The notes beneath the pieces were generated by a model. It made no database searches and was not told the DNA's origin. It saw only the letters and a list, made by a program, of their open reading frames with translations. The translations under genes and the position numbers were made by a program. 40,623 nucleotides of DNA from Candidatus Harrysmithiimonas galli (lineage in GTDB: Bacteria; Bacillota; Bacilli; CAJFEE01): positions 1 through 40,623 of the forward strand of contig CAJFEE010000024.1 in the NCBI GenBank assembly GCA_904373265.1, written 5' to 3'. Numbering within the stretch: the stretch's first letter is position 1; every line of letters begins with the position of its first letter. Shown in pieces: positions 1-40,623 of this stretch.

Positions 1-88
1 TTGCTTCGCAGCAAAAAACAAAAATCTCAATTGTTACTGATTTTTATACAGTATATATTTTTTTCCAATTTTTTGCAGAGGAAAATTT

Positions 89-122
89 ACGGTTCATGCA
101 CGGATTTTGACGGTTCATGCAC
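89..122. repeat. Two direct copies of a 13-bp repeat, 21-bp period
   Basis: The 13-mer ACGGTTCATGCAC occurs exactly twice, at 89-101 and 110-122, with starts 21 bp apart, which is two helical turns. The surrounding sequence is very AT-rich, so the repeat stands out. No gene is seen on either side within the window, and the stretch 1-346 holds no convincing coding sequence. It could be a protein binding site or the edge of a repeat family continuing to the left of the window. Confidence 0.5.
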
Positions 123-346
123 AGTTACCGACGTTTCGCGTCATTTTTTCATTTTTTTTTTGGAGTATAAAATCACTTTATGAAAAAGCATTGAAACAGT
201 AAGGCTTTGGCAGTTTTTTATGGAGTGGGAGAACGAAGCATTGCTCATGATATAGGGAAGCCTTTATCTCTATAATCATTAAATCTTTTGTAGGATTGCC
301 TAAATTTCTTTGGCAGCTTTTTTTCCTATATTTGTACCCAAAATAA

Positions 347-391
347 AAAAATAAGGTGGGCTGAACATCAATTCCAGCCCACCTTATTTTT
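347..391 (+). terminator. Strong intrinsic terminator, probably bidirectional
   Basis: A perfect 17-bp inverted repeat (347-363 and 375-391) with an 11-nt loop has a GGTGGGCTG core and A/T flanks, so an RNA hairpin followed by a U-tract forms on either strand. It probably ends a plus-strand gene lying left of the window, and could also stop transcription running on from mobB at 786. Confidence 0.75.
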
Positions 392-785
392 AATGTTTAT
401 CATATTTTGTATTGATGCAAAAATCATAAATAACATGCAAGAAATCCCAAGCTATGGCTCGTAACTTAAGTATTTCTAAAAGCTGTCCTTAAGGAGTATG
501 ATCTACCAAATTTTTTCTATTTTTTGATCCGATTTCAATAAAACAAGACTTTTTTGGTAGATTCAATCTACAACAATCAAAATTCCAACTATTTATTATA
601 GCATAAAATCAATTTAATATTTATTTATTAATCATTTTTTTCTGAATTATTTTTCAAAAATAAAAGGTTCGGAACTTCCATTTTTGATAAGGAATCTACG
701 GACCTTATTTATAAAAAGATTTGCCAATCTGTCCATAATTTTAGACCAGATGACAGCATATACATAACATAATACAATGTACTTA
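392..785. other. Non-coding stretch downstream of mobB
   Basis: I see no gene here. A 10-bp inverted repeat (501-510 ATCTACCAAA and 553-562) with a 42-nt interior could fold in the 3' untranslated region of the molybdenum cofactor transcript, but it has no clean U-tract. Confidence 0.3.
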
Positions 786-1277
786 TTATAAATTGACCAT
801 ATGCTGTTCCAACCATACCAACCAAGAGACCATATCCAAATTCAATCGTTCATACTGTGGTGGCAAAATAAATCCATGCGTACAATAAACACCAATTATG
901 TTTTGAAGCGTCTCCAAAAGGACTAAATCCTCTACCTTTGATAAAAGAACAATCTTTGGATATGGTGCATGTTTATATCCCTCAATCAAAATAACATCCA
1001 TATTTTGCCGCTGCATCAACGCAACAGATCTTTTCAAGCCAAAATCTTGCCGCATAAACATTTCACTGCTCATGGGGCTATTGGCAATCGCTACATCGGC
1101 TCCAGCTTCAAATAGCTTACCGGTGTCCTTATCAGCATAAATATCTAGCCCATTTAAATGACCATGATGTTTAATAATCCCCACTTGCATCCCACTCTGT
1201 TTGAAATGTCCAATCAATTTTTGGGCAAATGTTGTCTTTCCACTATTTTGAAAGCCTACGATTTGAATAATTGACAA
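786..1277 (-). CDS. mobB: MobB, molybdopterin-guanine dinucleotide synthesis accessory GTPase
   Basis: This 163-residue protein begins with a beta strand and the P-loop GFQNSGKTT (about residues 8-16), followed by IIKHHGH and later ILIEGYKHAPYPKIVLL, all typical of the MobB family. MobB binds GTP and assists MobA in attaching GMP to molybdopterin; no mobA is visible here. The start is a TTG (1277) with AAGGAAGTG seven bases upstream, lying inside the end of moeA (22-bp overlap), so the two are probably translationally coupled. It is the last gene of a tatA-moaA-moeA-mobB transcript. The length is normal for the family and the C-terminal part is short. Identification is firm from the P-loop and the characteristic EGYK segment; the precise enzymatic contribution is known only from family work. 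Confidence 0.9.
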   Translation of the reverse strand: MSIIQIVGFQNSGKTTFAQKLIGHFKQSGMQVGIIKHHGHLNGLDIYADKDTGKLFEAGADVAIANSPMSSEMFMRQDFGLKRSVALMQRQNMDVILIEGYKHAPYPKIVLLSKVEDLVLLETLQNIIGVYCTHGFILPPQYERLNLDMVSWLVWLEQHMVNL

Positions 1278-2530
1278 AAACTATCACTTCCTTCTGTACA
1301 ATCTAAAGGAATGATCTGCACAACATCTCCACTTTGAAAACCCTTTGTACCGCCTGGTAAAATCATTAATGCGTTGGTTTCCAATAAAGAATGAATCATA
1401 CTGGATTGATCTTTTCCAGAAGGTCGTACAAAAACTTGTTGACCCCTTATTTCATATTTTGCGCGAACAAAGCGCGTATATGGGTTCATTTTTAAAAAAT
1501 CTTCTGCCAAAATTGCCTGAAAATAAGAGGGATAAACTGCTTTGCACCCCATAAATTTTCGAATGGCTGTGCGGACATAGATCTCTGCACCAACAAAACA
1601 GGCAGACGGATTCCCCGAAAGCCCAAACAATATTTTATTTTGTCGAACACTTGCTGAGGTCACACTACCTGGACGCATAGAAATTTTATGAAATAACAAT
1701 TCCGCTCCCAATTTTTGATGTGCAAGAAGTGTATAATCATAGTCCCCCATACTCACACCGCCAGTTGAAACCACAAAATCACAAGTTTGAAGTGCATCTT
1801 CCATAGCTGGCAAATAAAAATCCAATGCATCCTTTAAAATTCCAAAATAAATTGGCTCTGCACCCAAATGTTTAATTTGCTGTATAAGCATGTAAGCATT
1901 ACTATTCATAATCATTCCATCTGATTTTTCATTGCCTGGCTCTACCAATTCATTTCCCGAAGCAAAAATCCCAATTCTTGGACGTTTAAAAACAGACACC
2001 TTTTGATAATTAAAAGTTGCTAAAATTGCCACTTTTCCAGCAGTCAATCTTTCTCCTTTAGAAATTAACAAGGTACCCGTCTTGATATCCTCACCTTCTC
2101 TAGATATATTGGCTCCAGATTGATGTGGTTTTGTAATCAAAATTTCATCGGGTTGAGGACCTGGCTTTACAGCTTCAAACATAACAACTGCATCAGCACC
2201 GTTTGGAACTTTAGAACCAGTCATAATTCGAACGGCTTCACCCGACTGAAGCAATTTAGCATATTGTTCCTCAGCGGCAATGGTGGATATGACGCGCAAT
2301 AAAATCGGATGGTCTACCGAGGCACTGGCAATGTCTTCGGAACGAATGGCAAATCCATCATATCCAGAGCGACGATATGGTGGTATATTGTAATTCGCAT
2401 ATACATCTTCTGCAATAATTCGATTGGTGCAATTGAATAAATCAACGATTTCTGTCTCGCCTGTTTGTACATGTTCTATTATTTTTTCAATTGCCTGATC
2501 TACACGAATCGGCTTTCTTGCTTCCTTCAT
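1256..2530 (-). CDS. moeA: MoeA, molybdopterin molybdenumtransferase
   Basis: MoeA inserts molybdate into adenylylated molybdopterin, the last step of basic molybdenum cofactor synthesis, in the cytoplasm. The 424-residue protein has the MoeA N-terminal domain (about 8-175, with NIPPYRRSGYDGFA and RIMTGSKVPNGADAVVMFE), the MoCF-binding domain (about 180-325, with RIGIFASGNEL, STGGVSMGDYDY and GLSGNPSACFVGAEIYV) and the small C-terminal beta domain. The length matches the family. The ATG at 2530 follows AGGAGG at good spacing. It lies 36 bp downstream of moaA and overlaps mobB, so it sits in the middle of a four-gene minus-strand unit. No frameshift or missing motif was noticed. The partner adenylyltransferase (mogA/moaB) is not in the window. 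Confidence 0.95.
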   Translation of the reverse strand: MKEARKPIRVDQAIEKIIEHVQTGETEIVDLFNCTNRIIAEDVYANYNIPPYRRSGYDGFAIRSEDIASASVDHPILLRVISTIAAEEQYAKLLQSGEAVRIMTGSKVPNGADAVVMFEAVKPGPQPDEILITKPHQSGANISREGEDIKTGTLLISKGERLTAGKVAILATFNYQKVSVFKRPRIGIFASGNELVEPGNEKSDGMIMNSNAYMLIQQIKHLGAEPIYFGILKDALDFYLPAMEDALQTCDFVVSTGGVSMGDYDYTLLAHQKLGAELLFHKISMRPGSVTSASVRQNKILFGLSGNPSACFVGAEIYVRTAIRKFMGCKAVYPSYFQAILAEDFLKMNPYTRFVRAKYEIRGQQVFVRPSGKDQSSMIHSLLETNALMILPGGTKGFQSGDVVQIIPLDCTEGSDSFCQLFKS

Positions 2531-2566
2531 ACTTGCTCCTCCTTTGTTTGTTCATCTCTATATCAG

Positions 2567-3556
2567 TTATCCCCCAATATATGACATTTCAATTTTTTTT
2601 CTAGATACAAGCGGATTCCTTTCCTCAGAATAACGATCCGCTCTTTGTGTCCAATAAGCAGAAATTTGATCTCGAATTTCTTGTATACTGCCATACTTCA
2701 GTACCTTAGAAATATCCAAGCCGCTCTCAGCAAATAAACAGTTGTAAAAAATTCCGTTTGAAGAAAGACGTGCACGTGTACAAGAAGAGCAAAAAGCCTC
2801 TGTTACTGAGCTGATAAATCCAACTTGAGATCCATTATCTGTATACATATACCGTTTTGCTACTTCTCCATAAGTCTTTTGTGTTACTGGCTGTAAGTCA
2901 TAAAAACGGGAAATGAAATCATAAATTTCTTTTTTAGAAACAACTTTTTCCATTTTCCAATCATTCATACATCCAGCATCCATATATTCAATAAAACGCA
3001 GTTGAATTCCCTTTTCTTTAAAAAATTCAACCATCGGTAAAATTTCTCGTTCATTTTGTCCGCGAATAACGACCATGTTAATTTTCACTTCAAAACCAAG
3101 ACGCTCTGCTGCAAAAATTGAAGACAGCACCACTTGATTTGAAATATTCATTCCCGTTATTTTTTGAAATAATGCATCATCCAATGCATCTAAGCTAATA
3201 TTGAGTCTTCTTAAGCCAGCTGCCTTTAATCTAGGCAGCTTATCCTCCAATAAAATACCATTTGTTGTAAGCGCAATATCCTGAATGCCAATATTACGGA
3301 TTACTTTTATAATATCTGGTAAATCCGTACGCAGGCAGGGCTCCCCGCCTGTAATACGAACCTTCTCAATTTCAAATGCATACATTGCCGAAACTGCACG
3401 CTCAATTTCGCGTACAGAAAGCAACTTTTCTTTTGAAAGAAAACATGGATTTGAATCCGCTGGCATACAGTAAGCACAGCGGAGATTGCAACGGTCAGTT
3501 ACAGAAATTCTTAAATCCGTAAGTGGACGATTGAGACGATCATACTTTTTAGCCAT
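2567..3556 (-). CDS. moaA: MoaA, GTP 3',8-cyclase (radical SAM)
   Basis: MoaA with MoaC converts GTP to cyclic pyranopterin phosphate, the first step of molybdenum cofactor synthesis. The protein carries the radical-SAM cluster motif CNLRCAYC (Cys 23/27/30 counted from the ATG at 3556), the SAM-binding ITGGEP, and the C-terminal second-cluster cysteines in FCSSCTRARLSSNG and the following NCLF. It ends in Gly-Gly, the tail that MoaA needs for activity. I place the start at the ATG at 3556 (329 residues) rather than the in-frame GTG at 3565, because the latter lies inside the AAGGTGG ribosome binding site. It follows tatA by 10 bp. moaC is not in this window. Confidence 0.96.
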   Translation of the reverse strand: MAKKYDRLNRPLTDLRISVTDRCNLRCAYCMPADSNPCFLSKEKLLSVREIERAVSAMYAFEIEKVRITGGEPCLRTDLPDIIKVIRNIGIQDIALTTNGILLEDKLPRLKAAGLRRLNISLDALDDALFQKITGMNISNQVVLSSIFAAERLGFEVKINMVVIRGQNEREILPMVEFFKEKGIQLRFIEYMDAGCMNDWKMEKVVSKKEIYDFISRFYDLQPVTQKTYGEVAKRYMYTDNGSQVGFISSVTEAFCSSCTRARLSSNGIFYNCLFAESGLDISKVLKYGSIQEIRDQISAYWTQRADRYSEERNPLVSRKKIEMSYIGG

Positions 3557-3566
3557 ATAAACCACC

Positions 3567-3776
3567 TTATTTTAAAGGATTTTTTACAGTGTCAACCGCT
3601 TCCTTGACCTCATCAATTTCATCCTGGAACTCATCCCTGATTTCTTTTGTTGATTTTTTAAATTCTTTCATCGTTTGTCCGATAGAACGTCCTAACTCTG
3701 GCAATTTTTTTGGACCAAAGAGCAATAATGCTACAACCAAAATAATAATTAAACCTGGGATTCCAATACTAGCCAT
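3567..3776 (-). CDS. tatA: TatA/TatE-type twin-arginine translocase subunit
   Basis: This 69-residue protein begins [20 protein letters not shown], one membrane helix, followed by the [14 protein letters not shown] hinge and a charged amphipathic tail, the standard TatA architecture. TatA forms the pore-like part of the Tat system, which exports folded, often cofactor-loaded proteins such as molybdoenzymes. The ATG at 3776 has GAGAGG nine bases upstream; a longer reading starting at 3833 would add 19 residues that do not resemble TatA. It is the first gene of the molybdenum cofactor unit, 10 bp ahead of moaA, which links export to cofactor supply. No tatC is in the window. TatA and TatE cannot be told apart from sequence alone. 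Confidence 0.92.
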
Positions 3777-3851
3777 AGGAAAAAACCTCTCTTTTATTTT
3801 AAATTTTTGAAAGCGAAAATCATTCACTGACATTCAGTTAGACTTGCACAT

Positions 3852-3880
3852 ATTATAAATTGAAAGAATTTTTTCGTCCA
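3852..3880 (-). promoter_or_regulatory. Predicted promoter of the tatA-moaA-moeA-mobB unit
   Basis: On the minus strand TGGACG (3875-3880) and TATAAT (3852-3857) are separated by 17 bp, a good housekeeping sigma-factor promoter 75 bp before tatA. Between it and the gene the plus strand reads CATTCACTGACATTCAGT, a partly repeated and partly palindromic stretch (about 3823-3840) that could be an operator. Confidence 0.55.
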
Positions 3881-4200
3881 GACCAACAGGATAAAAAGTC
3901 GGCATGGAAAAAACATCTTTCCTTTTATCGACACTTTTTTTCATTTCCTAAAATCTTTATGCTATGATAGTAAAATAGAAAATCAATTTTTAAAAGAGGA
4001 AAAAACTGCCTATGATAATTCAATTCATTCACAACTTTGTTTATGTTCATGTCAGGACAATGTTTCCGGTGAAATCGTCGCCTTTGTTTTAGAATTCTAT
4101 GATAAATTTTATTACTTAATATGATCTTATCGCACAAAACTCTACAGGAAAAAAAGAAAACCTTTATTTTCCTATTGTCGCTTTGATTGATATGCAAGCT

Positions 4201-4735
4201 TTGGTTTTATTCTACCTGTTTTATGTTTTATATTTTAGCTAATTTGATGCGAAACTCATATTTATACAGTTTCTTTTATCATTTCTTGGATTTATTATGT
4301 TTTCAATTTCAATCATTTTAAAAGAAAAATGACATATTTTGAAGAAACATTCTTTGGATGTTTTATAGACATCTGTCGAAATTATAATTGTCATACTGAT
4401 TACGATTTTCAATCTGGTTACAACCGAAAACGGACTGGAATTGGACGAGCCGTTTATATTTTCTTTGTCAAAATGATTGCCGTTTCCATTATGATACCGC
4501 TTGGTATAGTTGGTTCTACACTTTCAACCATTCTCAGACTGTATGCTCCAATGGTCTATGCGTTGTTAAAGGAAATATTGTCTTTTCATTTTGTATTGTA
4601 TATGTGCCAGTTGTCCTATTTGTCATTTTCAAAGGTGTTACTTGGTACCACAAGGCATTCATATCTATTAACCAAACAACACCCAATCATTTATACTTTA
4701 TTTTAGACTTCATGATTGATTCATGATTTGCCGTT
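4201..4735 (+). pseudogene. Decayed multi-span membrane protein gene
   Basis: No intact frame exists, but hydrophobic membrane-like segments continue in the same direction through all three plus frames. From 4201 one frame reads FLLSFLGFIMFSISIILKEK and, after stops, EIIIVILITIFNLVTTENG; the next frame (4329-4706) gives MIAVSIMIPLGIVGSTLST; the third gives IVFSFCIVYVPVVLFVIFKG and ends near 4735. This pattern is what a frameshifted old membrane-protein gene leaves behind. I cannot name the family; an ABC permease or polytopic acyltransferase is possible. The rest of 3881-4858 shows nothing coding. Confidence 0.4.
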
Positions 4736-4858
4736 ATTTACAGACCGACAACTTGAGAAATACTTTATGGAACAAAATTAACTTAGGAAACTTTTGAACC
4801 ATTTTTTTCTCAATTAGCATGGTGATTATTTTTTTATGTTAGAGAAACCAAAAAAATA

Positions 4859-4898
4859 TTGACCGCTCGGTAAACTTCTATTAAGGTTAAAATATTAT
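4859..4898 (+). promoter_or_regulatory. Putative operator/promoter region ahead of serC
   Basis: TTGACC (4859-4864) resembles a -35 box and overlaps the perfect palindrome ACCGCTCGGT (4862-4871), the half-site arrangement seen in many TetR-family operators. Candidate -10 boxes are TAAAAT (4888-4893, 23-bp spacing, too long) and TATTAT (4893-4898). The palindrome is clear; the promoter assignment is tentative. No T-box or riboswitch was recognised ahead of serC. Confidence 0.35.
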
Positions 4899-4926
4899 AA
4901 AATTTCAATAAAGGTGGTTTAAATTT

Positions 4927-6018
4927 ATGAATCGTGTGTACAATTTTTCAGCAGGTCCATCTGTCCTACCGTTACCTGTACTTAAACAAGCACAAAAAGA
5001 ACTATTAAACTATGAAAATACGGGTATGTCTGTTATGGAGATGAGTCATCGCTCAGCTGCTTTTGAAAACATCATTCAAACTGCGGAAGCACTTTTGCGT
5101 GAACTGATGCAAATTCCTAAAAACTATCATGTTTTATTTTTACAAGGAGGCGCTTCAACTCAGTTTGCTGCTGTACCCTTAAATCTATTTAGAACATCTA
5201 AAAAAGCAGATTTTATCCATACCGGAAGCTGGTCAAAAAAAGCGATTTCCGAATCGAAAAAATACGGGGAGGTACGAATCATTGCTTCTTCAGAGGACAA
5301 GAATTTCTCATATATTCCTGAAATCAACAGCGATATGATTGACCCAAAAGCGGATTTTGTACATATTACAACAAACAATACCATTGAGGGGACCTATTTC
5401 CCAGATGTTTTGGATACAAAAGACGTACCGCTTGTTGCCGATATGTCCTCAAATATTTTATCACAACCATATGATATCCAAAAATTCGGTTTGATTTATG
5501 CTGGTGCACAAAAAAACTTGGGTCCCGCAGGTCTTACCATTGTCATTGTTCGTGACGATCTTGTTGGCTATGCAATGGCAGAATGTCCAACCATGCTAAA
5601 TTTACAAACCCATGTCAAAGGAAAATCTCTATACAATACACCACCAGCTTACAGCATTTATATTGCCAAATTGGTTTTGGAATGGTTAAAAGATTTTGGT
5701 GGAATCGAGAAAATGTACAAACAAAATAAACAAAAAGCAGCAATGCTGTATGACTTTATTGATCAATCCAAGCTATTCTCCAGTCCAGTCGAAAAATCCG
5801 CACGTTCACTCATGAATGTACCGTTTGTTTTACCAACAGACGAGCTGAATCAGCAATTTATTCAAGAAGCAACAGCAAACGGATTTGTGAATTTAAAAGG
5901 ACATCGTTCTGTTGGTGGGATGCGCGCAAGCATTTACAACGCAATGCCAGTTGAAGGTGTGCAAGCCCTGATTCAGTTTATGCAACAGTTTGAAAATCAA
6001 GTACAAGGAGCGAAATAA
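4927..6018 (+). CDS. serC: SerC, phosphoserine aminotransferase
   Basis: SerC converts 3-phosphohydroxypyruvate and glutamate to phosphoserine and 2-oxoglutarate using PLP. The 363-residue length is typical. Visible family marks are NFSAGPSVLP at the N terminus, SVMEMSHRS, FLQGGASTQFAAVP, ADMSSNILSQP and the PLP-lysine segment YAGAQKNLGPAG (Lys about 196), plus GHRSVGGMRASIYNAMP near the C terminus. The ATG has AAAGGTGG upstream. serA follows after 3 bp, so the two successive enzymes of serine synthesis are co-transcribed. No serB-type phosphatase is in the operon. Confidence 0.97.
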   Translation: MNRVYNFSAGPSVLPLPVLKQAQKELLNYENTGMSVMEMSHRSAAFENIIQTAEALLRELMQIPKNYHVLFLQGGASTQFAAVPLNLFRTSKKADFIHTGSWSKKAISESKKYGEVRIIASSEDKNFSYIPEINSDMIDPKADFVHITTNNTIEGTYFPDVLDTKDVPLVADMSSNILSQPYDIQKFGLIYAGAQKNLGPAGLTIVIVRDDLVGYAMAECPTMLNLQTHVKGKSLYNTPPAYSIYIAKLVLEWLKDFGGIEKMYKQNKQKAAMLYDFIDQSKLFSSPVEKSARSLMNVPFVLPTDELNQQFIQEATANGFVNLKGHRSVGGMRASIYNAMPVEGVQALIQFMQQFENQVQGAK

Positions 6019-6021
6019 TTA

Positions 6022-7179
6022 ATGAAAATTCAAATGCTAAATGCCATTTCAAAAACGGTTATCGAACAAATGGCAGATGAAAACTACACATTCTATGAAG
6101 AACTTGAAAACCCAGATGCATACTTGGTTCGCAGTTTTAAAATGCATGATATGGACATACCCGAATCTGTTTTAGCCATCGCACGTGCAGGTGCAGGAAC
6201 CAACAATATCCCAGTTGAAAAATGTAGCGAAAAAGGGATTGTTGTTTTTAATACACCAGGAGCCAACGCCAATGCTGTAAAAGAGCTGGTATTGGCCGCT
6301 ATGCTCATCAGCTCTAGAAATCTTATTCCTGGTCATCAATGGACACAATCACTCCATTCTGGTGCACAAATTCCAGCTGATGTTGAGAAAGGGAAAAAAC
6401 AATTTGCTGGTACTGAAATTGCTGGAAAAAAACTAGGTGTAATTGGACTTGGTGCAATTGGTGCACTCGTTGCCAACAGTGCGCTAGATTTAGAAATGGA
6501 AGTCTTTGGATACGATCCATACATTTCTGTTGAAACCGCATGGAAAATTTCTAAAAATGTTAAACGAGTAAACACCATCGAAGAAATCTTTGAAACTTGT
6601 GATTATGTAACTTGTCACGTGCCATTACTAGATTCAACAAAAGAATTTGTTAATGCCGAGCTTCTTTCTAAAACGAAAAAAGGACTGATTCTATTAAACT
6701 TTTCACGTGGCGAACTCGTAGATGAAGATGCTTTGGAAGATGCCATTTCACGTAAAATTATCAAACAATATATTACAGACTTTCCAAATGAACGTATTTT
6801 AAAAATGAAACATGTGACTGCTTTTCCGCATCTTGGTGCATCTACCGCAGAAGCTGAAGAAAATTGTGCCCGCATGGCCATTAAACAACTAAAACATTAT
6901 TTATCTCGTGGGAGCATTCGAAATTCCGTAAACTTCCCAACCTTGGAGTTGCCACCAATCTTACATAAAAGGGTTACCATTGTTCATGAAAATATTCCCA
7001 ATATGATTGGTCAAATCTCTACTTTATTTGCTCAGTCCAATACAAATATTGAAAATCTGTTCAATAAAAGCCGTGGAAAATGGGCATATACAGCCATTGA
7101 TATTGAAACAGATATTGATGATGCGTTGATTGCTCAATTGCGCACCATACCTGGCATTGTTTTTGTACGTGTTATTTAA
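6022..7179 (+). CDS. serA: D-3-phosphoglycerate dehydrogenase with C-terminal ACT domain
   Basis: SerA oxidises 3-phosphoglycerate with NAD, the committed step of serine synthesis. The 385-residue protein has the split catalytic domain, the Rossmann motif GLGAIG (about 142-147) followed by the acidic YDPY, the Arg loop NFSRGELVDEDAL, and the catalytic His in FPHLGASTAEAEENC. The last 70 residues (RVTIVHENIPNMIGQISTLF) form an ACT domain, the usual site of serine feedback inhibition. The length is that of the short class with one ACT domain. It sits between serC (3 bp) and the DUF1015 gene (26 bp). The start ATG has GGAG eleven bases upstream, inside the serC end. Confidence 0.95.
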   Translation: MKIQMLNAISKTVIEQMADENYTFYEELENPDAYLVRSFKMHDMDIPESVLAIARAGAGTNNIPVEKCSEKGIVVFNTPGANANAVKELVLAAMLISSRNLIPGHQWTQSLHSGAQIPADVEKGKKQFAGTEIAGKKLGVIGLGAIGALVANSALDLEMEVFGYDPYISVETAWKISKNVKRVNTIEEIFETCDYVTCHVPLLDSTKEFVNAELLSKTKKGLILLNFSRGELVDEDALEDAISRKIIKQYITDFPNERILKMKHVTAFPHLGASTAEAEENCARMAIKQLKHYLSRGSIRNSVNFPTLELPPILHKRVTIVHENIPNMIGQISTLFAQSNTNIENLFNKSRGKWAYTAIDIETDIDDALIAQLRTIPGIVFVRVI

Positions 7180-7205
7180 AAATATCTTAGTAAGGAGGTC
7201 TTAAA

Positions 7206-8447
7206 ATGATTGATTTTCGTCCATTTGCTGCCTTTCGTCCGACTTCTGAAACAGTTGCTCAAGTTGCTGCATTGCCCTATGATGTCATGAGTAGTGAAGA
7301 AGCCAGAGAAATGGTAAAAGGAAAACCGCTTTCCTTCCTTCATGTGGATCGAGCAGAAATTGATTTGCCAAAAGATATTTCACCCTATGATCCCGCTGTA
7401 TATGAAAAAGCAAAAGAAAATCTTTGGCATATGATTGATACAGGCATTTATGTACAAGATGAAAAACCCGCTTACTACATTTATGAATTGACAATGAACG
7501 AACGGGTACAAGCCGGAATTGTCGGCGTTTCCTCCATTGACGATTATATGGAAAATCGGATTAAAAAACATGAATTCACACGTGAAGAAAAAGAAATGGA
7601 TCGGATTTGGCATGTCGATACTTGCAATGCACAAACAGGTCCCATCTTTCTTACCTATCGTGACACCGTTGGCATTCAGCCATTGATCAAAGCGTATATG
7701 AAATCCTGTTTGCCTGTCTATGATTTTACTGCAGAGGATGGAGTAAATCACCGCATATGGCATATCACGGACGAACACTTGATACAAACCATTCAAGAAA
7801 AATTCAAAGAAATACCAGCTACCTATATTGCTGACGGTCATCATCGCACCGCATCGGCGGTTAAAGTTGGGCTGAAACGAAGACAAAAAGCAGCTTCTGA
7901 AAATCCTGAAGCCCCTTATAATTATTTTTTAAGTGTATTGTTTCCGCATGATGAATTATATATTATGGACTATAACCGAATCATAACAGATATGAACGGT
8001 CTGACAGTTGAAACATTACTTCAAGCACTGCAAACTGCTTTTCTTGTCGAACAAGCGCCTGCTTCCCCATATCATCCCGAAAAGAAAGGAACTTACGGAA
8101 TGTATGTGGAGCATCAATGGTATAAGCTGACCTTGAAAAAAGAATTTCAATCTCAAGATGTTATTCAAGGTCTAGATGTCGCACAACTGCAAACGCATGT
8201 ACTGGAGAAAATTTTCAATATTGGTGATGTGCGTAAAGATACACGAATTGATTTTGTTGGCGGCATTCGCGGATTGAAGGAATTAGAAAGACTGGTTGAT
8301 ACACAAAAAGCAAAAGTTGCATTCTCTATGTATGCACCAACAATGGATGATTTATTAAATGTTGCAGATGCAAATGAGATTATGCCACCCAAATCAACAT
8401 GGTTTGAACCAAAGCTGCGTAGTGGAATCTTTGTACATCAAATCTAA
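7206..8447 (+). CDS. DUF1015 family protein, SerB-like partner of serCA
   Basis: This 413-residue protein begins IDFRPFAAFRPTSETVAQVA and contains ALPYDVMSSEEA, KHEFTREEKEMDR and the hallmark YIADGHHRTASA, all characteristic of DUF1015. Members are very often found directly after serC-serA, as here, with a strong AAGGAGG site before the ATG. The family is unrelated to known phosphoserine phosphatases by eye; its constant position suggests a serine-pathway role such as the missing phosphatase step or a kinase, but this is inference from context. The operon ends behind it with two terminators. The family call is firm, the function uncertain. Confidence 0.88.
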   Translation: MIDFRPFAAFRPTSETVAQVAALPYDVMSSEEAREMVKGKPLSFLHVDRAEIDLPKDISPYDPAVYEKAKENLWHMIDTGIYVQDEKPAYYIYELTMNERVQAGIVGVSSIDDYMENRIKKHEFTREEKEMDRIWHVDTCNAQTGPIFLTYRDTVGIQPLIKAYMKSCLPVYDFTAEDGVNHRIWHITDEHLIQTIQEKFKEIPATYIADGHHRTASAVKVGLKRRQKAASENPEAPYNYFLSVLFPHDELYIMDYNRIITDMNGLTVETLLQALQTAFLVEQAPASPYHPEKKGTYGMYVEHQWYKLTLKKEFQSQDVIQGLDVAQLQTHVLEKIFNIGDVRKDTRIDFVGGIRGLKELERLVDTQKAKVAFSMYAPTMDDLLNVADANEIMPPKSTWFEPKLRSGIFVHQI

Positions 8448-8496
8448 CAAATTCAAATTCCCATTATTTTATTTCATATCTATCTTTAATATTTGG

Positions 8497-8526
8497 TAAG
8501 AAAGCAAAAGTTTCCTTGCTTTCTTA
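8497..8526 (+). terminator. Hairpin behind the serC operon
   Basis: A perfect 11-bp inverted repeat, TAAGAAAGCAA (8497-8507) with its complement at 8516-8526 around an 8-nt loop, lies 50 bp after the last codon. Its U-tract is weak, so it may act together with the second hairpin at 8564. Confidence 0.5.
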
Positions 8527-8563
8527 TCGATACATAAGATCGATCTTCGAAAAAGACAATACA

Positions 8564-8612
8564 AAAAAGCAAGGTCAACAACTGTTTTTTAGAGAATTTG
8601 ACCTTGCTTTTT
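8564..8612 (+). terminator. Second intrinsic terminator behind the serC operon
   Basis: A perfect 15-bp stem, AAAAAGCAAGGTCAA (8564-8578) and its complement (8598-8612), encloses a 19-nt loop and ends in five Ts. It can work in both directions. Confidence 0.7.
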
Positions 8613-9390
8613 GAATGACAAAGAAAAAATGATATACAAAAATATACAGCTTCTTTCATTCACAGCCACGTAAAATATCTCCCTGTCTGAAAAATCTATG
8701 ACACATATTCTTCATTTTCCCACATCTTTAGCAAAAATTCTTTTCATTTTTATCAATGGATTTTGAACAATTTTTCTATATAATAAATAGCCTTATATCT
8801 ATACATCTAATATGATGAAAAAGCTTTCAAAACAACAAATTTATATTCTTAATATCTCTACTTAAAAAGGATCAATTCTCTCCAAAAAATTCTATAACCG
8901 CATAAGTCTAGGACAAAAAGATTACAATCTAAAGAAAAAACACCCGATGATATAAAATTTCACATGAAATTTGACATTTATTTGTCTCTTTTGGCTTTAT
9001 AAACTTTATCATAAAAAATGGTTCATTCTAAAAAAACGGGAGTTCTCATTTTTTCTTAGTATTATAAAAATAATTTTTCATAAAATATATATATAATTAT
9101 AATGTTATATTTATTTTCTACACTTTGAATTAAGGTTTTACAATTTCTATACTTATCAATTATGCAGTCGCCCTTTCAGCTTCTTAGTTTTTTATAAAAT
9201 AATAAAAACTGTAAAACAATTTTGTAGGCAAAATCATTATGAAAAAAATACTTGTACATGGTCAACGCATATCATCTGTCTATGTTCTTACCTCTTAATT
9301 ATAACTTGCATCTGAAAAATTTTTTCTATATTTTTCAATCTCTCTGGATTTTTCCCACGACTATATGCTATCCTTTTTTTACTAGATGTA
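8613..9390. other. Long AT-rich intergenic region before the CDF exporter
   Basis: About 780 bp with no supportable gene and no recognised riboswitch. The only clear structures are the palindrome and -35 box at 8955-9001, listed separately, and an AT-only hairpin near 9186-9211. Stop codons are frequent in all frames. It may be a fully decayed gene or a long untranslated leader. Confidence 0.4.
8955..9001 (+). promoter_or_regulatory. Palindromic operator-like site abutting a promoter
   Basis: The 18-bp palindrome AAATTTCACATGAAATTT (8955-8972) runs into a consensus -35 TTGACA (8971-8976), with TTTATA at 8996-9001 as a possible -10 (19-bp spacing). A repressor bound to the palindrome would cover the -35 box. 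The nearest plus-strand gene is the CDF exporter 400 bp downstream, so a long leader would be implied. Confidence 0.35.
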
Positions 9391-9405
9391 AGGGAGTTGA
9401 AACAA

Positions 9406-10293
9406 TTGTTAAAAAACCCTGCACGTGTTGCCATTTTATCCATACTCAGCAATACTGTCGTCGTTACTTTAAAATTAATTGTTGGATTTTTCACCGGATC
9501 AGTTGCGATTATTTCAGAAGCCATTCATACATTTCTTGATTTACTCGCATCTTGTATTGCCTTTTTCTCTGTCAAAATATCCAACCTGCCACCTGATAAG
9601 AACCATCCGTATGGACATGGAAAAGTCGAAAATTTATCCGGAACGATTGAAACCTTGCTGATTTTTATTGCTGGTATATGGATTATTGTTGAATGCATTG
9701 AGAAACTCATTCATCCTGAGCCTGTTTCTTTTCCTTCACTCGGAATTGCTGTAATGCTTTTCGGTGCTTTGATGAATTTCATTGTTTCACGAATTGTTCA
9801 TCGATCTGCCATTGAGAATCATTCCATTGCCATGAAATCCAATGCTTTTCATCTACTAACTGATGTATATACTTCACTAGGTGTTGCTTTTAGCTTACTA
9901 ATTGTTTCCATCACCAAGTGGACATTTCTTGATCCCTTAATTGGAATCGGACTTGCCATGTATATTATGATCGAAGCCGTTCATTTATGGAGAGAATCCT
10001 TTAATCCATTACTGGATAATAATTTACCTGAAAAAGAAGAAGAAAAAGTTCGAACCATCATTGATCACTTCCAAAATGAATTTATTGAATACCATAATTT
10101 GCGTACACGTCGCTCTGGTCCAAACACCTATATTGATTTTCACTTAATTGTACAAAAAAATTTAACCGTTGAGGTTGCACATGAATTATGCAATAAAATT
10201 GAATTTGCCATCAATGAAAAATTTCCAAAGGCTGAAACCTTTATTCATTTAGAACCTGAAGATGAAGCATTATGTCAAAATGAATCCACGTAA
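9406..10293 (+). CDS. Cation diffusion facilitator (CDF) family metal exporter
   Basis: CDF proteins export divalent metals (Zn, Mn, Fe, Co) by proton antiport in the cytoplasmic membrane. The protein has about six membrane spans in its first two thirds, the metal-site motif SEAIHTFLDLL in span 2, the family segment HPYGHGKVENLSG, a second site in NAFHLLTDVYTS, and a C-terminal cytoplasmic domain with HNLRTRRSG and DFHLIV. I choose TTG at 9406 (295 residues) because AGGGAG (9391-9396) lies nine bases before it; the in-frame TTG at 9397 touches that site. Metal specificity cannot be read safely; the His/Asp pairs resemble Fe/Zn/Mn members. It is followed by its own terminator, so it is probably monocistronic. 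Confidence 0.9.
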   Translation: MLKNPARVAILSILSNTVVVTLKLIVGFFTGSVAIISEAIHTFLDLLASCIAFFSVKISNLPPDKNHPYGHGKVENLSGTIETLLIFIAGIWIIVECIEKLIHPEPVSFPSLGIAVMLFGALMNFIVSRIVHRSAIENHSIAMKSNAFHLLTDVYTSLGVAFSLLIVSITKWTFLDPLIGIGLAMYIMIEAVHLWRESFNPLLDNNLPEKEEEKVRTIIDHFQNEFIEYHNLRTRRSGPNTYIDFHLIVQKNLTVEVAHELCNKIEFAINEKFPKAETFIHLEPEDEALCQNEST

Positions 10294-10299
10294 ATACCA

Positions 10300-10342
10300 G
10301 CTCCGATATAGTCGTATAATTCAGGCTTTTCGGAGCATTTTT
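10300..10342 (+). terminator. Terminator behind the CDF exporter
   Basis: GCTCCGA (10300-10306) pairs with TCGGAGC (10330-10336), followed by ATTTTTG. The 7-bp GC-containing stem with a U-tract directly follows the stop codon. Confidence 0.6.
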
Positions 10343-10394
10343 GATTCATCAACCTCAAATGGAACATATAAGAATGAACCAGAAACAGATGATT

Positions 10395-10449
10395 TTAAGA
10401 AAAGATTAAGAAAAGAATATACCCCACATTAAGATTTAACCATTATACT
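10395..10449 (+). promoter_or_regulatory. Tandem 11-bp boxes and -10 element before the response regulator
   Basis: TTAAGAAAAGA occurs as two perfect head-to-tail copies (10395-10405, 10406-10416), and a related TTAAGATTTAA lies at 10429-10439. An 11-bp direct-repeat period is what OmpR/PhoB-type regulators bind. TATACT (10444-10449) is a plausible -10 with no good -35, as expected for an activator-dependent promoter. The arrangement suggests autoregulation by the regulator encoded 40 bp downstream. Confidence 0.5.
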
Positions 10450-10486
10450 TATCTCACATAAACAATTGAAAGTGAGGTGAAACCAA

Positions 10487-11179
10487 ATGGAACCCTATAA
10501 AATACTTGTTGTTGATGATGAAAAAGAAATCCGAGATGCGATTGAAATTTATTTAAAAAATGAGAATATGATTGTGTTAAAAGCCGAAGATGGTGTGCAA
10601 GCTTTAGAAATTTTAGAGAAAGAAACAGTTCATTTAATTTTATTAGATATTATGATGCCACGAATGGACGGAATTTCAGCGACCTTTAAAATTCGTGAAC
10701 AAAAAAATATTCCAATCATTATTTTAAGTGCGAAAAGTGAAGATACTGATAAAATTTTGGGACTACAAATCGGTGCAGATGACTATGTAACAAAGCCTTT
10801 TAACCCTTTAGAATTAATCGCTCGTGTTAAATCTCAACTTAGACGATATATTACACTTGGTATTTATGAAGGAACCAAGCAGACCATTGATTTAAACGGA
10901 CTGGTATTAGAAGAAGAAATGAAACAAGTTTCTTTACATGGAGAACCGATTAAATTAACACCGATTGAATACAAAATTGTAGAACTTCTAATGAAAAATG
11001 CCGGTCGGGTTTTTTCTATTCATGAAATTTATGAAAAGGTGTGGAATGAACCAAGTTATAATGCCGAAAATACAGTTGCTGTGCATATTCGCAAAATTCG
11101 GGAGAAAATTGAAATTGACCCAAAAAATCCAAGATATTTAAAGGTGGTGTGGGGAATTGGGTACAAAATGGAAAAATAA
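10487..11179 (+). CDS. OmpR/PhoB-family response regulator (VanR-like)
   Basis: The 230-residue protein has a receiver domain (1-120) with acidic pair DDE at 10-12, phosphoacceptor Asp54 in LLDIMMPRMDG, a Ser at 81 in the Thr/Ser position and Lys103 in VTKPFNP. The C-terminal winged helix (about 130-230) shows LTPIEYKIVELLMKNAGRVF and NTVAVHIRKIREKIE, ending with the usual YLKVVWGIGYKME. The ATG follows GAGGTG. The kinase gene overlaps its end by 23 bp, so the pair is co-translated. The VanR-like naming is by resemblance only; no resistance genes are nearby. The neighbouring CDF gene is separated by a terminator and may be unrelated. Confidence 0.95.
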   Translation: MEPYKILVVDDEKEIRDAIEIYLKNENMIVLKAEDGVQALEILEKETVHLILLDIMMPRMDGISATFKIREQKNIPIIILSAKSEDTDKILGLQIGADDYVTKPFNPLELIARVKSQLRRYITLGIYEGTKQTIDLNGLVLEEEMKQVSLHGEPIKLTPIEYKIVELLMKNAGRVFSIHEIYEKVWNEPSYNAENTVAVHIRKIREKIEIDPKNPRYLKVVWGIGYKMEK

Positions 11180-13400
11180 CAATTCTATTCTAATTTTAAT
11201 CTTTTTAATTATTTACGGTTTATACGGATTATTCGCATCAATTAATGGTGCTCCAAAATATATGCAAACCAGTTATTTTAAAACCAATCAGTTTTATCAA
11301 GAACTGACACAGTTTTTGGATGACTTAAATCATTATGAAATCAATTTCTATACAAAAGAAGAATTAAAAAAATTCATTACTGTCACATCAGAGGAAATTA
11401 CTGAACATCGAGAACGTTATGGATCACTTAGCGAACAAATTCAAAATATTCGCGATCAATATACAGCAAAAATTCAAGAAGCATTAGACAACAATCAAAA
11501 AGATATTGCCGAAATTTATACCAAAGAACGCGATACCAAAATTGAAGACATTAAAATGAACTTTACCGATAACAAATATGTAGAAGAAAAAATTCGAAAA
11601 GAAAAAGAAAACTGGATTGACAAAAATTACTATAATTATTTTTCGAAATCCGATTTTTTAGAAGAGGCAAAAAAAGTCTTTGTCTATCGGCTGGTTGATG
11701 AAAATACTGGTAAGGTATATAGCAATATCAATGAATTAAAAATTTCAAAAGCGGATGAAAAAGGCAACCAAAATGATCTCGAGTTTCGCATGGATTGGCC
11801 AAACAACGAGTTGAATTTTCAGACAACGGACTATTTGGAAGGTTTTTTTTATGATATGGTGGACAGCGTCAGCCAATCACATTTTGATGGAACAATAGAA
11901 ACACCTCCCATTGTAACCTTTGATAATCTAACCGGATATATCGGTTTACTGAAAAATATTCCTGGAACTGAAAATTTAAGTGTTGTGGAAAATTCTCGTA
12001 ACTATTTTTTTCATCAAATGGTTTATTTATTTTTGTTTATCACAAGTATCTTTGCCCTTTTACTGGCTTTACAAAGGCTGAAAAAAATTCAATGGAATCT
12101 TTCTTATTTCGAAAATATCCGGAAGTTATATGAGAAAATGCCCATCGATTTGCGCATCGTTTTATTTTTATTCAGCTTGCTAATCGGATTCAACTTATTT
12201 CAAAATACGTATTTATGGCTGGATCATAACAGTTATGCCCAAATCATTGCATATATGATTCAAGAATTCATCAATTATGCCTTCTGGATTTTCCTATGCT
12301 TTATTCAAGGATACTTCTTAAAGAAATATTTAGATGATGACAAACTGTTAAAACAAGATTGGCAAAACAGCGTTACAAAACGATTAAGCATTTATCTTAA
12401 AGAAGCATTTTCCAACAAAAAAAACGGAACCAAAGTATTTATTATCTTAACTTTAGCATTTTTATTTGGTGTATTTTCCATCTGCATTGTTACACCATTG
12501 GCTATTATTTATATCCCGGCATTTACATTTATTGCCATTCCAATTTTGATTTATGTTTTAAAAATGACTGGATATTTCAATCGAATTATAGATGCAACAA
12601 AACGGGCAGTACTTGGACAAAAGACACCCGATCTACCAGTCAAAGGAAAAACAAGTCTAGCAGAGCTTGCTGAACATATTAATATATTAAAAAATAATAT
12701 TCACAGTTCACAACAAGCACAGCAAAAAAGTGAACGGTTAAAAACAGAATTGATTACGAATGTAAGTCATGATTTACGCACACCGCTTACATCCATTATC
12801 ACTTACACAGATTTATTAAAACGTAAAGGCTTAACTGAAGAAGAAAAAGCGTCATACCTCGATATTATTGATCGAAAATCCAAACGTTTGAAAGTGCTGA
12901 TTGATGACCTATTTGAAACCTCTAAGATGGCATCTGGCAACATCGAATTGCAAAAATCTCCCGTTGATTTGGTTCAGCTTTTAAACCAGTCATTAGCAGA
13001 ATATGAGGAAAAAATCCAAAACAGTCAGCTACAATTTCGGATTCAAACAAGTGAACCACAAATCATCGCCATTGTTGATGGACAAAAAATGTGGCGTGTA
13101 TTCGATAATCTAATCGGAAATATTTTGAAATACAGCCTAGAAAATACTCGTGTTTATATTATGATGAAACAAACACCAAATGAAATTAAAGTCGAGTTTA
13201 AAAATATTTCAAAATTCGATTTGGGTGGAAACGTGGATGAACTCATCGAGCGCTTTAAACGTGGAGATCAGTCCCGACACACCGAAGGATCGGGACTTGG
13301 GCTTGCCATTGCGAAGTCTATTGTCGATTTACATGGTGGAACACTTGACGTTCATTTAGATGGAGATTTATTTAAAATTACAATTATATTATATAGATAA
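11157..13400 (+). CDS. Large multi-span sensor histidine kinase
   Basis: This 747-residue kinase starts at a TTG (11157) inside the regulator gene, with AAGGTGG nine bases upstream. One membrane helix (about 10-28) is followed by an extracytoplasmic region of about 255 residues that includes a charged, coiled-coil-like stretch (about 75-155). Then come about five more spans (287-306, 333-350, 360-390, 425-445, 450-472). The H-box NVSHDLRTPLTS places the phosphorylated His at about 538. The N-box VFDNLIGNILKYS and the G-box GSGLGLAIAKSIVDLHGG complete the ATPase domain. Six or so spans plus a long outer domain exceed a standard VanS. The signal is unknown; a cell-envelope stimulus is a guess. 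Confidence 0.93.
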   Translation: MGTKWKNNNSILILIFLIIYGLYGLFASINGAPKYMQTSYFKTNQFYQELTQFLDDLNHYEINFYTKEELKKFITVTSEEITEHRERYGSLSEQIQNIRDQYTAKIQEALDNNQKDIAEIYTKERDTKIEDIKMNFTDNKYVEEKIRKEKENWIDKNYYNYFSKSDFLEEAKKVFVYRLVDENTGKVYSNINELKISKADEKGNQNDLEFRMDWPNNELNFQTTDYLEGFFYDMVDSVSQSHFDGTIETPPIVTFDNLTGYIGLLKNIPGTENLSVVENSRNYFFHQMVYLFLFITSIFALLLALQRLKKIQWNLSYFENIRKLYEKMPIDLRIVLFLFSLLIGFNLFQNTYLWLDHNSYAQIIAYMIQEFINYAFWIFLCFIQGYFLKKYLDDDKLLKQDWQNSVTKRLSIYLKEAFSNKKNGTKVFIILTLAFLFGVFSICIVTPLAIIYIPAFTFIAIPILIYVLKMTGYFNRIIDATKRAVLGQKTPDLPVKGKTSLAELAEHINILKNNIHSSQQAQQKSERLKTELITNVSHDLRTPLTSIITYTDLLKRKGLTEEEKASYLDIIDRKSKRLKVLIDDLFETSKMASGNIELQKSPVDLVQLLNQSLAEYEEKIQNSQLQFRIQTSEPQIIAIVDGQKMWRVFDNLIGNILKYSLENTRVYIMMKQTPNEIKVEFKNISKFDLGGNVDELIERFKRGDQSRHTEGSGLGLAIAKSIVDLHGGTLDVHLDGDLFKITIILYR

Positions 13401-13413
13401 AGTTGATAAAAAT

Positions 13414-13459
13414 AAAGTAGCCTTGTCCCCGTTTAATTTTCAAAACAAGGCTACTTTTT
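13414..13459 (+). terminator. Terminator of the two-component operon
   Basis: A perfect 13-bp stem, AAAGTAGCCTTGT (13414-13426) with its complement (13445-13457), ends in a T run and begins 14 bp after the kinase stop codon. Confidence 0.8.
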
Positions 13460-13605
13460 ATATCATTTTATAAAGAAACTGAACAAAATCAAAAATGATT
13501 TTTTGTATATTTAACCCCTCTTTATCAAGTAAGACCTAACATCTGGCAATAAACATGCCTAATTTTTTTTAAGTTAATATAAAAAATTTTAAAAAACTGG
13601 TTTAA

Positions 13606-13619
13606 CCCCCCCCCCCCCC
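13606..13619 (+). repeat. Homopolymer of 14 cytosines
   Basis: Fourteen consecutive Cs sit in otherwise AT-rich intergenic DNA. Such tracts are prone to slipped-strand length change and also to assembly error. It is about 330 bp before the predicted promoter of the next operon, so an effect on expression is not obvious. Confidence 0.9.
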
Positions 13620-13768
13620 TTTTCTACAAAAAATATTTTTGTTCTAACTCCTTTGATTTTATGGACTCCTATTTTTTTACTAGCTTAACATGGAAAATAA
13701 ATTTTCCGTTTGATTACAATTTCATGAAATACAGATGAAAGTGGGCAAACAAAGTACAAAAGGATAAT

Positions 13769-13781
13769 GCTACAGTGTAGC
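13769..13781. promoter_or_regulatory. Palindrome, possible operator
   Basis: GCTACAGTGTAGC is a perfect 13-bp palindrome around a central G, flanked by GATAAT and AAATTTATC. No promoter elements were found close by, so its role is open. Confidence 0.3.
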
Positions 13782-13922
13782 AAATTTATCTATCGGTTTC
13801 TTTATGATTTATTTAAGCATATGGAAGCAAAAAATTGATCTAAATGTCCTCTTGTTACCTTTTTATCCAACATAAAAGATATGACTTTTTATTGGAATTT
13901 ATCCCTTTTTGGATTTTTTGAC

Positions 13923-13951
13923 TTTCCAGTTTCCGAAAAATAGCATATAAT
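13923..13951 (+). promoter_or_regulatory. Possible promoter of the ABC importer operon
   Basis: A consensus -10 TATAAT (13946-13951) has a weak -35 TTTCCA 17 bp upstream (13923-13928); a better-looking TTGACT (13918) is too far away (22 bp). The permease start is about 110 bp downstream. No T-box motif was seen. Confidence 0.4.
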
Positions 13952-14063
13952 TTAATTTAGCGCGTCAAAGCAGTACATAAGATTTACCACGCTGTAAAAT
14001 AAACAATATCTAAAGTACATTATTTTGTGAAAATGAATATTGCATAAGAGAGGAAGAAACAAT

Positions 14064-15065
14064 ATGCCAGAAGCGATTTTTGGTGCAATTGAAGCCGGAA
14101 TGATTTATGCCATTATGGCACTGGGTGTCTACTTATCTTTTCGGATATTGGATTTCCCAGATTTAACCGTTGACGGAAGCTTTGTAACAGGTGCAGCAAC
14201 CGCAGCGATTTTAATTGTAAACGGATATCATCCGCTGATTGCAACCCTTGCAGCCGTTGCCGCCGGATTTATTGCCGGTGCGATTACAGGATTATTGCAT
14301 ACAAAAGGCGGCATCAATCCTTTACTTGCCGGAATTCTTATGATGATTGCCTTATATTCAATTAATCTGCGGATTATGGGAAAACCAAATTTACCATTAT
14401 TGCGTGAAGAAACAGTCATTACCGGAATCAACAATATATGGGAAAGCATTGGATTAAATGGACTATTTGGAAGTATTCTCAACGCCATCGGACTTGGTGA
14501 CGTACTACCAAGTACATGGGGTGTACTGATTGTTATGCTGATTGTTACACTCTGTATTAAATTTCTATTGGATATCTTTTTACGTACAGAAATCGGGCTG
14601 GCTTTACGGGCAACTGGTGACAATGAAGGCATGGTACACAGTTTTGCTGCCAATACAAAAAATATGAAGGTTTTAGGACTGGCCATCTCCAATGCACTTG
14701 TAGCCCTTTCTGGTGCACTAATTGCTCAATATAATGGATTTAGCGATGCTGGAATGGGGATTGGAATGATTGTTATTGGGCTGGCTTCTGTAATTATTGG
14801 TGAAGCGATTTTCGGTCATAAAACCATTGTTCGAGCTACATTGGCAGTGATCGGAGGCGCCATTATATATCGAATCATTATTGCACTGGCCATGCGGGTA
14901 CCGTTTTTGGAAACTGGCGATATGAAACTGATTACCGCTTTAATTGTGATTATTGCACTGATCCTTCCACGATTTATCAACAAACTCCAGGAAAAACAGC
15001 GCAAACGAAAGCGGTTGGCAGAATTGCAGGCGGGAAATGGAGGGGAAAATTTTGCTTCAAATTAA
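14064..15065 (+). CDS. ABC importer permease, TrpY/COG4120 type
   Basis: This 333-residue protein is almost entirely hydrophobic, with eight or more membrane helices, and starts EAIFGAIEAGMIYAIMALGV, typical of the permeases that pair with COG2984 binding proteins (TrpXYZ-like, relatives of branched-chain amino acid permeases). The segment FLRTEIGLALRATGDNEGMV is the cytoplasmic coupling region. The ATG at 14064 has AGAGAGG ten bases upstream; an in-frame TTG at 14040 has no such site. The ATPase gene overlaps its end. Tryptophan or tyrosine is the substrate suggested for some relatives, but nothing here fixes it. Confidence 0.88.
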   Translation: MPEAIFGAIEAGMIYAIMALGVYLSFRILDFPDLTVDGSFVTGAATAAILIVNGYHPLIATLAAVAAGFIAGAITGLLHTKGGINPLLAGILMMIALYSINLRIMGKPNLPLLREETVITGINNIWESIGLNGLFGSILNAIGLGDVLPSTWGVLIVMLIVTLCIKFLLDIFLRTEIGLALRATGDNEGMVHSFAANTKNMKVLGLAISNALVALSGALIAQYNGFSDAGMGIGMIVIGLASVIIGEAIFGHKTIVRATLAVIGGAIIYRIIIALAMRVPFLETGDMKLITALIVIIALILPRFINKLQEKQRKRKRLAELQAGNGGENFASN

Positions 15066-15846
15066 TAAAGTCAATAAAATTTTTAATGAAGGTACACCCG
15101 ATGAAAAAATGGCACTTTCCAATATTCAACTGCAATTAAAAAAAGGAGACTTTGTAACGATTATTGGCAGTAACGGTGCTGGAAAATCCACGCTAATGAA
15201 CATTGTATCAGGAAAAATTTTTCCCGACACCGGAAATGTACAAATTGCTGGCATTGATACAACAACGATGCCTGAACATAAACGTGCACATTATATCGGT
15301 CGTGTATTCCAAGACCCTATGGCAGGAACTGCACCAAATATGACAATTGAGGAAAATTTGGCAATTGCTTATAACCGAACCAAAACACGTACCTTACGCT
15401 TAGGCACATCCAAAAAACGCAGAGATTTTCTTTGTGATCAACTGGCAACCCTTCATCTGGGATTAGAAAACCGTTTACAGGCAAAGGTTGGTTTGCTTTC
15501 CGGAGGTGAACGCCAAGCACTTTCCCTTTTAATGGCAACCTTTACAGAACCAAAAATTTTATTGTTAGATGAGCATACAGCAGCACTTGACCCTTCCCGT
15601 GCTGAGCTTGTCACACAATTGACAAAAGAAATCGTCGAAATGCATAATCTGACCACACTGATGGTTACACACAATATGCAGCAAGCTTTGAACTTAGGAA
15701 ACCGCTTGATTATGATGGATAAAGGACAAATTATCTTTGAAAGTGATGAAACAGAAAAACAAAATCTAACCGTTGAAAAGCTAATGACCGAATTCCAACG
15801 AATTCGTGGTACTCAATTCATGAGTGATCGTGCATTATTGGCGTAA
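15052..15846 (+). CDS. ABC importer ATPase, TrpZ/COG1101 type
   Basis: A single nucleotide-binding domain: Walker A GSNGAGKST, Q-loop VFQDPMAGTAP, signature LLSGGERQALSLLMA, Walker B ILLLDEHTAALDP and switch His in MVTHNM. The Walker B sequence DEHTAALDP instead of DEPT is typical of this subfamily. I choose TTG at 15052 (264 residues), which follows GGAGGGG by six bases; an ATG at 15037 is in frame but has poor spacing to any site. It overlaps the permease gene by 14 bp, so the two are translationally coupled. A terminator follows directly, separating it from the binding-protein gene. Confidence 0.9.
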   Translation: MLQINKVNKIFNEGTPDEKMALSNIQLQLKKGDFVTIIGSNGAGKSTLMNIVSGKIFPDTGNVQIAGIDTTTMPEHKRAHYIGRVFQDPMAGTAPNMTIEENLAIAYNRTKTRTLRLGTSKKRRDFLCDQLATLHLGLENRLQAKVGLLSGGERQALSLLMATFTEPKILLLDEHTAALDPSRAELVTQLTKEIVEMHNLTTLMVTHNMQQALNLGNRLIMMDKGQIIFESDETEKQNLTVEKLMTEFQRIRGTQFMSDRALLA

Positions 15847-15856
15847 TCAAAAATAT

Positions 15857-15898
15857 AAAAAATCCATCTGGTAAGTAATTTTATCAGATGGATTTTTT
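15857..15898 (+). terminator. Terminator inside the importer locus
   Basis: A perfect 14-bp stem (AAAAAATCCATCTG at 15857-15870, complement at 15885-15898) with a T-rich end lies 10 bp after the ATPase stop. It divides the locus into permease-ATPase and binding-protein transcripts, allowing different expression levels. Confidence 0.75.
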
Positions 15899-16011
15899 AT
15901 ATTTCATCTGATTTGTAATGCCCTTTTAGAAAATAAATCCCATAAGTTCTCACCATATAAATCTGCCAAATCACTTCCTTTATCCTTACATAACTTTTCC
16001 CTACATTTATA

Positions 16012-16039
16012 TTGAAATTTTTGTAAAAAAAGTTATAAT
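16012..16039 (+). promoter_or_regulatory. Promoter of the binding-protein gene
   Basis: TTGAAA (16012-16017) and TATAAT (16034-16039) are separated by 16 bp, about 60 bp before the start codon. This is one of the best promoter matches in the window. Confidence 0.65.
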
Positions 16040-16079
16040 TTAGTTTATCACACAAAAGTAATAAAGTGATAAAACTAAA
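16039..16079. promoter_or_regulatory. Inverted repeat at the transcription start of the binding-protein gene
   Basis: TTTAGTTTATCAC (16039-16051) is matched by GTGATAAAACTAAA (16066-16079), a 13-bp inverted repeat with one bulged A around a 14-nt centre. It starts at the last base of the -10 box. It could be a repressor operator or a stable 5' hairpin in the mRNA. Confidence 0.5.
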
Positions 16080-16096
16080 ATAGGGAGAGATTATTT

Positions 16097-17104
16097 ATGA
16101 AGAAATGGAAATTGGGCTTATCTGCCGCATTGGCTTCTATGCTTACTCTTGCGGCATGCGGCAACAACAATGACAATACATCTGAGCCACAGCAGTCTGA
16201 TAACAATGGGAACGCAACACAAACCTATACCATCGGATTGACACAATTTGTGGAACATCCTTCGTTAGACGAAGCGACAAAAGGTTTTAAGCAAGCCATT
16301 GCAGATGCCGGATTACAGGTTGAATACGATGAAAAAAATGCACAAAATGATCAAAACAACACCATTACCATTGCACAAAATTTTGTTTCGCAAAAAGTGG
16401 ATTTAATTTTTGCCAATGCGACACCATCCGCACAAGCTGCAGCAAATGCAACTACGGAAATTCCAATTATCTTTACATCCGTTACTGACCCAGTAGCTGC
16501 CAATCTGGTTGAGTCAATGGAAGCGCCAGGTAGCAATGTAACAGGTACAGCTGATGGTCATCCGGATGCCATTCCAAATACAATGAAATTTATCGCAGAA
16601 CAAATGGGTTATCAAACAGTTGGAACCGTTTATAATGCTGGTGAGGCAAACTCTGCAACACAAATTGAAATTATGAATGAGGAAGCAAAAAAATATAATC
16701 TTACCGTTGTTGAACAATCTGTTTCAACAAGCTCTGAAGTAAAACAAGCTGCTGAAGCATTGGTTGGAAAAGTAGACTGCATTTACATTATTACAGATAA
16801 TACAGTTGTTTCTGCGTTAGAATCTGTTATCCAAGTCGCAACCGATAAAAAACTACCTTTATTTGTTGGAGAATTGGATTCAGTAAAACGTGGTGGATTT
16901 GCGGCATATGGTTTCAACTACTATGACATTGGATATGAAGCTGGAAAAATGGCTGTTCAAATTTTAAAAGATGGAAAAAGCCCATCTGAAATTCCTGCAC
17001 TATTCCCACCGAATCTGGCTCTACACATCAATAAAACAGCTGCTGCAGACATGGGTGTAGAAATTAAAGAATCAGAATGGACAGACGCACAATACATTGA
17101 ATAA
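16097..17104 (+). CDS. ABC importer substrate-binding lipoprotein, TrpX/COG2984 type
   Basis: The 335-residue protein has a lipoprotein signal peptide ending LTLAACGNN (lipidated Cys about 21), an Asn/Ser-rich linker, and a two-lobed periplasmic-binding-protein fold with YTIGLTQFVEHPSLDEATKG, NATPSAQAAANATTEIPIIF and FTSVTDPVAANLVESMEAPG, all characteristic of the ABC_sub_bind family. It would capture the solute for the permease-ATPase pair encoded upstream. The ATG has GGGAGAG eight bases before it. Binding-protein genes usually come first in such operons; here it is last and has its own promoter. Confidence 0.93.
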   Translation: MKKWKLGLSAALASMLTLAACGNNNDNTSEPQQSDNNGNATQTYTIGLTQFVEHPSLDEATKGFKQAIADAGLQVEYDEKNAQNDQNNTITIAQNFVSQKVDLIFANATPSAQAAANATTEIPIIFTSVTDPVAANLVESMEAPGSNVTGTADGHPDAIPNTMKFIAEQMGYQTVGTVYNAGEANSATQIEIMNEEAKKYNLTVVEQSVSTSSEVKQAAEALVGKVDCIYIITDNTVVSALESVIQVATDKKLPLFVGELDSVKRGGFAAYGFNYYDIGYEAGKMAVQILKDGKSPSEIPALFPPNLALHINKTAAADMGVEIKESEWTDAQYIE

Positions 17105-17163
17105 ACCATCGCAATGGAGCATATTTTTCCATCTCTTTTCACCTTGTAGCAAAATGTTCTCAT

Positions 17164-17198
17164 AGGAGAGCCTTCATAAAGAAGTGAAGTGGTCTCCT
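17164..17198 (+). terminator. Hairpin behind the binding-protein gene
   Basis: AGGAGA (17164) pairs with TCTCCT (17193), with additional inner pairing TTCA/TGAA. The U-tract is poor, so termination is uncertain. Confidence 0.35.
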
Positions 17199-17377
17199 CT
17201 AAACTTTATAATCACTCAGAACGAATCTAAAGAAAATGAGAATAACAATTAAGGTTCGAATGTAAAAAGAGAAGATATTTATCATGTAAATTGGAAGTAA
17301 AAAAAGCACTTTTATCAAACCATTTGGATCCATCCCAAACTGTCCATTTGCTGATGGAATTGTAAATATGGCTTAGG

Positions 17378-17399
17378 TCAGTTTACAAGGAACTACACA
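17378..17399 (+). repeat. Left terminal inverted repeat
   Basis: It begins TCAGTTTACAAGG and ends ACTACACA; 21 of 22 bases match the reverse complement of 19161-19182. It marks the left limit of the GC-richer foreign DNA. Confidence 0.65.
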
Positions 17400-17421
17400 C
17401 AGACCGAGAAACGGGCTGCTG

Positions 17422-17486
17422 ACAACAAATAAAGGCTGAATACCTCGCACTTTCCTTGTGCTTGATGTTCAGCCTTTATTTGTTGT
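17422..17486. repeat. Perfect 19-bp hairpin inside the mobile remnant
   Basis: ACAACAAATAAAGGCTGAA (17422-17440) is matched perfectly by its complement at 17468-17486. The 27-nt interior contains a further small stem GCAC/GTGC. Such hairpins occur as terminators or recombination/transfer sites near the ends of integrative elements. The stretch that follows (17490-17900) has no intact gene; AGTGTGTTATACACT near 17541 is a short palindrome that could belong to an origin of transfer, but this is a guess. Confidence 0.55.
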
Positions 17487-17904
17487 CCAGGGTTTCTCCA
17501 AAGGAGCCTCCCCCTTTGGCACACGACTTTTCGAAGCAAAGTATAGTGTGTTATACACTTGTCGGCAAGGGCATTTGAAGCAGCAAGAAAACATGGCTTT
17601 GTTTGGGACTAAAAAGCCAGAAACAAAGGACTGATTTCATCAGCAGACAGGGCACGTATATGAAAGTCCCATTCCTCGTCCTACGCTCCGACTTGTGACA
17701 ATGTGTCCTGCGAAGTTGTGGTCCACACTCCCAGAAAAGTAGCAGGACAGCGGGCAACCGTCAAGGCTACAATGAACAGGCTTTCGCCCGACATTACCCT
17801 CCTTCTCTACCCCGGCTGGCTGTGCTATCCCCCAATAAATGGGAATAACGCTGCCTTTTTTTCAAAAGAAAAGCAAACCCTAAAATGAGAACAATGTTTA
17901 GAAT

Positions 17905-18633
17905 TCAAACGACTATACTACCTTCCATCTTCGGAGTACCACCTGACAATAATACATTTCCTGTAAACTCTGTCACAAACAAATTTGGGTAGTCATCTGC
18001 CAATGATACTCCACCGAGAATAATTGCTCCAACACAATTCCAAATAAAATGCATCATAATGGGAGCAATTAAAGATTGCGTATATTCCAATACTATTGTC
18101 ATTAACAGACTCATTGTTAAAACATTCATAACCGGAATGATACCTGCTTCAAATGCGCCCCCATGCATAAATGTAAACAATGCCGTTGTAATTATTGTGG
18201 CAACAAATACATTATAGTTAGTTTTAAGCATTTGATACAAATATCCTCGCACAAGTAACTCTTGCATAATCGTATTGATAAATACAGAAAAAATCCATAA
18301 CCACAGCATGAATACAATATTATGGTCAACGATTCTCATTGTTCCAAACGAGATTAAAATGAGTGTTACCGTTCCAACCCAGATAATGCCTGCCACAATG
18401 CCTATGGCACTATTTTTTAATGGAGAAGAAACAATGTGTAGTTTTATTTTTCTCTTTTCAAATAACCAAAAAATTATTGTTAAACCAACAATTGATAAGA
18501 AAGGAATCAGTTCTGCCCAAAATCTCCAAACAGCTCCATTTGATAAATTAGGGATTGGTGACAAACTCGCTAACAGTGCCCACCCTACAAAAAATATAAG
18601 TGTTTTCCCAGTCATAATAAGTAATTTTTTCAT
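17905..18633 (-). CDS. CPBP family intramembrane metalloprotease (Abi/CAAX-like)
   Basis: A 242-residue membrane protein with about six to seven helices. The three CPBP motifs are recognisable: motif 1 as QELLVRGYLYQML (about 124-136), motif 2 FTFMHGG, and motif 3 MMHFIWNCVGAI. In classical members motif 1 begins with two glutamates; here the first is Gln, so protease activity is not certain. Relatives process prenylated proteins, bacteriocin leaders or act in immunity to bacteriocins. The gene lies on the minus strand within the mobile remnant, with AAAGGA ahead of its ATG, and its codons are AT-rich, unlike the flanking transfer DNA. It may have been cargo or inserted separately. Confidence 0.8.
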   Translation of the reverse strand: MKKLLIMTGKTLIFFVGWALLASLSPIPNLSNGAVWRFWAELIPFLSIVGLTIIFWLFEKRKIKLHIVSSPLKNSAIGIVAGIIWVGTVTLILISFGTMRIVDHNIVFMLWLWIFSVFINTIMQELLVRGYLYQMLKTNYNVFVATIITTALFTFMHGGAFEAGIIPVMNVLTMSLLMTIVLEYTQSLIAPIMMHFIWNCVGAIILGGVSLADDYPNLFVTEFTGNVLLSGGTPKMEGSIVV

Positions 18634-18773
18634 TTATCTTTTCCTTTACATTTCTTTTATCAAATTTGAAAGAGAAACTCTTCAACAAACTTAAATTTAT
18701 CGCTCTCTCATTTCCGCCCCCGCTGTGGGTTTGGATTTTTCATCAAGTCTGACTTCTCCGTTATCTTTTTCAG

Positions 18774-18878
18774 CTACTTCTTTCCTTCCTCTGACAGCTT
18801 TCCATAGTTCAGCCGGAGCTGCTTACAAATAAATGCCATAGACGCTTGTTCCAGATCGCCACCTTGCAAGTAGAGCTT
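18774..18878 (-). pseudogene. C-terminal fragment of a mobile-element gene
   Basis: On the minus strand a frame reads LYLQGGDLEQASMAFICKQ followed by LRLNYGKLSEEGKK and a stop at 18774. The codon composition is like that of the neighbouring transfer DNA. The upstream part is missing: at about 18880 the sequence switches to recombinase coding on the opposite strand. I do not recognise the family with certainty. Confidence 0.4.
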
Positions 18879-18885
18879 CTTCCAT

Positions 18886-19128
18886 GTGGACGGGGAGATT
18901 GAAAAGCTGGTGGATAACCTGACTAGGGCAAACAATGTCCTGCTCTCCTATGTGAAGATAGCGGAATTGATGGTGGAAGCTATCAGCCCGGAACAGGTCA
19001 GCCAAATTTCCGGCTACCTTGATACTTGGGACAGCGTATCCTTTGACGACAAGCGGAAGGTGGTGGACTTGATGATTACCAGCATAGCCGCCACAAGCGA
19101 CAGCTTGAATATCCCATGGAAAATCTGA
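18886..19128 (+). pseudogene. Large serine recombinase, C-terminal remnant
   Basis: Eighty residues survive: a coiled-coil-like DGEIEKLVDNLTRANNVLLS, then VEAISPEQVSQISGYLDTW and the end SVSFDDKRKVVDLMITSI...LNIPWKI. These are the hallmark last residues of TnpX/Tn1549-type large serine recombinases, normally over 500 residues long. The catalytic Ser domain and the DNA-binding domains are absent, and about 15-20 residues seem missing between the coiled coil and SPEQ. The stop codon lies 32 bp before the right inverted repeat. It is non-functional and marks the origin of the element. Confidence 0.75.
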
Positions 19129-19160
19129 CGGGAAATATACCTCCCGTCAGACCGTTGCCC

Positions 19161-19182
19161 TGTGTAGTCCCTTGTAAACTGA
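19161..19182 (-). repeat. Right terminal inverted repeat
   Basis: It starts TGTGTAGTCCCTTG and is the reverse complement of 17378-17399 with one mismatch. It lies just behind the recombinase remnant and marks the return to AT-rich host DNA. Confidence 0.65.
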
Positions 19183-19839
19183 ACTTTAATGATTTTACAA
19201 AACTCAATTAGATTATGCCTCACCCTGTTTTGCATGGATGAGTTGGATATGTGTTTTAAATCAATCCCCACAGACTTAAAAAGAACACAAACCATATAAT
19301 CTAGGGAACATATAAAAATAACTAAATACCTACTGAAACAAAGCAATTTTTCAGCAGGATACACCTCAATATAGATTTTGACTTTCAAAACCACTACACA
19401 ACATTACAAAATTAGAATAAGAGAAAACACTTGTTATCTGGAATAGCATGTTATGGCTTTTTTGTTTACTCGGAAACTGAAAGATAGAAACCCTGCCAAA
19501 AGAAAAATGGAAAAAAGATAAGAACATTCTTTATGAGGAAAGAAAAAGATCATTACATGAAATGGTATTTTGTATCAAAGATTACAGAAAACTTAAATAT
19601 CGAATTGTCTCTTTGCGTCAATGTATACTTGCAAATCATACAGATTTGTGACGCAAAGAGACAATCTGTTTGTACATATGATTTAATTTCACTACATTTA
19701 CAGCGACTTATTTTACAAGATATTGGCGCATTCTTTACATTACCTTGTATCATCCTACATTGGTAACAGCCACTGCTCAATTCCCAAAATATCGATTTTT
19801 ATTGGTCTAGGCAATACTTAGATCATTTTCATTATTGCT
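19183..19839. other. Intergenic region between the mobile remnant and the envelope cluster
   Basis: No supportable gene. A 10-bp hairpin with one mismatch lies at 19329-19358 and a much longer inverted repeat at 19604-19665 (listed separately). A 77-codon frame at 19533 runs through that inverted repeat and looks fortuitous. Confidence 0.4.
19604..19665. repeat. 62-bp hairpin with perfect 17-bp arms
   Basis: ATTGTCTCTTTGCGTCA (19604-19620) is perfectly complementary to 19649-19665, and inside it CAAATC (19632) pairs with GATTTG (19643). No U-tract follows on either side, so it does not look like a normal terminator. It may be a structured RNA or a relic of a transposable element. Confidence 0.6.
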
Positions 19840-21042
19840 TCACAATTCGATACGAACCTTTAAAGTATTCGTTTGTTGATCGTATTTATAAGAACCACCA
19901 AATGTTTTCGTTAATCCCTCGATCGGAACTAAAAGATGTGTATCTTGAAACTTAATAGGCATAGATAAAGTCACAGTATTTCCGTTTATTTTTGCTCGCT
20001 TTTCTCCTATTTTCCCTTCCAACTTTTCTGTACCTTTTGTTATTACAACCGTTTGTAAATTTTTTGAAATGATAATTTTTGCTCCAATGATTTCTGCAAA
20101 TTCATCGGCTGAAACATAATTGTACTGATCATTTATACGTAAGCTCTTTTGTTCAAAAATTCTCGTTTTCCCATTTAGCACAGTTTTAATCTTTTTGATA
20201 GAATCATCTGGGTCAATAGAAGGCATTACTGAAAGTCCCAATGCCTGTTTCACTAAATCAGCAATCATATTATGCCCTTTCTGATTGGGATGCGGATCAA
20301 AGCTAAATTTTGCTGCATCCACATTGGTTAAACCTACCTGCTGAAACGGAGTATATACATCAACAATCAAATATCCTAATGATTGATGTTTCTGTACAAT
20401 TGCATTAAGCTGAGGAATATACTTTTCCGTATAGGCACCAAACGGTACTCCAATAAATGAAGTATGCACAAATGGATTGTAAAAATTATTCACCACTAGC
20501 TGTGCTTTGGGTGCAAGCTGTTTGATTTTTGATATCAATTGCACCCAATTCTTTTCAAATTGTGCAATTTGTGCTTGAAATACTGCAACTGTTTCTGCAT
20601 CATTCAATATTTCTGTCAATTCCGAAAACTTTTGGATCATTTGGCTCAATTCATTCAATGATGAAGGATTCTGCAAGGAAGGACCCAGCGCAGTCATAAT
20701 CATTTCTGTAAACGGACGAAGCAAATCATTTGATCCAATCGAGAGTGTCAATATATCTGCCTGTTGAATGGCTGTTTGTACTTCTTCATTTTGCAACGCC
20801 ACCAAAAACTCTGTACTGTTCATTCCGTTGACCGACAAATTGATCACAGTTGCTTCTAGAGCTGCACCGACTTGAGCAACAAATCCCATATCAGTATCTG
20901 ATAAACCATATCCATACGCAATGCTATCCCCAAGCGCCACATAGACCTTTTTATCTTCTTCTGCTCTTGTCAATGTAACATAACTGAACAATCCTCCGCA
21001 TAACAAAATAATGACCAAAAACAAAGTTTGTACCTGCTTCAT
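19840..21042 (-). CDS. Secreted SGNH/GDSL esterase with CuAO-N-like C-terminal domain
   Basis: The 400-residue protein starts with a signal peptide or anchor (MKQVQTLFLVIILLCGGLFS). The SGNH hydrolase domain (about 33-260) has block I ALGDSIAYGYG with nucleophile Ser40, block III GSNDLL and block V DPHPNQKGH with catalytic Asp/His near 250. The C-terminal 110 residues (RINDQYNYVSADEFAEIIGA, LLVPIEGLTKTFGG) look like a copper amine oxidase N-terminal-like domain, common in cell-wall-associated proteins. It probably deacylates a lipid or an acylated surface polymer outside the cell. It follows the FtsX-like permease by 18 bp with an AAAGGAGG site, so it is likely in the same operon. Natural substrate unknown. 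Confidence 0.88.
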   Translation of the reverse strand: MKQVQTLFLVIILLCGGLFSYVTLTRAEEDKKVYVALGDSIAYGYGLSDTDMGFVAQVGAALEATVINLSVNGMNSTEFLVALQNEEVQTAIQQADILTLSIGSNDLLRPFTEMIMTALGPSLQNPSSLNELSQMIQKFSELTEILNDAETVAVFQAQIAQFEKNWVQLISKIKQLAPKAQLVVNNFYNPFVHTSFIGVPFGAYTEKYIPQLNAIVQKHQSLGYLIVDVYTPFQQVGLTNVDAAKFSFDPHPNQKGHNMIADLVKQALGLSVMPSIDPDDSIKKIKTVLNGKTRIFEQKSLRINDQYNYVSADEFAEIIGAKIIISKNLQTVVITKGTEKLEGKIGEKRAKINGNTVTLSMPIKFQDTHLLVPIEGLTKTFGGSYKYDQQTNTLKVRIEL

Positions 21043-21060
21043 TCTTCCAAGCCTCCTTTT

Positions 21061-23724
21061 TTATTCTACTGATTTTAATGATTCAACCATATGAATGCGC
21101 TTTAATTTAAAATACATGACAAAATTAACCAAAAAAGAAAATCCAAGTGTTAAAACAGTAGCATAAACATAGCTGATATTTTGAATGATTCTTGGAAACA
21201 TTGTATAATCCATTTCTGTTGCAGAAAGTGTATAATTGTGCAGCAAGATACCAAGAAACAATCCAAATATCGTACCAAGAACAGTCAATATAATATTTTC
21301 CCGGAAAATATATTTTCCAACTTCTGAATGATAAAATCCAAGTACCTTAATGGTTGCAATTTCTCGAACTCGCTCACTGATATTGACATTGGTTAAATTA
21401 TATAAAACAATAAAAGCCAACAATCCTGCTGAAAAAATTAAAATCCATACAACGCTGTTTAAACTTTTCATCAACTGATCCATTGTTTCATTGGATGAAG
21501 AAAGAAACGCACAAGAAGCAATTTCATCTTTTTGTGTTAATTCTTGAACATAGGCTGAATCATTTCGCTTTTCTTCACTGACTTTGACCAACAATGTACT
21601 ATAAACTGGATCGATTTCGAATAGTTCTTTATATACATTTGGTGTCATATAAAGATGGTGATAAAAATAATTTTCAGCAATCCCTGTAACTTTTACAACT
21701 TTTGTTTTGGTTTCCGTTATTTGTAATGAAATAGAGTCCCCTTGTTTAATGCCAAGAATATTTGCCATCTTTTCTGTCAAAATCACACCTTCATCTGTAA
21801 GAGGAAGCAATTTTTTACTCTTTCTATTTTGCAGTAAAATATAATCTTGTAAGCGCTCACTCTGTTTTGGGACAGTCATAACGAGGGATTTTGTCATACC
21901 ATCGCTAGAAATATCAACCGATTGCTCAGATACATATAAAGCATCCTCAATGCCTGGTTCCTTTAACTGAAATTCATCCGAATTCACATGTTCTGTCAAT
22001 GAAATGGTCATTTGGTATTGATACAACCGATCATACTGCTCAATAATAATGGAACCAATAGAATCTTTTAATCCAAAGCCAAGTACAAGCAAGGCTGTAC
22101 AACCACTGATACCAAATACAGTCATCATCAAACGCCTTTTATAACGAAAAATATTTCTGAATGTCACCTTATAAATAAAACTGAATCGTCTCCAAATAAA
22201 AGGTAGACGCTCCATCAAAATTTTCCTTCCAGGGGGTGGTACTTTAGGTCGCAATAGTGAAGCTGCATTTTCCTTCAATTCTTTTACACAAGAAAAAATT
22301 GTTGGAATAACCGTGAAAATTAGAGCCAAAAAAACAGCAAAAAGTACATTGAACCAATCAAATTTTAACTGCAACTCTGGCGTAGAAAACATATTTTGAT
22401 AAGGGGTATAAACCGCTTCAGGCAATAAATAGGTTCCAATCAGGCTACCAAATACACTGCCGATCAGCGTAGCAGAAATGCTATATGTGATATATTTCAT
22501 CGCAATTGAAAACTTTCCATAGCCTAAAGCTTTCAACGTTCCAATATAACTTCTTTGCTCCCCGACCATTCTTGCCATCGTCGTTAGACATACCAGTGCA
22601 GCAACAAGAAATAAAAAAACGGGAAATACTGCAGACAATCCTTCTATGCTTTTGGTACTATCTTGAAATTCTACAAAGCCAGCATTTTGCTGCTGGTTTA
22701 ATACAAGCCATTCTGGTTCAGGAATTTTGGCAAGCTGCTGATATGCATTTGCAATTTCATGCTTTCCTTTTTCAATTTCAGATAAAGCCTGCTCTTTTTG
22801 TGCTTGAATTGCTTTTAGCTGCTCATCAGACATGAAAGCCGTTGCTTCCGAAGTTAACGAACTCTGTTCTAACATATTTTTTTCTGCTGACGCTAGATGC
22901 GCTTTTTGCTCTGCCAACTTTTCTCGAACCTCTATTATATTTTCTTGTTTAAAAATGGCTGCACGTGTCTCACCGAGCTGCTGAAGCAATTTTTCGCTTG
23001 GCGCTAGTGCCTCCTCATAGTCAGGGGAAAAACGGCTAATTTGATCTGTTGGTTGAACTGTTACATATATTTCATGCCAAATCTCATCCTGAAACAATGT
23101 GTCATAGCCAAGCAGAAAAAATTCCAGCTTCCCATTTCCAATGGTACTTGTTCCTCGTTCCAGTGATAAATAATCTGGTCGTTTGATAAACCCAACCACT
23201 TGAAATTGTGTCTTGGATATTTTTTCAGTTAATTTCTCCTCTGTCCCCGATTTTAAGTGCAATGTATCTCCGATCTGCACATGAAAGATATTTTTCCCCC
23301 GTATATCTACAACTACCTCATTTTCATTCTTTGGCATTCTCCCTTCCAATAAAACTGGTTGGTTCACTACATTTTTATCCACAGTATAGTTTGTCTGAGG
23401 CAACCCGAACAAACGAACGACCACATCTTGTTGCGATAGCTTCAATTTTGCATCGATCTGCTTGATTGCCGTCACCTGCTTGATGGATTCCAAATCTTTG
23501 ACAGCTTGTATATCCTCAGCTTGAAAACCAACAGTTGAAATCAAACGAAAATCCATAAAATTCGTATCAGACAAATAAGAATCGGCGGTATGCTGCATGT
23601 CTATACTGGTTACACGAAGTCCGACAAAAAAAGCCACTCCGAGCATAATTAACAACATAATGCTGAAAAAGCGACCAAGCGTTCCTTTGATTTCCCGAAA
23701 TGTATCTTTTCTGATTGCTTTCAT
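21061..23724 (-). CDS. FtsX/MacB-like ABC transporter permease, large
   Basis: An 887-residue permease with one N-terminal helix (about 18-40), a large outer domain, a first trio of helices (about 365-480), a connecting segment containing RNIFRYKRRLMMTVFGISGC, a second outer domain, and a last trio (about 765-880) ending in FKLKRIHMVESLKSVE. Two FtsX domains in one chain are typical of full-length exporters of this type. The first outer domain holds a charged coiled coil (about 250-330). The ATG at 23724 overlaps the ATPase stop (TAATG), so the two are coupled; a GTG at 23730 is closer to the AAAGGA site but less likely. Substrate is unknown; lipids, peptides or envelope precursors are possible. 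Confidence 0.88.
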   Translation of the reverse strand: MKAIRKDTFREIKGTLGRFFSIMLLIMLGVAFFVGLRVTSIDMQHTADSYLSDTNFMDFRLISTVGFQAEDIQAVKDLESIKQVTAIKQIDAKLKLSQQDVVVRLFGLPQTNYTVDKNVVNQPVLLEGRMPKNENEVVVDIRGKNIFHVQIGDTLHLKSGTEEKLTEKISKTQFQVVGFIKRPDYLSLERGTSTIGNGKLEFFLLGYDTLFQDEIWHEIYVTVQPTDQISRFSPDYEEALAPSEKLLQQLGETRAAIFKQENIIEVREKLAEQKAHLASAEKNMLEQSSLTSEATAFMSDEQLKAIQAQKEQALSEIEKGKHEIANAYQQLAKIPEPEWLVLNQQQNAGFVEFQDSTKSIEGLSAVFPVFLFLVAALVCLTTMARMVGEQRSYIGTLKALGYGKFSIAMKYITYSISATLIGSVFGSLIGTYLLPEAVYTPYQNMFSTPELQLKFDWFNVLFAVFLALIFTVIPTIFSCVKELKENAASLLRPKVPPPGRKILMERLPFIWRRFSFIYKVTFRNIFRYKRRLMMTVFGISGCTALLVLGFGLKDSIGSIIIEQYDRLYQYQMTISLTEHVNSDEFQLKEPGIEDALYVSEQSVDISSDGMTKSLVMTVPKQSERLQDYILLQNRKSKKLLPLTDEGVILTEKMANILGIKQGDSISLQITETKTKVVKVTGIAENYFYHHLYMTPNVYKELFEIDPVYSTLLVKVSEEKRNDSAYVQELTQKDEIASCAFLSSSNETMDQLMKSLNSVVWILIFSAGLLAFIVLYNLTNVNISERVREIATIKVLGFYHSEVGKYIFRENIILTVLGTIFGLFLGILLHNYTLSATEMDYTMFPRIIQNISYVYATVLTLGFSFLVNFVMYFKLKRIHMVESLKSVE

Positions 23725-24422
23725 TACCACTCAATCCTTTCAGCAGATAGTGGTTCAGAATTTTCCAATATTTCTTCCACACGCCCGTTTTTCATTTTAA
23801 TGACCTTATCTGCCATCGGTGTAATGGCATAATTATGTGTAATTACAATAACTGTCATTTTTTCTTTTCTACATGTATCTTGCAAAAGCTTTAAAATCAT
23901 TTTACCCGTTTCATAATCCAGCGCACCAGTCGGCTCATCACAAAGCAAAAGTTTTGGATTTTTTGCAAGTGCCCGTGCAATCGCAATTCGCTGCTGTTCA
24001 CCGCCAGAAAGCTGTGCAGGAAAATTATCCTTTCGCTTTTCCAATCCAACTTGTGCTAGAATTGTTGACGCATCTAATGGATTCTGACAAATTTCTGTTG
24101 CAAGTTCAATATTTTCCAAAGCGGTTAAGTTTTGTACCAAATTATAGAATTGAAAAACAAATCCAATGTCTTCACGCCGATATCGAATCAGCTCCTTTTC
24201 TGAACACGCATGTATTTGTTCTCCATCCACAATCAATTGACCCTCATCACAGCGATCCATTCCACCCAAAATATTTAAAACGGTACTTTTACCAGCGCCG
24301 CTTGGACCAACAATGACAGCAAACTCTCCTTTTTCAACAGAAAATGTTGCACCAGATAAAGCAGGAATCTCTACCTCTCCAATTTGATAGCTTTTTTTGA
24401 TATTTTCTACGGAAATAAACAT
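23724..24422 (-). CDS. ABC exporter ATPase, LolD/MacB type
   Basis: A single nucleotide-binding domain of 232 residues: Walker [11 protein letters not shown]-loop [14 protein letters not shown], signature [16 protein letters not shown], Walker [12 protein letters not shown] and switch His in VIVITHN. The [10 protein letters not shown] and [12 protein letters not shown] patterns are those of the LolD/MacB/FtsE group that works with FtsX-type permeases. The start is set at ATG 24422, with GAGGAG eight bases before it, giving [15 protein letters not shown]; nine further residues upstream are not supported. It is the first gene of an ATPase-permease-esterase unit. Confidence 0.92.
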
Positions 24423-24494
24423 AAAAGTGGCTCCTCTTTCCACATGCATTTTTATTCATTATATCATAAGAATCTGTAAATCTAACGATAAATC

Positions 24495-24529
24495 TATGAA
24501 AATAAAAACGGTTCAAGCACTGAACCGTT
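24495..24529 (-). terminator. Terminator behind the PAP2 gene
   Basis: AACGGTTCA (24507-24515) and TGAACCGTT (24521-24529) form a 9-bp stem around AGCAC; read on the minus strand it is followed by TTTTTATTTTC. It separates the PAP2 gene from the ABC exporter unit. Confidence 0.75.
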
Positions 24530-24562
24530 CCTGATCTATTCATCATCTCTTCTAAAATCTAT

Positions 24563-25084
24563 TTATAACATCGGCATATATAAAACAATCACTCCACAAA
24601 AAAGTCCCAAAAAAATCCCACATACCACGTCTGATGGATAATGTACTTTTAAATATACACGTGAAAAAGCAATGGTCACAGCAAACAAAAAACAAAAAAA
24701 ACTAACCCAACCATTCAATGGACTCAGAATAAAAAACGAACAAAAAGCAGAAGCGGTATGGCCTGACGGAAAAGAATATGTAATCGGCGGTGGTACCTTT
24801 AATTGAAAATGTCTAAAATGAAAAAACGGACGCTTTCTTCGGATGACATGTTTAATTAAACCCTCCCCAATTGTCGTTGTTAAAATCAATCCTAAAATAA
24901 CCTGAATGGCCATATGCTGCGTTTGTTCATACCAAAATAACATAAAGCTAATAAAAATCCAAACATATCCATAATTTCCCAAAAAAGAAACAATGGGCAT
25001 AACTCGATCCAAAAATTTGGTATGACAACGATTATTAATTTGGTTCAATATCCGAATATCCCATTCTTTAATGGCTGCAAGCAT
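24563..25084 (-). CDS. PAP2-family membrane phosphatase
   Basis: This protein of about 173 residues has five to six membrane helices and the acid phosphatase signature: KHVIRRKRPF (motif 1), PSGHTASAF (motif 2) and SRVYLKVHYPSDV (motif 3, catalytic His and Asp). Such enzymes dephosphorylate undecaprenyl pyrophosphate or phosphatidate on the outer face of the membrane. I choose ATG 25084, nine bases after GGTTGG; an in-frame GTG at 25105 would add seven residues. It is a single gene between the DHHW gene and a terminator. Undecaprenyl-diphosphate phosphatase (BcrC-like) activity is the most economical guess, given the surrounding envelope genes. Confidence 0.88.
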   Translation of the reverse strand: MLAAIKEWDIRILNQINNRCHTKFLDRVMPIVSFLGNYGYVWIFISFMLFWYEQTQHMAIQVILGLILTTTIGEGLIKHVIRRKRPFFHFRHFQLKVPPPITYSFPSGHTASAFCSFFILSPLNGWVSFFCFLFAVTIAFSRVYLKVHYPSDVVCGIFLGLFCGVIVLYMPML

Positions 25085-25242
25085 CGTTGAAATCCAACCT
25101 TTCACATATTAAGCAATCAATTTTTTGAGTCTCTTATTTTTATTGTATCATAGTTGCTTTTTATTTTTTATAAAAAATTTTTTCAGATCAAACAGTAGAC
25201 CATATTTCTATAAATCCATGTTCAAACATTATAAAAATGACA

Positions 25243-26361
25243 TTAATATTTTAGTAAACTCAAACGTGTTTCCTCTGAAAAATTTTGTACATTATACAAA
25301 ATGAGTGTCTCAGAAATGCCCTCTGCTTGTGCATAGTCCAAAAGTGGCAAGTTCAAAAGCCGAACATCCATTACATGAATTTCTGCAAAATGCGCCGTTA
25401 AAAACGGAATCAGACAATTGGCATAAGAATCTTTTACTACCATTAATTTTTTCCCATTTGCCACATCCGTACGCAAAATTAAAAGTGGTTGATTTTGATT
25501 TAAAAAGACTCCATATTGATCCTTCTCACGTAAAAAACGTCGCTCATACATGGAATCCTTCATTTCATTGGCGTTCAGATCATAAACTGAAACCTGTTCT
25601 TCTCCATCTCGATGAAAGATTTCCAAAGTATCTGGTTTAACAAATGTAAAATTGCCTTTTGAAAATAAAGTTCCATAAAATTTTGTACTCGCCTGTTCAA
25701 TTTCAAATTGATCCAAAGAAAGTGGTTCAATACCATAGGCCTGACAAAAAGCTGTATAAGCATAGTAAGCACCGCGTGTTGTCCAATGATGATCGGTTTT
25801 ATAATAAATCGATTCTTCTGAGTGCCTTTCCATCACTGGCAATACATCTACAAAATGCGCCGATGTTGTTTGTTTTTGTATTTGTTGCAAAACCAATCCC
25901 TCGTCATACGGATCGGCAAATTTTGGCAGCTTCTCTTCCCAAATCTTTGTTGCAGTTGGTGCAATCATTACATAAGTTGGCAGCACCTTGGCAAAGGTCT
26001 CAATATATCCCATATTTTTCTTCAATAAATTCATATCTGGTTTTTTAAAATCTTGAATCAAATGATTATCCTTTCCAATAAATACTCCATTCCGATCCTT
26101 TTTACCCAAAATCCGCTCTATATTTGATTTTATCGCAATCATTTCATCACGAAGTGGAAATTGATCCGCCACATAGGTTTCAAAAGATGCAGTAAATTCA
26201 CCAGAAAACAGTGCTTCTTTTTCCAAAATTGGGCGGTTCTCTAATGCACGATTTTCAAGTGGAGAAAATTTTTGATCCTTTTTCATAACAAAAAAGAAAA
26301 GAAAAAATGCCAAATACAAAACAAATCCGATTACAATTCCTTTTTTCATTCGCGCATGCAT
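25243..26361 (-). CDS. DHHW-family protein, partner of the MBOAT acyltransferase
   Basis: A 372-residue protein with an N-terminal membrane anchor (about 7-26) and an outer domain with the diagnostic TDHHWTTRGAYYAY (DHHW at 190-193). It shares the AlgX/AlgJ-like SGNH-hydrolase layout, with ENRALENRP and VVKDSYANCLIPFL, where Asp-Ser is the probable nucleophile region. These proteins receive acyl groups from an MBOAT membrane protein and place them on an exported polysaccharide. The ATG at 26361 has GGAGG eight bases upstream and lies 16 bp behind the MBOAT gene, so both are co-expressed. Which polymer is acylated cannot be told. Confidence 0.85.
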   Translation of the reverse strand: MHARMKKGIVIGFVLYLAFFLFFFVMKKDQKFSPLENRALENRPILEKEALFSGEFTASFETYVADQFPLRDEMIAIKSNIERILGKKDRNGVFIGKDNHLIQDFKKPDMNLLKKNMGYIETFAKVLPTYVMIAPTATKIWEEKLPKFADPYDEGLVLQQIQKQTTSAHFVDVLPVMERHSEESIYYKTDHHWTTRGAYYAYTAFCQAYGIEPLSLDQFEIEQASTKFYGTLFSKGNFTFVKPDTLEIFHRDGEEQVSVYDLNANEMKDSMYERRFLREKDQYGVFLNQNQPLLILRTDVANGKKLMVVKDSYANCLIPFLTAHFAEIHVMDVRLLNLPLLDYAQAEGISETLILYNVQNFSEETRLSLLKY

Positions 26362-26377
26362 AAAACCGTCCTCCTAT

Positions 26378-27763
26378 CTAAAATCGAAAATATAAAAATG
26401 GATTATACGTTTCATCAACCAAATATGCTGTACAGATCAAAAGAAGCAATACATAAAGCAGCAGCTGAAACCAGAAGGAAAGTTTTTGAAAATAACGCCA
26501 TACAAGCGGTGTTGCAGCAATAAAGCCAAACAAAAAAATCATAAAATAATTCGATAAGCTATACAAAGCAGTAGAATTCACCCAATCCGTTCCAGCCAGA
26601 CCAAACATAGTTTTTAAATAAACACCTGCATCACTTAAGCTGTCTGAAGCAAAAAAGACCCAGCCGAGCAATACGACAAGCAATAAATATCCATGTGCCA
26701 ACCAAATTGGAATTCGATTAAGCAGCTTTTGCAAAAAAATACGTTCCAGAATGATAAAAAACGCAAAGTACAAGCCCCAAACAATAAAATTCCACCCAGC
26801 TCCATGCCAAAATCCGGTTAGAAACCAGACGATCAGCAAATTTCGATACAGCTTAAGCGGACGGACTCGATTGCCTCCAAGCGGGATATAAACGTAGTTT
26901 CGAAACCAACTCGTTAAAGTCATATGCCAGCGCCGCCAAAATTCCGAAACACTTTTTGCTGTATAAGGATAATTAAAATTTTTCGGCAATTCAAAGCCAA
27001 ACATTTTACCCAAACCAACTGCCATATCGGAATAGCCACTGAAATCAAAATAAATTTGTAAAGCAAATGCAATCATTCCAAGCCATGCACCCAAAACACT
27101 TAACTCCTCTGGCGGTGTCGTATGCATGGTTTCCCACAACAAGCCAATTTGATTGGCAATGAGAACCTTTTTCCCAAGTCCTTGAATAAAAAGCAATACA
27201 CCATCTGCAAACTGCCCAACTGTCTCTGTTCGATGATCGAGTTCCTTTGCAACTTTATCATAGGTAACAATCGGACCCGCTATCAACTGTGGAAACATAG
27301 CAACATAAGCCCCAAATGATATAAAATTTTTCTGTACATCAATTTTGCCCCGATATAAATCAATGGTATAACTCATCGTTTGAAACGTATAAAAAGAAAT
27401 TCCGATGGGCAGCGCAATCGTCAAAAATGAAATGTTAAGCCCAAATGTATGATTCAAGCTATCCATAAAAAAATTAAAATATTTAAAAAAACCAAGCAAA
27501 GCAATATTAACCGCAATTGAGCTGATAAGACCCAAACGTGCAATTTGTTTTCGATGGCGATTCTTAGCAATAAGCAATCCCATACAATAATCCCACATCG
27601 CCGAAAATAGCATAACCAGAACATAAATCGGCTCACCCCATGCGTAAAAAATCAAACTCCCAGCAAAAAATATGAAGTTGCGCATGCATCTTGGGCTAAT
27701 ATAATAAGCGGCCAAAAACAATGGCAAAAAAATAAATAAAAATATTAAACTGCTAAAAACCAT
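26378..27763 (-). CDS. MBOAT-family O-acyltransferase (AlgI/DltB-like)
   Basis: A 461-residue membrane protein with about eleven helices. Family marks are FPQLIAGPIVTY, IYFDFSGYSDMAVGLGKMFG, FWRRWHMTLTSWFRNYVYIP (His280) and FLTGFWHGAGWNFIVWGLYF with the invariant His320. MBOAT proteins move acetyl or other acyl groups across the membrane to a partner, here the DHHW protein encoded next. Length and motifs match alginate-type AlgI rather than DltB, and no dlt genes accompany it. It is the first gene of the pair; the 300 bp ahead (27764-28066) hold no gene, apart from the terminator of DUF4358. Confidence 0.92.
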   Translation of the reverse strand: MVFSSLIFLFIFLPLFLAAYYISPRCMRNFIFFAGSLIFYAWGEPIYVLVMLFSAMWDYCMGLLIAKNRHRKQIARLGLISSIAVNIALLGFFKYFNFFMDSLNHTFGLNISFLTIALPIGISFYTFQTMSYTIDLYRGKIDVQKNFISFGAYVAMFPQLIAGPIVTYDKVAKELDHRTETVGQFADGVLLFIQGLGKKVLIANQIGLLWETMHTTPPEELSVLGAWLGMIAFALQIYFDFSGYSDMAVGLGKMFGFELPKNFNYPYTAKSVSEFWRRWHMTLTSWFRNYVYIPLGGNRVRPLKLYRNLLIVWFLTGFWHGAGWNFIVWGLYFAFFIILERIFLQKLLNRIPIWLAHGYLLLVVLLGWVFFASDSLSDAGVYLKTMFGLAGTDWVNSTALYSLSNYFMIFLFGFIAATPLVWRYFQKLSFWFQLLLYVLLLLICTAYLVDETYNPFLYFRF

Positions 27764-27977
27764 GCTTTATCCATCCCAAATTTAATCTGTAAAATAAGCA
27801 TAACCAAATTCCATATCACAATTTTAAACAAAATTCTTTTTTTCAAATTCATCTCACCAAAAATTCCAGCTGCTTTCAATCCACTCAGTACCTTGATAAA
27901 ATACAGAGAATCCATAAAAAATAACAGAAAACTGAATTTAACAGAAATTTCATATTTTACATTTTAATATAAAAATG

Positions 27978-28025
27978 ATAAAAATAAAAAATCCGTTAGA
28001 AAAAAAGCTACTTTCGTAACGGATT
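27978..28025 (-). terminator. Terminator behind the DUF4358 gene
   Basis: TAACGGATT (28017-28025) and AATCCGTTA (27990-27998) form a 9-bp stem; on the minus strand it is followed by TTTTTATTTTTATC. It isolates the DUF4358 gene from the MBOAT gene, so the latter needs its own promoter in 27764-27980, where I found no convincing one. Confidence 0.7.
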
Positions 28026-28066
28026 CTCTCACTTCTGCTCATTCGTTAACCGATATTGAAAACTTC

Positions 28067-28543
28067 TTATTCAAATAATGCCTCAAAATTTTTAACAATG
28101 TCTTTTGCATGTGCATCTATCACCAATAAAATATACTTCCCTTTTGTAACAAGCTGATGCTCCATAATCAGCTGCTTTTGTTCTGGATATAACATATTTG
28201 CTTCTGCTGTCAAAACCCATTGCTCAAGTGCAGCTTCAATCTCTACAACACTTTTTTCATCAGCAGCTTTAAGTACCAAAATTTCATTGGCATGTGCCGA
28301 CATCAGCGGCATAACCGCAAAATAGTGATCTAAAGTATCCAACGATATGCCATAGCGATCAAAAAATAATTCTGGATCAACCTCGACTAGCTTTGGCATT
28401 TCAATATCCGCTGTAATCCTTTCATATATCTCTTGACACGTGAATGCTTCTTTGTTTACCTCTTGCTTCAAATCAGAATGATCACATGCTGCCATTTTGA
28501 AGCACAAAATGCCCAAAATACAAACCATAAGTACCTTTTTCAT
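28067..28543 (-). CDS. DUF4358 lipoprotein
   Basis: A 158-residue lipoprotein: signal peptide with lipobox KMAACDHS (Cys about 20), then a compact domain with IADIEMPKLVEVDPELFFDR-like spacing, LDHYFAVMPLMSAHANEILVL and a C-terminal VTKGKYILLVIDAHAK. These features match DUF4358, a family repeatedly found beside MBOAT and DHHW genes in Bacillota, as here, which suggests an accessory role in surface polymer acylation. No catalytic residues are known. It is followed by a terminator and preceded by a 95-bp gap without a clear promoter. Confidence 0.75.
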   Translation of the reverse strand: MKKVLMVCILGILCFKMAACDHSDLKQEVNKEAFTCQEIYERITADIEMPKLVEVDPELFFDRYGISLDTLDHYFAVMPLMSAHANEILVLKAADEKSVVEIEAALEQWVLTAEANMLYPEQKQLIMEHQLVTKGKYILLVIDAHAKDIVKNFEALFE

Positions 28544-28638
28544 TTATGCTGTCTCCTTATTCTTGATGTCATACCCTTTATGAAAAATACATACCGCCTC
28601 ATGTATCAAGCAAAAACACATATGTTTCAAACCTATTT

Positions 28639-29715
28639 TTAAGATAAATGCTGTTTAGAAAGAACCAGTCTTTTCACCAAATCGGAAAGCTCCTTTTGTG
28701 ACAAATCATATGACACACATTGAAGCTGAATCCATTGATTCCCAATAATCATTTCTGCAGCATACCGAGAATTTTCTGCTTCCGGATAAATATAAATAAC
28801 CTGTCCTTCTAATTCAAGTGGTTCAAAAAACGCAGTACCGCTCGGATTTTTCAAAAATAAAAACTGTGCAGATAAACGCTCCCTTTCTGTCTTATCAATT
28901 ACCGTTTGACGCAACAAAAACGCATCTTTCTCTTCACCATAAGCATAAGATGTCTCAATGGACATTCCAATTCCTTCTCCTTGAATTTGATAGCTAATCG
29001 GCTCTACTGGAATGCTGTCTGCATGACTCTTTGCAAAAATATAAATATCATTAGAAAATTGCTGATAAATATTCTCCAAATGAAAAGGTTCCGGTCCTGA
29101 AACAACTGATGCTTCTTCAATCATCTCCATCTCTTGTTCTACACTTTGAACGCTCGTCTTCTCTCCGACTGCAGGCAAAGATATCTCCGGATCAGAAACA
29201 TCTGAAGACTCTGCAACCCAAACAGTTGAGGATGCAGCAGAATCTTTTGGATGTTGAACCGGATCTTCCTCTGACTGATTGGTTTGTGGTACAGCATTCT
29301 GATCTTCTTTGACAACTTGTGATACAACATTCTGATTTTCTGGCTCCAAAACCTCTTTAGTTTCTTGAATTGGACTCTCTGCCAATTGCGGAGTTTCTTG
29401 CTCCACATGTTTTGGATTTGTTTTTGTTTCTTTACTTTCATTATTTAAGAAAATACTTTCCATACGTTCCTTCACATCGCCTAATTCAGCAAAAGGAACC
29501 GTTTGACTGGTGTAAACAAAATAACCAAAACCGATACACAAAATGGCTGCCGCACTGGCGCCCCATTTTCGATAGGAAAATACAGGCTTTTTCTTGGAAG
29601 GCAAATTTGCTAATGCTTGCTGCCATTTTTCTTCAACTAAATCCGGAATATGAATGGATTCTTCCTGAAGTCTTTTCTTAATCTCTTGATCCAGCCTATT
29701 TTCTTCCCTTTTCAT
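28639..29715 (-). CDS. Putative anti-sigma factor, single-span membrane protein
   Basis: This 358-residue protein has a short cytoplasmic N terminus (1-48, EENRLDQEIKKRLQEE, VEEKWQQALANLPSK), one membrane helix (about 50-68, SAAAILCIGFGYFVYTS), a long Glu/Gln/Pro/Ser-rich linker (about 85-205) and a folded outer domain (about 220-350) ending in QLQCVSYDLSQKELSDLVKR. The start overlaps the sigma-factor gene by 20 bp. A membrane protein directly coupled to an ECF sigma gene is usually its anti-sigma factor. No zinc-binding ZAS motif (HxxxCxxC) is present, so it belongs to another class; the outer domain may resemble DUF4367. The function is inferred from position and topology. Confidence 0.7.
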   Translation of the reverse strand: MKREENRLDQEIKKRLQEESIHIPDLVEEKWQQALANLPSKKKPVFSYRKWGASAAAILCIGFGYFVYTSQTVPFAELGDVKERMESIFLNNESKETKTNPKHVEQETPQLAESPIQETKEVLEPENQNVVSQVVKEDQNAVPQTNQSEEDPVQHPKDSAASSTVWVAESSDVSDPEISLPAVGEKTSVQSVEQEMEMIEEASVVSGPEPFHLENIYQQFSNDIYIFAKSHADSIPVEPISYQIQGEGIGMSIETSYAYGEEKDAFLLRQTVIDKTERERLSAQFLFLKNPSGTAFFEPLELEGQVIYIYPEAENSRYAAEMIIGNQWIQLQCVSYDLSQKELSDLVKRLVLSKQHLS

Positions 29716-30259
29716 CTGCTTGATCTCCCTCCAATCTTAATAAATTTCTTAATCTGTTGCGTCCACGATTCAATCGGGTTCGAACGGTACTTTCAGGAAT
29801 GCCCAACATTTTGGAAATGGTCTGACAGGAATGATCTTCATAATAAAACAATACAATCACCTGTGCGATCTCCTTTGGAAGCTTCTGAACCTGTTCAAAA
29901 ATTCCTTGTCCCTCATAAAATTTTTCTTCTTTTATTAACAAATCGGAGGCAAATTCCTCCACTGGGATTATTCTTTGACTTTTTCTTAAAATATTAATAC
30001 ATTCATGAATCATAATCCGGGTCAACCATGTCTTAAAATATAAATTCTCCCGCACTTTATGAATCGAATGAAATGCCTTTAATATTGTTTCTTGCATCGC
30101 ATCGGCAACATCTTCGTCAGATTTTAAATAACTTTTACCGACTTTATACAGCGACAGCTTATGTGCCTCCATCAATCGAACAAACGCATCGGAGTCCCCA
30201 GACTTGGCCAAATCAATATCATCTTTTTCTTTTGATATTTTCTTTGGAGGAAAAAACAT
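29696..30259 (-). CDS. ECF-type RNA polymerase sigma factor
   Basis: A 187-residue sigma factor with only regions 2 and 4. Region 2 (about 17-90) includes LAKSGDSDAFVRLMEAHK, YLKSDEDVADAMQETILKAF and the DNA-melting segment YFKTWLTRIMIHECINILRK. Region 4 (about 120-178) includes KLPKEIAQVIVLFYYEDHS and the helix-turn-helix ISKMLGIPESTVRTRLNRGR. I choose ATG 30259, eight bases after AAGGG; an in-frame GTG at 30268 overlaps that site. It resembles SigV/SigM-type envelope stress factors. An ECF-type promoter lies just upstream and the putative anti-sigma gene overlaps its end. Confidence 0.92.
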   Translation of the reverse strand: MFFPPKKISKEKDDIDLAKSGDSDAFVRLMEAHKLSLYKVGKSYLKSDEDVADAMQETILKAFHSIHKVRENLYFKTWLTRIMIHECINILRKSQRIIPVEEFASDLLIKEEKFYEGQGIFEQVQKLPKEIAQVIVLFYYEDHSCQTISKMLGIPESTVRTRLNRGRNRLRNLLRLEGDQADEKGRK

Positions 30260-30281
30260 AACTTTCACCCTTCTTTTATTA

Positions 30282-30307
30282 GACGCATTTAGTAAAATAA
30301 ATGTTCC
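30282..30307 (-). promoter_or_regulatory. ECF-type promoter of the sigma-factor gene
   Basis: On the minus strand GGAAC (30303-30307) and CGTC (30282-30285) are separated by 17 bp, matching the common ECF pattern GGAAC-N16/17-CGTC, with the gene start 23 bp downstream. This implies that the sigma factor transcribes its own gene. I noticed no second copy in front of the other envelope genes by eye. Confidence 0.6.
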
Positions 30308-30414
30308 GCTTTTGCAGAAAAAAAAGCTGCCAACAAAATGACAGCCCCTATTTTTTTAACAATTTGCATCTCTTTAAATTGATCTGTCAGCCATCGCTTT
30401 ATTTTATAAAACAA
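30289..30414 (-). CDS. Possible 41-residue membrane peptide or gene remnant
   Basis: A short minus-strand frame from a TTG at 30414 reads LFYKIKRWLTDQFKEMQIV and then KKIGAVILLAAFFSAKAEHL, ending FY at a stop that overlaps the ECF promoter. An internal ATG gives a 26-residue version with AAAGAG just ahead. The second half looks like a membrane helix. Alternatively the same DNA is a hairpin GCTGTCA/TGGCAGC followed by eight Ts on the minus strand, an orphan terminator. The rest of 30415-30787 holds no gene. Confidence 0.25.
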   Translation of the reverse strand: MFYKIKRWLTDQFKEMQIVKKIGAVILLAAFFSAKAEHLFY

Positions 30415-30787
30415 ATGACGATATCATTTCAATGTAAAACTTATACTCTTAATTTAGCCTTAAAATACATTTTTGTCTACCAAACCAAAGTATTTTTTAA
30501 CATTTCCATTAGAGCATTGGACATGCATATTTTTCTAACATCATATAGATGTAAGAAGATCGTAACGATTGAAAAGACAAAATACAATGATAAATATATA
30601 AAAGCTTTTTTATAAAAATTGCTTTTTATTCTGATAAACTTTCTATACCAAGCGTGAAAAATAAAGTACTGGATTTCAAAAATACAAATGAAACTTTACA
30701 AATACATCAATAAAATGGATTTACACCTTTGAAAGGAAACGTTAAACTAAAAGAAAATACCCTACAAAAAGAAAGCGAGAATTGTGT

Positions 30788-31213
30788 ATGAAAATTGCAG
30801 TGATTGACGGTTCAGGTGGCGGAATCGGACGGTTGCTTATCGAAAAACTCGTTCAAACCTTCAGTAACCAAATTCAAATTATTGCACTTGGAACCAATGC
30901 ACTGGCAACAGCAGCCATGCTCAAAGCTGGTGCTAACGAAGGCGCAACCGGAGAAAATGCACTCATTTGGAATGTCTCACGCGTCCAGCTTATTATCGGA
31001 CCCATCAGCATTTTATCACCGAACGCCATGCTTGGTGAGTTGACACCAAAAATGGCTACCGCAATTTCTGACAGTCCCGCAAAAAAAATTGTGATTCCGC
31101 TTTCCAAATGGAATGTGCAAATTGCCGGTTTGGAAAAAAAACCATTGCCGCACTATGCTGAAGATATTGTAGAAGCTGTAAGTCAAATTTTACGAGGTGA
31201 AGAAAATGTGTGA
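30788..31213 (+). CDS. DUF3842 family protein
   Basis: A 141-residue soluble protein beginning MKIAVIDGSGGGIGRLLIEK, a Rossmann-like glycine-rich loop, followed by QIIALGTNALATAAMLKAGA and SPNAMLGELTPKMATAISDS. This pattern is that of DUF3842, a small family without known function, often beside cooT or metal-related genes in anaerobes. I choose ATG 30788 because the sequence then starts exactly at the family N terminus; an in-frame TTG at 30782 is possible. The upstream site is weak. A weak promoter (TTGAAA 30729, GAAAAT 30752, 17-bp spacing) lies ahead. It overlaps cooT by 8 bp. Nucleotide or cofactor binding is a reasonable guess. Confidence 0.75.
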   Translation: MKIAVIDGSGGGIGRLLIEKLVQTFSNQIQIIALGTNALATAAMLKAGANEGATGENALIWNVSRVQLIIGPISILSPNAMLGELTPKMATAISDSPAKKIVIPLSKWNVQIAGLEKKPLPHYAEDIVEAVSQILRGEENV

Positions 31214-31397
31214 AGCAAATGTCTATCTTATAGACAAAGAAGGAAAAGAAAAACTATTTTTAGAATCGGTTGATAAATTTGTTCCACAAGGCAACACCAT
31301 TCATATGGAAAATATTTATGGTGAACGAAAAATCATTAAAGCAGATATCATTGAAATGAAACTGGTAGATCATCGAATTCTAATTGCTGAAAAATAA
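31206..31397 (+). CDS. cooT: CooT family nickel-binding protein
   Basis: A 63-residue protein beginning MCEANVYL, with NTIHMENIYGERKIIKADI and ending KLVDHRILIAEK, the CooT signature. In the characterised protein of Rhodospirillum, Cys2 binds Ni(II) in a dimer and assists nickel insertion into CO dehydrogenase. The start is ATG 31206, six bases after GAGGTG; a GTG at 31197 lies in that site. The gene overlaps the DUF3842 gene and is followed 230 bp later by a nickel/peptide-type ABC importer, which supports a nickel role for the whole stretch. Which nickel enzyme is served is not visible here. Confidence 0.85.
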   Translation: MCEANVYLIDKEGKEKLFLESVDKFVPQGNTIHMENIYGERKIIKADIIEMKLVDHRILIAEK

Positions 31398-31440
31398 AAA
31401 ATTCATAGAGTAGAAATTTTTATTTTTGACAAAAAATTTA

Positions 31441-31469
31441 TAGACAAACTGCCAAATATCCGATAGAAT
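31441..31469 (+). promoter_or_regulatory. Predicted promoter of the importer operon
   Basis: TAGACA (31441-31446) and TAGAAT (31464-31469) are 17 bp apart; an alternative -35 TTGACA lies at 31426. Transcription would start near 31476, about 150 bases before the first start codon. Confidence 0.5.
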
Positions 31470-31483
31470 AAAAAATGGAAATA

Positions 31484-31601
31484 CAATTCACGAAGAATTG
31501 CTAGAGAATAAAAAAACAAATGATGCACAAAATAAATATGCTCAGTCAAGAAGACCTGTGCACTACAGAATGTAGGCAAAAGGTCTTCTTATTTTTTTTT
31601 T
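31484..31601 (+). promoter_or_regulatory. Leader RNA with terminator: putative attenuator
   Basis: A small hairpin (CAATTC at 31484, GAATTG at 31495) is followed by a strong terminator: AAGAAGACCT (31548-31557) pairs with AGGTCTTCTT (31581-31590), with an inner stem CTACA/TGTAG (31563-31575), then a run of ten Ts (31592-31601). Only 25 bases remain before the ATG at 31627, taken up by the AAGGAGG site, so no separate promoter fits. The importer must therefore be transcribed through this terminator, the arrangement of a riboswitch or attenuator. It does not match the NiCo riboswitch as I know it. Confidence 0.55.
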
Positions 31602-31626
31602 GCATGTAAAATAAGGAGGAAAAATC

Positions 31627-33204
31627 ATGAAAAAAATGGTCCATTCCATTGTCAGTATACTATGTGTAGGCATTTTGTTACTTGCTGGTTGCAGCAACAA
31701 TCAATCCAATGGAAATGCCAACAACGCAACAAATCAACCGAAAACAGAAATTGTCGTTGCATTAACTTCTGAACCAGATGGTGGATTTGATCCAGTGCTT
31801 GGCTATGCAGCATATGGTTCTCCACTGATTCAAAGTACATTGCTTGATCTAAATGAGGAAGCGGAAATTACAAAAGATTTAGCAACCGATTATACCGTCA
31901 GCGAAGATGGGAAAACATGGACATTCTCTCTACGTGAGGATGTTAAATTTACAGATAATGAACCATTAACAGCGGAAGATGTTGTTTTTACATATGAAAG
32001 TGCGAAAAACAGCGGCTCAACTGTTGATTTGGTCCAAATGAAATCAGTAAAGGCACTGAATGACTATACCGTTGAATTTACACTTATGCAGCCACAATCC
32101 ACCTTTTTATTTACCACAGCTTCCATTGGAATTGTTCCAAAGCATGCCTATAGCAGCAGTTATGGACAAAATCCGATCGGATCAGGACCCTATAAAGTTT
32201 TGGAATACAAGCAAGGTCAGCAGGTCATCTTTGTCAAAAACGAAGACTACTACGGAACAAAAGGAAATTTTGAGAAAGTAACCGTTCTATTTATGAGTGA
32301 AGACCAAGCCTTCGCTGCTGCAAAATCTGGACAAGTCGATGTCGCACAAACCAATCAGACTTATGCCAAAGAAACGGTAAATGCGATGGATCTCCAAAAA
32401 TTCCAAACCGTAGATAATCGAGGAATTTCCTTTATCACCATTCCATCCGGTTCAGAAATCAATGGTCATCCTGCTGGAAACGATGTAACCAGTCAGCTTG
32501 AAATTCGCCAGGCTATTAATTTGGCACTGAATCGTGAGGCACTTGTGACTGATGCCTTAGAAGGCTTTGGTCGTGCTGCATACAGCAATGTTGACCATTT
32601 ACCATGGTGGAACGAAAATACAGTAATTACGCAAAATGTAGACAAAGCCAAACAAATTTTAAGCAATGCCGGCTGGAAAGATACAGACAATGACGGAATT
32701 TTAGAAAAAAATAGATTGAAAGCACAATTTGATTTATACTACAATGCAGGGGACGGAGCACGGCAAGCCCTAGTCAATGCTGTCACACAACAGTTAAAGG
32801 AAATTGGGATTCACGTCAATCCGATTGGCGGCTCATGGGATGATATTGAAAGAGGTATGTATGCCAATCCAGTTTTATTCGGATGGGGCAACCGAAATCC
32901 GATGGAACTGTATTACTTATATCACTCCAAAAACATCGGATTTGACTGGTATAACACAAACGCTTATAAAAATGAAGCAGTGGATCAAGCATTGGACAAA
33001 GCTTTAATTTCTGGGGATATGGCAGATTGGAAAAAAGCACAGGAGCCACTTATTGAGGATCTTCCCTGGGCTTGGCTTGTCAATGTCGATCATTTATATT
33101 TTGTCAATGAAAAGCTTTCTTTAGGAAACCAACCAATCCACCCCCATTCTCATGCATTGGATGTCCTTTGCAATTTGGAAGAATGGATCTGGAAATCCGA
33201 ATAA
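31627..33204 (+). CDS. Nickel/oligopeptide-type ABC substrate-binding lipoprotein (NikA/OppA family)
   Basis: A 525-residue lipoprotein (lipobox LLLAGCSNN, Cys22) of the SBP_bac_5 family: TSEPDGGFDPVLGYAAYG, TWTFSLREDVKFTDNEPLTA, GSGPYKVLEYKQGQ, IRQAINLALNREALVTDAL and VLFGWGNRNPMELYYLYHS. It captures nickel-chelate, peptide or a metallophore complex for the membrane complex encoded next. The preceding CooT and the shortness of the linked ATPases favour nickel (NikA/CntA-like) over oligopeptides, but this rests on context. A strong AAGGAGG site precedes the ATG. It is the first gene of a five-gene operon. Confidence 0.9.
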   Translation: MKKMVHSIVSILCVGILLLAGCSNNQSNGNANNATNQPKTEIVVALTSEPDGGFDPVLGYAAYGSPLIQSTLLDLNEEAEITKDLATDYTVSEDGKTWTFSLREDVKFTDNEPLTAEDVVFTYESAKNSGSTVDLVQMKSVKALNDYTVEFTLMQPQSTFLFTTASIGIVPKHAYSSSYGQNPIGSGPYKVLEYKQGQQVIFVKNEDYYGTKGNFEKVTVLFMSEDQAFAAAKSGQVDVAQTNQTYAKETVNAMDLQKFQTVDNRGISFITIPSGSEINGHPAGNDVTSQLEIRQAINLALNREALVTDALEGFGRAAYSNVDHLPWWNENTVITQNVDKAKQILSNAGWKDTDNDGILEKNRLKAQFDLYYNAGDGARQALVNAVTQQLKEIGIHVNPIGGSWDDIERGMYANPVLFGWGNRNPMELYYLYHSKNIGFDWYNTNAYKNEAVDQALDKALISGDMADWKKAQEPLIEDLPWAWLVNVDHLYFVNEKLSLGNQPIHPHSHALDVLCNLEEWIWKSE

Positions 33205-33223
33205 AGAAATGTTGGGCTGACTT

Positions 33224-34201
33224 ATGGTAAAAAAAATATTGTATTTTTGGATGCGAGGGCTTTCCCTCCTCCTTTTTGTTGTCATTTTTGCTTTTATTTT
33301 ACTGATGTTTTCTCCAATTGATCCGATTCAATCTTATGTTGGAGCCGGAACAGCCATATCACCAGAACAGAAAGAAAACATTGCTGAATATTGGGGACTA
33401 AACGATCCCCCGCTTGAAAGATTGATCACATGGGCAACCCATCTTTTACAAGGAGATCTGGGTGTCTCTATGATTTATCGGCAAGATGTAATAGAAGTCA
33501 TCCAAAATAAATTCCTTTTATCCGTTTCATTGATGCTTGTTGCATGGATTTTAGGCGGCTTTTTCGGTGTTCTGTCCGGATTGATTATGGGCATATATCG
33601 CAGCAGATGGATAGATCGTATTCTAAAAAGCATTTGCTATACACTAACAGCCATCCCTTCTTACTATCTTGGAATTTTATTGTTAATGATTTTTGCGGTT
33701 TTCCTTCAATGGTTTCCGATCGGATTAGCTGGTCCCATCGGAATTCCCGAAAATGAGGTCACATTCGGACAACGCATTTGGCATATGATATTGCCTGCTC
33801 TTTGTTTATCGGTTATCAGCATACCAACTATAGCCTTACATACACGAACTAAGCTACTAGAGGCTCTGGATAGTGATTATGCTGATTATGCACGTGCACG
33901 TGGAGAAAGCGAATATACCATCGTTACACGACAATGTTTACGAAACGTGCTGCTGCCAGCAACCATGATTCAATTCGCGATGTTTTCAGAGTTATTTGGC
34001 GGCTCTGTGCTTGTAGAACAGGTATTTTCCTATCCTGGCTTGGGTCAAGCAACCGTAACAGCCGGTCTTGGCGGTGATATGCCACTATTGCTCGGAATTA
34101 CGATTTTCAGTGCAATTTTTGTCTTTATTGGAAATGCCATTGGTGATCTGGTGATGTGCCGAATTGATCCAAGAATTTGGAAAAGGAGATCTGCACGATG
34201 A
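33224..34201 (+). CDS. ABC importer permease 1 (NikB/DppB family)
   Basis: A 325-residue permease with six membrane helices. The N-terminal part shows FAFILLMFSPIDPIQSYVGA and WGLNDPPLERLITWATHLLQ, typical of DppB/NikB proteins; the coupling loop is DYADYARARGESEYTIVTRQ. The C-terminal part FGGSVLVEQVFSYPGLGQAT is the family hallmark. It forms a heterodimer with permease 2. The start lies 19 bp behind the binding-protein gene. Its stop overlaps the next start (ATGA), which shows translational coupling. Confidence 0.92.
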   Translation: MVKKILYFWMRGLSLLLFVVIFAFILLMFSPIDPIQSYVGAGTAISPEQKENIAEYWGLNDPPLERLITWATHLLQGDLGVSMIYRQDVIEVIQNKFLLSVSLMLVAWILGGFFGVLSGLIMGIYRSRWIDRILKSICYTLTAIPSYYLGILLLMIFAVFLQWFPIGLAGPIGIPENEVTFGQRIWHMILPALCLSVISIPTIALHTRTKLLEALDSDYADYARARGESEYTIVTRQCLRNVLLPATMIQFAMFSELFGGSVLVEQVFSYPGLGQATVTAGLGGDMPLLLGITIFSAIFVFIGNAIGDLVMCRIDPRIWKRRSAR

Positions 34202-35025
34202 AACGGTTTTTAAATAATCGTAGAAAAAAAACACGATTTCTCGTTTATATATTGTCTGGAATTATCGCATGCATTTATTTGGGCGGAATGTTTGTTTCGG
34301 AATCGATGTACGAAGCCAATTTTCAGATAAAAAATACAGCGCCTTCCTTGAATCATCTGTTTGGAACTGATTTTCTTGGACGAGACATGCTTTTTCGCAC
34401 TTGGAAAGGACTGTGTACCAGCTTAACTGTTGGATTTTGTGCAGCGTGTATCAGTGCCTGTATCGCTTTAGTATTTGGCATAATAGCTGGATTATGGAAA
34501 ACCGCCGACCGAGTGATTTCATGGTTGACCGATTTGTTTCTTGCAATTCCACATCTAATCCTTGTGATTTTAATTTCCATTGCACTTGGAAAAGGAACCG
34601 TAGGCGTGTTGATTGGTGTCGCTTTTACACATTGGCCTTCACTAACAAGAATTATTCGAGCAGAAGTATTGTCGCTAAAACAGAGACCGTTTATTGAAAG
34701 TGCAGCGAAATTTGGACAATCCAAATGGAGTATTGGTAAAAAACATCTTATGCCACATGTATTACCACAATTTATCATTGGAACGCTTGTAATTTTTCCA
34801 CATGCGATTTTGCATGAATCTTCTATTACTTTTTTGGGCTTTGGCTTAGCACCTGAGCAACCAGCAATCGGTATTATCTTATCAGAATCACTCAAATATA
34901 TTACAAGTGGGTACTGGTGGCTTGCTCTTTTCCCAGGTACAATACTCATACTGATCATCCTTTTATTTGACACACTCGGGGAACAAATCTCCAAGCTACA
35001 AAATCCAAAGAAAGCGAGAGAATAA
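34198..35025 (+). CDS. ABC importer permease 2 (NikC/DppC family)
   Basis: A 275-residue permease with an N-terminal helix and five further spans. LFGTDFLGRDMLFRTWKGLC is the DppC/NikC entry motif; FIESAAKFGQSKWSIGKKHL is the ATPase-coupling loop, and HESSITFLGFGLAPEQPAIG is another strong family mark. I choose ATG 34198, which overlaps the previous stop and has GGAG nine bases upstream, rather than the longer reading from 34177. The last residues overlap nothing; the ATPase gene starts 3 bp later. Confidence 0.93.
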   Translation: MKRFLNNRRKKTRFLVYILSGIIACIYLGGMFVSESMYEANFQIKNTAPSLNHLFGTDFLGRDMLFRTWKGLCTSLTVGFCAACISACIALVFGIIAGLWKTADRVISWLTDLFLAIPHLILVILISIALGKGTVGVLIGVAFTHWPSLTRIIRAEVLSLKQRPFIESAAKFGQSKWSIGKKHLMPHVLPQFIIGTLVIFPHAILHESSITFLGFGLAPEQPAIGIILSESLKYITSGYWWLALFPGTILILIILLFDTLGEQISKLQNPKKARE

Positions 35026-35028
35026 ATC

Positions 35029-35799
35029 ATGAAAGAGCCCGTTTTTTCTGTGAAAAATTTCTCAGTCTCTTTCACAACCTATGAAAGCGGATTGAGACAA
35101 AAAGTAGTACAGGCCGTTCATAATTTAGAAACTGTCATAAACCATGGTGAAATTTTAGCCATTGCTGGTGCTTCTGGCTCTGGAAAAAGTTTACTGGCAC
35201 ATGCAATTTTTGGAATCTTACCAGGAAACGCTGTTATAAAAGGAGATATGTTTTTTCTTGGAGAACCACTGACAAAGCAAAAAATTTATGCTCTTCGCGG
35301 AAAACAAATGGCACTTATTCCACAGTCCGTTTCTTATTTGAATCCACTGATGAAAGTTGGAAAATCTGCTGGAGAAAAAGCGTGTGCTTTATTTAAACGA
35401 TATGGTCTAGATGAACAGGTGAAAAATCTATATCCACATGAGTTATCTGGTGGTATGGCGCGTCGTGTACTCATTGCTACAGCCGCCGCAACCCCTGCAA
35501 AGCTAATTGTTGCCGATGAACCAACTGCCGGTCTGAATGGAACACTTGCACATAAAATTATGAAGCACTTGCGTGAGCTTGCTCAAGAAAACCGTGCCAT
35601 CCTATTGATCACACATGATTTATATTTGGCAGCACAATATGCCGATATAATTACAGTGATTCGAGATGGAGAAACCATTGAAACAGTTCGTATTGAAGAT
35701 TTAAAATCTGGACAAGCCAAAAATGATTACACAAGAAAACTTTGGCGGGCGCTGCCAGAGAATCAATTTTTTTCATATGAAAAGGAGACCTTACAATGA
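35029..35799 (+). CDS. ABC importer ATPase 1 (NikD/DppD family)
   Basis: A 256-residue nucleotide-binding subunit: Walker A GASGSGKS, LIPQSVSYLNPLMKVG (Q-loop), signature ELSGGMARRVLIA, Walker B LIVADEPTAGLN, switch His in LLITHDL. Standard DppD proteins are about 330 residues and end in a Cys-rich iron-sulfur region; that tail is missing here, as in NikD-like subunits. The start lies 3 bp after the permease stop. It forms a heterodimer with the next ATPase, whose start overlaps its stop. Confidence 0.92.
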   Translation: MKEPVFSVKNFSVSFTTYESGLRQKVVQAVHNLETVINHGEILAIAGASGSGKSLLAHAIFGILPGNAVIKGDMFFLGEPLTKQKIYALRGKQMALIPQSVSYLNPLMKVGKSAGEKACALFKRYGLDEQVKNLYPHELSGGMARRVLIATAAATPAKLIVADEPTAGLNGTLAHKIMKHLRELAQENRAILLITHDLYLAAQYADIITVIRDGETIETVRIEDLKSGQAKNDYTRKLWRALPENQFFSYEKETLQ

Positions 35800-36422
35800 A
35801 TTCACTTATACTTCAAAAGGTCAGCTTTTCTTATGCAAAACATCAAATTTTACATGAGGCCTCTTTTTCGATCCAAAAAGGAATGTGCACAGCACTTTTG
35901 GGCCCAAGCGGGACAGGAAAAACAACCGTCGGACGGATTTTAGCAGGTTATGAAGTTCCAGATTGTGGCATGGTTCAAATGAATGAACAACCTTTGCCCA
36001 AAAAAGGATACTGCCCAGTGCAATTAATTGGTCAACATCCACAGTTGGCCTTTGATGAACGGATGAAAATGAAAAACAGCTTAAAAGAAGCCGGCATGCC
36101 ACCAGAAAATTACAAAAAACTACTGAAACAGATTGGCATTCCTTCATCCTGGCTAGATCGGTTTCCCATTGAACTTTCTGGTGGTGAATTGCAACGTTTG
36201 GCCATTTTTCGGGCATTGCATCCAAACACACAATATCTGATTGCTGATGAGTTGAGTGCCATGCTCGATGCCATAACACAGGCTGAATTATGGAGATTCC
36301 TTTTATCCATGGTCCAAACAAGAGAGCTTGGCATTTTGATGATCACACATAACTATGCACTCGCCGAAAAGACTTGTCAAAGAATTTTTCAATTAAAAAA
36401 TAAAAAAATTATTCCATTATGA
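35796..36422 (+). CDS. ABC importer ATPase 2 (NikE/DppF family), short
   Basis: At 208 residues this is shorter than usual for the family (about 260). Walker A GPSGTGKTT, signature ELSGGELQRLAIFRAL, Walker B YLIADELSAMLD (Leu instead of the common Pro after DE) and switch His in LMITHNYA are all present, so it should be active. The ATGA overlap with the previous gene and the AAAGGAG site support the start. It ends the operon. The missing C-terminal part is a regulatory or docking extension in larger relatives. Confidence 0.9.
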   Translation: MNSLILQKVSFSYAKHQILHEASFSIQKGMCTALLGPSGTGKTTVGRILAGYEVPDCGMVQMNEQPLPKKGYCPVQLIGQHPQLAFDERMKMKNSLKEAGMPPENYKKLLKQIGIPSSWLDRFPIELSGGELQRLAIFRALHPNTQYLIADELSAMLDAITQAELWRFLLSMVQTRELGILMITHNYALAEKTCQRIFQLKNKKIIPL

Positions 36423-37004
36423 GAAATCTGGCCTACATGCTTATGTGCCGCAAAATAACACAAGAATTTGACAAACAGCCATCCCTCTCTATTTCGTAAA
36501 ATCAAGCCGAATTGAAAAAGGAAATTCTACCTTTTCTTTAAAAATAATTCAATTCAATGAATTTATTTAAAAATAAAATATATAGTATATCTAGGACTGT
36601 TTGAATAAGAAAAAATCCTATATTATGTCAAGCACATTTGATATGTTTTCTTAACCCATGTAAAAGGAAATGTTACTGTCGCAATGCTTATTCTTTCTAT
36701 CTAGGATGCAAAGCTCCTAACAGCAAGACCCTGACAGATAATCTGACTTCTGGCGCAAAGTATCCAAGACTGTTCTTTTGTATGAAAGATGAAACGATAC
36801 TTGTGCAAGACTAAATCCCAGTACTACTTGGAAGAGTAGAATTTACTTTTTCATTTTTGAGCTGTAAAATAAAAGAGGAAATCAATAGAAAAATTCATAT
36901 CTGCCTAATATAATGAATTTAACAATAGAGCAATAAATCAAAAATTGGAATGAACGAAATAAAATGATTCAAAATTTAGAAAGTGAGGATTCTATAACAA
37001 TCAA
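36423..37004. other. Intergenic region behind the importer operon
   Basis: No gene supported. A nested inverted repeat (GAATTGAA at 36509, TTCAATTC at 36548, inner AAAAGG/CCTTTT) may serve as the operon terminator. Around 36700-36810 one plus frame stays open for about 45 codons (TLTDNLTSGAKYPRLFF) and may be a relic, unidentified. Confidence 0.35.
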
Positions 37005-37344
37005 TTGAGCCAGCAAAGAAAAACGATCAAAGTTTTTTCGACCAAAGACAATCCATTTAATAAAAATGGTAATTATAAACTGGAAAGCTTTGCCTTAAGT
37101 GAAGAAGGAGTCGCATATGTAAATTGGTTTGTTGAAAATATTGATATAGCTGATTACAAAAAAGAAATTACTGCATACTGCAATGAACAATATGATGCGA
37201 CTGAAGTATCAAATTACAGAGGATGACCTAGAGAATAACGTATCCATCTTTGCCATAGTCATCCATATCAGCAAGATCACACAAGCAGAAGATGGTTTGT
37301 TTACCCTAAAATATCCTTTTATGGATACTGCAAATATGACCTAA
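37005..37344 (+). pseudogene. Frameshifted gene of unknown family
   Basis: The first frame (37005-37226, TTG start without a good site) reads ALSEEGVAYVNWFVENIDIA and DYKKEITAYCNEQYDATEV; the next frame continues from about 37195 with ITEDDLENNVSIFAIVIHIS and stops at 37344. Both halves have coding-like amino acid composition, and the second seems to continue the first, so a single-base change near 37200 probably broke one small acidic protein of about 110 residues. I do not recognise it. Confidence 0.45.
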
Positions 37345-37482
37345 AACATGATATTTGTATCGAGAGGATTTGGGAGATTGTGTCCCAGGATTGGACGTTA
37401 TAACCGTTTCATGTGTTTTGTACAACATATTCTCGTTTATCAGGGAAGATACGCAGCCAGCCGCTCATCTCACTGATACAGC
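37345..37482 (+). pseudogene. Possible peptidase fragment
   Basis: One frame reads GDCVPGLDVITVSCVLYNIF, which faintly recalls the C-terminal PGLD...LYDIH segment of M20-family Xaa-His dipeptidases (PepD), where that region lies close to the end. The conserved His is replaced by Phe and the remainder is absent. Very tentative. Confidence 0.15.
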
Positions 37483-37518
37483 AAGCAGTAAGTTCAAAAA
37501 AAGATTTACTGCTTTTTT
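37483..37518 (+). terminator. Intrinsic terminator in the relic region
   Basis: AAGCAGTAA (37483-37491) pairs with TTACTGCTT (37506-37514), followed by six Ts. It has outlived the gene it once served. Confidence 0.6.
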
Positions 37519-37572
37519 ATGTCTTGAAATCACTCTCTTACCCACTGTTCCTTTAAACAGATGAAGTGGTAA

Positions 37573-37713
37573 AATGCTACCTCGTTTTTGTTGTTCATTT
37601 GGCAAATTCCTCTTTCCCAGCGTTATAATGAAGAAAGAAGCTATACATTTTTTGCTGAGCAAACCTTTAGTAATGTGACTATCAAACAAATGCTTGAAAT
37701 TATCAAATTGTAA
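37573..37713 (+). pseudogene. Unidentified gene remnant
   Basis: A 46-codon stop-to-stop frame ends in NEERSYTFFAEQTFSNVTIK and QMLEIIKL before a stop at 37713. It looks like the C terminus of a real protein, but the upstream part is interrupted by a stop at 37570. Family unknown. Confidence 0.3.
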
Positions 37714-37806
37714 ACAATGTCAAGTGCTACCATCTACCAACTATGCTGTAAAACCTAACTTATACGGACTGTATATCAGCTAAACAGCTCGTCTATCACT
37801 CTATGA

Positions 37807-37983
37807 AAAAAGAAAAAATACAGCTTTTCCCTTTTATCATTTAACACTATCATAAAAATCCATACAGCCGTTCTACCTCTGTATAAAAAGCTTGGATTCA
37901 CACAACTTGGCGTAATTCCAAACGGCTTTTTCATGCCAGGTGGAAGCTATACAAACATAATTTCATATTATTTTATATTCTAA
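37807..37983 (+). pseudogene. GNAT acetyltransferase, C-terminal remnant
   Basis: The frame ends PLYKKLGFTQLGVIPNGFFM and PGGSYTNIISYYFIF, the classic end of a GNAT N-acetyltransferase (YKKLGF, then IPNGF and a final beta strand). Nothing upstream is preserved in frame beyond a stop at 37804, and no acetyl-CoA loop (Q/RxxGxG/A) is present. A broken gene among several others between 36.5 and 38.1 kb. Confidence 0.55.
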
Positions 37984-38182
37984 TAACTTTAATTATAGAA
38001 AAATAGCTTTAACACTTTTGAAAGAATACATATACCAAATTACTTATTTCTTTACAAACACCAGTTGCTCTGACTTATTAAGTCAAAGATATTGTATGTT
38101 CATATTTCTTTTCTCCCTATTCCCTTTTATGTTCCCAAATGCCATAATCCAAACCGAAATATAGATTTATTCATTAGATAAT

Positions 38183-38218
38183 ATAAAAAGATGCTACCCC
38201 CAAATGAGGTAGCATCTT
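38183..38218 (-). terminator. Terminator of the small toxin-like gene
   Basis: AAGATGCTACC (38188-38198) and GGTAGCATCTT (38208-38218) form an 11-bp stem; on the minus strand TTTTTATATTATC follows. It ends a transcript coming from the 28-residue peptide gene about 90 bp upstream. Confidence 0.75.
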
Positions 38219-38224
38219 GCCTAT

Positions 38225-38322
38225 TGATATGATAATTGTTCGCTGCGGTTCAAAGACTTTATGTCTCCCGTCACCCTTGACCTCATTTTGCTTGATAAAC
38301 TGGGATTTATTTTTTCTTTTTT
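38225..38322 (+). ncRNA. Candidate antisense RNA (type I antitoxin)
   Basis: An extended -10 element (TG at 38225-38226, one base, TATGAT at 38228-38233) could start a plus-strand RNA near 38240. It would run through the complement of the peptide mRNA's 3' region, fold a hairpin AGACTTTATGTCT (about 38257-38270), and end at the T-rich tract 38310-38322 behind a weak ATAAA/TTTAT stem. This layout, a short RNA covering the 3' end of a small membrane-peptide mRNA, is that of type I antitoxins such as RatA. The -35 box is poor, and everything here is prediction. Confidence 0.35.
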
Positions 38323-38393
38323 GTTCCAAAATATATAGCTACCACAGTACATATGATGGCTGCTCCGATTGCTATCCATAAAGCTAAACTCAT
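38307..38393 (-). CDS. 28-residue hydrophobic peptide, type I toxin-like
   Basis: The peptide reads MSLALWIAIGAAIICTVV, then AIYFGTKKKK: a single membrane helix with a lysine tail, as in Fst/TxpA/BsrG-type toxins that insert into the membrane. AAGGGAG lies six bases before the ATG, an excellent ribosome binding site. The mRNA continues about 90 bases beyond the stop to a strong terminator, an unusually long and structured tail for so short a gene. Homologues of the known toxins differ in sequence, so this is called by form rather than by similarity. It might instead be a small regulatory membrane protein. Confidence 0.55.
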   Translation of the reverse strand: MSLALWIAIGAAIICTVVAIYFGTKKKK

Positions 38394-38617
38394 ATCTATC
38401 TCCCTTCCAAATTCCAATTTATCCAGTCAACTCCTGCTTTACATACACGCCCATTTCTTTAAGTGCATATGAATATTATTCAGTTGATTTAACCAGGAAC
38501 ACAAAATCGAATTGAGATTTTCTTTTACCTCAGACCGATTATCATTTCACTAACTTTAGACTGTACATCGAAATTTAGGTCTGATTCACAAAGTCAAAAT
38601 CTTGATGCATAACCGCT

Positions 38618-38983
38618 TTATTCAATCGTATAACCATTTAACTTTAAAACTTGAACCGCCTTTGTAAAATCTTCTTCTTTGGTCAAAATATAATCTGTAT
38701 TGTATGTAGACAAAGCAAAAATTCCAATTTGATTTTCTGCAAGCAAAGTCGAAATTTTGGATAAAATCCCGATTAACGAAAAATCTAAAATGCCTTGGAT
38801 ACGAAATGCCCGCCAGCCGTCCTGTCGAGCCAGCGTATACTTTGGAACAGCTTCTGTACAACAAACCAAAGAAATTTCTTCATCTGTTTTTCCGATAAAA
38901 AGAAATTCCTCTGAAGCATTCACTTGTGAAAAATCTGTAATTTGACAGATAGAAAAAGCTTGTGCAAGAATTTTGATTTTCAT
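38618..38983 (-). CDS. ACT-domain protein
   Basis: A 121-residue protein ending in an ACT domain (about 60-120): GILDFSLIGILSKISTLLAE followed by NQIGIFALSTYNTDYILTKE. The N-terminal half (ISLVCCTEAVPKYTLARQDG) matches the small ACT proteins of the DUF2241/CASTOR-like group. They bind amino acids and are thought to be regulatory. The ATG at 38983 follows AAAGGGGG; a longer reading from 39013 is not supported. It stands alone on the minus strand. Which amino acid it senses is unknown. Confidence 0.82.
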   Translation of the reverse strand: MKIKILAQAFSICQITDFSQVNASEEFLFIGKTDEEISLVCCTEAVPKYTLARQDGWRAFRIQGILDFSLIGILSKISTLLAENQIGIFALSTYNTDYILTKEEDFTKAVQVLKLNGYTIE

Positions 38984-39177
38984 ATAATCCCCCTTTGATA
39001 TCAAAATATACAATCTTACAAATCTATCACCAAAAAAAGGGCAATAGCCATAAATTTACAATATTCCTATCTTATTTTCTGTATATAACTTCTATAGCAA
39101 ATAAAAAAATCATATATCATATAAAAACAAGAAAAATCTATATGTTTTTTTATTTAACTATCAATCCAAATGAACAT

Positions 39178-39948
39178 TTATAGATATACAATCCATTCCT
39201 CTAAATCATCTGTACAATAAGTTGGCTGTCTGTCTTTCTTTGCCAAAACTTCACGGCTCGTTACACCCGTAAAGACACATAAAGTATCCATACCAAAATG
39301 AATACCTGCCATGATATCAGTTTGATAGTTATCTCCAATAAGCAAGGTTTCCTCACATTTCGTTCCAAGCACTTGTAAAGCCTGTTGCATAATTGGTGCT
39401 TCCGGTTTACCGATAAATTGCGGTTTAGCATTGATTGAAACTTGCAAAACCTTTGTTAAGGCGCCATTTCCGGGAATCAAACCATGTTCTGTTGGAATGG
39501 CCACATCTTGGTTCGTTGAAATCAGTTTAGCACCACTTTGAAGCGCCAAAGCACCCTTTACAAGTTTCTCATAGGTAAGCTGTCGATCTAACCCCATAAC
39601 AACATAATCAGGCTGAATATGTGTCAGAACCAGTCCCTTTTCCCGCAATGCCGTTTCTAATCCAGCCTCACCAATCATATACACTGCTGCATTGGGTTTC
39701 TCTTTTGCAATTACCTCTGCTGCTGCCATTGCTGAAGTAAACACATGTCGTGGTTCACAAAGAATTCCATACCCTTGAAGCTGCTTGGCAATTTCTTTTT
39801 GCGTTTTTGCTGCATTATTGGTTAAAAATAAATACGGAATTCCCTTTTGATATAATGCCTTCACAAATAAAATTGCACCGAAAATCCCTTCACCTCCCTT
39901 ATACATTGTCCCGTCTAAATCAATGAGATACCCTTTATATTTCTTCAA
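39178..39948 (-). CDS. HAD-superfamily phosphatase, NagD/YutF-like
   Basis: A 256-residue HAD-IIA hydrolase: motif I LIDLDGTMYKG (nucleophile Asp11, acid Asp13), motif II FLTNNAAKTQKE, Lys of motif III within QFIGKPEAPIMQQAL, and motif IV IGDNYQTDIMAGI. These enzymes dephosphorylate small phosphates such as glycerol phosphate or nucleotides. The start is a TTG (39948) with GAGGGTG eight bases before it, overlapping the end of the YutD gene region. In Bacillus, yutF and yutD are also close neighbours, which agrees with this order. Substrate not determinable. Confidence 0.92.
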   Translation of the reverse strand: MKKYKGYLIDLDGTMYKGGEGIFGAILFVKALYQKGIPYLFLTNNAAKTQKEIAKQLQGYGILCEPRHVFTSAMAAAEVIAKEKPNAAVYMIGEAGLETALREKGLVLTHIQPDYVVMGLDRQLTYEKLVKGALALQSGAKLISTNQDVAIPTEHGLIPGNGALTKVLQVSINAKPQFIGKPEAPIMQQALQVLGTKCEETLLIGDNYQTDIMAGIHFGMDTLCVFTGVTSREVLAKKDRQPTYCTDDLEEWIVYL

Positions 39949-39955
39949 ACAACTT

Positions 39956-40231
39956 TCACCCTCTAACCTTTTTAATTACAAAATATGCACAACCAAAGCT
40001 GCAATACTCATATAAATACTCCTCCAAACTGGAAATTCGTGTGTCAGCAGTCGCTTTTGGATGTTGATCCGCAAAAAAACCTTTCAACCGAAGCTGTTCA
40101 TAACTCCAATCTCCAACAATATAATCATATTTCGCCAAAATATCCGAATATCTTGCCACAAAGCTATCCATTTGAAACGCCTTGCGGTAATCTTTTACGA
40201 CTTCATAATTCATCCCTTGAAAAGTAATCAT
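39956..40231 (-). CDS. yutD: YutD family protein (DUF1027)
   Basis: A 91-residue protein with YDYIVGDWSYEQLRLKGFFA and SLEEYLYEYCSFGCAYFVIK, the conserved core and Cys-containing tail of YutD. The function is unknown. The ATG at 40231 has GGGAG eight bases before it. It lies 7 bp upstream of the YutF-like gene and is probably co-transcribed with it. Length matches the family. Confidence 0.87.
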   Translation of the reverse strand: MITFQGMNYEVVKDYRKAFQMDSFVARYSDILAKYDYIVGDWSYEQLRLKGFFADQHPKATADTRISSLEEYLYEYCSFGCAYFVIKKVRG

Positions 40232-40269
40232 TTATACCGCTCCCATTGCATATTTGTTTGATAGGCACT

Positions 40270-40275
40270 ATTATA
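40270..40275 (-). promoter_or_regulatory. Predicted -10 box of the yutD operon
   Basis: TATAAT on the minus strand lies about 39 bp before the yutD start. The best -35 candidate 17 bp upstream (TATTGG) is weak. Confidence 0.4.
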
Positions 40276-40349
40276 ACATGTTTAACATAAAACCAATAAT
40301 CAACCGCTAATTTCTATTTTATTGACGCAATAGATAAAATACACCTGCT

Positions 40350-40595
40350 CTACCTTGATAAAGACTTATGGACACACCTTGAAAGTAGCTTAAATACATG
40401 AACCATTTCATACCAGGTACGATTTGCTGCAAATAACACATTCACATCTGTTTGTGTTTTCCCCACATCCATGTCTGGCTTTAAATTTAAACTGGATAAA
40501 AAAGATTGATATACTTTGAGCTTGCTGCTAGAATTGGCAAATTGAACAGATAAAGTACAGCGTTCTTTATTGCTTGGCTTTGGCTTACCCTGCAT
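40350..40595 (-). CDS. Hypothetical 81-residue protein
   Basis: I do not recognise this protein. It is soluble, basic at the N terminus (QGKPKPSNKERCTLSVQFAN) and contains SSSKLKVYQSFLSSLNLKPD and VLFAANRTWYEMVHVFKLL. The ATG at 40595 has GGGTGG eight bases upstream, which supports a real start, but the frame is also open to the end of the window (40623), so it could be the end of a longer gene. It is 118 bp ahead of yutD in the same direction. Confidence 0.35.
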   Translation of the reverse strand: MQGKPKPSNKERCTLSVQFANSSSKLKVYQSFLSSLNLKPDMDVGKTQTDVNVLFAANRTWYEMVHVFKLLSRCVHKSLSR

Positions 40596-40623
40596 TTCCT
40601 TTTCCACCCTTTTTAAAAATTCA

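Follow-up and report, generated by a model that had tools for sequence, protein, structure and literature searches.

Cis-acting RNA is linked to nickel and cobalt genes in the NiCo riboswitch (czcD), a large multi-helix aptamer that controls exporters. Hairpins of the CsrA/RsmA type, which carry an ANGGA loop motif and are read by a dimer, cover the ribosome site. Importers of the nikABCDE and nikMNQO types are under nickel control in the NikR regulon, where the control site is a DNA operator; fewer than half of the organisms that have NikABCDE also have NikR, from which NikR-independent regulation has been inferred (PMC2667541). In ANTAR-target RNAs (the eut, nasF and amiE leaders, targets of EutV, NasR and AmiR), a dimeric protein reads two small stem-loops with like loops, which lie ahead of an intrinsic terminator or overlap it and the second of which excludes it. 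The ANTAR criterion is a hexaloop whose first position is A and whose fourth is G (PMC3369931).

The leader analysed here lies in a 40,623-nucleotide stretch of DNA from Candidatus Harrysmithiimonas galli (the window), upstream of an ABC importer operon. It is of the intrinsic-terminator attenuator type: a promoter, an alternative hairpin (P2) and a terminator precede the gene, and P2 and the terminator are mutually exclusive, because the loop and 3' arm of P2 constitute the 5' arm of the terminator.

A terminator leader before a nickel-type importer

The order of genes in the window is DUF3842, cooT, leader, importer (Table 1), and the importer is a five-gene ABC system of the nickel/peptide family that spans positions 31627-36422. 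The closest solved relative of its substrate-binding protein (SBP) is the nickel-binding protein YntA (PDB 4ofl/3ry3, E about 1e-115); the SBP does not reach the cutoff of any NCBIfam nickel equivalog, and nickel is thus the best candidate for the substrate, though others are possible. To our knowledge, the one role under which CooT has been described is that of a CO-dehydrogenase accessory protein. The predicted model of CooT (pLDDT 93.5) matches CooT structures with Z scores of 12.6 (6fan) and 9.8, and Cys2 is kept in 17 of 17 aligned sequences; CooT binds nickel with a Kd of 9 nM (PMC6006190). A PDB search with DUF3842 returned no relative. In two other loci (L134 and L135, from genomes G018 and G038), DUF3842 and CooT occupy one open frame of 213/212 aa, which would support a joint function. 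Divergent from DUF3842-cooT are a gene for an ECF-type sigma factor and, after it, a gene for a membrane-anchored protein that may be an anti-sigma factor.

Table 1. Features of the window (positions), and genes found behind the leader in other genomes (loci).
Feature	Position or locus	Strand	Details
Sigma factor and membrane-anchored protein genes	28639-30268	-	assigned by reading only
ECF-type sigma factor gene	29696-30268	-	assigned by reading only
DUF3842 gene, partner of cooT	30782-31213	+	PF12953, E 2e-53
cooT, small nickel-binding accessory protein	31206-31397	+	PF10133, E 1e-21
Leader promoter	31441-31469	+	TAGACA-17 nt-TAGAAT, 10/12 consensus match
Hairpin P1	31484-31500	+	CAAUUC-ACGAA-GAAUUG, 6 bp, pentaloop ANGRA
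Hairpin P2 (antiterminator)	31539-31562	+	UGCUCAGUC-AAGAA-GACCUGUGCA, bulged
Intrinsic terminator	31548-31601	+	arms 31548-31567/31571-31590, T10 run 31592-31601
Apical hairpin P3	31563-31575	+	CUAC-AGAAU-GUAG, compatible with both folds
Ribosome binding site of importer gene	31613-31619	+	AAGGAGG
SBP_bac_5 substrate-binding lipoprotein, nickel-type ABC importer	31627-33204	+	
Two permease genes	33224-35025	+	33224-34201, 34177-35025
Two ATPase genes, NikD/NikE-like	35029-36422	+	35029-35799, 35796-36422
CbiM/NikM with PDGLE	L180, L187, L204, L215, L251, L265		
SBP_bac_5 importers or their permeases	L178, L208, L213, L218, L220		
CooT	L201c		
DUF4198	L201b, L228		L228 before a NikK-like/NikL-like pair
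FmdE	L203, L211, L230, L254		
Peripla_BP_2	L207, L264		
LarE, then a LarB-like gene	L179		LarE over curated cutoff
Methyltransferases adjoining ABC or ECF genes	L205, L206, L209, L214, L219, L252		
One ECF S-component family, a large set	L185, L190, L193, L197, L217, L247-L250, L255 and others		LLPMHIPVLLCGF motif

Transcription of the leader is expected to start near position 31476. The region of P1 (31476-31505) has a fold of -4.3 kcal/mol. P2 is the fold obtained without the 3' arm of the terminator (-6.0 kcal/mol for 31540-31562), and the leader folds as P1-P2-P3 until that arm is present. P3 may alternatively pair as CUACA-GAA-UGUAG, and its loop falls outside the strict (A)NGRA definition used for the family count below. 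The terminator arms form an inverted repeat of 20 nt each with 80% complementarity; the stretch 31543-31600 folds with -22.9 kcal/mol and is matched by a covariance model, R2, for which the window leader was among the training sequences (36.3 bits, E 4.8e-4). A simple scan for terminators did not pick it up, probably owing to its bulges. The fold of the whole leader is -36.2, as compared with -23.8 ± 3.6 for shuffled sequences (z = -3.45; 0 of 200 shuffles as good).

An initial annotation, made from the letters of the window and their open reading frames, had claimed a strong terminator 25 nt before the first importer gene, with the ribosome site in the gap. The claim holds: 25 nt separate the end of the T-run from the ATG (31627), AAGGAGG lies between them, and the arms, T10 run and folding energy are those of a strong terminator. 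The annotation had also placed no promoter behind the terminator, and we find no promoter-like site between terminator and importer gene, the best nearby site being the one upstream of the leader; the importer therefore depends on read-through, as the annotation had held, and the transcript read through would be either that of the leader promoter or that of DUF3842-cooT upstream. Its view that the element is not a known riboswitch agrees with a search of Rfam, in which neither the window nor the leaders scanned gave a match at gathering score, and in which relaxed thresholds gave only chance-level matches to snoRNA and sRNA families. Comparison finds the leader conserved, with its attenuator build, across Clostridia and in some Bacilli.

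The leader family and covariation of P2

A first covariance model, R1, was trained only on leaders of SBP and cooT (CooT/DUF3842) genes plus one ABC-2 transporter locus, and was run on 391 Clostridia genomes. Matches at E ≤ 0.01 were obtained in 47 genomes, 38 of which were judged genuine once the sequence and the gene behind it had been read; the remaining nine were without P2 hairpin and plausible target. We collected 76 leaders, each with the P2 loop in the 5' arm of a terminator, and, as leaders were judged genuine partly by P2 loop and downstream gene, the tallies that follow are not fully blind. The P2 loops are ANGRA pentamers with an invariant closing C-G pair (48 leaders), and the P1 loops are ANGRA pentamers or NGAA tetramers. 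P1 is found in 40 of the 76 leaders, as compared with 2.0 expected and a maximum of 6 in 200 dinucleotide-preserving shuffles, and is absent by the same criterion from the other 36. The apical hairpin of the terminator carries an (A)NGRA loop in 17/69 leaders (2.0 in shuffles), and a sigma-70-like promoter (at least 9/12 consensus) lies upstream of 63 of the 76. The spacing from P1 to P2 is variable, from 18 to more than 100 nt, and there is no junction or conserved core.

Among 48 distinct P2 hairpins, 83% of cells pair, and both sides have changed in six of seven pairs. The covariation score is 0.476, as compared with 0.218 ± 0.023 when shuffled and at most 0.173 when slid. R1 contains the terminator pairs and not the P2 pairs, so that the P2 covariation is close to independent for leaders found by R1; training leaders were included in the P2 set, and matches that had no such loop were left out. 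Covariation is also seen in the terminator helix (0.359, as compared with 0.222 when shuffled). We conclude from the covariation that P2 is a real helix.

Individual leaders illustrate the pattern. In L112, from the Bacilli, P2 is AAACC-ACGAA-GGTTT and is followed by a terminator ending CCTCGTGGTTT; in L138-L140, P2 is GAAATC-ATGAA-GGTTTC and lies before cooT. Loci of homologous SBPs fall into two regulatory groups, one of them that of Paenibacillus (described below). In the other, a promoter and window-like hairpins are present in L009 and L012-L014 (Terrisporobacter, Clostridium sp. and Intestinibacter) and in the Bacilli loci L112 and L125, with an evident terminator leader in all of these but L125. 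A search for paired, close hairpins with ANGAA pentaloops on both strands of approximately 0.8 Mb of loci returned six such leaders (that of the window among them), as well as L071 and a few unrelated places. At L071:924-1100 (Desulfovirgula), two tandem leaders, each with its own terminator, precede an operon of ABC-2 type, after which comes an SBP.

In the window genome (G000; Bacilli, 2.7 Mb, 100% complete), the window leader is the sole genuine R2 match, a second match being without P2 hairpin. In eleven other Bacilli genomes that have a homologous SBP, R2 gave no genuine leader; a DNA similarity search for the leader within its own family gave only short AT-rich matches, and viral contigs gave no relative. 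Matches to R1 or R2 without P2 hairpin, which mostly precede unrelated genes or none, were dropped as chance (L181, L184, L189, L194-L196, L216, L227, L229, L233, L235, L241, L256, L258 and L259), and L246 (loop ATGAA, unclear gene) was left out.

Genes behind the leader

R1 reached gene classes outside its training, namely CbiM/NikM, NikK-like DUF4198, LarE, FmdE, ECF S-components and methyltransferase operons, and R2 added more (Table 1). Representatives of the target families were checked by Pfam and NCBIfam, and the others were assigned by sequence likeness. LarE makes a nickel cofactor. The ECF S-component family with the LLPMHIPVLLCGF motif is the commonest gene behind the leader in CooT-less Clostridia, and its position there predicts that it carries nickel (or cobalt). 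Taken together, the targets likely constitute a nickel (or nickel/cobalt) regulon with nickel as signal; for CbiM, the unassigned ECF S-components and Peripla_BP_2, the cargo could be cobalt or another metal.

The FmdE-family genes lie immediately behind the leader, and some have a DksA/TraR zinc finger; at several of the FmdE loci the next genes encode ABC transporters (Peripla_BP_2, SBP_bac_5 or FecCD-like permease type). Small SAM methyltransferases repeatedly occupy the first position (in L231, L234 and L242, and in the six methyltransferase loci of Table 1: L205, L206, L209, L214, L219 and L252), often beside ABC or ECF importers, and perhaps serve a metallophore or cofactor step. In genome G663, a cobalamin riboswitch (L201:9304-9503, minus strand) occurs in the same region as three nickel-type leaders and cooT.

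Searches of open-access papers returned no description of nickel antitermination or of a nickel leader RNA in Clostridia. The lack of any Rfam match, together with the position of the leader before many nickel-handling genes, indicates that nickel uptake is probably turned on and off here by a means not yet described. Many nickel-using anaerobes carry such importers without a known regulator; the leader predicts nickel cargo for transporters such as the recurrent ECF S-component, defines a regulon, and provides a bait for the sensor.

Reading of the leader and comparison with known systems

We propose, with a probability of roughly 70%, that the element is a conserved leader through which transcription attenuation governs a nickel-uptake regulon, and that a trans-acting protein reads it. 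RNA polymerase would start from the promoter upstream of the leader. As sequence comparison shows, the nascent RNA can form P1 and P2, small hairpins with (A)NGRA loops, of which P2 excludes the terminator. According to the proposal, with nickel sufficient, P2 would not be held and the terminator would stop transcription before the importer; with nickel scarce, the protein would bind P1 and P2, and perhaps P3, and would hold P2, so that polymerase passes. The default would be termination, and the signal would be nickel, possibly cobalt. Read-through is assigned to low nickel because the downstream genes are importers. The repetition of the recognised hairpin suggests that the reader is probably dimeric, as ANTAR proteins are.

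The initial annotation had offered two mechanisms, that the leader senses something such as nickel or that a protein prevents termination. A response to metal is likely, given the nickel genes downstream. As to the means, conservation lies in two or three small hairpins that stand apart and share a loop, and little between them is conserved; an antiterminating protein thus fits better than a riboswitch.

A candidate for the reader, in organisms that have it, is a CooT dimer whose apo form binds the P1 and P2 loops and antiterminates and whose nickel-loaded form lets go, an assignment that we regard as tentative and on balance unlikely. CooT belongs to PF10133, at one time named a predicted RNA-binding family, but a fold search with the CooT model gave no clear RNA-binding match, and only a weak likeness to the RimM barrel and to the ATP synthase epsilon subunit. 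The cooT gene adjoins the leader in the window and in G547, a genome of another class, both of which have the gene order DUF3842-cooT-leader-SBP; the element also lies before cooT in G398-G402, G663, G703 and G775, and before DUF3842-cooT in G547, and its position before cooT, in at least eight genomes, looks like autoregulation. However, in a survey of 29 Clostridia cooT loci the element is directly before cooT only in L149 and L161, and proximity to cooT is therefore not general. CooT is present in 8/8 leader-bearing genomes and 0/12 comparison genomes, a difference confounded by anaerobic lifestyle, and is enriched in leader-bearing Clostridia (counts 11, 27, 32 and 321; odds ratio 4.1, p 0.001). 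Yet 27 of the 38 leader-bearing Clostridia genomes have no PF10133 match, which rules out CooT as a universal reader, and 32 of the 43 CooT-bearing Clostridia gave no leader match; CooT may be merely a regulated nickel-handling gene. A still more doubtful extension is that CooT is the nickel-sensing RNA-binding protein of a new antitermination system, in which it would recognise (A)NGRA hairpins in tandem and so regulate both cooT and the nickel importers, with a counterpart taking its place in CooT-less Clostridia. If CooT is the reader, the role of CooT is explained too.

Direct binding of nickel or cobalt by the RNA, with metal favouring the terminator, appears improbable. Metal riboswitches such as NiCo exist, and the leader is compact and strictly associated with metal genes; but it matches neither NiCo nor any other Rfam family, its conservation sits in the loops of separate hairpins at variable spacing rather than in a junction or core, and P1 is not found in about half of leaders.

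It is very unlikely that the element is an ordinary insulating terminator with constitutive read-through, its likeness to other leaders being incidental. Terminators near gene starts are common, and P2 of the window is bulged and much weaker than the terminator (-6 vs. -22.9 kcal/mol), as expected if a bound protein is needed, and compatible also with default termination and no regulation. Against this explanation stand the promoter-leader-terminator arrangement, the P2 covariation, the excess of P1 and the repeated association with nickel genes. The probability that the leader is a target of an ANTAR protein of the EutV/NasR type is close to negligible: the plan is the same, a pair of small hairpins whose loops are conserved and of which the second overlaps a terminator (PMC3369931), but the loops are ANGRA pentaloops or NGAA tetraloops, not hexaloops with A1 and G4. 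Of 25 other leader-bearing genomes searched, 8 have no ANTAR protein (PF03861), and neither has the window genome, where an ANTAR reader is accordingly rejected, barring a highly diverged ANTAR domain.

The proposed protein-read attenuator can be set beside each of the known systems. ANGGA loops as in CsrA/RsmA hairpins occur in L136, L201b, L202 and L240, whereas most leader loops are ANGAA without GGA, as are those of the window (ACGAA and AAGAA), and the leader hairpin competes with a terminator. The NikR regulon resembles the family in its nickel-controlled importers but works through a DNA operator, not an RNA leader; NikR (PF08753) is absent from G000, control genomes having given matches, and was rejected as the regulator here. 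Paenibacillus homologues of the SBP (L002-L007) have NikR-type boxes, GTGTTAC-N14-GTAACAC, at the promoter, exact in L007 and imperfect in the others, and no terminator leader, which suggests that different lineages may control the same importer at the level of DNA or of RNA. The NiCo riboswitch is likewise a cis-acting RNA linked to nickel and cobalt genes, but the targets here are importers and the hairpins are small and separate. With ANTAR targets the leader shares the pair of small hairpins and the exclusion of the terminator by the second, and differs in its longer stems and nickel-type targets. The plan is thus that of ANTAR-type antitermination, with a different loop, different proteins present and a different regulon.
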